Assembly (NCBI GenBank): GCA_018969615.1
Contig: JAGWYA010000007.1
Location: 1 to 39,275, forward strand
Length of the DNA stretch: 39,275 bases
DNA from: Patescibacteria group bacterium
GTDB taxonomy: Bacteria; Patescibacteriota; Minisyncoccia; UBA6257; 02-FULL-45-10c
Reading direction: 5' to 3'
The position numbers and the translations under genes were made by a program. Every line of letters starts with the position of its first letter. Position 1 is the first letter of the stretch. The notes under the pieces were generated by a model, which worked only from the letters and a program-made list of their open reading frames with translations, ran no database searches and was not told where the DNA came from. Shown here in pieces: positions 1-39,275 of the stretch.

Positions 1-1112
1 TCCGGTGGATTTTCCGCCACCTTTATGAATTGCTCGAGCTCATCCGTTTCCGGTAACTGACCGATTCGCGCGGCAATGTAGTGACCGAGCTTGGCGGGCA
101 TCCAAGATTTAAAACCAGGGGCAATGACGTAGATGATGCCCTCTGCCGGGATTTTGCCTTCCCATAAGGCCCGATCGCGGGCGATCTCTATGGCTGCAGC
201 TTGAGTGCCGTAAAAAATTGGGATTAGCGAGAGGAACTCCCCCATATCGGCAATGTATATGACGTGCCCTGGATTCCAGGGAAGAATCTTCTCGACCGTT
301 GCGTTCTTTGGCATGGAGCCAAAGCTCGCGCCTCGGACCTTCTGCGTGGCACGTTTCTCTGAGTCCTGCTCCCACAGGAATCCCCGAAGCCGCTTTGCAT
401 CTTGACTCTCTTTAAATTCCGGCTTGAGTAGAAGAGCGCCGAATCCGAGTGCAAGCTTAGAAAGGAAGCGGTCCCCATAGTCAACCGCCATCTTGAACTC
501 CAGCTTGAGCGGCGCTTGCACAATTTCGATCAGCTTTGTTTTGAGAGGCTCCAGCTCCGAGGGAACACTTCTGAAAGGAGAAGGCGGATTCGCGCCATTC
601 ACGATATAGAGTTGCGCGCCCTCAAATCCAGCCGCGACTGATTTCAAGACGCAGGGATGCCAGGATGGATTCGTCGCCCGCATGAATAGGAAAACTATCC
701 CAGGATCGAAGGTCTCTCCTCGGCCGAGGAGTGGTTTCCCGACAAGCGCGAGGTCAGGATACGGATCATGAAAATGAAAAATCTGGTCGCCCGTGGGACC
801 GGCCCAATTGTCGCAGGTTTTCCCCGCCAACGGCGATTCACTTAAGCAGCCCATGTAGCTAAGTGGAATCTCGGGATTTCTCGTCAGATCCACGTAACGG
901 CGTTCATTGTGTGCCCGGTTTGCGGCAGAAAACCAGTTCTTAATAAAGGGGCGGTCGACGAACCGGCCACAAAGATTATTGCACCTGCCGCAGACCCTCA
1001 GAATGAAAGGATTGGTGGGCTCCAATCCGCCACAGATAAGTGCCTTCGGGATGACATGCTCGGAACTGAAATCGGCTTCCGGCTTTTCGAAGCCGCAATA
1101 TATGCAGATCAC
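1..1112 (-). CDS. HNH endonuclease, partial at the left edge
   Basis: An open frame runs from a GTG at 1112 off the left edge, about 370 residues. The N-terminus has the treble-clef HNH layout: C-I-Y-C at residues 3-6, then EHVIPKAL, then C-G-R-C-N. This matches the HNH_5-like families that use CxxC...EHxIP...CxxCN for zinc and catalysis, so a DNA-cutting role is likely. The GTG start is chosen because a GGAG box lies 7 nt upstream; a TTG six codons earlier is the alternative. The stop codon of the upstream gene (1140) is in the same frame and only 27 nt away, so the two are probably co-transcribed. The remaining 300 residues match no family I recognise. It is the last visible gene of the minus-strand defence operon, and its 3' end is missing. 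Confidence 0.7.
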   Translation of the reverse strand, partial: MICIYCGFEKPEADFSSEHVIPKALICGGLEPTNPFILRVCGRCNNLCGRFVDRPFIKNWFSAANRAHNERRYVDLTRNPEIPLSYMGCLSESPLAGKTCDNWAGPTGDQIFHFHDPYPDLALVGKPLLGRGETFDPGIVFLFMRATNPSWHPCVLKSVAAGFEGAQLYIVNGANPPSPFRSVPSELEPLKTKLIEIVQAPLKLEFKMAVDYGDRFLSKLALGFGALLLKPEFKESQDAKRLRGFLWEQDSEKRATQKVRGASFGSMPKNATVEKILPWNPGHVIYIADMGEFLSLIPIFYGTQAAAIEIARDRALWEGKIPAEGIIYVIAPGFKSWMPAKLGHYIAARIGQLPETDELEQFIKVAENPP

Positions 1113-1139
1113 CGAATTACTCCGAAACAAGAAGACGCT

Positions 1140-1508
1140 TTAAAGGCTGCGCAGTCCTCGTTTCTCATAGACGCTCTTATCACCCCGGTCATGGACGCTC
1201 CAGAGGTCGTCCATGTCCTCGGACGTCCCAGCGTTCATAAGGATTTGTGGGTGAACACTACAGATGTATCGTGTTCGCTCCACGGTGAGATTGTTCCAGC
1301 TCGCAATCTCTTTGGTCGAACGGTATTGTCCCCCCGGCTTCGGCGTGGTATTAGCCACAAGCCACCGATAGGCCTTCCGCTTATCAGCCTCTTCAGCGAT
1401 CCAGCTTTTGAGGAGTTCGAAAAGTGATAGCGCAATGCCTGCGGCAGCGCCCCCGACTGCGCCAATGATGATGCCGTCCCAAATTTCTATCGAAGACATA
1501 CCATCCAC
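1140..1508 (-). CDS. Small membrane-anchored protein with a helix-turn-helix-like domain
   Basis: This encodes 122 residues from a GTG at 1508, or 119 from the in-frame ATG at 1499. An AGAGGA box lies too close to the GTG and about 11 nt from the ATG, so the ATG may be the real start. Residues about 10-30 form one hydrophobic, glycine/alanine-rich membrane segment. The rest is soluble, with a stretch (STKEIASWNNLTVERTRYI) that looks like a helix-turn-helix. The likely picture is a single-pass membrane protein with a cytoplasmic nucleic-acid-binding domain. It sits 6 nt downstream of the HEPN-like gene and just upstream of the HNH gene. I do not recognise the family; the HTH reading is inference. 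Confidence 0.6.
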   Translation of the reverse strand: MDGMSSIEIWDGIIIGAVGGAAAGIALSLFELLKSWIAEEADKRKAYRWLVANTTPKPGGQYRSTKEIASWNNLTVERTRYICSVHPQILMNAGTSEDMDDLWSVHDRGDKSVYEKRGLRSL

Positions 1509-1514
1509 GGTCCT

Positions 1515-2561
1515 CTATTCGAAGTCGTGAGCCAGAGTGAAGATGGCATGAATCGCGCCCGCCGCAGCACTGCGAGAGATCGCATGGCGCCTTGAGGACT
1601 CTTCTTTAAGGTGGACAAGATTGCGGAAGTCCTTCACCCCGCCAGTTAGGTGCACGAGCGCCCGCTTTATAAGCCCATGCTCTCGGCAAGCTTCAATGTA
1701 CTCGTGAAATGACTCTTTCTTCGGTTTCGGCGGATATCCCTTGGAAATAAGATACTGGCGAAGCAACTCTTCGATGACTCCACCCGCCAGGATGGTCGCG
1801 GGCTTATAGAAACCGTTCATGAGGCAGCCCTGCGCATGGGCGATGTCGCGAAAGATCACTTCCCGCGCATAGGTTCCTTTAACGAAATTGATGCGACGCG
1901 CAAATTGGAGCTTGCTGTCGCCGCAGTCCTTCTCGATCTGCTTCCAAAGATCATTAACACTCATGACTGATCGGCTGGATTTGGCAGACTCCGCCGTCTG
2001 GACCGGGAAGCCGATCAATGAAGAAAACGGGCTCGTGCCGCTTTTCAGCTCCTGGTACCGCTTGGAGACCTTAAGCTGGTCAGCAAGCTTTGCGTCAATA
2101 TCGTCGAAAAGGAGCACGCTTTCATCAGGCGCGAGCGCCTCACATTTCCCTGTCGCATCAAATCGGGGATCGGCGCGCAAAAACCCTGCCTCCTTGAGGT
2201 AGTAAGTGACGCGGCTGATGTCGAGCGCGACCAGGCCCGGCTCATCGCCCGGCAATGCCAAGTTTGCCGGAAACTCAAACCTTGTCGGATCACTCCGATA
2301 CAAAGACTTGAGCTTTCCGAGAATCTTATTGGCTATCCTCCGCTCGCGCGGCCAGAACTTCGATTTTTGGAATTCGGATAGCGGGACCTTGTACGCACCG
2401 CCCTGGTACTGTAGGAGTTGCCGCGCCTGAAGATCGTTGATTTCCGGTATCCGCTCAGCATGATGCGCGCGGAATACCGTAGGGACGGGCATCTTCCCCG
2501 TATTGATGAACTCCTCGATTACTTCCTGGAGGAGATCGGATTGCACATCGTGTTGCTGCAT
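1515..2561 (-). CDS. Hypothetical protein with a HEPN/DUF4145-like C-terminal region
   Basis: A 348-residue soluble protein starting at ATG 2561, with GAGAGG 5 nt upstream. The N-terminal two thirds are unrecognised and contain basic segments. The C-terminal ~110 residues are helical and carry an ILAGGVIEELLRQYLISKG segment followed by FRNLVHLKE, resembling the RN-xx-H motif of HEPN and DUF4145-type domains, which are common in defence genes as ribonucleases or nucleotide-transfer partners. It lies 40 nt downstream of the restriction enzyme gene and 6 nt upstream of the membrane HTH gene, so it is part of the same operon. A toxin or effector role would fit the context, but the motif spacing is shorter than the classic HEPN Rx4-6H. 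Confidence 0.55.
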   Translation of the reverse strand: MQQHDVQSDLLQEVIEEFINTGKMPVPTVFRAHHAERIPEINDLQARQLLQYQGGAYKVPLSEFQKSKFWPRERRIANKILGKLKSLYRSDPTRFEFPANLALPGDEPGLVALDISRVTYYLKEAGFLRADPRFDATGKCEALAPDESVLLFDDIDAKLADQLKVSKRYQELKSGTSPFSSLIGFPVQTAESAKSSRSVMSVNDLWKQIEKDCGDSKLQFARRINFVKGTYAREVIFRDIAHAQGCLMNGFYKPATILAGGVIEELLRQYLISKGYPPKPKKESFHEYIEACREHGLIKRALVHLTGGVKDFRNLVHLKEESSRRHAISRSAAAGAIHAIFTLAHDFE

Positions 2562-2601
2562 GGCGCCTCTCGGGGTAGGACCTCAGGGCGCCGAAGCGGG
2601 A

Positions 2602-3207
2602 TTACCCGTTCAGAGCCCGTTTAATATCAGCCAACCACTCGCCCTGGCCTTTCGGATTCTCTTGGCACTTGGTCGCCCAATGGCGTCCAGGATGCACGAT
2701 GTCCCAGGCCGGACAAAGTCCTTGGTAGCGCCCCTTGCCGGGATCGTGGTTACCAAAACCGTCAATCACCTGGTTCCAGAGCGGCGACGACATCTGAATC
2801 AGAAGAGACTCGCCCAAAGGAATCCAGATATCGTCCACCAGAAGATAGCGGCAGTAAAAATCCTCGAGCTTCAGTGTGCCCTTAGCCTGCATGATCGAAT
2901 CGGCATGCTCACACAATCGCCGATACAATACCGGCCCGGTCCTCGCATCAGGATCAAGAGCTCCCTTTCGTCCGCCAGGTGGAATGGCCTTCCCGACATA
3001 AATCGGTGCCTTAAATCTTCCGCCACGATTTTGGTCCGCGATTTTCTTATACGCCGGGAAAGAGCCCGTGTAATAGATCGCGTAGATGCCGGCGCCGTCA
3101 AAAGACTCCTTCGGCGGCAACGGCGAGATGGTCCGGGCGAGTACCGCATCCGCCACACTCACGCCGAGATTTTTCTTATCGAGCGGGTTAAAGGGCGCTT
3201 CGTCCAT
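2602..3207 (-). CDS. Eco29kI-family type II restriction endonuclease (GIY-YIG)
   Basis: A 201-residue protein, close in length to R.Eco29kI. It shows the GIY-YIG fold: G-I-Y at 40-42, Y-V-G-K at 70-73, an R-R-L-C-E-H segment with R97 and H101, the catalytic glutamate E133 in LGESLL, and N145 in PLWNQ. These match the residues known to matter in R.Eco29kI. That enzyme cuts CCGCGG as a dimer, so this one probably recognises the same or a related site. The ATG overlaps the TAA of the methyltransferase gene by one base (TAATG), which suggests translational coupling so that the modification enzyme is made first. It acts on unmodified incoming DNA. The family assignment is strong; the exact site is inferred. 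Confidence 0.9.
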   Translation of the reverse strand: MDEAPFNPLDKKNLGVSVADAVLARTISPLPPKESFDGAGIYAIYYTGSFPAYKKIADQNRGGRFKAPIYVGKAIPPGGRKGALDPDARTGPVLYRRLCEHADSIMQAKGTLKLEDFYCRYLLVDDIWIPLGESLLIQMSSPLWNQVIDGFGNHDPGKGRYQGLCPAWDIVHPGRHWATKCQENPKGQGEWLADIKRALNG

Positions 3208-4373
3208 TAGTTCCGTGACCCCGAGTCGAGGAGTGTGCGAATACCCCCAGCGACAGCATGTCCGAGCTCTACTGGAACGGCGTTTCCGAGCTGACGCATC
3301 GACTCAGTCCACGAACCATGGAAAACGTAGTCATCCGGAAAGCTCTGCAATCTCGCGCTCTCACGAACGCTGAAGTAGCGCACGCTTCCATCGGGGCTCG
3401 CAAGCATGTTCTCCCCACCGGGCACCCCATGATCGCCGGCCTTGATCGTCTTCGCCGGCTCATCAAGCGGACTCCCCGTATGGCCCGGATAGGCGCGCGC
3501 GCCCGGAACAAAAATGTGATTTCGGATTTTCCCGCCGCCTCGCATCGGAAGATCGGAAATAGCATCTCGGACCGTGCGCCACGGTTTTTCTTTCGGCTTC
3601 TCGCCGAACGCACGCAAGCGCTCAACACGCGATTGCATCCGCAGAGCCAAATCCGGCCGCCTTTTCTTTGCTACGCGATGAACATCCCAATACACTCCAG
3701 ACACCCACTGATCCCACAAGAGCGCATCCATGGAGTGGGTCGGGCGAGGGAAAGACCATTCGAGTCCGAGATCGCTTCTAAATCCGACGAAGAACACCCG
3801 CTCACGCCGCTGCGGCACACCATAGTCGGCGGCATTGAGCACGCGCGTTACGACGCGATAGTAGAGACCGTCACGCTTCCCCTTGGTGTGATACCGCTCC
3901 AACCTTCCAAGATGATCCAGCCATTCCTCATTCTTCTTCTTGATGACATCCGGGTACGTAATTTGAAGGCGAATGTATTCAAAGTATCTCGCGAATGCCG
4001 ATCGCGTCAGACCCTTCACGTTTTCAACCAGGATTGCCCGGGGCTGCAATTCGCGGACGGCGCGGACAACCTGAGGGAACATATCACGCACATCTCGATG
4101 TCCCCGGTGCTTTCCCCCAAGCGAGAACGGCTGACACGGAGGCCCGCCGGCCAGAAGATCCACCGACTTCTTGATGCCAGTATAGTCGAAATCGCGAACA
4201 TCCATTTCATGAAGCGGCCAGTGCTTAACCGGCTCCACACCCAGTCTTTGATTTTCGCGAATCGTATCGCAGGCGTCATGGTTCCATTCCACCACAGCCT
4301 CGGGCGAGAACCCGGCACGGGAAACACCCATAGCGAGTCCACCGGCACCCACGAAAAGCTCAACCGATCTCAT
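3207..4373 (-). CDS. DNA (cytosine-5) methyltransferase of the Eco29kI-type system
   Basis: A 388-residue C5-cytosine methyltransferase that transfers methyl groups from S-adenosylmethionine. Motifs appear in order: motif I ELFVGAGGLAMG (5-16), motif IV GGPPCQPFS with catalytic C80, motif VI ENVKG (117-121), motif VIII QRRERVFFVGF, a variable target-recognition region, and motif X QLGNAVPVELG near the end. All key residues are intact. It directly follows vsr (TGA then ATG) and overlaps the restriction gene downstream, giving the order vsr-M-R. It should protect host DNA at the site cut by its partner, probably CCGCGG. The length suits a standalone type II enzyme. Confidence 0.95.
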   Translation of the reverse strand: MRSVELFVGAGGLAMGVSRAGFSPEAVVEWNHDACDTIRENQRLGVEPVKHWPLHEMDVRDFDYTGIKKSVDLLAGGPPCQPFSLGGKHRGHRDVRDMFPQVVRAVRELQPRAILVENVKGLTRSAFARYFEYIRLQITYPDVIKKKNEEWLDHLGRLERYHTKGKRDGLYYRVVTRVLNAADYGVPQRRERVFFVGFRSDLGLEWSFPRPTHSMDALLWDQWVSGVYWDVHRVAKKRRPDLALRMQSRVERLRAFGEKPKEKPWRTVRDAISDLPMRGGGKIRNHIFVPGARAYPGHTGSPLDEPAKTIKAGDHGVPGGENMLASPDGSVRYFSVRESARLQSFPDDYVFHGSWTESMRQLGNAVPVELGHAVAGGIRTLLDSGSRN

Positions 4374-4799
4374 TCAATTCCCCAGGAATCGCGATATGCG
4401 CTTCTGAACACGTTGCGGCTTAGCCAGCTCACACTCCCAAATCACTAACGCCTTCCAACCCATCTTCCGCAACTCCCGCAACTTCACGGCATCCCTCAGG
4501 TGATTCCCACGAAGCTTCGGGAGCCAAAAAGACCGCCGCGATTTCGGCGGACGGTTATTGCGGCACCCCTCATGCAGATGCCAAAAACAGCCATGGACAA
4601 AGATCGCTTTCTTCCGCCCGGGGAACGCCAAATCGGGCCTCCCCGGCAATCTCTTAGCATGAAGGCGATAACGGAACCCCCGCATCGAGACCATGCGCCG
4701 AACGACTTTCTCCGGTTTGGTATTCTTGCCCCGGATCAATCGCATCCGGGCGCTTCGCTCTGCCGGCGTCAGGATATCCGCACCACCCCGATGTTCCAA
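4374..4799 (-). CDS. vsr: Very short patch repair endonuclease
   Basis: Vsr nicks next to T:G mismatches that arise when 5-methylcytosine deaminates, starting short-patch repair. The 141-residue protein shows the family pattern: TPAERSARMRLIRGKNTKPE near the start, GFRYRLH, LPGRPDLAF with catalytic D56, and IFVHGCFWHLHEGC with H69 and H74, ending with LVIWECEL. The start is a TTG at 4799; an in-frame TAG lies 15 nt upstream, and the next ATG would delete conserved N-terminal sequence, so TTG is the best choice. Placement directly before a C5 methyltransferase is typical of the family and fits repair of damage caused by that enzyme. Confidence 0.93.
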   Translation of the reverse strand: MEHRGGADILTPAERSARMRLIRGKNTKPEKVVRRMVSMRGFRYRLHAKRLPGRPDLAFPGRKKAIFVHGCFWHLHEGCRNNRPPKSRRSFWLPKLRGNHLRDAVKLRELRKMGWKALVIWECELAKPQRVQKRISRFLGN

Positions 4800-4841
4800 G
4801 CGCGTTCTATTCTACAAAATCCCTGATTCCGAGCCTTTGCT

Positions 4842-7493
4842 TTAGGCAGCAGGTGGCTTCAGTAATGCCTTCCGCCTGCGGCCAACCTCAGCCTGCTTCT
4901 TCTCCAAATCCTTCGTAAATTGCGTCAGTCTTTCCACCTCCGCCTTCATATCATCCGGGGTGGCCAAGTCAGATACGGCATCGGCAGCACGATCATGCGC
5001 AGGAGTTTCCTCTGAACCCTTCGACATCGCCTCGTACACCGTTTTGAAATCATCATCATCAATAACCACGCGAGATAAACGCTGCGTTTCAACACCATCT
5101 CGGAAACGCAAAACGGCCTCGTTTAGAAGCGATTCTTCCACGACCCTTTCCCAGGTCGAGCGAAGACGGTCATAGAACCGATTGTGAGTTTCTCTGTACT
5201 CCACCCCCTCCGGGTCTGAGGCATAAATATCTTTTGCCTTCTGGACAAACGCATTTAGCTCCCTCCCTCTATCTCTAACCGACATTATTTCCCAGGGAGT
5301 TTCAGTAGAACAATGTCCCGGTGTATGGTTTTTCCGGCGGAGCCATTCCACATGGGTTGGAATGTTTGATCTCGCCGCCTCTTTTTTCAAACTTACGACG
5401 AAGCCGATGTTGTGGGTGAAGACGATTACTTGTCTTTTTCCGGCCTCCGCCACTAAGCGATGCGAAACTCGTCTCATCCAACGATGATCCAATGAACTAA
5501 CCGGGTCATCAAATATGACGGAGTTGCTAAGCCCGGCAACATCCAATTCCGCCATAAACGCAGCAAGTGCAATCACATGCTGTTCCCCCTCGCTGAGAAT
5601 GTCGGAAAGCACGGCTCTTCTCGGGGGTTTTGCATTTTGTATTTGTAATTGATGCTTGGTCTGCCCCTGCGCAGCAGTTTGACGAAAATCCAGCGGAAGC
5701 ATCATCTCAAGCTTTTCCAATTCGGTCGTCAATGCTGTTTTCAATGTGTGCGTTAGCGCTTTATCTGTTAGATCTCGCCCCGTCTTTGTAACAGCGGTCG
5801 TACGCAGGGACTCGATGCAGTCTCTGTATCGTCCAATTTCGACGAGTTGCTCGATGTGGCGCAATATGACTTCCTTATGCTGAGCGAGCTTCTTCCGCGC
5901 CTGCAATTCCACGAACTCCTTTGTGATTTTTTCCGCCTCCTCCGGCCTAGAAAGAGCTGCCTTTTGTTCAGCTAATGCCCCTATTTTCAGAGTCAGTCCG
6001 GAAAGCTGATTACCAATATCCCCAAAATCAAACTGAGGGAGGGTCCATTCACCTTTTTGTATCGCGCCGAAAATCACTTCCCGCGCGGCATTGAAGCGTG
6101 TTGGATAATTTCGAGCGAGCTCAGCGATCAACGGGTCCTGGTTCTGAATTTCCAAAACAAGCTCGGAATCAGCGAATGCGGCGGGCGCAGAACGCAACTC
6201 TCGAACATGTTTATCAAGAACCTCTCTTTTCTCTTGCGCATCTCTCATCGTGCGATCTCGAATAAATGCCCAGAATCTCTTGAGGCGCTCGCCAGCCTCC
6301 TGAGAAAGAGGTTGCTGGCATAATACACAGCGACCATCCTCGCCGACATATGGAAACTCTCGCCCCCTGTAGACAAGGGCGGAATATTCAGCGGCATATT
6401 TGAACATAGACCGCCACGGGTTGCTTCCGATCTCGGGAAGCGCTTCCTGATCAAAGGTTACCTTTGATGCCTCCTCTGAAGCGCGCGTGGCAGCGTTTGC
6501 ATCTGCCCATGCTTGGCGAATTTGCGCCACTTTAGCTGCGCCGAGCAAATCCAAATTCGCGACTATCGCCACCCGATAATTTTCCAATCGCCTTTGCAGA
6601 CGGCGCAGAATTTCACTCTCTTTCTGCGGGTCATTAGCTTTTAGTTCAGCAACTTGTTTTTCTAGTTCCTCTAGGCGCGCGACTTCAGCCTCCGACAATT
6701 TTGCCAATGCATTAACGTCCTCTAATTTTGTCGCCGCCGAGAGCCCCACAATTAGCTCGCCAACTTTAGTGGGGCCAGAGAATTCCTGGAACAATGCCTC
6801 CTCGCGGTGGCCCAACCGGTCCATTTCGATTTCTAATTTTCCCTTTAACGCTGTCAGCAGTTTTGCAAGCTTGGGGAACACATCTAGACCATAGGGGGTA
6901 TGGGCAATTTCCGCAGCCTCATCGATAAATAGTCTTGCGCAATTTGAATCAAGAACCGCGATCTCAGCAAGCTCTGTGGGCGTAGGATCCCCATCTCTCC
7001 ACAAAAGATTCTCCGGTTTATCTGCCACAGTAAATGAAGCCTGTGGCGAACCAGAAGCCACCCCGCCACGCACGTTCGCAAGGATGGGTTCTCCGCCGTC
7101 CCTCGCGCGACACGCACGTTTCAAAACTCGGGCATAGCCAGATTTCCCAGTGCCATTGCCTCCGTAGACTATCGAAAGCCCAGTTGGTCCAAAGGAAATT
7201 TCTTGCCCAGTGGCCAATGCATTAACGTTCTTAACATCTTTCATGGATAAGAGAATCGTGGGTTTTGCCGCGCTAGAAGTCGTGGGCAGGTGAGATGTCT
7301 GCAATACTACCGGGGCGGGTGGCACCGTTTTCTGAGAAATACCATGATGCGTCTTTGCCATGGCTAGAATTTCAGCCTCATCCGCCTCCGTCAATTTTCC
7401 ACGAAGGAATAGCCGTCTTAAAGCATCACTTTGCCATGCAGGCAAGCTTTTCGACCATTCGACAATTTCCTCTAGCATCGTCATATCATTCAA
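4842..7493 (-). CDS. RloC/PrrC-like AAA_13 ATPase with CxxC hook
   Basis: An 883-residue SMC/Rad50-like ABC ATPase. Residues 1-80 form an N-terminal domain (LPAWQSDALRRL) seen in defence-linked AAA_13 proteins. Walker A is GGNGTGKS at 111-118, then a coiled-coil arm with a C-V-L-C hook at 389-392 that resembles a Rad50/RloC zinc hook, a second coiled coil, the ABC signature LSEGEQ (633-638), Walker B VIFDDP (659-664) and a switch histidine in FTHN. The C-terminal domain has R778-x3-E782 and H833, similar in kind to the Arg-Glu-His triad of PrrC/RloC anticodon nucleases. PrrC and RloC accompany restriction systems and cleave tRNA when restriction is blocked, and this gene sits just upstream of one. 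The start may be TTG 7493 or ATG 7484. The ATPase call is strong; the nuclease activity is inferred. Confidence 0.8.
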   Translation of the reverse strand: MNDMTMLEEIVEWSKSLPAWQSDALRRLFLRGKLTEADEAEILAMAKTHHGISQKTVPPAPVVLQTSHLPTTSSAAKPTILLSMKDVKNVNALATGQEISFGPTGLSIVYGGNGTGKSGYARVLKRACRARDGGEPILANVRGGVASGSPQASFTVADKPENLLWRDGDPTPTELAEIAVLDSNCARLFIDEAAEIAHTPYGLDVFPKLAKLLTALKGKLEIEMDRLGHREEALFQEFSGPTKVGELIVGLSAATKLEDVNALAKLSEAEVARLEELEKQVAELKANDPQKESEILRRLQRRLENYRVAIVANLDLLGAAKVAQIRQAWADANAATRASEEASKVTFDQEALPEIGSNPWRSMFKYAAEYSALVYRGREFPYVGEDGRCVLCQQPLSQEAGERLKRFWAFIRDRTMRDAQEKREVLDKHVRELRSAPAAFADSELVLEIQNQDPLIAELARNYPTRFNAAREVIFGAIQKGEWTLPQFDFGDIGNQLSGLTLKIGALAEQKAALSRPEEAEKITKEFVELQARKKLAQHKEVILRHIEQLVEIGRYRDCIESLRTTAVTKTGRDLTDKALTHTLKTALTTELEKLEMMLPLDFRQTAAQGQTKHQLQIQNAKPPRRAVLSDILSEGEQHVIALAAFMAELDVAGLSNSVIFDDPVSSLDHRWMRRVSHRLVAEAGKRQVIVFTHNIGFVVSLKKEAARSNIPTHVEWLRRKNHTPGHCSTETPWEIMSVRDRGRELNAFVQKAKDIYASDPEGVEYRETHNRFYDRLRSTWERVVEESLLNEAVLRFRDGVETQRLSRVVIDDDDFKTVYEAMSKGSEETPAHDRAADAVSDLATPDDMKAEVERLTQFTKDLEKKQAEVGRRRKALLKPPAA

Positions 7494-7541
7494 CTCTCTC
7501 GCAAAATGTATTTATACGCAAGCCCCTTTCCCATTTATTGA

Positions 7542-10500
7542 TTACTGATCTCCTTTCAATCGCTTGATCGCGGCGGCGATGATCTTTGAAATCACTTTCT
7601 TCCTCGCGGCCGTGTCCTTTGCTGACGGGGTCTTGTAGTTCGTTTTTACTGACCGCCCGCGTGTTACGCTTTCCGATGAAACTTCCTTGGCTGCCTGCTC
7701 TTCAAGGAACACATCGAACTCCTCCGGAGAAAAGAAGCGCAGCTTCGCACGCCCCTCCGCTTCAATATCTGCAGCAAGCCGCCTAACCTGATTCAGCTTT
7801 TTTTGTTCATTCGTTATGAAGGCCACAATATCGAATCCGGCTGCGAGGCATTTCTTGATGTTTTCAACTTCATATCCGGGCGAATTCGTTACCGAGATCT
7901 CACAAGCAATCGTTTTCTTGTCCCGAGTAAGAAGCACATCCACCCGTCCGGCCCCATTGAGAACCGTCTTTTCCTTTTCAACGAAATAGCCCAGCTCCTC
8001 ACCGCGATTTGTGATTAGTCGTTTAAAGTAGTCATGGAGCCCTTTCCCCCCTTCAGGTGATACAGCTTCCGCTTTCGATGAGGCGGGCATGGCCTCATCG
8101 TGCTGACGCTTCTCTTTCGGAGTCGCTGGCCTTGGTTTTACTTCTGGGCGCGGACGCGGCTTTTCGACCGGCGCCGGCAAATCCGTTTTTGGCGACTCAT
8201 TCACCGAAGATAGCGGCTCCCCGGGCTCAGGAGAAAGAGTCGCCAGTGGCGTAGCGTAGTGGGCCCGCGATGCGGCTATGGTTAGTCCCTTCTGCTCCTC
8301 ACCGCTCTTCACCCCCAACTCGCCGAAGATAAGGTCCAGCGGAACTGTATCGAGATTGAAATCGTTGTTCTTCGTGTCGATCCGGCACGCCGCCTCGCCC
8401 CGCTGCAGATTCAAAATGTCGCCCGCCGTAAAGAAGGAGAATCCCTCAGCCAGCTTCTTGGCGTCTTGCTCACCGACGCGATAGCACACACGGACAGCGG
8501 CATTGGAGAGGACCGCACTCGCAAGCTCCTCATCCCGGCTGGAGAGCTGCTGGAGGTCCTGATGGGCCAGCGTCAACCCGAGGCCGTACTTGCGCCCACC
8601 CGACAGGATCGAGGAGATCGAAGGCGTCACGAAATTATGGAACTCGTCCATGTAGAGGTTGAACAGGCTCCGGTTCTCTTTCGCCATGCTGTGCCGGCCA
8701 AGCGCCGCCGCGTAGAAGCCGGAGACCAGGAGGGAGCCCAGGAGGTACGCATTCTCAGCGCCGATCGCCCCATGCGTCAGCTTGGCGAGCACGATCTTCT
8801 TCCCGTTCATGAGGGCTGGGAAATTTAACTTGTTGTCCTTTTGCATCACCATGTGCCGGATCATCTTCGGAAGCAGAAAAGCGTTGAGGCGCGTGAGGAT
8901 TGGCGCCTGGGGGTGCCCGGAAAGCAGAGGGAACTGCTTCAACCAATAATGGCGGACGTTCTCATCGCGTACGGTTTCCAGGAACTTCAGTCGGAAGTCC
9001 TTCTCGGCAAGAAAATTCCGAAGATCTATCAGGGTCCCGCCCCGCGAGCTCTCCAGTATCGCCAGGATCGCGTTCGCAAGCACTGTATTCATCTGATCGC
9101 CCCACGTTGTAGAGAGGCGGCGGAAGACGGCAACCAGGTCCGTCGCAAGAACGGTCTTCTCCGCGTCTGAGCGCGCCGCCAGGATATTGAATCCGATGGG
9201 GTACTGCGCGTCGGAAGGGTCGAGCAGAAGAACATCGTCTCGCCGGTGTTCCGGTATATACTCCAGCACCTTATCAATCAAATCTCCGTGAGGGTCGATG
9301 ACGGCAACGCCGCCTCCGGAGAAGATGTCCATGATAATCAGATTGAAAAGGAGGCTGGACTTGCCGGTACCTGAAGCGCCGATGATATGCGTATGCCGCG
9401 AACGCACCTCATTGCCGACGACAACCGCATCGCGCCGCTCCTCGTGTCTGTTGATGCCAAGCAGAACCTGGCCGGGATGAAGCGACTTTACCTCCGCGTG
9501 CACATATCCGGACGGTGCCGCCTTGGTCCGCGCAGGGAGAAGTCGTATCTGAGGATGCCGTAGGCGGCCAGGCGGCAGGTGCACAAAGGAAAGCACCTCA
9601 TCCCGCGAAAACAACATCCCAGGACGACTGCTTATTCGCCACACGAAATCCGACCGATTCACGCCACCATGCCGGACACTTTTTCCCGACGTATGCCAGC
9701 GCCCGAGATAGTTTCCGGATTTCTCGCGTTGGCTCTGCAGACACTTATCAATCGACTCAACGATCACATTCATGCGCGTCTCACCCTTCGCACAGACCAT
9801 CATGCGCACGCGAGCGGCGAGTAACGGGCGAGAGAGCTTCCGCTCGGTGGCCTCCTCCTCACTATCCGGGAAAAGGCGAGGATAGTTCATATGGCGCGCT
9901 TCGACATCCCACTGCCAAAGTTTGTGGATGCCATCATTCATCCACCCCGGCAGTTCCTGGAAAAACACTTGGAGCGATCCGCACTCGCTGGCGCCCAGGT
10001 CCAGCAGCATGTCCACGAAAGGCTCCAGAGGGTCATCGTTGGGCTGCCAAAATCGTAGCGGGAGCAAGAAGTCCCGGGCAAAGCCATAGTCATAGATCAC
10101 GTCTGACATCTCCAAAGATCGCCCGAAGGTCTTGCAATACCGATCGTGGAGTTCGCCGCGCGTCTCAATAAGGCTGACACCCTCCAGATGTTCCTCAAGA
10201 ACGCTGCGAACCGCTCGGCGGTTGATCTCCTCACACGCGAATTGGAATTTCACATGCCCGTCGAGGGCAACGACTTCAAAGGAGATATAGGGGCAGGCCG
10301 CGAGCTTCCACACCGCCGCTTCCCATTCTTCGCGAGAAGGCATCTTCCCAGAAGGGAACTGCATTTGGAGCTCGACGGGTTCGGGGACTTTTTTCGGTGA
10401 AGGCGGGTTCCAGGGGAGATCCGGAACACGCTCAAAAGTCGGCGGCAGCTTCGGCCATGGCTGAGCCCACCCGAGCCGCATCAAGAACTTATGCATGGAC

Positions 10501-10688
10501 CCATCCGGTGGCGGATCGGGTTGAACCCATGTGGGCTCCGGCAGAGAAAAGAATCCCTGCGGGAATGGCGGCATGAGGTCTACATATTGCGCAAAGAACT
10601 TATGCTCGCCCTGAAAAATCGGCATCCACTGCTTCATTTGCCACTGAAGGAGTTTAAACTGTGACTTGCGCAGCTCTTCATCGGTCAT
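7542..10688 (-). CDS. VirD4/TraG-type ATPase fused to a PD-(D/E)XK-like nuclease domain
   Basis: A 1048-residue multi-domain protein. Residues 1-400 are an unrecognised N-terminal region. Residues about 405-790 are a VirD4/TraG/HerA-type motor: Walker A GASGTGKS (437-444), AVIDPHGD (462-469), LYMDEFHNF (678-686) and a TLAHQDLQQL arginine-finger-like region. A proline-rich linker (about 820-880) leads to a C-terminal domain with E897/E898, GRVDVLL (D917) and IACEISVTN (E930), the pattern of a PD-(D/E)XK nuclease core, followed by a basic tail. The motor family pumps DNA through conjugation or repair complexes. With its own nuclease it could be a DNA-processing defence enzyme or a coupling protein for transfer. 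It starts at ATG 10688 after a GGAG box and follows a shorter ATPase of the same family. No other secretion genes are visible. Confidence 0.82.
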   Translation of the reverse strand: MTDEELRKSQFKLLQWQMKQWMPIFQGEHKFFAQYVDLMPPFPQGFFSLPEPTWVQPDPPPDGSMHKFLMRLGWAQPWPKLPPTFERVPDLPWNPPSPKKVPEPVELQMQFPSGKMPSREEWEAAVWKLAACPYISFEVVALDGHVKFQFACEEINRRAVRSVLEEHLEGVSLIETRGELHDRYCKTFGRSLEMSDVIYDYGFARDFLLPLRFWQPNDDPLEPFVDMLLDLGASECGSLQVFFQELPGWMNDGIHKLWQWDVEARHMNYPRLFPDSEEEATERKLSRPLLAARVRMMVCAKGETRMNVIVESIDKCLQSQREKSGNYLGRWHTSGKSVRHGGVNRSDFVWRISSRPGMLFSRDEVLSFVHLPPGRLRHPQIRLLPARTKAAPSGYVHAEVKSLHPGQVLLGINRHEERRDAVVVGNEVRSRHTHIIGASGTGKSSLLFNLIIMDIFSGGGVAVIDPHGDLIDKVLEYIPEHRRDDVLLLDPSDAQYPIGFNILAARSDAEKTVLATDLVAVFRRLSTTWGDQMNTVLANAILAILESSRGGTLIDLRNFLAEKDFRLKFLETVRDENVRHYWLKQFPLLSGHPQAPILTRLNAFLLPKMIRHMVMQKDNKLNFPALMNGKKIVLAKLTHGAIGAENAYLLGSLLVSGFYAAALGRHSMAKENRSLFNLYMDEFHNFVTPSISSILSGGRKYGLGLTLAHQDLQQLSSRDEELASAVLSNAAVRVCYRVGEQDAKKLAEGFSFFTAGDILNLQRGEAACRIDTKNNDFNLDTVPLDLIFGELGVKSGEEQKGLTIAASRAHYATPLATLSPEPGEPLSSVNESPKTDLPAPVEKPRPRPEVKPRPATPKEKRQHDEAMPASSKAEAVSPEGGKGLHDYFKRLITNRGEELGYFVEKEKTVLNGAGRVDVLLTRDKKTIACEISVTNSPGYEVENIKKCLAAGFDIVAFITNEQKKLNQVRRLAADIEAEGRAKLRFFSPEEFDVFLEEQAAKEVSSESVTRGRSVKTNYKTPSAKDTAARKKVISKIIAAAIKRLKGDQ

Positions 10689-10716
10689 GGGGGCGGGCTC
10701 CGCTCAGAATGCTACT

Positions 10717-10745
10717 GGTATACCCCCACTATGCAACTTTCGCAA
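10717..10745 (-). promoter_or_regulatory. Candidate promoter for the ATPase-nuclease gene
   Basis: On the minus strand TTGCGA (10745-10740) and TATACC (10722-10717) are separated by 17 nt and lie about 30 nt upstream of the start at 10688. The boxes are imperfect. Found by eye. Confidence 0.4.
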
Positions 10746-10762
10746 GAAGACTCGATCAGGCG

Positions 10763-10801
10763 CGTTGACTTTCCGTTGATGTTCCTTTGAGGAACCGTTG
10801 A
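10763..10801. repeat. Three phased CGTTGA repeats
   Basis: CGTTGA occurs at 10763, 10774 and 10796, spaced 11 and 22 bp, that is on one face of the helix. A short hairpin (GTTCCT-TTG-AGGAAC) lies between the last two. The array sits just upstream of the candidate promoter of the ATPase-nuclease gene and just past the end of the short ATPase gene, so it may bind a regulator. Confidence 0.45.
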
Positions 10802-10810
10802 GTTTCGAAT

Positions 10811-11983
10811 CTAGGGGATCTCCTGCAGCGTCTCGGCGCTGAATGCCTTGCCGACGCGGCCGTCCACCATGAGCTTCAGATAGATGTGGAAGTTGGGAAG
10901 GTTAATGAGGTCGTGCGCCGAGAACTCGGGGTAGAACTCCTTCTCGACCACCTCGGCATCCCGCAGGCCGATGCGGAAGGCGATCTTCGTGCTCACGTTC
11001 CCGAAGATGGCGTCCCGCACCTCCGGTTCGAGCTGGGACAGGTACTGATGGGCTATCGTGAGGTTCAAGCGGTACTTCCGCAACTCGCTCAGCATGTTCG
11101 CCGTGCTGAACGTCGTGAAGTTCTGGAACTCGTCGAGGTACAGGAAGAAGTCCTTGCGCTCACGCTCGGGGATGTCTGCGCGACTCAAGGCTGCGAGTCC
11201 CAGGTGAGAGACGAGCATAGCCCCGAGGAGAGCGGAGTTATCGCCTCCGATGCGCCCTTTGGCGAGGTTCACCAGAAGAATCTTCCCTTCGTCCATAATG
11301 CGGCGCATATCCAGGTTCTCCCGCCCCTCCGTCATGATGCGGTGGATGACCGGATCGGAGAGGAACGCGCCAACTTTGTTCTGAATCGGGCCGAGTGATT
11401 CGGCCTTATAGCGCGGCGTGTATTTTTCAAACTCCAAGTACCAGAAGCGGCGCACCTGCGGATTAGAAACACGCGCGAGCGCCTTGCGCCGGAAGACCTC
11501 GTCGGCATAGAGGCGCGTCACATCGCCGAGAGTCGCGCCAGGCTGCTCAAGAAGGGTCAGGAGCGTGTTGCGCAGGATGTATTCCATGCGCGGACCCCAG
11601 GTCGTAACCCAAATCTTCTGGAAGGCCTCCAGAACACCGGAGGCGGCGAGCGGCCGGCGATGCGGCGGCACGTCGCGCAACGGATTGAAGCCGTACGGAC
11701 ACGCCGGGTCCGGAATGTTGAAGTAGATCACGTCCTTCTTCCGGTCCTCGGGGATGAACCTGGCGATGCGGTCCACAAAATCGCCGTGCGGGTCGATCAC
11801 GGCCAGGCCTTGGCCGTTCCGCATGTCCTGGACGATCATCGTCTCCAGAAGCGTCGTCTTGCCCGTCCCGGTCTGCCCGATGACGTACATGTGGTGCCGC
11901 CGGTCTGATGCCTTGATGCCGAACTTCCGCCGGTTATTGCGGAAGTTCGTTTCTGCGAAAACTGTAACGGGATCGCCGATCAT
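10811..11983 (-). CDS. Short VirD4/TraG-type DNA translocase ATPase
   Basis: A 390-residue protein that is almost only the motor domain: GQTGTGKT (Walker A, 36-43), AVIDPHGD (61-68), FLYLDEFQNF (Walker B region, about 285) and LTIAHQYLSQL. It is clearly related to the motor of the neighbouring 1048-residue protein but lacks its N-terminal region and nuclease tail. Such stand-alone TraG/VirD4-like ATPases move DNA in conjugation-like systems. It has no obvious membrane segments, unlike classical VirD4. It starts right after a terminator, so it has its own promoter or depends on read-through. The two ATPases could form a mixed ring or act in sequence; this is inference. Confidence 0.85.
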   Translation of the reverse strand: MIGDPVTVFAETNFRNNRRKFGIKASDRRHHMYVIGQTGTGKTTLLETMIVQDMRNGQGLAVIDPHGDFVDRIARFIPEDRKKDVIYFNIPDPACPYGFNPLRDVPPHRRPLAASGVLEAFQKIWVTTWGPRMEYILRNTLLTLLEQPGATLGDVTRLYADEVFRRKALARVSNPQVRRFWYLEFEKYTPRYKAESLGPIQNKVGAFLSDPVIHRIMTEGRENLDMRRIMDEGKILLVNLAKGRIGGDNSALLGAMLVSHLGLAALSRADIPERERKDFFLYLDEFQNFTTFSTANMLSELRKYRLNLTIAHQYLSQLEPEVRDAIFGNVSTKIAFRIGLRDAEVVEKEFYPEFSAHDLINLPNFHIYLKLMVDGRVGKAFSAETLQEIP

Positions 11984-12011
11984 GGTCCCATTCTCGGACA
12001 GGGGCGCGGAG

Positions 12012-12051
12012 AAAAAACGTCAAGGGAAGTTGCCGGAAGAGGCAACTTCCC
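12012..12051 (-). terminator. Intrinsic terminator after the beta-barrel gene
   Basis: On the minus strand an 11-bp perfect stem (GGGAAGTTGCC / GGCAACTTCCC) with a 6-nt loop is followed by TTGACGTTTTTT. It ends the transcript of the gene at 12079-12720. Confidence 0.8.
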
Positions 12052-12078
12052 CTGGGGCGATTCCCGACGGGCGAACGG

Positions 12079-12720
12079 CTACCAGTAGTAGGCGAGGCTC
12101 AGTTTGGGAATCCAGCCGTCTGCTTGAAAGAATGCCCCCTGCTTCGGCGTCGTCTTGGTGCTCATCGCGATGGACTGAGCCTCCACTCCGTCATCGAAGC
12201 TCACGACCAATGCAGACGCGATTCTGTCCGAATCAGGCGACTTCCAGCCTTTCACCTTCCAGTCGATGCCGAAATTCCAATCCGCCATGGCCGCAAATGG
12301 AGCCTGGTCGTACATGCTGCTCACCTTGGATGCCGGCCCCATGGCGAAGCTGAAAAATGTGTGCCAGCCGATCGGCCAGCGCTTCGGGTCCTCGAACGTG
12401 TTGGAGTAGTAGCCGAGCCCGAAGCCTCCGCCGATGAAATTGAGTTTGCCGCGCGGGGTGCTAAAGCGGCGCGCGCGGAGAAGGAGGCCGTACGTAAGAT
12501 GGAGGAACCGTTTGTGGAACATCCAGTTGAGATCGAGCCCCCTCACGGTGTCACGGTCCTGGCTTACCTGCTTTCCGTTCGCGTCCAGCGTCTCTTGGGT
12601 GCGCCCGAGAGCGAAGCCGAGCCCCAGGGACTCACGCCGCGAATACGCGGCGTGCACCGGAGCCGCAAGGCCCACGCTCAGGAGCCAGAACGCTCCGAAC
12701 CAACGGAATACCTTCCGCAT
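12079..12720 (-). CDS. Secreted beta-barrel-like protein 1 (hypothetical)
   Basis: A 213-residue protein with a clear signal peptide (hydrophobic residues 8-20, A-x-A-type end PVHAA). The mature part alternates polar and hydrophobic residues, is rich in glycine and aromatic residues (FIGGGFGLGYYSNTF), and ends in an aromatic residue (LSLAYYW), as outer-membrane beta-barrel proteins do. No enzyme motif is seen. A GGGAGGGGG box precedes ATG 12720. It forms a pair with the next upstream gene, which has the same layout. An outer-membrane protein is unexpected if the host belongs to the Candidate Phyla Radiation, so these two genes may come from a Gram-negative donor. The function is unknown. Confidence 0.65.
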   Translation of the reverse strand: MRKVFRWFGAFWLLSVGLAAPVHAAYSRRESLGLGFALGRTQETLDANGKQVSQDRDTVRGLDLNWMFHKRFLHLTYGLLLRARRFSTPRGKLNFIGGGFGLGYYSNTFEDPKRWPIGWHTFFSFAMGPASKVSSMYDQAPFAAMADWNFGIDWKVKGWKSPDSDRIASALVVSFDDGVEAQSIAMSTKTTPKQGAFFQADGWIPKLSLAYYW

Positions 12721-12746
12721 GCCCCCTCCCTCTGAGTCTACGAATG

Positions 12747-12784
12747 AGCCCCTCCCCGACGCCTGGGAACGCCGGAGAGGGGCT
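12747..12784. other. GC-rich hairpin between the two beta-barrel genes
   Basis: An imperfect inverted repeat (AGCCCCTCCCCG / CGGAGAGGGGCT, one mismatch) lies in the 91-nt gap between the genes. There is no T-run on either side, so it is more likely an RNA processing or stability element than a full terminator. Confidence 0.4.
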
Positions 12785-12811
12785 TCCCGTCCGAACTTTC
12801 AGCCGCCGAAC

Positions 12812-13501
12812 TTAGTAGCGCGCACCCACGAACGCGCCGAAGGTGTTCCACGGCACGAAGCCGCCACGGGCGAAACCCGCGTAACGAACACCCACAGACA
12901 CCATCTTGTACGCGATGGCCGGTGAAAGCTCCCACGTCATCCATCCGTTCGTCGGCCCTTTGCTGCAGGGCGCCTTTCCGACGCTCGTACCGGTTGCAGA
13001 GCAGGAGTCCGTCTCGGCATCCACCGCCATGCCGAGGCCGGCTTCCAGGTCCGCGCTCCACGGTCCGGAGATCGCGATTTCCTTATGGACCTCTCCGAGA
13101 ATGCGGAAGGTGTTATTCGTCGCCTTGTTCGTGGAGCTTCCGGGACCGCCAGGGGAGGTCGAGGTCGTGTCGATCTTTCCCGAAACATCCGGTCCCCCGT
13201 ACAGATAGCCCAGGCTCGGCCCCACCATGATGCCGTCCATCTTCTTGAGGGCCCCCAGCCGGAAGCCGAAAGCCCCGTCGGTGGCGACGCTCGCGGAACA
13301 GGACGTTGCGCCTAAAGCGAGCGCATCGGCGCAGGCGGCGCTCCCATCGGCGAACTTGGCGTTGCCGACGCCCAGGTAATCGAAGCTCCCGGTCACATGC
13401 CACGAATCAGCGGCAAAGGCTCCGGTCGAGACGAGCGCCAACGCCATCAGCATCAGCACGGCTCCGCGCATCCGGAACGCGGACGAGTATTGTTTCTTCA
13501 T
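12812..13501 (-). CDS. Secreted beta-barrel-like protein 2 (hypothetical)
   Basis: A 229-residue protein with a typical signal peptide (basic start, hydrophobic core LMLMALALVSTG, cleavage near AFAA). The mature part shows alternating beta-strand patterns (SFDYLGVGNAKF, GVRYAGFARGGF) and ends in Tyr after a strand (GAFVGARY), as outer-membrane barrels do. Four cysteines (CADAL, TSCSAS, DSCSAT, PCSKG) may form two disulfides. GGAGGAGG 6 nt before ATG 13501 is a strong ribosome binding site. It is followed on the same strand by protein 1. No function can be assigned. Confidence 0.65.
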   Translation of the reverse strand: MKKQYSSAFRMRGAVLMLMALALVSTGAFAADSWHVTGSFDYLGVGNAKFADGSAACADALALGATSCSASVATDGAFGFRLGALKKMDGIMVGPSLGYLYGGPDVSGKIDTTSTSPGGPGSSTNKATNNTFRILGEVHKEIAISGPWSADLEAGLGMAVDAETDSCSATGTSVGKAPCSKGPTNGWMTWELSPAIAYKMVSVGVRYAGFARGGFVPWNTFGAFVGARY

Positions 13502-13548
13502 TCTGTTCCTCCTCCCCGCAGGGAATCGTTGAATAGCAACCGTCCGCG

Positions 13549-13743
13549 CTACCGCGCCCGGTCGTCCTTCCCGTCCTTGAAGCCGTCCCGGTACGCGTCC
13601 GAGCCCGCCCGGGGTCCGCCGTCGAGGCCCAACGTGAACAGCGCCATCAACGGCCGGGAGCCGTCATCGAACCGCTCGCCGTCTTTGCCGTCTTCGTAGC
13701 CGCGCTGGTACTCCCGCAGCTCCTGCCGAGTCTTAGGGTCCAT
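13549..13743 (-). CDS. Small protein with two DGK repeats
   Basis: A 64-residue acidic protein. The start is set at ATG 13743 by a perfect AGGAGGTG box 5 nt upstream; an upstream in-frame start at 13836 lacks one. Two copies of a motif are visible, QRGYEDGKDGE and AYRDGFKDGKDDR, separated by a short hydrophobic stretch. The Gly-Tyr-x-Asp-Gly motif is seen in small proteins of unknown role. It precedes the beta-barrel pair on the same strand and may share their transcript. Confidence 0.55.
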   Translation of the reverse strand: MDPKTRQELREYQRGYEDGKDGERFDDGSRPLMALFTLGLDGGPRAGSDAYRDGFKDGKDDRAR

Positions 13744-13922
13744 AGGAACACCTCCTGTCCCAGCGTCTACGATGGACCCGGCAATTAGTTCCATCAGAAA
13801 ACGCCATAGGTTAGCAGTCCGGCCCTCGGAAAGCAATACTATAGGTTCTTTTTTACATACAACACTTATGGTATCTCGCGCACCACAAGGGGCGTTTGTG
13901 AGAATGGCCCTCAGGAACGACC

Positions 13923-14273
13923 ATGCCCGAGGACATCTATCGACACATCGGCAGGCGGGTGCGCGAAGAGCGCGCGAAGCGGGGCTGGACTCAGGAACAG
14001 CTTGCCGAACGCATCGACGCCCACGTTTCCTTTGTCGGCCAGCTCGAGCGCGGCATTAAGAAGCCGAGCCTTGCGACCATCAAGAAGATCGCCGAAGCGT
14101 TCGGCATCAAGGCCGGCGATATCCTCGACGAAGCCTCGCCGTCAAAAAAGCCGCGCTCAGGAGAGCGCCGGTTTGCGGATCTCCTGCATGGCTACTCCCA
14201 CAGCCAGCAGGACTCGCTTATTCGTATCTTCCGCCAGCTCGCCCGCCAGTTGAAGAAGTTCCCCAAGAAGTAG
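13923..14273 (+). CDS. XRE-family helix-turn-helix regulator
   Basis: A 116-residue protein with a cro/cI-type HTH at residues 8-62 (RVREERAKRGWTQEQLAERI, then VSFVGQLERGIKKPS). The rest is a basic C-terminal tail with no sensing domain. AGGA lies about 8 nt upstream of the ATG. It is transcribed away from the small DGK gene, and its 3' end is 21 nt before a promoter whose -35 box is embedded in a palindrome, a plausible target for this regulator. Such regulators often control restriction systems and mobile islands. Confidence 0.9.
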   Translation: MPEDIYRHIGRRVREERAKRGWTQEQLAERIDAHVSFVGQLERGIKKPSLATIKKIAEAFGIKAGDILDEASPSKKPRSGERRFADLLHGYSHSQQDSLIRIFRQLARQLKKFPKK

Positions 14274-14294
14274 CCTCCGGCCAAAGGGGGGCCC

Positions 14295-14324
14295 TTGACA
14301 AGTGTCAAGCGGGAGGGGTATAAT
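14295..14324 (+). promoter_or_regulatory. Consensus promoter with palindromic operator
   Basis: TTGACA (14295-14300) and TATAAT (14319-14324) both match the sigma-70 consensus, with an 18-nt spacer. The -35 box is half of a hyphenated palindrome, TTGACA-AG-TGTCAA (14295-14308), where a repressor could block polymerase. The adjacent XRE protein is the obvious candidate. Confidence 0.8.
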
Positions 14325-14330
14325 CCGTTT

Positions 14331-14399
14331 AGTTCCAATATAAACGCCCATATGATGTGCTGGGCGTCATCAGGGGGGCGAGAAATCGCCCCCCTTTTT
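14331..14399 (+). ncRNA. Leader RNA or small RNA upstream of the NYN gene
   Basis: Transcription from the promoter at 14295 should start near 14331 and stop at the terminator ending at 14399, giving about 69 nt. The RNA has two hairpins: ACGCCCA / TGGGCGT (14344-14350 with 14361-14367) and the terminator stem. CGCCC at 14345-14349 could pair with GGGCG at 14376-14380 instead, which would break the terminator. So this may be an attenuator leader for the gene starting at 14433, or a free small RNA. Confidence 0.55.
14373..14399 (+). terminator. Strong intrinsic terminator in the NYN leader
   Basis: A 9-bp perfect stem (GGGGGGCGA / TCGCCCCCC) closed by a GAAA tetraloop, followed by TTTTT. It lies only 34 nt before the NYN start codon, which suggests regulated read-through. 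Confidence 0.85.
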
Positions 14400-14432
14400 C
14401 TTTGCTCGCAATCTCTCGCCTTCGGAGGCCAC

Positions 14433-15404
14433 GTGAAAGTCGCCCTATTCTTCGATGGGAAAAACTTCTATAAGGGTTTGACTCGGTTTAATTCCTCGCT
14501 ACAAGTCGACTACAAGAAATTTGCGAAGTGGATGACCGAAAAGGTCGCCGGACCAAGCGGTGTCTTCGTCGGCGCTCATTACTACACCGGATTCCTCGAG
14601 AATTCAAAATCCACGTTTGGGCGATCATTCCATAATTTCCTCAGCTCACTCGAACAAGAGCCGGGCTACTTCGTTCAGCGGGAACCGCGTGTCGTTCGAA
14701 CGCATCGCTGCAGACTTTGCGGTGGGACCTCAAAATACGACACTGAGAAACGCGTAGACACCCGGATCGTAGCGGATCTCATTCACTATGCTCATGTTGG
14801 CTCGTTTGATATAGCGGTCCTCTCGTCCGGGGATCAAGACATGATCCCTGCTACAGAAGCAGTTAAGCGAATCGGGAAACGAATCAATGTGGCGACATGG
14901 GGCTACAAAGGACTTTCCAGAGACTTGCGCGTAAGCGCTTTCGACATCATCGATCTTCGCGCGGGAGCGAACAACTTTTCGACGACTCGCCCGCATTCAC
15001 CATTTAGCAGACCCAAGAGAGCACCCCTGCCAACTGCCACAGCAATGCCCTCTGCGTCAGCTTCACGACCAGCGCCTTCCCCAGCATCGCCGACAACCAC
15101 AACCACTCCGGCTTCCGCGCCCGCCGCGCCAGCAACGTCCAGTGGCTCAGCTTCGGTCTCTCTGACAAGCGCAGAGGACGCCTGTCTCAAATCCGTTCAG
15201 AAGGCTTTGGCGGTAATGAAGTCAAAAGCCTCCGGCTATCTTTCTGAGATGTATTTCATAAACAAATGGTTGGCCAACCCGCCTGTTCCAGCCGCAGGTC
15301 TCACGCGCAAGGCAGTGGTGGACTCGCTCGTCGCGAAGAAGCTCCTTCAGCGGAAGTCGGTTTCGTCGCCAACAGGGGCATCCGTCACAGTGCTTGAAAT
15401 CTAA
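14433..15404 (+). CDS. NYN-domain (LabA/DUF88-like) ribonuclease-type protein
   Basis: A 323-residue protein starting at GTG 14433, with GGAGG 5 nt upstream; an ATG frame extending to 14295 overlaps the promoter and is rejected. The N-terminal ~175 residues are a NYN/PIN-like domain: VKVALFFDGKNFY with D8, a CRLC cysteine pair at 93-96, KRVDTRIVADL with D109, and LSSGDQDM with D134 and D136. These acids form the metal-binding site of this nuclease fold. A Pro/Ala/Ser/Thr-rich linker leads to a C-terminal ~75-residue helical domain that may be a winged helix of the type often joined to NYN domains. A role in RNA cleavage or processing is likely. Its leader carries a terminator, so expression may be attenuated. 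Confidence 0.85.
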   Translation: MKVALFFDGKNFYKGLTRFNSSLQVDYKKFAKWMTEKVAGPSGVFVGAHYYTGFLENSKSTFGRSFHNFLSSLEQEPGYFVQREPRVVRTHRCRLCGGTSKYDTEKRVDTRIVADLIHYAHVGSFDIAVLSSGDQDMIPATEAVKRIGKRINVATWGYKGLSRDLRVSAFDIIDLRAGANNFSTTRPHSPFSRPKRAPLPTATAMPSASASRPAPSPASPTTTTTPASAPAAPATSSGSASVSLTSAEDACLKSVQKALAVMKSKASGYLSEMYFINKWLANPPVPAAGLTRKAVVDSLVAKKLLQRKSVSSPTGASVTVLEI

Positions 15405-15757
15405 TAAGGCACTCCTCGGAATCACCGCCCTTTCAAGCCGCCTAGAAGGCACCCCAAAGACGCACCTGCTGTAGGGCTTTGCATGTCCGCAAGACATCGC
15501 GGGGATTTCGCGGTAGACTTCGCCTGCCCCATTCCCCGATGTCTACCCGGATTTGGCTTCATGGGTAGACTTGGGGACTTTGAAACGGGGATAGCCCCTA
15601 GCTCTCGACGGTCTCCTGGGGATCGTTATTTAGTTGTGCATCCATTAGTCTCAACGGCCAAACAAAGTCATGATCGCGGAAGAAGCTGCCGAGCTCGGCA
15701 AGAAACCCATTCACTTTTTGCCGTACATCTCTTAAGGGGACCCAGGCTTTAAATAAA
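15405..15757. other. Gene-poor junction region
   Basis: I see no convincing gene here. Short frames lack ribosome binding sites and look random. A 23-codon frame ending near 15736 (KVMIAEEAAELGKKPIHFLPYIS) reads like protein and could be a gene remnant. The region also holds the inverted repeat at 15541-15570. It marks the change from the defence island to chromosome-like genes. Confidence 0.5.
15541..15570. repeat. Inverted repeat GTCTACCC / GGGTAGAC
   Basis: Two perfect 8-bp arms (15541-15548, 15563-15570) flank a 14-nt loop. They extend outwards through CCCC and GGGG with small bulges. A further GGTAGACTT copy lies at about 15512. It could be a protein binding site or a recombination site, or simply a hairpin. 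Confidence 0.45.
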
Positions 15758-15759
15758 AA

Positions 15760-15786
15760 GGGACCCTCTTAGTGAGGGTCTTTTGT
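15760..15786. terminator. Bidirectional terminator
   Basis: The stem GACCCTC / GAGGGTC has a 5-nt loop, TTTT on the plus side and a T-run (from AAATAAAAAG) on the minus strand. It can end the PDZ gene on the minus strand and any plus-strand transcript from the island. Confidence 0.75.
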
Positions 15787-15787
15787 A

Positions 15788-16324
15788 TTACTTTATTTCT
15801 TTCTTTTTGGTAATACAGATCTTCGCGCGGATCAGGGAAAAGGTTAAGGTTTTATCGCCGCGAAGGATGACGATTTCCACCGGCGTGCCGATCTTTCCCC
15901 GGATGGATTGCGTATCTCCTTCGATGACGTCTCCGGGCACGATGCCGGCTTGAGCAGCCGGATACCCCTTGGCTACTTCAAGGATGAAGCCGCCCGGGTC
16001 GAGCACGATCCCGATGCCGCCGTAAAAATCCGGACACTGTTCAGAGTTAGTGTGCGGGACGGAGACGGGATCGGTTCCCGATGTATCCGCCGGAGGCGTC
16101 TTTTTGGGATGCTGTTTCCGGTCGGCAGGATTGGGGAGGAGCTCAACGGCAATGTCCTGGCTGTTCCTTTTTTGAGAACTATTTTTCTTGGACCGATTCT
16201 TCGATCCGCCAAGGCCCAGCATCCCGCCGAGCGTTAACGGTCCGGCTATCAAAAAGATCAGCGCGGCATGGAGGAGCGTACTGGCAAGAAAGGCCGAAGA
16301 CAGACTTCGCCTTCTTTGTTCCAT
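15788..16324 (-). CDS. Single-pass membrane protein with PDZ domain
   Basis: A 178-residue protein. Residues 13-36 form one membrane helix (LLHAALIFLIAGPLTLGGML), followed by a basic, low-complexity linker (about 40-90). The C-terminal part (about 98-170) is a PDZ domain: YGGIGIVLDPGGFILEVAKG, then PAAQAGIVPGDVI and the ILRGDKTLTF strand. PDZ domains bind C-terminal peptides. No protease domain is present, so it may be an adaptor or a TonB/GspC-like envelope protein that faces outside the membrane. It is flanked by terminators and so appears monocistronic. Confidence 0.8.
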   Translation of the reverse strand: MEQRRRSLSSAFLASTLLHAALIFLIAGPLTLGGMLGLGGSKNRSKKNSSQKRNSQDIAVELLPNPADRKQHPKKTPPADTSGTDPVSVPHTNSEQCPDFYGGIGIVLDPGGFILEVAKGYPAAQAGIVPGDVIEGDTQSIRGKIGTPVEIVILRGDKTLTFSLIRAKICITKKKEIK

Positions 16325-16474
16325 GTTTTTCCGTTATTTTCAAAGATCATGACTGATACCAGGATAATAAATCCCCCTTAAGCTTACAAGCTCCGCCGCG
16401 GCGAAATTAGGCGGTTGCGCGATCTTATGGATAGGTTTTAACGCATCGTATCAGCCGGTCCAGCTACCTAAAAT

Positions 16475-16504
16475 AAAAAACATCCCTTAGGGGGGATGTT
16501 TTTT
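16475..16504. terminator. Bidirectional terminator
   Basis: The stem AAAAAACATCCC / GGGATGTTTTTT with loop TTAGGG works on both strands. It ends the TIG-repeat gene (minus). The gap up to the PDZ gene (16325-16474) holds no gene. Confidence 0.85.
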
Positions 16505-16524
16505 ATTCTTTTTCGTTTCCCGTC

Positions 16525-19500
16525 TTAGGGATGCGAGATCATGTAGATCAGCTGCTGGAGGACTTGGATGATGCGCTGCTGGATATCTTGAATTGCCGCA
16601 ATCCAATCGCTGCTGCCGGGGACGACCGGCTTCGGGCCGAGCCAGATGCTTTTTTCGACCGCGGCGCCGCGATCACCCTGGGCGTTCACCGGCGTCAGGC
16701 GCACCAGATAATTCCCCGAGTCCCCGATGAATGAGACCTCAGCTGAATAATTCAGGGTTTTATCCAATAAGGCGGAAGTCATTGATCCCGAGGATTGGCT
16801 GAATACCTGCACATTCACGCCGCTCTTTCCGGTTTGCATATTATCGATCGGCGGGACAAGGATCGAGAGCTGGTATTGCGATCCCTTTGGTTGGGAGGTG
16901 AGATGAAGGGTGTAAGGGCTCAGATAAGCGGGCATCCACGTACTCGCATCAACGCAGGATGTCTGTCCGCTCAGGTTGATCGCACAGATCCGGATCGCCA
17001 GTTCTTGGTTCGAGAGGCCGTAGACCGTTGCGCGGTACAGGCCCTCGCTGTACTCCACGACATCCACCGGCAAGCGTCTTCCATTCTTGTCGAGCAGATA
17101 GAAGGAGTCCAGCGAGGGGACCACGCGGTACTTGAACGAAAGCGTTGTCTGACAGTTCAGTTGGTTGCAGCTTGCATCCGAAAAGACAGGGTTGTAGATG
17201 CTCGGCTGCTGCACAACCGAGGGTTTCGTCTGTTGCGGTACCACGGGCGTCGTCGTGACGGGCTGCAGACCTGCGATCCGGAGCGCTTCTTCCTCGAGTT
17301 TCATTAATCTGATGAAGACCGGTATTTCGCTGCCAGAATTGCCGCTTCCAACTTTTAATGTGGAAGAATTTGAGGTTCCGCCGCCGGGACCGGGATTCAC
17401 CGCGGTGATCGAGAACGATCCGGCAGCGGCAAGATCCGAGGTGAGGATCTCCGCCGTGACCTCATTTGCGCTCAGGTAAGCTGTTACGCGGCTCGCGCCC
17501 TCGATCTGGATCGCGGTTGACGGTAGGAACCCGCTTCCAGTGATGCTCATGGTAAAACCGGCATCGCCCGGCTGTTTTTCGCTGGGGCTGATGGCGGTGA
17601 TCACCGGCAGAGGATTAGCAACCGTGAAGTCAAGCTCAGCGGTCGTGCCGCCGCCGGGACCCGGATTATACACGCTGATATCATAGATCCCCGCCGTGGT
17701 CATATCGCTCGCCGGGATCGTCGCCTGGAGCGTCGTCGAGCTGACAAAGGTCGTGGTGCGGTCGGAGCCATTGAAGCGGACGATCGAATCAGTGACGAAA
17801 TCGGTTCCAGTAATGGCGAGAGTCACATCGGAGCTCCCCAAGAGAGCGGTGTCGGGATCAATCGATCCGATCGTCGGGAGCTTATTCTCAACGATGAGCG
17901 TTTGAGAGCCGGTCGTTCCGCCGCCGGGACCCGGATTATACACGCTGATATCATAGATCCCCGCCGTGGTCATATCGCTCGCCGGGATCGTCGCCTGGAG
18001 CGTCGTCGAGCTGACAAAGGTCGTGGTGCGGTCGGAGCCGGCAAATTTTACCTGCGATCCGGAAACGAAATTCGTGCCGTTCAGCGTAAGCGTGAACTCA
18101 GGATCCCCCACTTGTTTTGTTCCGGGATCGATGGATGTCAGCGTCGGGACCGGATTCTCAACCTGGAAGGTTGCGGCGGGCGAGGTCCCTCCTCCCGGCG
18201 GAGCGCAGTAGACCGTGATCGAATGAACGCCCGTGCTAGCCATATCGCTCGCCGGGATCGTCGCCTGGAGCGTCGTCGAGCTGACAAAGGTCGTGGTGCG
18301 GTCGGAACTGTCAAAGCGGACGATACAATCGGCATCAAAGGTCGACCCGGTGACGGTCATAGTGATCTGGGGGCTGCCGACGATCGCATCGGTCGGATCG
18401 ATAGTGATCGCCCCGGGAGTCGGATTATTGACTGTAAAATCGATACTCATGGACGATCCTCCTCCCGGTGCGGGATTGAAGACGGTGATATCGTAAACTC
18501 CGCCGACCGCCATATCGCTCGCCGGGATCGTCGCCTGGAGCGTCGTCGAGCTGACGTAGGTGGTGGCGCGGTCGGAGCCGTTGAGGCGGACGACGGAAGT
18601 CGAGACGAAGTTCGTGCCAGTTAAAGTCATAGTGAACTCGGCGTCTCCGGAATTCTTTACGCTCGGATCGATCGAAGTGAGGGTCGGCACCGGATTGTTT
18701 ACAGTGAAGGGATAAGAGCCCGAGATCCCACCGCCCGGCGTCGGAGTGTAGACGGTGATATCGTACGTTCCCGCGGTCATGAGGTCGCCTGCCGGGATCG
18801 TCGCCTGCAGCGTTGTCGAGCTGACATAGGTCGTGGTGCGATCCGCGCCGTTAAAACGGACAACGGACGAGGAGACAAAATCAGTTCCCGTGACAGTCAT
18901 CGTGGATCCGGGATCGTTCAAGGTCGCGCTTACCGGATCGATCATGGTAAGGACCGGCGTCGGATTTTGAACATCAAATGTTTTAGAATCCGAGGTTCCT
19001 CCTCCGGGGCCGGGGTTTGTGACGGTGATCAGATGGGCCGCCGCCGTGGTCAGATCGCTTGCTAAAATGGTCGCCTGCAGCGTGGTCGAACTGACATAGG
19101 TCGTCGCGCGATCATTTCCATCAAGCTTGACCTGGGAGGTTGAAAGGAAATTTGTGCCGGTCAGGGTCATTATGAACTCCGGCTGGTTAATGAGTTTGGC
19201 GGTTGGGCTGATCGAACTCAGGCTTGGGACCGGATTTTCCACGCTTACGGCATTGCTCAGCGCTGATGCCACTCCCGATGAGGTCGCGCAGATCTTGATC
19301 GATTCGGCGACAGAATATTGCATGGCGGTATAGGTTAAGACGCCGGCAGTGACCGCGGCATTATTGGCAGGCGTAGAGGTTAAGGTGCCGGAACCGGCGG
19401 TTCCGCCGCAGGATTGGGTTGAGAGGACCGCGGTACGAGCAACGATGCTGCTGTTGTCGGTCGTGACCGTGTTCCCGAATTGGTCTTGAAGTGTAATGAC

Positions 19501-20142
19501 CGGCTTGGTGGTGAAGTCGGTATTGAAAACGGCGGTTGATGACGGCTGGGTCGTGAAGGCGAGCTTGTTCTTTGCGCCGGCGACCTCCGTGAGCGTGCCG
19601 AAATTAGTCGATCCGGTGACGCCACTGATAGCCGAGGTTCCGGTTTTAAGGATATTCCCTGAGGCAAGCGGTGTTCCGGCGGTCGGCCGGACGCGAACGT
19701 TCTGCCAGGTCAGCGAGTTTGTGACGCCGTTTTTTGATGATGCCGTGATCGTGAGGCTAATTTGCGTAGAGGTTACTGTGACCGCAAGAGCGGTTCCGCT
19801 TGCTTTGCCATTGATGTTATTCCCATTGGGGCCGCTCCCGCTAAGTCGCGTCACCACCACTGTCGGTGCAGTGCCGCCGGTGTCAAAAATAAATCCCGAC
19901 GGGACATTGAGAATGATCGTTCCGGTGCCGATGTCCGCGGTCGCTCCTTCGGCGATGATCGGACCGGTCAGCGTAGTATAGGTTCCGCCGGTGGTATCCG
20001 CGGAGATGGCCGACCCTCCGGTTGCCGGCGTTACGGTGACGGTCGCAAATGCCGAATAATACGTAAAGGCAAAAAGACCCAGCGCGAATAGAGAAACCGA
20101 GATAAGAAGGGGTCTTTTCAGTATATGCGGCTTCAGAGTCAT
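16525..20142 (-). CDS. Large secreted surface protein with tandem IPT/TIG repeats
   Basis: A 1205-residue protein with an N-terminal signal or anchor (residues about 10-33). Residues about 35-300 are beta-rich domains with Thr/Ser/Gly-rich strands. About 305-930 hold seven IPT/TIG immunoglobulin-like repeats of 90 residues, each with NPxPxLTSIDP, FTMTLTGTNF, a VSSTTLQATIPASDM core and PGPGGGT. Then come two further beta domains, and the last ~30 residues form an amphipathic or hydrophobic helix (IQQRIIQVLQQLIYMI). No LPxTG sortase signal is seen. TIG repeats usually serve as stalks or adhesion modules on the cell surface, so a role in attachment to other cells or surfaces is plausible. Start at ATG 20142. 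The repeats are unusually alike in DNA. Confidence 0.88.
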   Translation of the reverse strand: MTLKPHILKRPLLISVSLFALGLFAFTYYSAFATVTVTPATGGSAISADTTGGTYTTLTGPIIAEGATADIGTGTIILNVPSGFIFDTGGTAPTVVVTRLSGSGPNGNNINGKASGTALAVTVTSTQISLTITASSKNGVTNSLTWQNVRVRPTAGTPLASGNILKTGTSAISGVTGSTNFGTLTEVAGAKNKLAFTTQPSSTAVFNTDFTTKPVITLQDQFGNTVTTDNSSIVARTAVLSTQSCGGTAGSGTLTSTPANNAAVTAGVLTYTAMQYSVAESIKICATSSGVASALSNAVSVENPVPSLSSISPTAKLINQPEFIMTLTGTNFLSTSQVKLDGNDRATTYVSSTTLQATILASDLTTAAAHLITVTNPGPGGGTSDSKTFDVQNPTPVLTMIDPVSATLNDPGSTMTVTGTDFVSSSVVRFNGADRTTTYVSSTTLQATIPAGDLMTAGTYDITVYTPTPGGGISGSYPFTVNNPVPTLTSIDPSVKNSGDAEFTMTLTGTNFVSTSVVRLNGSDRATTYVSSTTLQATIPASDMAVGGVYDITVFNPAPGGGSSMSIDFTVNNPTPGAITIDPTDAIVGSPQITMTVTGSTFDADCIVRFDSSDRTTTFVSSTTLQATIPASDMASTGVHSITVYCAPPGGGTSPAATFQVENPVPTLTSIDPGTKQVGDPEFTLTLNGTNFVSGSQVKFAGSDRTTTFVSSTTLQATIPASDMTTAGIYDISVYNPGPGGGTTGSQTLIVENKLPTIGSIDPDTALLGSSDVTLAITGTDFVTDSIVRFNGSDRTTTFVSSTTLQATIPASDMTTAGIYDISVYNPGPGGGTTAELDFTVANPLPVITAISPSEKQPGDAGFTMSITGSGFLPSTAIQIEGASRVTAYLSANEVTAEILTSDLAAAGSFSITAVNPGPGGGTSNSSTLKVGSGNSGSEIPVFIRLMKLEEEALRIAGLQPVTTTPVVPQQTKPSVVQQPSIYNPVFSDASCNQLNCQTTLSFKYRVVPSLDSFYLLDKNGRRLPVDVVEYSEGLYRATVYGLSNQELAIRICAINLSGQTSCVDASTWMPAYLSPYTLHLTSQPKGSQYQLSILVPPIDNMQTGKSGVNVQVFSQSSGSMTSALLDKTLNYSAEVSFIGDSGNYLVRLTPVNAQGDRGAAVEKSIWLGPKPVVPGSSDWIAAIQDIQQRIIQVLQQLIYMISHP
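17560..19100. repeat. 270-bp tandem repeats inside the TIG gene
   Basis: The core CATATCGCTCGCCGGGATCG recurs at 17701, 17971, 18241 and 18511, exactly 270 bp (90 codons) apart, with more diverged copies near 18781 and 19051. The copies at 17642 and 17912 are almost identical over roughly 125 bp, pointing to recent duplication or gene conversion. Confidence 0.9.
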
Positions 20143-20209
20143 GGCTTGTAAGAACCCTCCCTATCTTAAAAGGGAAAGCCGATCGCCGCCGAGGCGACGT
20201 TACACTTCA

Positions 20210-20215
20210 AGTATA
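20210..20215 (-). promoter_or_regulatory. -10 box of the TIG-repeat gene
   Basis: TATACT on the minus strand, preceded by GTGG. It predicts a 5' leader of about 60 nt with a GGGAGG box about 13 nt before the ATG, in contrast to the leaderless genes nearby. Confidence 0.5.
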
Positions 20216-20309
20216 CCACATAAGAACTTCGCTATTTTTGATCCGCGGTGGATGGTTTTTGGGGTATTTTTACGGTATTTTCTCGTTTAACGTCCCGGAT
20301 AGAGAGGCA

Positions 20310-20315
20310 TATACT
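20310..20315 (+). promoter_or_regulatory. -10 box TATACT
   Basis: TATACTGAAAAGG lies 37 nt before ATG 20353 and matches the TATACTGAAA motif seen before ccdA and the beta-propeller gene. No good ribosome binding site is visible in the AT-rich leader. Confidence 0.55.
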
Positions 20316-20352
20316 GAAAAGGTAGGGGTCATTATTAATTAATAAAAACTCT

Positions 20353-20721
20353 ATGGATACGGTAACGGTATTAGCGCGGGTGATCGGGGGAGTCTATGCG
20401 GCGGTCGGGTTGTCGACATTCAATAAGCCGCTCATGAACGAGCTGATCGAGCGGCTTGATAAAGATCGGACCTTGATGTGGTTCGGCGGATTCATCGCTT
20501 TGGTGATCGGCGCCGTGACACTGGCGCTTTATAGCGCGTGGACCTGGGACTGGCGCGTACTGGTGACGATCTTGGGGTGGGCGGCGCTGGTGAAGGGGCT
20601 TGCGTTGCTTTTGCTCCCTGAAACGATGATGGCGTGGTACCGGAAAGTAAAAGGAGGGAACTTGGTTCAGATCGCCGGATCAGTGATCGTGATCATCGGG
20701 TTATATCTTTTTCTCAAATAG
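20353..20721 (+). CDS. Small four-helix membrane protein (hypothetical)
   Basis: A 122-residue protein with about four membrane helices: VIGGVYAAVGLS, MWFGGFIALVIGAVTLALYSAW, VLVTILGWAALVKGLALLLL and IAGSVIVIIGLYLFL. There are no catalytic residues. The pattern resembles small integral membrane proteins of unknown function. It is convergent with the beta-propeller gene and separated from it by a terminator. Confidence 0.75.
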   Translation: MDTVTVLARVIGGVYAAVGLSTFNKPLMNELIERLDKDRTLMWFGGFIALVIGAVTLALYSAWTWDWRVLVTILGWAALVKGLALLLLPETMMAWYRKVKGGNLVQIAGSVIVIIGLYLFLK

Positions 20722-20732
20722 TAAGGGAAATA

Positions 20733-20767
20733 AAAGATCCGCCCCGATCAGAGTCGGGGTGGATATT
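20733..20767. terminator. Terminator between convergent genes
   Basis: The stem ATCCGCCCCGA / TCGGGGTGGAT with a 6-nt loop is followed by ATTTTAT on the plus strand and CTTTTATTT on the minus strand, so it works for both genes. Confidence 0.8.
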
Positions 20768-20777
20768 TTATAGGAAG

Positions 20778-21827
20778 TTACATTCCATTCGTCGCGACTT
20801 TGTAGACCATAAACCATCCTTCCGGAGTGAGTCGGGAAACTGACGGATCGCAGATAAAGCCACTTTTACCTCCTGCATTTCCGGCAGAAGCAGGAAGGCT
20901 GACGACCGGAGCGGTCCAGGAAATGCCGTTCGTGCTTGATTCGCTCCAGATCGCTCCTTGGTTGCAATAGAACTGGCGGTACGTCCCGTTTCCTTCCGGC
21001 ACCGTTTTGGAGACCGACCCCGAGTCACGGATCACGCCGCGGTACGTAAAGGAAAGCCCGTCAGAAGAGGTTGCATAAATAAGCTGAGGTCCCCGGGATG
21101 CATACAGAAACCAGGTATTGCCGATCTTCACAATGTCCGGATCGGTGATCTGTGAATAAGTGAATCGATCGCCGGCTTCTTTCGTGAAATGGATCCCGTC
21201 GCTGGAGACTGCGCTGTCGATCTTATTATTGCCTGCCGGCGGCTGTCCGGGTGTCGGCGGGCCTGAGAAGGCCGTGTAATAAATGCGGATCTGTCCGTTC
21301 GCGGCCAGGGTAACTTGCGGATCGGCCATGCCATTTGAAGCCCCCGAAAGTTCGAGAGACCCCAGTTTCCAGGTGCTTCCCTGGTCGTTCGAAACGCCGA
21401 CCAGCGCGCCCGATCGTGAACGCATCGCACCGTCGACGGCGTAGAATACGAGCTGGCCGGAGGGAAGCGTGATCATATCCGGCACCGAGGCATGATTTGC
21501 GATCTGAATGTTCATCGGCGTGAAATGAATGCCGTCGGCTGAAAATGCCGTCCAGACGCTGTGATAGAAGGGTCCGTTCGTATCGCCGATCGGATCGCCG
21601 GCCGCTGCCGGGCTTTCGAAGGCGAGCTGCGCCGTATCGATCCGCTCAACCGCAGTGTTTGTCGGAGCTGTGGTCTGAGTTGTTTGCGAAGCAGAAGAAT
21701 TCGCCTGAGAGGTGACTGGCGCGGATGAACGATGAGCGATAAAATAGATCCCGCCTCCTACGAGGATGACGCCAACGAGGATCGCCGCAAGGATCGATCC
21801 GCTTAAAAAACCATTTCGGGATCTCAT
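20778..21827 (-). CDS. Membrane-anchored beta-propeller (sialidase/GH43-like) protein
   Basis: A 349-residue protein from ATG 21827, chosen because TATACT lies exactly 6 nt upstream and a membrane helix (SILAAILVGVILVGGGIYFIA) follows directly. A Ser/Thr-rich linker leads to a domain with repeated blades of the type WTAFSADGIHFT, GVSNDQGSTWK, SAVSSDGIHFT and YATSSDGLSFT, plus ITDPDIVKIGNTWFLYAS. These look like Asp-box or GH43-type beta-propeller blades found in sialidases and glycosidases. The catalytic residues cannot be confirmed by eye. It would face the outside and may bind or trim glycans. Confidence 0.75.
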   Translation of the reverse strand: MRSRNGFLSGSILAAILVGVILVGGGIYFIAHRSSAPVTSQANSSASQTTQTTAPTNTAVERIDTAQLAFESPAAAGDPIGDTNGPFYHSVWTAFSADGIHFTPMNIQIANHASVPDMITLPSGQLVFYAVDGAMRSRSGALVGVSNDQGSTWKLGSLELSGASNGMADPQVTLAANGQIRIYYTAFSGPPTPGQPPAGNNKIDSAVSSDGIHFTKEAGDRFTYSQITDPDIVKIGNTWFLYASRGPQLIYATSSDGLSFTYRGVIRDSGSVSKTVPEGNGTYRQFYCNQGAIWSESSTNGISWTAPVVSLPASAGNAGGKSGFICDPSVSRLTPEGWFMVYKVATNGM

Positions 21828-21833
21828 ATTTTC

Positions 21834-21839
21834 AGTATA
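21834..21839 (-). promoter_or_regulatory. -10 box 6 nt before the start codon (leaderless)
   Basis: TATACT-GAAAAT-ATG on the minus strand. The distance puts the transcription start at or next to the ATG at 21827. Confidence 0.7.
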
Positions 21840-21879
21840 CGCAGGATCCCTCAATGATTCCACCGCACGGCGCGTTCTT

Positions 21880-22884
21880 TTATCCGAACGTGAAAGTGAA
21901 AGCGGTGAAACCCGATCCCTGCACCGTGATCTCGATCTCATGGTCCGCATAATCGGAAGAATCAAAGAGCGTATAGAGCTGCGGGTTTTGAACTGTGACC
22001 GAGGGCTGTTTTTTTCCGTCTACGGCTATTGTAAGCATGGCCGGATCATTACTTGAGGCGACGATGTGTACCTTTCCGGCGTGGAATTTGAGGCGGATCG
22101 TCCCGGTGCCGCTGATGAGTCGGATGTTTTCCGGTGTGAATTGCCATGTGCCGCCAAGCGAGAATGTATTGAGGGCGAGGCTTGCCGGCTGGGTATATTC
22201 TTGCGGTGATGAAGAAGGCGCCTGCTGCGATGCGAGGTTTGCGAGCCGGTTCGTACCGAAATACATTTCGGGCGATCCCACCTGGCTTAGCTGGTCCGCT
22301 GATCCCGCGCCGGTGCTCAGCGGACTGAGTCTTAACAGCGAGCGGATCGTATTTTCAGTATCCGTATAATTTCCTTCACCGAACTTTTCATGGACGATCG
22401 TCCCATTTTGATCGATGAGATATTCCGCCGGCCAGTATTGGTTTTGATAGGCATCCCAGGTCCGATATTCGTTATCTTGCGCGACCGGGTAGGTGATCCC
22501 GAGCCGGGCGACCGCATTCTCGACGTTTGTTTTTGACTTTTCGAACGCGAACTCAGGCGTGTGCACGCCGACGATGACCAGTCCGTCATTTTTATATTTT
22601 GTATACCACTGTTCGACATACGGGATCGTGCGGAGGCAGTTGATGCAGGAGTAGGTCCAAAAATCGACAAGAACCACCTTCCCTTTTAAGTCCTTGAGAG
22701 TCATCGGCGTGCTATTGATCCAGGAATCGATCCCGGTGAAGTCCGGCGCTGATCCGTATGTTCCGGATGAATTAGTTCCGGACATTGTTGGAAGGAGCGA
22801 CTGTGCGTTTTGCTGATCGATATATAATCCCGCTCCGATGAAGAGCAGAACGGCGATGGCAATGACCAGAGATGTTTTTTTCAT
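21880..22884 (-). CDS. DipZ-like thioredoxin-fold protein
   Basis: A 334-residue exported protein. Residues 5-21 are a membrane anchor. A thioredoxin/redoxin domain (about 45-195) carries FWTYSCINCLRTIPYVEQWY, the C-x-x-C redox pair typical of DipZ-type proteins, and WPAEYLID with the cis-proline region. The C-terminal ~110 residues form a beta-rich domain (WQFTPENIRL...FHAGKVHIVASS) like the C-terminal module of DipZ. It lies 9 nt downstream of ccdA and probably receives electrons from it to reduce or isomerise disulfides outside the membrane. In DipZ the CcdA part and this part are one protein; here they are split. Confidence 0.87.
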   Translation of the reverse strand: MKKTSLVIAIAVLLFIGAGLYIDQQNAQSLLPTMSGTNSSGTYGSAPDFTGIDSWINSTPMTLKDLKGKVVLVDFWTYSCINCLRTIPYVEQWYTKYKNDGLVIVGVHTPEFAFEKSKTNVENAVARLGITYPVAQDNEYRTWDAYQNQYWPAEYLIDQNGTIVHEKFGEGNYTDTENTIRSLLRLSPLSTGAGSADQLSQVGSPEMYFGTNRLANLASQQAPSSSPQEYTQPASLALNTFSLGGTWQFTPENIRLISGTGTIRLKFHAGKVHIVASSNDPAMLTIAVDGKKQPSVTVQNPQLYTLFDSSDYADHEIEITVQGSGFTAFTFTFG

Positions 22885-22893
22885 AGGGTGATA

Positions 22894-23595
22894 TTAGAGA
22901 GCGGGCGCGAGGCCGGGGAAGTGCGAGAAGAACATTGAGTACAGCAGGATATCGTAGTTGAAATAGATCGCGATACACAGAAGGATGATAAGAACGCCAA
23001 ATATGCGCTGGAGCAGAAGCGAGTACCGGGCAAATGCATTGATCCGGGTGCTGACATACTGGCCCCCGTACGCGATGACAAGCATCGGGATCCCCGCACC
23101 GATCGCGTAGGCAACCAGAAGGATCGCGGCAATAACTGTTTGTTTTTGCAGAGCGATAAGCGTCAAGACCGATGCGAGGACCGGGCCTGCGCACGGCGTC
23201 CAGATGACCCCGAGAGTCGCACCCAGGACGAAGCCGCTCAGATTTGAGGTTTTCTCCGGGTCAGTAACGACCGCTGCTTTCGCAAAAAGTCCGGAAAAGC
23301 GGGACATGAACCGGTCGAACGGCGCCGGCCAGATCAGCAGAGCGCCGAAGAGCGCAAGAATGACAACGCCGACGGATCGGAGCGTGTTTGGGTCCAGTCC
23401 GATGATCCGCGTAAGCGCGGAGATGAAAATAGCGGTAAGAGAGAATGAAAGGATGAACCCCGCAACGATAAAAAGCGGCCGGGACGTGTTCTTATGGCCG
23501 ATAGAAACCCCGAGAAGGATCGGAAGAAGGGGAAGAATGCACGGCGAGGCAAGCGTGAGGATGCCGGCTAGTAACGCAAAGAGAACTTGCAGCAT
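22894..23595 (-). CDS. ccdA: CcdA/DsbD-type transmembrane electron carrier
   Basis: A 233-residue, mostly hydrophobic protein with about six membrane helices. The two family cysteines are in LASPCILPLLP (helix 1) and WTPCAGPVLASVL (helix 4). CcdA carries electrons from cytoplasmic thioredoxin across the membrane. The start ATG 23595 is preferred over the longer frame to 23700 because TATACT lies 6 nt upstream and the membrane helix begins right after it. It is the first gene of a pair with the DipZ-like protein, its likely electron acceptor. Confidence 0.9.
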   Translation of the reverse strand: MLQVLFALLAGILTLASPCILPLLPILLGVSIGHKNTSRPLFIVAGFILSFSLTAIFISALTRIIGLDPNTLRSVGVVILALFGALLIWPAPFDRFMSRFSGLFAKAAVVTDPEKTSNLSGFVLGATLGVIWTPCAGPVLASVLTLIALQKQTVIAAILLVAYAIGAGIPMLVIAYGGQYVSTRINAFARYSLLLQRIFGVLIILLCIAIYFNYDILLYSMFFSHFPGLAPAL

Positions 23596-23601
23596 AGTTT
23601 C

Positions 23602-23607
23602 AGTATA
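23602..23607 (-). promoter_or_regulatory. -10 box 6 nt before ccdA (leaderless)
   Basis: TATACT-GAAACT-ATG on the minus strand, the same layout and nearly the same sequence as at 21834-21839. Confidence 0.7.
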
Positions 23608-23664
23608 CCAGAGGGGGCTTTCGTCTGCGGCTGCATGCCGTGTACGTTTTTGGCGGGCAGATTG

Positions 23665-23670
23665 TATAAT
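23665..23670 (+). promoter_or_regulatory. -10 box TATAAT
   Basis: TATAAT lies 9 nt before ATG 23680, predicting a leader of only about 2-3 nt. Confidence 0.6.
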
Positions 23671-23679
23671 ACGGTGTAT

Positions 23680-24180
23680 ATGGTCCCGGAAAAACAGCAT
23701 AAGGGGCTCCTTCCTTCATATGCGGCCCTGTGGGCGTTCGGAACAACGGCAATCTGGCTTATCGCCTGTATTTTTGGCGAGGGGTTGGGAGGAAGTCTGG
23801 GCGCGAACGATAAATGCTACCCATATCTCGGATGCACCTCCGGATTTTTCGGCTATGACGCGATCGAGCATTTTCTGTTCGGGGTTGCCGCAGTTTTTGT
23901 GCTTATCTGGCTTTTTCGCTCCCGCTTTTCGCTATTTTCAGGTGTCCGCTGGAAAGATATTCTGATCCTCATTGCCCTGGTCGCACTACTGTCCGTTTTT
24001 TGGGAGCTTTTTGAGTGTATACACGATCTGTTCCGCGCGGATATTCTTCATCAATCACTTCTTGATCTTCGTCTTCATATCAATCAATTGGATCAGCCAA
24101 GCAACCTTGATACGATGGGTGATCTCAGCTTCGCATTACTCGGCGCTTTTTTTGCATCATTCTTTGCCGTTAAGGAATAA
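23680..24180 (+). CDS. DUF2238/YjdF-like membrane protein
   Basis: A 166-residue protein with about four or five membrane helices. The start ATG 23680 follows TATAAT by 9 nt; a longer frame from 23587 would overlap the divergent ccdA promoter and is rejected. Motifs EHFLFG, FWELFECIHDLF and LDTMGDLSFALLGAF resemble the E-H, WE-x-x-E and DT-x-D motifs of the YjdF/DUF2238 family, whose function is unknown. It is divergent from ccdA. Confidence 0.7.
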   Translation: MVPEKQHKGLLPSYAALWAFGTTAIWLIACIFGEGLGGSLGANDKCYPYLGCTSGFFGYDAIEHFLFGVAAVFVLIWLFRSRFSLFSGVRWKDILILIALVALLSVFWELFECIHDLFRADILHQSLLDLRLHINQLDQPSNLDTMGDLSFALLGAFFASFFAVKE

Positions 24181-24251
24181 TTTCATTGTTTTTTTGCAGA
24201 CAGCCTGATAGGCTATGAAATAGCACTGGTTCATTGAAAGAGGTCTCAGAT

Positions 24252-24794
24252 ATGAAAAGCTTGGTCCTGTGCGGCGCTCTTCTGACGTGCATTTCGTCTC
24301 CGAAAACGGCGTCCCATTCGTGCCCGGTCCGCATGGCGATGCATGCGTCGCTTGCCGCCGTTGCGCCGAACGATCTGCTCACACCCGCTGATTATGCTTG
24401 GCCGTTGCATGACTTGAACGGCAAGAAGGTGATGCTCAGCGATCTTTCGGCTAAGGTAACACTCGTTGATTTTTGGGCGACCTGGTGTCCGTATTGCGTT
24501 GAAGAGTTGCCTGCGCTGCAGGGGCTGTACGACAAGACGAAGAACGATCCGAATATGCATATCGTCCTCGTTTCGAACGAGGATCCGACTACCGTGAAAA
24601 AGTTCATGGCTGCGCACGGCTATACGCTTCCGGTGTACGTCGTATCAGAGGGCGACATTCCCGCTTCTTTCGGGGTCAGGTACCTTCCGACCATGATCAT
24701 CCTCGTGAAAAAGACCTCTCAAGTACTGAGAGCTGTCGGTGCGATCCATTGGGATTCACCGCAGGTGATCGCTGCTTTGCGTAAGTTAGAGTGA
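24252..24794 (+). CDS. TlpA/ResA-like thioredoxin
   Basis: A 180-residue protein with an N-terminal signal sequence and a thioredoxin domain: [20 protein letters not shown] has the redox pair C-P-Y-C, and [10 protein letters not shown] has the cis-proline. TlpA/ResA proteins reduce disulfides outside the cytoplasmic membrane. The start ATG 24252 is chosen for AGAGGT 7-8 nt upstream; a frame six codons longer overlaps that site. With ccdA and the DipZ-like gene nearby it makes a local redox cluster. A terminator follows. Confidence 0.88.
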
Positions 24795-24810
24795 TCGGTT
24801 CTCTTATTCA

Positions 24811-24838
24811 GCCGCATGGTTCGCCATGTGGCTTTTTT
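24811..24838 (+). terminator. Intrinsic terminator
   Basis: A 9-bp stem GCCGCATGG / CCATGTGGC (one G-T pair) with a TTCG tetraloop, followed by TTTTTTAT. Confidence 0.88.
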
Positions 24839-24877
24839 ATAGTATTCGGGGTGGAAAACCTTTCTTTGGTCCGGAGC

Positions 24878-24883
24878 TATACT
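24878..24883 (+). promoter_or_regulatory. -10 box TATACT
   Basis: TATACTGAGGG lies about 47 nt before ATG 24931, so this transcript has a leader. Confidence 0.5.
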
Positions 24884-24930
24884 GAGGGTATAAAGGTCCA
24901 TTCATTAAGATCAGAAAGAAGCATATTCTT

Positions 24931-25185
24931 ATGAATACGAAATGTCAGCCGGTCGCCCTTGGCGTTGCCATTGGTGCGCTCTGGGCGTCCTATGTGTTCT
25001 TGCTGGTGCCTGCGGTCATGTGGTTCGGCGGCTGGGGAGGCGGTCTTATCGGTCCGCTCGGCACGCTGTATCTGGGTTATGACCTTTCGCTCGCCGGCGC
25101 GCTTATCGGCGCGGTTTGGGCTTTCGGTGACGGCTTTGTTGCCGGCGTGGTCATCGCGTGGGTATACAACAAGGTGGCGAAATAA
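24931..25185 (+). CDS. Small holin-like membrane protein
   Basis: An 84-residue protein with two membrane helices and a glycine-rich middle (WGGGLIGPLGTLYLGY), ending in GFVAGVVIAWVYNKV. This matches a widespread small membrane family often labelled bacteriophage holin because of its size and layout. No phage genes are nearby, so the label is probably only structural. It is flanked by terminators. Confidence 0.75.
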   Translation: MNTKCQPVALGVAIGALWASYVFLLVPAVMWFGGWGGGLIGPLGTLYLGYDLSLAGALIGAVWAFGDGFVAGVVIAWVYNKVAK

Positions 25186-25204
25186 TCATTGCAGTTCGGC
25201 AGAG

Positions 25205-25233
25205 AAAAACTCCGGCTTGAGCCGGAGTTTTTT
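25205..25233. terminator. Bidirectional terminator
   Basis: The stem AAAACTCCGGCT / AGCCGGAGTTTT with a 2-nt loop and T-runs on both strands lies between convergent genes. Confidence 0.85.
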
Positions 25234-25237
25234 GTTC

Positions 25238-25750
25238 CTAGTTCTTTTTCGGCGTTGGTTTTGCGGCGGACATGAACGCATGCCATCCCGGCACGGCGAT
25301 CAACGCGATAACCGCGCTGCCGATCACATCGATCGGATGATGGACGCCGACATATACCCGGGCGACCGCGATCAGCGCGGCAAGGACCCATAACAGGATA
25401 CCCATGCGCTTGTTCCAGTACAGTCCCACCGCCGCAAGGCCGGCAGCGAGCAAAGTGTGATCCGAGGGGAATCCGTTATCCGCCGCATGTGCGATCAGGG
25501 GGATGAAGTGATCGGTCACGAACGGGCGCGGGTCGAAATAAAATTGACCGCTGATCTTGCCGAGAAGATAGGTAAGGATCAGCGCCGGAACCGCAAAGAA
25601 GGCCATCTCTTTCCATTCGGATCGTGGACGGGAAAGTCCATAACCGCCCAGGATAAGGATCGGGACGATAAACAGATATTTTGCACAAATAATAAAAAAC
25701 ATAACCAGAGGAGAGACGAAGATCGGGCCGGTAGGGGAAAAATATAACAT
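25238..25750 (-). CDS. PAP2-family phosphatase (undecaprenyl diphosphatase-like)
   Basis: A 170-residue protein with about five membrane helices. The three PAP2 motifs are present: a K...FDPRPF segment, GFPSDHT, and RVYVGVHHPIDVIGS, with the catalytic histidines in the second and third. Such enzymes remove phosphate from lipid diphosphates; in bacteria of this gene style the likely substrate is undecaprenyl diphosphate, recycled for cell-wall synthesis. ATG 25750 has TACGAT exactly 6 nt upstream (25762-25757), so the mRNA is probably leaderless. Confidence 0.9.
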   Translation of the reverse strand: MLYFSPTGPIFVSPLVMFFIICAKYLFIVPILILGGYGLSRPRSEWKEMAFFAVPALILTYLLGKISGQFYFDPRPFVTDHFIPLIAHAADNGFPSDHTLLAAGLAAVGLYWNKRMGILLWVLAALIAVARVYVGVHHPIDVIGSAVIALIAVPGWHAFMSAAKPTPKKN

Positions 25751-25799
25751 GCTCTTATCGTATAAGAATATGCGGAGCCCGTCAAAAGAATCCCTATGC

Positions 25800-25805
25800 T
25801 ACACT
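25800..25805 (+). promoter_or_regulatory. -10 box 6 nt before the start codon (leaderless)
   Basis: TACACT-GAAAGC-ATG. It decides the start of the next gene at 25812 over a longer frame that begins upstream. Confidence 0.65.
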
Positions 25806-25811
25806 GAAAGC

Positions 25812-25997
25812 ATGGATACCGAACAGGAGATCGAAGAACTGAAAAAAGAGGTTGCCGATCTTAAGCAGGAGGTTGCTAAAAAAGAGGATAAGCCTGATCT
25901 GCGGAAAAAATATATCGTTTGGGGCGTGATGGTCCTCTTCATTGCCGGTTTTTATATTTACTATCTGGCAACGCTCCGGAGCTTCCTTAGTTTTTGA
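25812..25997 (+). CDS. Small coiled-coil protein with C-terminal membrane helix
   Basis: A 61-residue protein. Residues 3-30 form a charged heptad coiled coil (IEELKKEVADLKQEVAKKE), and a membrane helix follows (YIVWGVMVLFIAGFYIYYLA). It is tail-anchored, with the coiled coil in the cytoplasm. No family is recognised. It lies 6 nt upstream of the exchanger gene and is probably co-transcribed with it, so it could be a partner. Confidence 0.7.
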   Translation: MDTEQEIEELKKEVADLKQEVAKKEDKPDLRKKYIVWGVMVLFIAGFYIYYLATLRSFLSF

Positions 25998-26003
25998 TCG
26001 CCT

Positions 26004-26948
26004 ATGATATGGAATATCCTTTTTCTTCTTGTCGGCTTTGCAGCGCTCCTCAAAGGAGCAGATTATCTCATTGAGAGCTCTTCGGCGGTTGCGCGCCGGG
26101 CCGGCGTATCCGATTTTGTCGTCGGACTGACGATCATTGCGATCGGCACCTCGCTTCCCGAATTCTTTATCAGCGTGGTCTCGGCGGAGCAGAACGCCGG
26201 GAATCTTCTGGTCGGCAATGTGTTCGGCAGCAATGTGACGAATATTCTTCTTATCCTCGGCGTCCTCGCGATCTCCCGGCCGCTTCTTATGCGCTCCGCA
26301 ACGGTCATGAAAGAGATCCCGTTCATTGTGGTGTTATCGGGGTTCGTGGCGGTGCTTGCGACCGGCGCCGGTCCGATGCGGATGATCGGCATGCCGGGAG
26401 GGATCGCGTTGCTCGTGACCTTTCTGGGATTTTTATATTATATTTACCGCTTTTCCCGCACCGAGGCGGCGCTGACCGATGTGCCGGCTCGTTCCATTGT
26501 AAATCCGGTCGCGCTTGCGGTGACCTTTGTCCTCGGATGTATCGGCTTGGTGTTCGGATCGCAGATCGTCGTGACGAGCGCCGTGGCGCTTTCCGCGATG
26601 CTTGGGGTCAGCCAGGCATCCGTCGGGCTGACGGTCGTTGCGCTCGGAACGTCGTTGCCCGAGCTCGCGACATCGTTCCTTGCCTCCGCCAAGCAGCGGC
26701 ATGAAATGGCGGTCGGGAATATCATCGGTTCGAACGTGTTCAATATCTCCATGGCCCTGGGGACAGCCGCAGTGATCCGCCCCGTCGTATTCTCGGCATC
26801 ACTTCTGAACGACCTTTATGTCGGCTTGGCAGCGGCCGTTCTTTTGTTCATATTTGCGTTCACCGGCGAGCGTTTCACGGTCAAGCGCTGGCAGGGCGCG
26901 ATCCTGGTCCTCTTGTACGTTATCTATATCGCCGTATCGGTGCGTTAG
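26004..26948 (+). CDS. Sodium/calcium exchanger family protein (YrbG-like)
   Basis: A 314-residue protein with about ten membrane helices and two inverted copies of the alpha repeat: GLTIIAIGTSLPEFFISV with NLLVGNVFGSNVTN, and GLTVVALGTSLPELATSF with EMAVGNIIGSNVFN. These G-T-S-L-P-E and G-N-x-x-G-S-N motifs hold the acidic and Asn residues that bind Ca2+ and Na+. It would export calcium in exchange for sodium or protons. The length fits the family. Confidence 0.95.
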   Translation: MIWNILFLLVGFAALLKGADYLIESSSAVARRAGVSDFVVGLTIIAIGTSLPEFFISVVSAEQNAGNLLVGNVFGSNVTNILLILGVLAISRPLLMRSATVMKEIPFIVVLSGFVAVLATGAGPMRMIGMPGGIALLVTFLGFLYYIYRFSRTEAALTDVPARSIVNPVALAVTFVLGCIGLVFGSQIVVTSAVALSAMLGVSQASVGLTVVALGTSLPELATSFLASAKQRHEMAVGNIIGSNVFNISMALGTAAVIRPVVFSASLLNDLYVGLAAAVLLFIFAFTGERFTVKRWQGAILVLLYVIYIAVSVR

Positions 26949-26978
26949 CGTATTTCTGTACGAATGGCGGGGGTTTGC

Positions 26979-26984
26979 TATGAT
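26979..26984 (+). promoter_or_regulatory. -10 box 7 nt before the start codon (leaderless)
   Basis: TATGAT-AAAGGAA-ATG. It favours ATG 26992 over ATG 26980, which overlaps the box. Confidence 0.6.
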
Positions 26985-26991
26985 AAAGGAA

Positions 26992-28128
26992 ATGACCCAT
27001 TCTGATATTCTTATTGTCGGCGGCGGTTTGGCGGGCCTAGGGTGCGCGAAACATCTCCATGACCAGGGCGAGTCTTTTATGCTGGTCACCGACACGCTTG
27101 GCGGGCGCGTAAAGCGGTCTCCCGACGGTAAAGTGAATTACGGCGCATACTACGTCACCAAAGATTGCGTGAATATCATGCCGTATATCACGAAGGTGCG
27201 GTGGCTCAAGTGGTCTGACTACCATTTTCACCGCGGTTCGGAGCATTATCATATCTTTTCGCCGCGGCTCATCAAGCACATTCCTGCAGCGCTCCGGTTA
27301 TTCCCTGACCTCTATCGCTTCCGCCGCCATTTTAATAAGCTTCGCCGGGACTCGCTCGATCATCCCCGGAAAGAATTGATCGAGAAAGATCCGTATCTCA
27401 GCCGGCTGTATCATATGAAAGCGGCGGAGTATATCAAGGAGAAAAAACTGGAAGCGTTCGTGAAAGAGTACCTTGAGCAGATCCTTTGGGCATCGTTCTT
27501 CCATGATCCGTATGAAGTGCAGGCGGCGTATTTCGTGGGATCGCTCCTGCCGATCATTATTCCGAGCTATTCGTTCGAGTTCCGCTTCGATGAGCTGGTG
27601 GCGCCGTTCAAAGATGTGATCATGACGGATACCGTGACGAAGGTGACTCGGACCGATAACGGCTATACGGTTCTGACGAAGAAAGGAGATGAGTATTCCT
27701 GCCGGACGCTGGTGCTCGCAACGCCGATGACGGTCACGAATCAACTGGTGCCGCCGCAGAAGATCAAGGGGACGATCGATTGCTCGTATTATCACATCCG
27801 CGGGGAGATCAAGCCGGAATACGATGTGCGCAATTACAATTTCTTTTCGCTCGAAGAGGCGAGCCTGACGGCGCATGAGGCCGACGGAACCTATCTCTAT
27901 TTCTATACGGCGAAAGATAATATCCATAAATATTTCAACAAGTTCGAAGTGATCACGAAGGATACCTGGCATCCCGCCTTGTTCTTTTTGGGTGATGAAT
28001 ATGTCGACATGCATCCGGCGCCGAATTTATTCCTGGCGAACGATCATAACGTCGCCAGCACGGAAGATGCGTTCATTAACGGGATCTATGCGGCAAAGAC
28101 CGTGCTTCGCGAACGCAAAAAATCTTGA
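26992..28128 (+). CDS. FAD-dependent oxidoreductase (amine oxidase-like)
   Basis: A 378-residue flavoprotein. The N-terminus has the Rossmann dinucleotide-binding motif DILIVGGGLAGLGCAKHL, then TDTLGGRVKRS, typical of the amine oxidase/phytoene desaturase superfamily. The C-terminus has FFLGDEYVDMHPAPNLFLANDH, followed by ASTEDAFINGIYAA, the second FAD-binding region. The substrate is unknown; polyamines, carotenoids or protoporphyrin are used by relatives. The start at 26992 puts the FAD motif near the N-terminus, as usual. The gene stands alone between the exchanger and an NlpC-like gene. Confidence 0.85.
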   Translation: MTHSDILIVGGGLAGLGCAKHLHDQGESFMLVTDTLGGRVKRSPDGKVNYGAYYVTKDCVNIMPYITKVRWLKWSDYHFHRGSEHYHIFSPRLIKHIPAALRLFPDLYRFRRHFNKLRRDSLDHPRKELIEKDPYLSRLYHMKAAEYIKEKKLEAFVKEYLEQILWASFFHDPYEVQAAYFVGSLLPIIIPSYSFEFRFDELVAPFKDVIMTDTVTKVTRTDNGYTVLTKKGDEYSCRTLVLATPMTVTNQLVPPQKIKGTIDCSYYHIRGEIKPEYDVRNYNFFSLEEASLTAHEADGTYLYFYTAKDNIHKYFNKFEVITKDTWHPALFFLGDEYVDMHPAPNLFLANDHNVASTEDAFINGIYAAKTVLRERKKS

Positions 28129-28183
28129 AGAAACGCCTGCTTCGCGGTACGCTGAAGGCAGTAACTTTTAAGAGGGGATATTC

Positions 28184-28666
28184 ATGGATACACCCAAACC
28201 GCAGCTGAATCTGGTAAAGACCTATCTTGCGATCATCAACAACAGCGTGGATTCACGGTTGTTCCGCAATTTTTATCTGACGATCGACGGGAAGGACGTT
28301 GATGTAACGCGAGATGGATCCGTATCATGCGCGTTCCTGGTCTCGAACGTTCTCAATATGCTTCCCGCTCCGCGCTGGATCGGAGGTCCGCATTTGACCG
28401 TCTCATCGACCATTAAAGACCTTCGCGCTCATGGCTGGTACGATATTACCGCGCCTCGCCCGGGAGCTATTCTGGTATGGGAACCGAAGCTTATTCATGG
28501 AAATATGAATGAGCATACCGGATTTTATGTCGGAGATGACATGGCGGTAAGTAATCGATATGAGTACGGTGTTCCGATCAAACATCACTGGACGTATGGT
28601 ATGAAGGATGGGAAGCCGGTTCGCCGGGTGATCACCATGCTCTGGCATGACGCATTGGGGAAATAG
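28184..28666 (+). CDS. NlpC/P60- or CHAP-like cysteine hydrolase (putative)
   Basis: A 160-residue protein with the pattern of a papain-like amidase: a cysteine in GSVSCAFLVSNVL (C48), PGAILVWE in the middle strand, and a histidine in NEHTGFYVGDDMAVSN (about H114). NlpC/P60 enzymes cut peptidoglycan peptides. There is no signal peptide, so it may act in the cytoplasm or on another amide. AGAGGGG 6 nt before ATG 28184 is a good ribosome binding site, one of the clearer ones here. Confidence 0.65.
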   Translation: MDTPKPQLNLVKTYLAIINNSVDSRLFRNFYLTIDGKDVDVTRDGSVSCAFLVSNVLNMLPAPRWIGGPHLTVSSTIKDLRAHGWYDITAPRPGAILVWEPKLIHGNMNEHTGFYVGDDMAVSNRYEYGVPIKHHWTYGMKDGKPVRRVITMLWHDALGK

Positions 28667-28729
28667 CATTTTATTTCCCTTTTTTGTTTGGTACACTAAG
28701 GAAAGTTCTGAACGATCCCGGGGAGCATC

Positions 28730-29071
28730 GTGGGTAATGACATGGATGAATTCCTCGACCGATTGGGCAAAAAGCTCCATCCGCCGAACTTTCTTGACCG
28801 CTGGTGGCGCCGCATGCGCAATCATTGCGAGCAGTGCGGGGCGAAGCTCATTCAATACGAAAATTATCACGGAAAGAATTTCGTGTGCAGCGGAACGGCA
28901 AAACACGTGCGTTATGCGGCGGATATCAATATTACCGCCGCGCTCATTGCGCTCATTTTCGTGCTCGCGGCCGTTCTGTTCGCACAGAATTGCGGCTTGA
29001 CCTCTCCGCCGGATAGGCCTCATCGGAACGGACAGAGGGAACTTTACATGGTTCCCGATCCGCCCCGTTAA
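28730..29071 (+). CDS. Small zinc-ribbon-like membrane protein
   Basis: A 113-residue protein from GTG 28730, with GGGGAG 4 nt upstream; ATG 28742 is the alternative. Residues 33-36 are C-E-Q-C, with a third cysteine in FVCSG (about 54), suggesting a reduced zinc ribbon. A membrane helix follows (ITAALIALIFVLAAVLFA) and then a short polar tail. The function is unknown. Confidence 0.6.
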   Translation: MGNDMDEFLDRLGKKLHPPNFLDRWWRRMRNHCEQCGAKLIQYENYHGKNFVCSGTAKHVRYAADINITAALIALIFVLAAVLFAQNCGLTSPPDRPHRNGQRELYMVPDPPR

Positions 29072-29075
29072 GATA

Positions 29076-29103
29076 AAGACATGTCTTGCACATGTCTTTT
29101 TAT
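29076..29103. terminator. Terminator between convergent genes
   Basis: The stem AAAGACATGT / ACATGTCTTT with a 5-nt loop is followed by TTATTTT on the plus strand. The minus side also has T-rich sequence. Confidence 0.75.
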
Positions 29104-29108
29104 TTTAC

Positions 29109-29483
29109 TTATCCGAAGAGCCGCTTGATCCAAGATCTCTTTTTCTGGAAACCCAGAAGCGAGTGAGGTTTTTCTGAGAGATGGTCTTTGGCGAGCAGGA
29201 GAAGGCGGCGCCTTTCTTCTTCCACGGTCGCGCCTTCATATTCGCCGCTGTGCGCCGAGCTTCCTTCATAGCTCGGCTTTTTCATGTCCAAATGCATGCT
29301 GATCATTGTTTCTCCGTTCGCATTTTCAAGATAGATGTGAAAGCGGGGATAGAAGCGTCCCGGATCAAGGCTCCGTGCATAGCTGATCTCATCATTCTTA
29401 TGCGGGTTATGGATCTCGATATAGCTGCAGGTCCGCAGGAAGTATTGTGGAGAAACGGAAAGTTTTGGGATAGTGAATCGCAT
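29109..29483 (-). CDS. Hypothetical soluble protein
   Basis: A 124-residue protein with a beta-rich N-terminal half (FRTCSYIEIHNP, RFYPRFHIYLEN, ETMISMHLDMK) and a helical, basic C-terminus (EEERRRLLLLAKDHL...WIKRLFG). It has no signal peptide or known motif. It is divergent from the DUF456 gene, with only 14 bp between the two start codons. Confidence 0.7.
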   Translation of the reverse strand: MRFTIPKLSVSPQYFLRTCSYIEIHNPHKNDEISYARSLDPGRFYPRFHIYLENANGETMISMHLDMKKPSYEGSSAHSGEYEGATVEEERRRLLLLAKDHLSEKPHSLLGFQKKRSWIKRLFG

Positions 29484-29497
29484 GATATGATAATACT
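29484..29497. promoter_or_regulatory. Overlapping divergent leaderless promoters in 14 bp
   Basis: The whole gap between two start codons is GATATGATAATACT. On the plus strand TATGAT (29486-29491) is 6 nt before ATG 29498. On the minus strand TATTAT (29495-29490) is 6 nt before ATG 29483. The two boxes share two base pairs (29490-29491), so only one polymerase can bind at a time. Any -35 boxes must lie inside the opposite gene. Confidence 0.7.
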
Positions 29498-29986
29498 ATG
29501 ACAGGAGAAGTGCTTTTATTGATCTTCGCGTTTGCGCTGGTTGTCAGCGGATTGGTTGTCGGGATCGCGGTGCCGATCCTGCCGGGCGTACCCATGGCAT
29601 GGCTCGGCATGGTCTTATTCGCGTACGCGACGCATTTTGCGGTCATTACCTGGCGCACCCTTCTTCTTTTTTTGGTATTTGTCATTGTAGCACTCCTCAT
29701 CGATTTTGTCGCACCGCTGATCGGCGCGCGACGGTACCATGCGAGCAAGTATGGTCTTTATGGAGCGGGGCTTGGCGTTCTGTTTGGGATGGTGCTGTTG
29801 GGTCCGATCGGTATTTTGATCGGCCCTGCTGCCGGCGCGGTTATCGGCGAGCTTGCTTACGGCAAGGAGCCTGACGAGGCCATCGAATCCTCAAAAGGAG
29901 CCTTACTTGGCTTTTTGGCGGGAAGCCTGATCAAGTTCGTCCTTATTTTGGTCATGCTTGGCTTTATGCTTTCTGCTCTTTTTTAA
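29498..29986 (+). CDS. DUF456 family membrane protein
   Basis: A 162-residue protein with about five membrane helices. Family marks are VPILPGVPMAWLG, DFVAPLIGARRYHASKYGLYGAGLG, GPIGILIGPAAGAVIGELAYGK and GALLGFLAGSLIKF. DUF456 proteins are common small membrane proteins without a firm function. It starts at ATG 29498, 6 nt after a TATGAT box. Confidence 0.88.
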   Translation: MTGEVLLLIFAFALVVSGLVVGIAVPILPGVPMAWLGMVLFAYATHFAVITWRTLLLFLVFVIVALLIDFVAPLIGARRYHASKYGLYGAGLGVLFGMVLLGPIGILIGPAAGAVIGELAYGKEPDEAIESSKGALLGFLAGSLIKFVLILVMLGFMLSALF

Positions 29987-30031
29987 CCGACCGAGATGAC
30001 CTTTTCCGGCAAGGAAAGGTTGTAATCAGTA

Positions 30032-31030
30032 ATGAAATATAGACAGAGACAAGCCTCTCTTCAGAAGGGGGTGAAGGCGAAAAAGATCGTCGTGATCGGC
30101 GGCGGCACCGGTGTGTATATGGTTTTAAGCGCCCTCCGCAATGATCCCTATGATCTGACGGCGATCGTGACGATGGCCGATGACGGCGGCTCCACCGGCG
30201 TCCTTCGTGAGGAATTCGGGATCCTTCCGCCGGGCGATATCCGCCGCGCATTGATCGCGCTCTCAGACCCTGACCAGGCGATGCTTGCCGATCTTTTCGC
30301 GTACCGCTTTTCCGAAGGCGTCGGGCTGACCGGACATAATTTCGGCAATCTCTTCCTGACCGCGCTTCAGCGCCTCACCGGGGATTTCGAATCCGCGATC
30401 GCGGCCGCAGGATCGATCTTGGGAATGCGGGGGAATGTGATCCCGGTCACGCTTCGTGCTTCAACGCTTATGGCTGAGCTGGAGGACGGACGCGTGATCC
30501 GCGGGGAGACGCGCATCGATGTTCCGCAGCATGACGGACGGCTTCGCGTGAAGCGGGTCTGGCTTGATAAGGCTGCAACGATCAATCCGCGGGCGCGCGA
30601 GGCGATCCTTTCCGCTGATCTGATCATTATCGGTCCGGGAGACCTGTATACGAGCCTGGTTCCCAATCTGCTGGTCCGGGGAGTGCCGGAAGCGTTGCAT
30701 CGCACGAAAGGAAAGGTGGCGTATCTGGTGAATGTCATGACCAAGTTCGGCGAGACGAGCGGTTTTTCAGCCTCTGATTTTGTCGGTGCGATCCAGCGCT
30801 ATCTCCGTCCGAATACGCTCGATCTTGCGGTGATGAACAATAAGCGGCCCTCGCCCGGCCGTTTGCGCGGCTATGTCCGCGAACATGCTGAATTCGTGGT
30901 TCCTGACACGGATGCGATCAGATCAGGAAAATACGGACCGGTGCCGATCGCTCTCGATCTTATCCGTACGCGGGGATATGTTCGCCATGATCCTCAGAAA
31001 GTCCGGGATGTTGTCAAAATGATCATTTAG
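30032..31030 (+). CDS. yvcK: YvcK/CofD-like gluconeogenesis factor
   Basis: A 332-residue protein of the YvcK/CofD family: KKIVVIGGGTGVYMVLSAL near the start, TMADDGGSTGVLRE, PPGDIRRALIAL, GHNFGNLFLTAL, and LIIIGPGDLYTSLVPNLLV. YvcK binds UDP-sugars and is needed for cell-wall synthesis and shape under gluconeogenic growth. The length fits. The start could be ATG 30032 or a GTG at 30071; TGTAAT lies 5 nt before the ATG, which may again be a leaderless layout. Confidence 0.92.
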   Translation: MKYRQRQASLQKGVKAKKIVVIGGGTGVYMVLSALRNDPYDLTAIVTMADDGGSTGVLREEFGILPPGDIRRALIALSDPDQAMLADLFAYRFSEGVGLTGHNFGNLFLTALQRLTGDFESAIAAAGSILGMRGNVIPVTLRASTLMAELEDGRVIRGETRIDVPQHDGRLRVKRVWLDKAATINPRAREAILSADLIIIGPGDLYTSLVPNLLVRGVPEALHRTKGKVAYLVNVMTKFGETSGFSASDFVGAIQRYLRPNTLDLAVMNNKRPSPGRLRGYVREHAEFVVPDTDAIRSGKYGPVPIALDLIRTRGYVRHDPQKVRDVVKMII

Positions 31031-31068
31031 ATATACAGTATCGCCAGTAGTTTCAAAGGAGGAAAAGA

Positions 31069-31383
31069 ATGAGCGGTGCCGACCTTCGTCCGTGGAAGTG
31101 GGAAGTACTGCAGGGCTTGAAGCAGAAAAAAGACAGCGACGTTCGTTTCAGCGCGGTCCTGAGAACGGTGTTCGAAATGCGCTCCGGGCACATTCTTGCG
31201 GTCGGAAAACGATCGGGAGTGGATTACGAGGATGCGCTCCGGCATTGCCTGTATCTTCAAAGGCTCAGACTCGTCGATCTTGACCCGACCTGCGCCATCG
31301 ATCCGTTCTCGACCTCGTTCGTTCTCTCGGAAAAAGGGCTTCTGATCGAGCGCGATCTCTACGGGCTCAACCTGCTCTCATAA
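31069..31383 (+). CDS. Hypothetical small protein, winged-helix-like
   Basis: A 104-residue soluble protein. AAAGGAGG 6 nt before ATG 31069 is the strongest ribosome binding site in the right part. The pattern of helices followed by LRLVDLDPTCA and TSFVLSEKGLLIERDLYGL resembles a winged helix with a beta wing (SEKG), but no family is certain. It lies 38 nt after yvcK, probably in the same transcript. Confidence 0.65.
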   Translation: MSGADLRPWKWEVLQGLKQKKDSDVRFSAVLRTVFEMRSGHILAVGKRSGVDYEDALRHCLYLQRLRLVDLDPTCAIDPFSTSFVLSEKGLLIERDLYGLNLLS

Positions 31384-31395
31384 TATTCTCTCATC

Positions 31396-31421
31396 GGTTC
31401 CCCTTCGGGGGAACCTTTTTT
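31396..31421 (+). terminator. Intrinsic terminator
   Basis: The stem GGTTCCCC / GGGGAACC with a TTCG tetraloop, then TTTTTT. Confidence 0.9.
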
Positions 31422-31425
31422 AATA

Positions 31426-31455
31426 AAGATCCCCGCATGATGCGGGGATCTTTTC
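31426..31455. terminator. Terminator for recA
   Basis: The stem AAAGATCCCCGCA / TGCGGGGATCTTT, with T-rich flanks on both strands, lies directly after the recA stop on the minus strand. Confidence 0.85.
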
Positions 31456-32463
31456 TTATTTCTTCACCAGGGCTTCGGTCTTTTTCTTCACTTCGGCCAA
31501 AAGCTTTTTATCCTCTTTGAGGATCTCTACGACCTTATCGAATCCAACACCAAGCTTTTGTCCTTCCATGGTATAGGTCGCCCCCGATTTGGTGACCGCG
31601 CCGTGTTTGAGCGCGGCATTGAGCACGTCGCCTTCGTAGGAAATACCTTCCCCGAAAAGAATATCGAACTCGGCTTCGCGGAACGGCGGCGCAACCTTAT
31701 TCTTCGCCACTTTCGCCTTTACGCGGTTGCCGACCGAAACTTCTCCTTTTTTAACCTGGGCGATCCTGCGGACATCGATGCGGACCGAAGAATAGAATTT
31801 CAGCGCCCGTCCGCCCGGCGTCGTTTCAGGATTGCCGAACATGATGCCGATCTTTTCGCGCAGCTGATTGATGAAAATAATGAGCGTGTTCGATTTTGCC
31901 GAGATCGCCGTGAGCTTCCGGAGCGCCTGGGACATCATGCGCGCCTGGAGGCCTACATGATGCGCCCCCATTTCGCCTTCGATCTCCGCTTTTGGCGTCA
32001 GCGCCGCGACCGAGTCAATGACGATCACATCGATGATGCCCGATTTTACAAGGCTCTCGAGAATGTTCAACGCCTCCTCGCCGCTGTCCGGCTGGGAGAT
32101 GAGGAGCTCTTTGATCTTCACGCCGAGCTTTGCCGCATAGTCAGGGTCCATGGCGTGTTCCGCATCAATGAATGCGGCCTTTCCGCCTTTGCGCTGCGCC
32201 TGGGCGATAACGTTCAATGCGAGCGTGGTCTTGCCGCTTGATTCGGGGCCGTAGATCTCGACGATCCTTCCTTTCGGCAATCCGCCGACGCCGAGCGCGA
32301 GGTCAAGCGAGAACGATCCGGTTGGGACCACATCAACATTGACCCTCTTCGCATCCCCAAGCTTCATGATGGCTCCTTCACCGAACTTATCCTGCAGGGA
32401 CGACAACAATCCGTCGATATCTTTCGCTGATTCTTCCACCACTTTTTCTTTTTCTTTTGCCAT
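31456..32463 (-). CDS. recA: RecA recombinase
   Basis: A 335-residue RecA, which pairs homologous DNA and triggers the SOS response. Walker A is [10 protein letters not shown], Walker [11 protein letters not shown], then [14 protein letters not shown] (loop L1 region) and [29 protein letters not shown], which includes loop L2. The C-terminal tail is shorter and more basic than in E. coli (ends TEALVKK). TAAGAT lies 7 nt before ATG 32463, possibly another leaderless start. No LexA-like box is obvious. It follows the RodZ-like gene by 93 nt on the same strand. Confidence 0.98.
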
Positions 32464-32556
32464 AACAATAATCTTAATTATGTTTTGCGCGACCCCTCCA
32501 GTCTACCATTGTTCCGTTCGCGGCGGAATGGATGATGTTGATATCCTCGCGGTCCG

Positions 32557-33237
32557 CTAATGCGTGATGACCGAGGCCGGCGTGGTTGTGCCTGTTGCGG
32601 TCGAAATGACCTGGCGAGTGACGCTTATCTGGCGTCCCAAGAAACGCTGTGCGGCGAACGTGATGTCATTGAGGCCCGGCTGGAGCGGCAGATCCTTGGA
32701 AAAAACACCGTTCGTATCGATAAACACCTCGGTCCCGTTGATGGTCAGCTTATCCTGCCGGTCGAGCGTACCGGAAACGACAATATGGCTATCGGACGTC
32801 GTCGTGATCACCTGCGCCGGGTTCGTGATGCGAAGGTTCGGCGTGCCAAGGAGATTGCCGACGTTTACGAGAAGATAGGCCGCAAGGAGGACTCCCGTGA
32901 CGCCCCAGAAGATCTGTGTGCGGCTGATGCGGCGGATCGCAAAGCGGTTCTCGGGAAGCGTATCGTAGCGCCCCGATGTCTTATGCGCCAGCTCCTTTCG
33001 ATAAAGATCCCAGATCTCATCGTGATCCAGATGAAGCACTTCCGCGATCTTTTTGAGATAGCCGCGGACATACGGCGCCGGCGGCAGTTTTTCGAGCTCG
33101 ACGTTCTGGATCGCCCAAATATAGCGTTCGGAAATGCCGGTCAGTTGAGCCAGCTTTTCGTGGTCGACGTTCCTTAATTCCAGCGCTTCGGCGAGAAGTG
33201 TTTTGAGGTCATGATGCGGTTCGTTCAGGGAAGGCAT
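32557..33237 (-). CDS. RodZ-like HTH membrane protein with Ig-like domain
   Basis: A 226-residue protein. An XRE-type HTH of the RodZ kind spans residues about 10-75 (LRNVDHEKLAQLTGISERYIW, APYVRGYLKKIAEVL). One membrane helix (about 108-128) follows, and the outer part is a beta-sandwich of about 80 residues (ITTTSDSHIVVSGTLDRQD...LPLQPGLNDITFAAQ), resembling glucodextranase-B or Ig-like modules. RodZ links MreB to the cell wall; whether this protein does so here is unknown, since the outer domain differs. TAAGAT lies about 16 nt upstream of the start. Confidence 0.82.
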   Translation of the reverse strand: MPSLNEPHHDLKTLLAEALELRNVDHEKLAQLTGISERYIWAIQNVELEKLPPAPYVRGYLKKIAEVLHLDHDEIWDLYRKELAHKTSGRYDTLPENRFAIRRISRTQIFWGVTGVLLAAYLLVNVGNLLGTPNLRITNPAQVITTTSDSHIVVSGTLDRQDKLTINGTEVFIDTNGVFSKDLPLQPGLNDITFAAQRFLGRQISVTRQVISTATGTTTPASVITH

Positions 33238-33334
33238 AGGCGATGGTCAATTAATCTTAGTTTAGTACAGGCAGGGCCATATTACAATTGCGTATTTTAC
33301 GGGCCTTCTGGACGCCAGAAAGCGGATACAGTAC

Positions 33335-33340
33335 GATAAT
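33335..33340 (+). promoter_or_regulatory. -10 box 6 nt before the tRNA
   Basis: GATAAT-ACCGAT-GCCC puts the predicted transcription start at or next to the mature 5' end of the tRNA. An overlapping TACGAT (33332-33337), 9 nt before the tRNA, is an alternative. Confidence 0.5.
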
Positions 33341-33346
33341 ACCGAT

Positions 33347-33429
33347 GCCCGGGTGGTGAAATGGCAGACACGACAGACTTAAGATCTGTTGCTCGCAAGA
33401 GCGTGTCGGTTCGAGTCCGACCCCGGGCA
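33347..33429 (+). tRNA. tRNA-Leu (anticodon UAA)
   Basis: An 83-nt class II tRNA. The acceptor stem GCCCGGG pairs with CCCGGGC (33422-33428), with discriminator A. The anticodon arm is ACAGA-CTTAAGA-TCTGT with anticodon TAA. A long variable arm (TGCTCGCAAGAGCG) fits tRNA-Leu. The T-arm is GTCGG-TTCGAGT-CCGAC. The next bases are CA, so the CCA end is not encoded and must be added by an enzyme. It reads the UUA/UUG leucine codons. Confidence 0.96.
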
Positions 33430-33430
33430 C

Positions 33431-33469
33431 AAAAAAGAAAAACCGAAGTCCGTTCGGTTTTTCTTTTTT
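33431..33469. terminator. tRNA terminator
   Basis: A long A/T-rich stem AAAAAAGAAAAACCGAA / TTCGGTTTTTCTTTTTT with a 5-nt loop (GTCCG) begins 2 nt after the tRNA. Confidence 0.85.
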
Positions 33470-33571
33470 CATGCATGGACTCGAACAAGCCGCACCCCGT
33501 ATCAGGAAGGAATGGGAAACCGAAGGTGTCCCAGACGGGGGTCGGGGTGCGGCGGAAGGTTCGGCAAGCGA

Positions 33572-33752
33572 GCGGGCTATCCAGCCGCGAGCGCAGCGAA
33601 AGTCCGACCCCGGGCACAAAAGAACACAAAACCTCTTTCACGCAGTGCCGGGTTCTTACACTGCTTCAAAGAGGTTTTGTTTTTGAGAAGGATAAAGATA
33701 AAGAACCGGGCGGGCTATTCAGCCGCGAGCGCAGCGAAAGTCCGACCTCGGG
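33572..33752. repeat. Two 43-bp direct repeats joined to tRNA-Leu 3' sequence
   Basis: Copies at 33572-33614 and 33710-33752 differ at two positions. Both contain AGCCGCGAGCGCAGCGAAAG followed by GTCCGACC. The first copy continues as AGTCCGACCCCGGGCACAAA (33601-33620), one base short of the 21 bases identical to the tRNA 3' end at 33414-33434. Confidence 0.85.
33626..33684 (+). terminator. Large terminator hairpin
   Basis: A 13-bp outer stem ACAAAACCTCTTT / AAAGAGGTTTTGT with an inner stem GCAGTG / CACTGC, followed by TTTT. It would end an RNA covering the first repeat. Confidence 0.75.
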
Positions 33753-33783
33753 AACTCTTTCAGTAAGCTTAAGACAAGAAAAA

Positions 33784-33816
33784 TAAAAAAACGCTCCGAT
33801 GATGGTCGGAGCGTTT
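33784..33816 (-). terminator. Terminator of the patatin gene
   Basis: The stem AAACGCTCCGA / TCGGAGCGTTT with a 6-nt loop; on the minus strand it is followed by a T-run (TTTTTTATTT). Confidence 0.85.
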
Positions 33817-33819
33817 GCT

Positions 33820-34830
33820 CTAGATCTTCTCCCAGAACTCGTCGGGAAGCTTTGAGCATTGTTCGATCGCGAGACTGATGTCGCCCGGGTAGCCCGTTTT
33901 CGGATTCGCTTGTTTGAATCCGAGCGTATGCAGGCTCGGGATCGGCTTCGGAGGCGTTAGCACGACGATGCGGTGGGGGACGAACGCATCTTTCGCCTCC
34001 ACATTCGTTGCCGCCTCCCTCAGGCCATCGGCGAAATGCCGTATCCGTCGATGGAGTGTTTTATGCAGCGGATTCGCATCATCGAAATGTCCTGAAGGAT
34101 TATTTTCGATGATGTCATAGCCGCGTCCTCGGGCATACTTGATCTCGCGGGTATCGAGTTGCAGGACGCAATCGCGAAACCCGGAGATGAACTGCTTCAG
34201 GAACGACGGTTCTCCGTAGTTGTGACTCGTGGCGCTGAACTGATCGTTCATAAGAACGAAGATCGTATCGCACCGCGCCTTCAGTGCTTCGTTCAGCATG
34301 AAGGACATGCCGTCGCCGTACCAATCGCCGTCGATGCAGACGGACGGAAGGAATCCGTACAGGCCGGTTGTCGCTTGGAGGATCTTTTTGATCCGGCTCG
34401 GATCTTTCCGTACTTCCATATTATGGTTTGAAAAGGCGACGAACCGTTTCTTGTTCCGGTTATTTGCAACGATGTGGAACTTGATCGGAGACTCTACGAC
34501 CTTGCCGCAGTCGATGGGGTCGATGATGAGATCCCAGATATGCCGCTCGTCATAGACCGCCGGCGGAAGCCAGACGACCTTTTTCCAATCCCATTTGTTG
34601 AAGAGACTGTCCGATCCGAGCTCCTGAATGCGGAGCCACAATTTTTCAGTTTCCTCAATGCTCCATTCCGTGCTCATGAGCTTCGCGGCTGTCAGCGCTC
34701 CGACGGAAACGCCTTGAACGTAATCCGCCGTGATCCCTTTTTCCGCAAGCGCTTTGGCGAATCCCATGCTGTAGCAGCCGGCAAGTCCGCCGCCGGTAAA
34801 GATAACCCCGACCTTTCCGAGATTTCTCAC
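33820..34830 (-). CDS. Patatin-like phospholipase
   Basis: A 336-residue patatin-family acyl hydrolase. The oxyanion hole motif is GVIFTGGGLAGCYSMGF, the nucleophile elbow is GVSVGAL with catalytic Ser (G-x-S-x-G), and the partner aspartate is in DGDWYGDGMSF. The enzymes cleave fatty acids from membrane lipids with a Ser-Asp dyad. There is no signal peptide. The start is GTG 34830, with GAGGTG 4 nt upstream. It stands alone between terminators. Confidence 0.93.
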   Translation of the reverse strand: MRNLGKVGVIFTGGGLAGCYSMGFAKALAEKGITADYVQGVSVGALTAAKLMSTEWSIEETEKLWLRIQELGSDSLFNKWDWKKVVWLPPAVYDERHIWDLIIDPIDCGKVVESPIKFHIVANNRNKKRFVAFSNHNMEVRKDPSRIKKILQATTGLYGFLPSVCIDGDWYGDGMSFMLNEALKARCDTIFVLMNDQFSATSHNYGEPSFLKQFISGFRDCVLQLDTREIKYARGRGYDIIENNPSGHFDDANPLHKTLHRRIRHFADGLREAATNVEAKDAFVPHRIVVLTPPKPIPSLHTLGFKQANPKTGYPGDISLAIEQCSKLPDEFWEKI

Positions 34831-34924
34831 AGTTCACCTCGTATGTGCAGGTTCAAAGAACTTTACCCACAGAATACCGCCTTTATTGACAAAAATCAAG
34901 AATAAATGGCTGCTATATTCTACG

Positions 34925-34953
34925 AAAAACTCCCGCTTGCTGCGGGAGTTTTT
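34925..34953 (-). terminator. Terminator of the hsp20 transcript
   Basis: The stem AAAAACTCCCGC / GCGGGAGTTTTT with a 5-nt loop, directly after the Hsp20 gene on the minus strand. Confidence 0.88.
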
Positions 34954-34958
34954 ACGGG

Positions 34959-35465
34959 TTAGTTCAGGCTTACTTTCAGTTTCTTTGAACGCTGGCGGTC
35001 CACCTTCGGCATCTTGATCATCAGGACGCCGTTCTTAAGCGAGGCAATGGATTTTTCCGGATCGATCTCCTGCGGGAGGATCACGGAGCGGGAGAACTTA
35101 CCCCAATAGCACTCCTGGTAGAAATAATCCTCTTCGGCGATCTTTTTCACCTTTTCGCGCTTTCCGCGGATCGTGACCGCTTCGGGGGAGATGTCGACGT
35201 CGAGATTGTCCGGTTCAACGCCGGCGATCGTCGACTCAACGACGATATCATTCGGCGTCTGATAGACGTCGATCGTCAGCTGGCCTTCGCCCTCGTCCAT
35301 AAGATCGGCGATCGAAGCCTCTTTCTTTTCCTCTTTCGGAGCATGCTCATGCTTCGGCGCGTCGGCGACCGGAGCGGCCTTGGCGAGCTCGACGTTCGGT
35401 TCGATCTCGGTCTCCTCGGACGAATCTGCGATCCCTTCAAAGAATTTTTTTGCTTCCTGGTCCAT
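34959..35465 (-). CDS. Hsp20-family small heat shock protein
   Basis: A 168-residue protein. Residues 1-55 are an acidic, disordered N-terminal arm. Residues about 60-155 are an alpha-crystallin domain: LTIDVYQTPNDIVVESTIAGVEPDNLDVDI, then a PEAVTIRGKRE strand, ECYWGKFSRSVILPQEID and the family signature ASLKNGVLMIKMPK. It holds unfolding proteins to prevent aggregation. The usual C-terminal I-x-I motif is not clear (ends KLKVSLN). The gene is 2 nt downstream of the PrsW-like gene, and valS is upstream, so all three may be co-transcribed. Confidence 0.93.
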   Translation of the reverse strand: MDQEAKKFFEGIADSSEETEIEPNVELAKAAPVADAPKHEHAPKEEKKEASIADLMDEGEGQLTIDVYQTPNDIVVESTIAGVEPDNLDVDISPEAVTIRGKREKVKKIAEEDYFYQECYWGKFSRSVILPQEIDPEKSIASLKNGVLMIKMPKVDRQRSKKLKVSLN

Positions 35466-35467
35466 AT

Positions 35468-36118
35468 CTATAGTTTTTTTAATTTTTCAAAATCGTATAG
35501 AACGAAGAGTGCGGCGACGATCACGAAGATCGTGGGCACCACCACCGGTTCATATATCAGTATAAGATAGTTGAAGATGACGTGCAAAGTTGTTGCGACC
35601 GCGAAACCGACCAGGAGCAGGCGGGTCTTGCCGGACGCGATCGAGCGCGCCCAGTAATAACCGAGCGTGCCGGAAGTGACCGTATGGAGCAGGGTTGCCC
35701 CCAGAAAACGGAGGGTCATTGCCTCGAAGACGAGGTCGGTCGATCTGACCGCGGCGACGACATTTTCCACCGCCGCAAATCCAAGCGCCGCAACGATCAT
35801 ATAGATCATGGCATCCACCGGCTCATCGAATTCTTTCCAATGCACGGCGGTGACCAGTTTTGCCGCGCTGAATTTGAACACTTCTTCGACCGCGCCAAAG
35901 ACGGCAAAGGCGATCAAACTATATTGCCCGATCCCGACCGCGGCTCCGGCCAGGTTGAGCGCAAGCTGCACGAAAAGCGCGCCGAACGTACTGAGCGCAC
36001 CGATGATAAAGGTCTCCGCGATCAGTGTTTTCGGCTCCGGATGCGGATCTTCATGGAGATAGAACACGAGCCATGCGAACGACGGCAGGAGGCCGAGCGC
36101 GAGCGCAAGATAAGGCAT
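35468..36118 (-). CDS. PrsW-family intramembrane metalloprotease
   Basis: A 216-residue protein with about seven membrane helices. The metal-binding motifs of the PrsW/CPBP-like group are visible: GAVEEVFKFSAAKL (E-E-x-x-K), EPVDAMIYMIVAALGFAAVEN (E-N), and histidines in LLHTVTSGTLGYYW and TLHVIFNY. PrsW cleaves the RsiW anti-sigma factor in Bacillus; the substrate here is unknown. It lies 8 nt downstream of valS. Confidence 0.9.
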   Translation of the reverse strand: MPYLALALGLLPSFAWLVFYLHEDPHPEPKTLIAETFIIGALSTFGALFVQLALNLAGAAVGIGQYSLIAFAVFGAVEEVFKFSAAKLVTAVHWKEFDEPVDAMIYMIVAALGFAAVENVVAAVRSTDLVFEAMTLRFLGATLLHTVTSGTLGYYWARSIASGKTRLLLVGFAVATTLHVIFNYLILIYEPVVVPTIFVIVAALFVLYDFEKLKKL

Positions 36119-36126
36119 ACCTCAGT

Positions 36127-38334
36127 TTACCATTTCTCCACCATCAGTAGTCCGCGCGGATCGCCCGGAAGCATCTGCCAGATCTGTTCGGTGATGAACG
36201 GCATGAACGGGTGCAGGAATTTCATCGATTCCGAGATGATCTCGAGAAGGACCGCCTGCGCCGCCGCCGCATCCGCGGCATTGTCCGATTTGATGCGTTC
36301 CTTTGACTGCTCGATCACCTTGTCCGCGAACGTGTGCCAGAAATAATGATAGGCGGTTTCCGCGGCGTGATTGAAGTCGTATTTATTGAGATAGCCGGTG
36401 ATCTTCTTTTTCGCCGCCGCGAGGTCTTTGAGGCTCTTTTTGTCCTCGGTGGTGAACTTCGGCTTTGCGGAAAGTTCGCGGTGGTTCATCAGGACGAAGC
36501 GGGATGCGTTCCATACTTTGTTCGCGAAGTTCCGGTACCCGCGGATCTTGTCCTCGGAGATGATCGGGTCGTTCCCGGCGGTCGTGCCGATGATCAGCGC
36601 CATGCGGACCGCGTCGGTGCCGTACTGATCGGCAACCTCGAGCGGATTGATGACGTTCCCTTTTGACTTGGACATCTTCTGGCGCTCTTTGTCGCGGACA
36701 AGTCCGTGAAGGTAGACGGTCCTGAACGGAATTTTTCCGGTGCGGTAGATCCCGAACATCGTCATGCGCGCGACCCAGAAGAATAAGATATCCCAGCCGG
36801 TTTCCATGACGTCGGTCGGATAATAGGTCTTAAAGTCGCCAGGCTTGTTCGCCATGAGCGTCGCGAACGGCCACTGCCCGGAGGAGAACCAGGTGTCGAA
36901 CACGTCCTGTTCCTGTGTCAGCGAGGTTCCGCCGCAGTGCGGGCATGTGGTCGGCTGTTTTGTCGTAACAATGACCCCTTCTTTTTCTTTGCAGACAGCC
37001 GTGCGTTGGTCGGCGCAATACCATACCGGAATACGGATGCCCCAGACGATCTGACGGGAGATGTTCCAGTCGTGCAGATTCTTCATCCAGTGCATGAACA
37101 CTTTTTCGTAACGCGCCGGGATGAATTTTATTTTCTTCGACTTTACGGCTTCGACCGCGAGATCGCGGAGAGATTTTTGACCTTTGCGCGCCGGTTTTTC
37201 GGTCATCTTCACGAACCACTGCATCATGATGCGCGGCTCGATGGTCGTATTGCATTTATAGCAGACCGCGACCTGGTGCTGGTAAGCCTCTGGTTCTTTT
37301 GCAAAATGCGGACGTAAGAGTTCCACGGACTTTTCCCGCGCCGGGACGACTTTGAGCCCTGCGAGGTCAGCTCCCGCTTCGGCGGTCAGTTTTCCGAACT
37401 GATCGATGACCGAGAACGGCGTAGCGGTGATCTCGGTGCGATGATCCTGCCAGATGGCGAAGTCGGCCGGGTCGTGATACGGCGTGATCTTCAGTGCACC
37501 GGTCCCGAAGCCGAGCTCCACGTGCGCGTCGGCGATGACAGGGATGGCGGTTCCGGTCAGGGGATTCAAAACGTTCTTGCCGATGAATGTGCTCCACTTC
37601 GATTTCGGATGGACCGCGATCGCGATATCGGCAGGGATCGTTTCTGGGCGGGTCGTGGCAACCTCTATATAACTTTTGACTTTTGACATTTGACCTTTGA
37701 CTTCTTGGAGCTGGTATTTGATGTAATAGAGCTTGTCGAGCTTCTCCTCGTGCTTGATCTCCAGTTCGGAAAGCGTGGTTTGATGTTTCGTGCACCAATT
37801 CACCGGTTTTTCGGCGCGATAGACGAGGCCGTCATTGTAGAGCTGTTCGAAGGTCTGATAGACAACGTCAATGATATTGTCGTCGAGCGTGAATTTTTCG
37901 CGGGACCAGTCGCAGCTGGCGCCGAGCTTTTTAAGCTGGCCTTCCATATATTTTTTGTTCGCCAGCGTGAAGTCTTTGATCTCGTTGTACAGCTGTTCGC
38001 GCGGCATGCCCCAGAATGAGCGCCCTTCTTTTTCCAGTTTTTTGGTGTAGACGACCTGTGTTTCAAAACCGGCATGGTCGGCGCCCGGAAGCCAGAGCGT
38101 CTTTTTTCCCTGCATGCGCTGATAGCGGATCATGATGTCCTGCAGGGTCACGAACAGCGCGTGGCCGATGTGGAGGGAGCCGTTCGCGTTCGGCGGCGGC
38201 ATGATGATCGTGAACGGTTTCTTATGGCGCGCCGGCAGGTTGTCCGGATCGAAATAGCCGGACCGATCCCAGAGCGCGTAGATCGTTTCTTCAACTGTTT
38301 TCGGCTCGTACGCCGGAGGAAGTTCTTTCTGCAT
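36127..38334 (-). CDS. valS: Valyl-tRNA synthetase (short form)
   Basis: A 735-residue class I synthetase that charges tRNA-Val. The N-terminus is typical (LPPAYEPKTVEETIYALW). The HIGH motif is in NANGSLHIGHAL, the editing domain starts at YIEVATTRPETIPADIA, a zinc-type C-x-x-C lies in TTCPHCGG, and KMSKSKGN is the KMSKS loop. The anticodon-binding domain ends at RGLLMVEKW, so the C-terminal coiled-coil arm present in most bacterial ValRS (about 880-950 residues) is missing. A 7-bp tandem repeat adds a short loop before the editing domain. TATACT lies 7 nt before ATG 38334, so the mRNA is probably leaderless. Confidence 0.97.
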   Translation of the reverse strand: MQKELPPAYEPKTVEETIYALWDRSGYFDPDNLPARHKKPFTIIMPPPNANGSLHIGHALFVTLQDIMIRYQRMQGKKTLWLPGADHAGFETQVVYTKKLEKEGRSFWGMPREQLYNEIKDFTLANKKYMEGQLKKLGASCDWSREKFTLDDNIIDVVYQTFEQLYNDGLVYRAEKPVNWCTKHQTTLSELEIKHEEKLDKLYYIKYQLQEVKGQMSKVKSYIEVATTRPETIPADIAIAVHPKSKWSTFIGKNVLNPLTGTAIPVIADAHVELGFGTGALKITPYHDPADFAIWQDHRTEITATPFSVIDQFGKLTAEAGADLAGLKVVPAREKSVELLRPHFAKEPEAYQHQVAVCYKCNTTIEPRIMMQWFVKMTEKPARKGQKSLRDLAVEAVKSKKIKFIPARYEKVFMHWMKNLHDWNISRQIVWGIRIPVWYCADQRTAVCKEKEGVIVTTKQPTTCPHCGGTSLTQEQDVFDTWFSSGQWPFATLMANKPGDFKTYYPTDVMETGWDILFFWVARMTMFGIYRTGKIPFRTVYLHGLVRDKERQKMSKSKGNVINPLEVADQYGTDAVRMALIIGTTAGNDPIISEDKIRGYRNFANKVWNASRFVLMNHRELSAKPKFTTEDKKSLKDLAAAKKKITGYLNKYDFNHAAETAYHYFWHTFADKVIEQSKERIKSDNAADAAAAQAVLLEIISESMKFLHPFMPFITEQIWQMLPGDPRGLLMVEKW
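37674..37701. repeat. Four tandem NTTTGAC heptamers inside valS
   Basis: The units are TTTTGAC, TTTTGAC, ATTTGAC and CTTTGAC in direct succession. On the coding strand they give GTCAAAN units that encode a basic loop (KGQMSKVKS) next to the editing domain. Confidence 0.85.
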
Positions 38335-38341
38335 AGTACGG

Positions 38342-38347
38342 AGTATA
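38342..38347 (-). promoter_or_regulatory. -10 box 7 nt before valS (leaderless)
   Basis: TATACT-CCGTACT-ATG on the minus strand. Confidence 0.65.
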
Positions 38348-38384
38348 CCGTATTTTTCCGGGAGGGAAAAGATAAAATAGCCTC

Positions 38385-38413
38385 TTGACCGGTCCGGGTG
38401 TATGCGCTATCAT
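38385..38413 (+). promoter_or_regulatory. Promoter of the arsR operon
   Basis: TTGACC (38385-38390), 17-nt spacer, TATCAT (38408-38413). The ArsR operator overlaps the -10 box and the predicted start site. Confidence 0.75.
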
Positions 38414-38433
38414 TCAAATATAAGTTTGAATGA
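38410..38433. promoter_or_regulatory. ArsR-type operator
   Basis: A perfect inverted repeat, TCATTCAAA-TATAAG-TTTGAATGA (9 bp arms, 6-nt centre), just before ATG 38435. Layout and length fit an ArsR/SmtB dimer site. A half-site TCATTCAAA recurs at 38992-39000, before the third gene. Confidence 0.85.
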
Positions 38434-38434
38434 T

Positions 38435-38728
38435 ATGAGTCTCTCCCTCCGGACGAAGCGCGTCGCGGCGCTTTCCAAAAAATTACAGACCGCCGGCGAT
38501 CCGGTACGATTGAAGATCCTCTGCTATCTTTTCACGGCCCGGCAGGCGTGCGTGTCCGAGATCGCGAAAACGCTTGATATGTCCGTTGCCGCCGTATCGC
38601 ACCATCTTCAGGCGCTTGCGCATGAAGGGTTGCTGGTATCGGACCGCGACGGAAAACGGATCTGTTATGCGCTGGCTCCGTCGGAGCTCATGGTCGATCT
38701 CAAAAAGTTCATTTGTAAATACAATTAA
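38435..38728 (+). CDS. ArsR/SmtB-family transcriptional repressor
   Basis: A 97-residue winged-helix regulator. The core is GDPVRLKILCYLF, then ACVSEIAKTLDMSVAAVSHHLQALAHEGLL (recognition helix SVAAVSHHL), then SDRDGKRICYALAP for the wing. Cysteines in CYLF, ACVSE, ICYAL and ICKYN could sense metal or thiol oxidation; the classic CVC pair of ArsR is reduced to one Cys. The start ATG 38435 is used because a longer frame from 38402 would overlap the operator. It likely represses its own operon with the glutaredoxin and the DUF2892 protein. Confidence 0.92.
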   Translation: MSLSLRTKRVAALSKKLQTAGDPVRLKILCYLFTARQACVSEIAKTLDMSVAAVSHHLQALAHEGLLVSDRDGKRICYALAPSELMVDLKKFICKYN

Positions 38729-38741
38729 TCTTTATTTCTCT

Positions 38742-38990
38742 ATGCCAAACACCACATCACCCAAGGTCACCATCTATTCGACGCCTACCTGCGTCTATTG
38801 TAAAATGGCTAAAGAGTTCATGCAGAAAAATAATGTCGCGTTCGAGGATATCGACGTGACGAAGGATCAGTCCCGCGCCCGCGAGATGATCATGAAGAGC
38901 GGACAAATGGGCGTGCCGGTGATCGACATCGACGGTTCGATCGTTGTCGGTTTCCAGCCGCAGGTATTCCAGCATCTTTTGAAGAAATAA
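38742..38990 (+). CDS. Glutaredoxin-like protein
   Basis: An 82-residue glutaredoxin/NrdH-type protein: VTIYSTPTCVYCKMAKEFM has the C-V-Y-C redox pair, and MGVPVIDIDGSIVVGF has the cis-proline and the GG-like region. It reduces disulfides, using glutathione or a thioredoxin reductase. It starts 13 nt after arsR and is probably controlled by it. The gene may respond to oxidative or metal stress. Confidence 0.93.
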   Translation: MPNTTSPKVTIYSTPTCVYCKMAKEFMQKNNVAFEDIDVTKDQSRAREMIMKSGQMGVPVIDIDGSIVVGFQPQVFQHLLKK

Positions 38991-39007
38991 TTCATTCAAA
39001 ATATCAT

Positions 39008-39229
39008 ATGCGGATCGTAAAAAATGAAAGCATGCTTGATCGCTGGGTTCGCGTCGTTCTTGCGGCGCTCCTGACCGTCGGCGCAATGCTTTGGGCAAGC
39101 GGATGGGTCCAGATCGTGCTCTTGGTTGTCGCCGCGGTATTATTGATCACGGCGCTGACCGGATTCTGCGCGCTGTACATGCCGTTCGGTATCTCGACAC
39201 TTAAAAAAGAAGGGACGGACCAGCAGTAG
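39008..39229 (+). CDS. DUF2892 (YgaP-like) membrane protein
   Basis: A 73-residue protein with the DUF2892 pattern: NESMLDRWVRVVLAALL, a second helix (WVQIVLLVVAAVLLITALTGFCALY) and GISTLKKEG. In YgaP this two-helix domain is fused to a rhodanese and binds sulfur-containing anions. Here it stands alone. It is the third gene of the arsR operon, 17 nt after the glutaredoxin gene, with an operator half-site in the gap. Confidence 0.88.
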   Translation: MRIVKNESMLDRWVRVVLAALLTVGAMLWASGWVQIVLLVVAAVLLITALTGFCALYMPFGISTLKKEGTDQQ

Positions 39230-39240
39230 TAAGGATAAAA

Positions 39241-39275
39241 AATTCCCCTCCGACCCGGGTCGGAGGGGAATTTTT
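39241..39275 (+). terminator. Terminator of the arsR operon
   Basis: The long palindrome AATTCCCCTCCGACCC / GGGTCGGAGGGGAATT followed by TTT, cut by the right edge. Confidence 0.88.

Follow-up and report, generated by a model that had tools for sequence, protein, structure and literature searches.

A predicted 14-bp bidirectional promoter for two divergent leaderless genes in a Patescibacterium

Bidirectional promoters with reciprocal -10 elements were reported by Warman et al. 2021, as described in PMC12825309 and PMC10268837. Their start sites lie 7 to 25 bp apart, 18 bp being the commonest spacing and 10 and 23 bp being frequent (PMC10268837, PMC12825309); the 23-bp spacing is known from E. 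coli. At the bidirectional promoters of E. coli, opposed polymerases cannot occupy the site together, and these promoters exhibit low basal activity and only slight interference unless one direction is activated (PMC12825309). Many bacteria have TA-led leaderless genes, whose TANNNT motif, with its first T approximately 12 bp before the start codon, is taken as a -10 box that yields a leaderless mRNA (Zheng et al. 2011, PMC3160421). Leaderless genes find no mention in PMC12825309 or PMC10268837. Our literature search turned up no paper dealing with leaderless genes of Patescibacteria or Parcubacteria, which is weak evidence because the subscription literature lay mostly outside the search.

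The window, i.e., the whole 39,275-nucleotide stretch of DNA analyzed here (contig JAGWYA010000007.1), belongs to a Patescibacterium genome (G000) of 807 kb in 14 contigs, with 53% GC and 97% completeness, whose nearest named relatives are Harrisonbacteria and Patescibacteria group bacterium. Gene calling by hexamer statistics identified 777 genes; contig C4 was used without its last 115 bases, and 2986 bases, equal to the length of contig C12, were read as N. The minus-strand gene P1 (29109-29483) and the plus-strand gene P2 (29498-29986) are separated by a gap of 14 bp (29484-29497), and a direct read of the plus strand at 29481-29500 gives CAT GATATGATAATACT ATG. Both putative -10 elements lie inside the gap. 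On the plus strand, TATGAT (29486-29491) is followed by the six nucleotides AATACT and the P2 start codon (29498-29500), and is assigned as the P2 -10 element from its sequence and the genome-wide peak at 6 nt described below. On the minus strand, the six nucleotides CATATC separate TATTAT (29495-29490) from the P1 start codon (29483-29481). The two hexamers have positions 29490-29491 in common, so that the 2-bp overlap and the 6-nt distance to each ATG given in the preliminary description of the locus are exact. The resulting interlocked 10-mer, TATGATAATA (29486-29495), has the pattern TATNATNATA, which is also found in relatives. With a 14-bp gap and 6-nt spacers, the boxes necessarily occupy gap positions 3-8 and 7-12, so that the terminal AT of one box falls on that of the other; AT is its own complement.

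P2 encodes a 162-aa DUF456 (PF04306) membrane protein (E=1.2e-36), scoring 126.5 bits against the profile, where the gathering cut-off is 29.4 bits. P1 encodes a 124-aa conserved Patescibacteria protein (FYPRFHxY...AHSGEYEG) without a Pfam family. The ATGs previously taken as start codons both open real genes. The first methionine of P1 is invariant in all 14 aligned sequences, the next in-frame start codon being 59 codons downstream (29306). The P2 starts of ten genomes align, and no conserved extension precedes them; the start codon is GTG in two of the ten and lies one codon earlier in G008. We rejected GTG 29510, which follows AGGAG with a 2-nt spacer, as another possible start of P2, because at this position most relatives have isoleucine rather than a start codon and because Gly-Glu (GGA GAA) is common in the family. 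The P1 family is uncharacterized and widespread in Patescibacteria, with 181 matching stretches in an alignment-based search of genome contigs; a search of the contigs with the P1 sequence alone gave no matches, whereas the P1-family alignment did. The predicted structure of P1 (mean pLDDT 78) has no PDB match at E<=0.001.

We consider it probable, on the strength of sequence comparisons, that the 14 bp constitute a bidirectional sigma70-type (housekeeping) promoter for two leaderless mRNAs, those of P1 and P2. RNA polymerase would bind the interlocked TATNATNATA in either orientation and, with a normal 6-nt spacer, would begin each transcript at the A of the respective ATG, in one orientation at 29498 for P2 and in the other at 29483 for P1. 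Both mRNAs would thus be leaderless, and their translation would begin at a 5' AUG with no Shine-Dalgarno site. Overlapping -10 elements on opposite strands, a feature of bidirectional sigma70-type promoters, are present and are kept in relatives, and the first T of the box is at -12 for both genes, as in the TANNNT motif of TA-led leaderless genes. The start sites predicted from the box positions are 15 bp apart, within the 7 to 25 bp of the bidirectional class; it follows that the boxes share their last AT and that the A with which one gene begins is, on the other strand, T-15 of the opposite promoter. In the commonest bidirectional form the start sites are 18 bp apart and -7 coincides with -11, whereas at P1/P2 the predicted spacing is 15 bp and position -7 on either strand faces -8 on the opposite one.

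It had been proposed that upstream promoter parts lie within the opposite coding region. This is true geometrically, but a search for -35 elements on both sides detected none that is convincing, the best being a 3/6 match for P1 and a 4/6 match at a poor spacer for P2. Instead of a good -35, the P2 side has the TG of an extended -10 element (TGn) at 29483-29484 on the plus strand, a dinucleotide that is enriched at -15/-14 in the leaderless class described below. The T of this TG is the complement of the A in the P1 start codon. The extended -10 element may replace the missing -35 of P2.

The 6-nt distance is not peculiar to this locus. Among the 178 genes of G000 that follow a divergent neighbor, 24 have TANNNT at a distance of exactly 6 nt from the start codon; the other offsets compared, up to 40, average 5.7 such genes and reach 12 at most (Poisson tail ~9e-9). 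The more stringent TATNAT is found at 6 nt in six of these 178 genes and in zero to two at other offsets. We then picked 76 G000 genes solely on TANNNT at 6 nt; the positions that were not selected display T-10 in 62%, A-9 in 72%, T-15 in 58% and G-14 in 46%, a pyrimidine at -1 in 89% and an ATG start in 95%, so the inner bases resemble TATAAT, and there is a weak T-rich spot near -35. Judged by these sequence features, the TANNNT-at-6-nt genes of G000 are a real leaderless class. A Shine-Dalgarno signal is also found in many G000 genes, and the genome is therefore mixed. In the relative G007 the TANNNT peak is again at 6 nt (24/128 genes, background 7.8). In the very AT-rich genome G047 (25% GC) the peak is not clear, with 14 genes versus 16 and 14 at other offsets, and the leaderless signal is thus established for G000 and G007 only. 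Among the 89 divergent pairs of G000, P1/P2 is the sole case of two interlocked 6-nt boxes. Another divergent pair of G000, at C4:12201-12216, is likewise separated by 14 bp (GGTATACTGTACAT) and has a 6-nt box on the plus side only; its minus gene may in fact begin at 12162, where TATACT and 6 nt precede it.

In 11 genomes of the family the P1 and DUF456 genes form a head-to-head pair. A 14-bp gap is present in G000 (GATATGATAATACT), G007 (GTTATTATTATAAT) and G006 (GCTATCATTATAGC), with 6 nt to both starts in each, and these three share TATNATNATA although the other bases vary. Conservation in relatives, proposed earlier as a check of the 14 bp, is therefore borne out, gap and TATNATNATA being kept together in three genera, two of which have GTG starts. 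In a fourth genus the TATNATNATA layout survives behind an extra ATG-TAA: G009 retains the whole 20-mer, CATAGTATAATAATACTATG, but its P1-side ATG runs straight into TAA and P1 starts 15 nt downstream. This stretch (G009:C15:4861-4893) is either a start-stop pair before P1 or an assembly error. The gap is 16 bp in G008 and 20 bp in G002, where the boxes still overlap, and is longer in others. With G000 included, 8/9 of the P2-bearing genomes examined have the P2 box at 6 nt, and 6/10 genomes examined have the P1 box there. The P1 side of G008, G003 and G012 has moved off the 6-nt spacing and shows longer leaders or a site resembling Shine-Dalgarno, so having both genes leaderless is not a fixed state. 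A tree of the two proteins does not unite the 14-bp genomes in a single clade, although its inner branches are weakly supported; the tree fits either an ancestral 14-bp state with later loosening or repeated gain. In G001:C27, the only listed genus mate, the P1 box TATAAT is kept at 6 nt with an unrelated gene opposite, and the DUF456 gene was not found when looked for in that genome. A further tight divergent pair in G007 (C1:419256-419279) has a 22-bp gap and boxes that share their first TA, with predicted start sites 23 bp apart.

These comparisons bear on the alternative that the 14 bp drive one gene only, the other gene having a leader and a promoter within the opposite coding region, and its box being a by-product of near-symmetry. 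The -10 hexamer is indeed nearly symmetric (PMC10268837), and several relatives have 6 nt on a single side. Both boxes are nevertheless at exactly 6 nt in G000, G006 and G007, and the double layout is also found between unrelated gene pairs. Viral contigs were used as a further source, the first 80 matches listed per pattern serving as samples and an ORF being at least 45 aa. Among the matches listed, an ORF begins at 69/160 ATGs of the 14-bp layout versus 48/480 ATGs of the 12-, 16- and 18-bp layouts (Fisher p ~1e-18), and ORFs are present on both sides in 6/80 versus 4/240 (p ~0.02); the 22-bp layout, which also places the boxes 6 nt before each ATG, with start sites 23 bp apart, gave 5/79 among the matches listed. 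Most of the 14-bp viral matches listed serve one ORF, 57/80 being one-sided and six two-sided, a point in favor of single-gene use, and the six two-sided sites compare with approximately 15 expected from the one-sided rates among the matches listed. The 6-nt rule is thus a strong signal, but two-sidedness itself is not favored in viral contigs. Taking both sides of this evidence together, we regard service to one gene alone as unlikely at P1/P2, and favor the bidirectional promoter.

At the viral-contig loci L255-L334 and L615-L693, an ATG preceded by TATNAT at exactly 6 nt is an ORF start much more frequently than an ATG at other spacings, which suggests from sequence that environmental viruses commonly have leaderless genes. 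One viral pair, a glycosyltransferase family 8 gene and a gene for an unknown protein, has the 14-bp double box in two different contigs (L274:293-1533 and L328); the 10-mer TATAATTATA is identical in both while the flanking bases vary, and a PHROGs search with this pair returned nothing.

A 14-bp gap could also happen to contain two TATA-like words by chance. The genus mate G001, with another partner gene and gap, accords with such an accident, as do two of the seven matches to CATNNTATNATNATANNATG in the 244 genomes of the order, where there are short ORFs only. This order-wide search covered ATG starts and perfect boxes only. Four of the seven matches, P1/P2 included, precisely fill the space from one ORF to its divergent neighbor, and one more is the G009 locus. 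The other three pairs consist of a ComF-like gene and PilM in G224, KsgA and a 50-aa ORF in G184, and, in G047, a 221-aa ORF and a gene that is pilin-like by inspection, without a Pfam match. In the same 244 genomes the reversed CATNNTATNATNATANNATG pattern gave no matches, the 16-bp version gave two and the 12-bp version none. This contrast between versions, together with the 53% GC of the genome, the 6-nt offset peak and the conservation across other genera, makes coincidence a very improbable explanation. The ComF-like and PilM genes are head to head in most genomes of their own family, with gaps of at least 14 bp and TATNATNATA in several. Equally improbable is that the near-palindromic 20-mer serves as the operator of a protein regulating both genes, with promoters elsewhere, for although CATNNTATNATNATANNATG is palindromic in form, its two ATGs and its pair of TATNAT boxes account for the symmetry, conservation falls on exactly the bases of the -10 elements, and the layout also occurs between unrelated genes. 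Recurrence in related bacteria makes the P1/P2 layout look like a real and very compact version of the known two-way promoter.

The proposal that two divergent leaderless genes share one promoter is accordingly well supported by the 6-nt peak, the conservation and the start codons, as a prediction from sequence. The further statement that only one direction can fire at a time is physically reasonable. Since opposed polymerases cannot both bind the bidirectional promoters of E. coli, mutual exclusion at P1/P2 is likely in the physical sense by analogy, with the site holding a single polymerase. In E. coli, however, basal activity is low and interference slight (PMC12825309), so that an either/or regulatory switch is not implied. 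The description of the site as close to the smallest possible divergent promoter was overstated, because start-site pairs 7 to 10 bp apart have been reported (PMC10268837, PMC12825309); it holds for the P1/P2 layout within the order, where there is no 12-bp case, and not in general. We advance only tentatively, as a doubtful extension, the idea that bacteria with leaderless genes possess a separate bidirectional promoter class, the 20-bp module CAT-NN-TATNATNATA-NN-ATG, in which forced either/or firing balances the two genes. Were this true, start codons and promoter would share bases, start sites would be 15 bp apart and the footprint would be shared.

Like the bidirectional promoters of Warman et al. 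2021, as these are described in PMC12825309 and PMC10268837, P1/P2 has interlocked -10 elements on opposite strands, a predicted start-site spacing (15 bp) within 7 to 25 bp and, presumably, a polymerase that faces one way at a time. In those descriptions the promoters prefer 18, 10 and 23 bp, whereas 15 bp is predicted here, and P1/P2 departs from that class in that its boxes overlap by the final AT and its predicted products are mRNAs of conserved genes, both predicted to be leaderless. With the TA-led genes of PMC3160421 it shares the first T of TANNNT at -12; those genes are described one by one, and the word 'divergent' is absent from that paper, which does not treat shared divergent boxes. 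The 15-bp spacing fits the definition of a bidirectional promoter but not the usual optima, and TA-led genes are already known, which together argue that P1/P2 is a compact variant of the known bidirectional promoters. It joins leaderless genes and bidirectional promoters in the most compact form found in this analysis, and suggests that leaderless expression is regularly used in uncultured Patescibacteria. The 20-bp sequence is directly testable for the choice of orientation by the polymerase and for leaderless translation.
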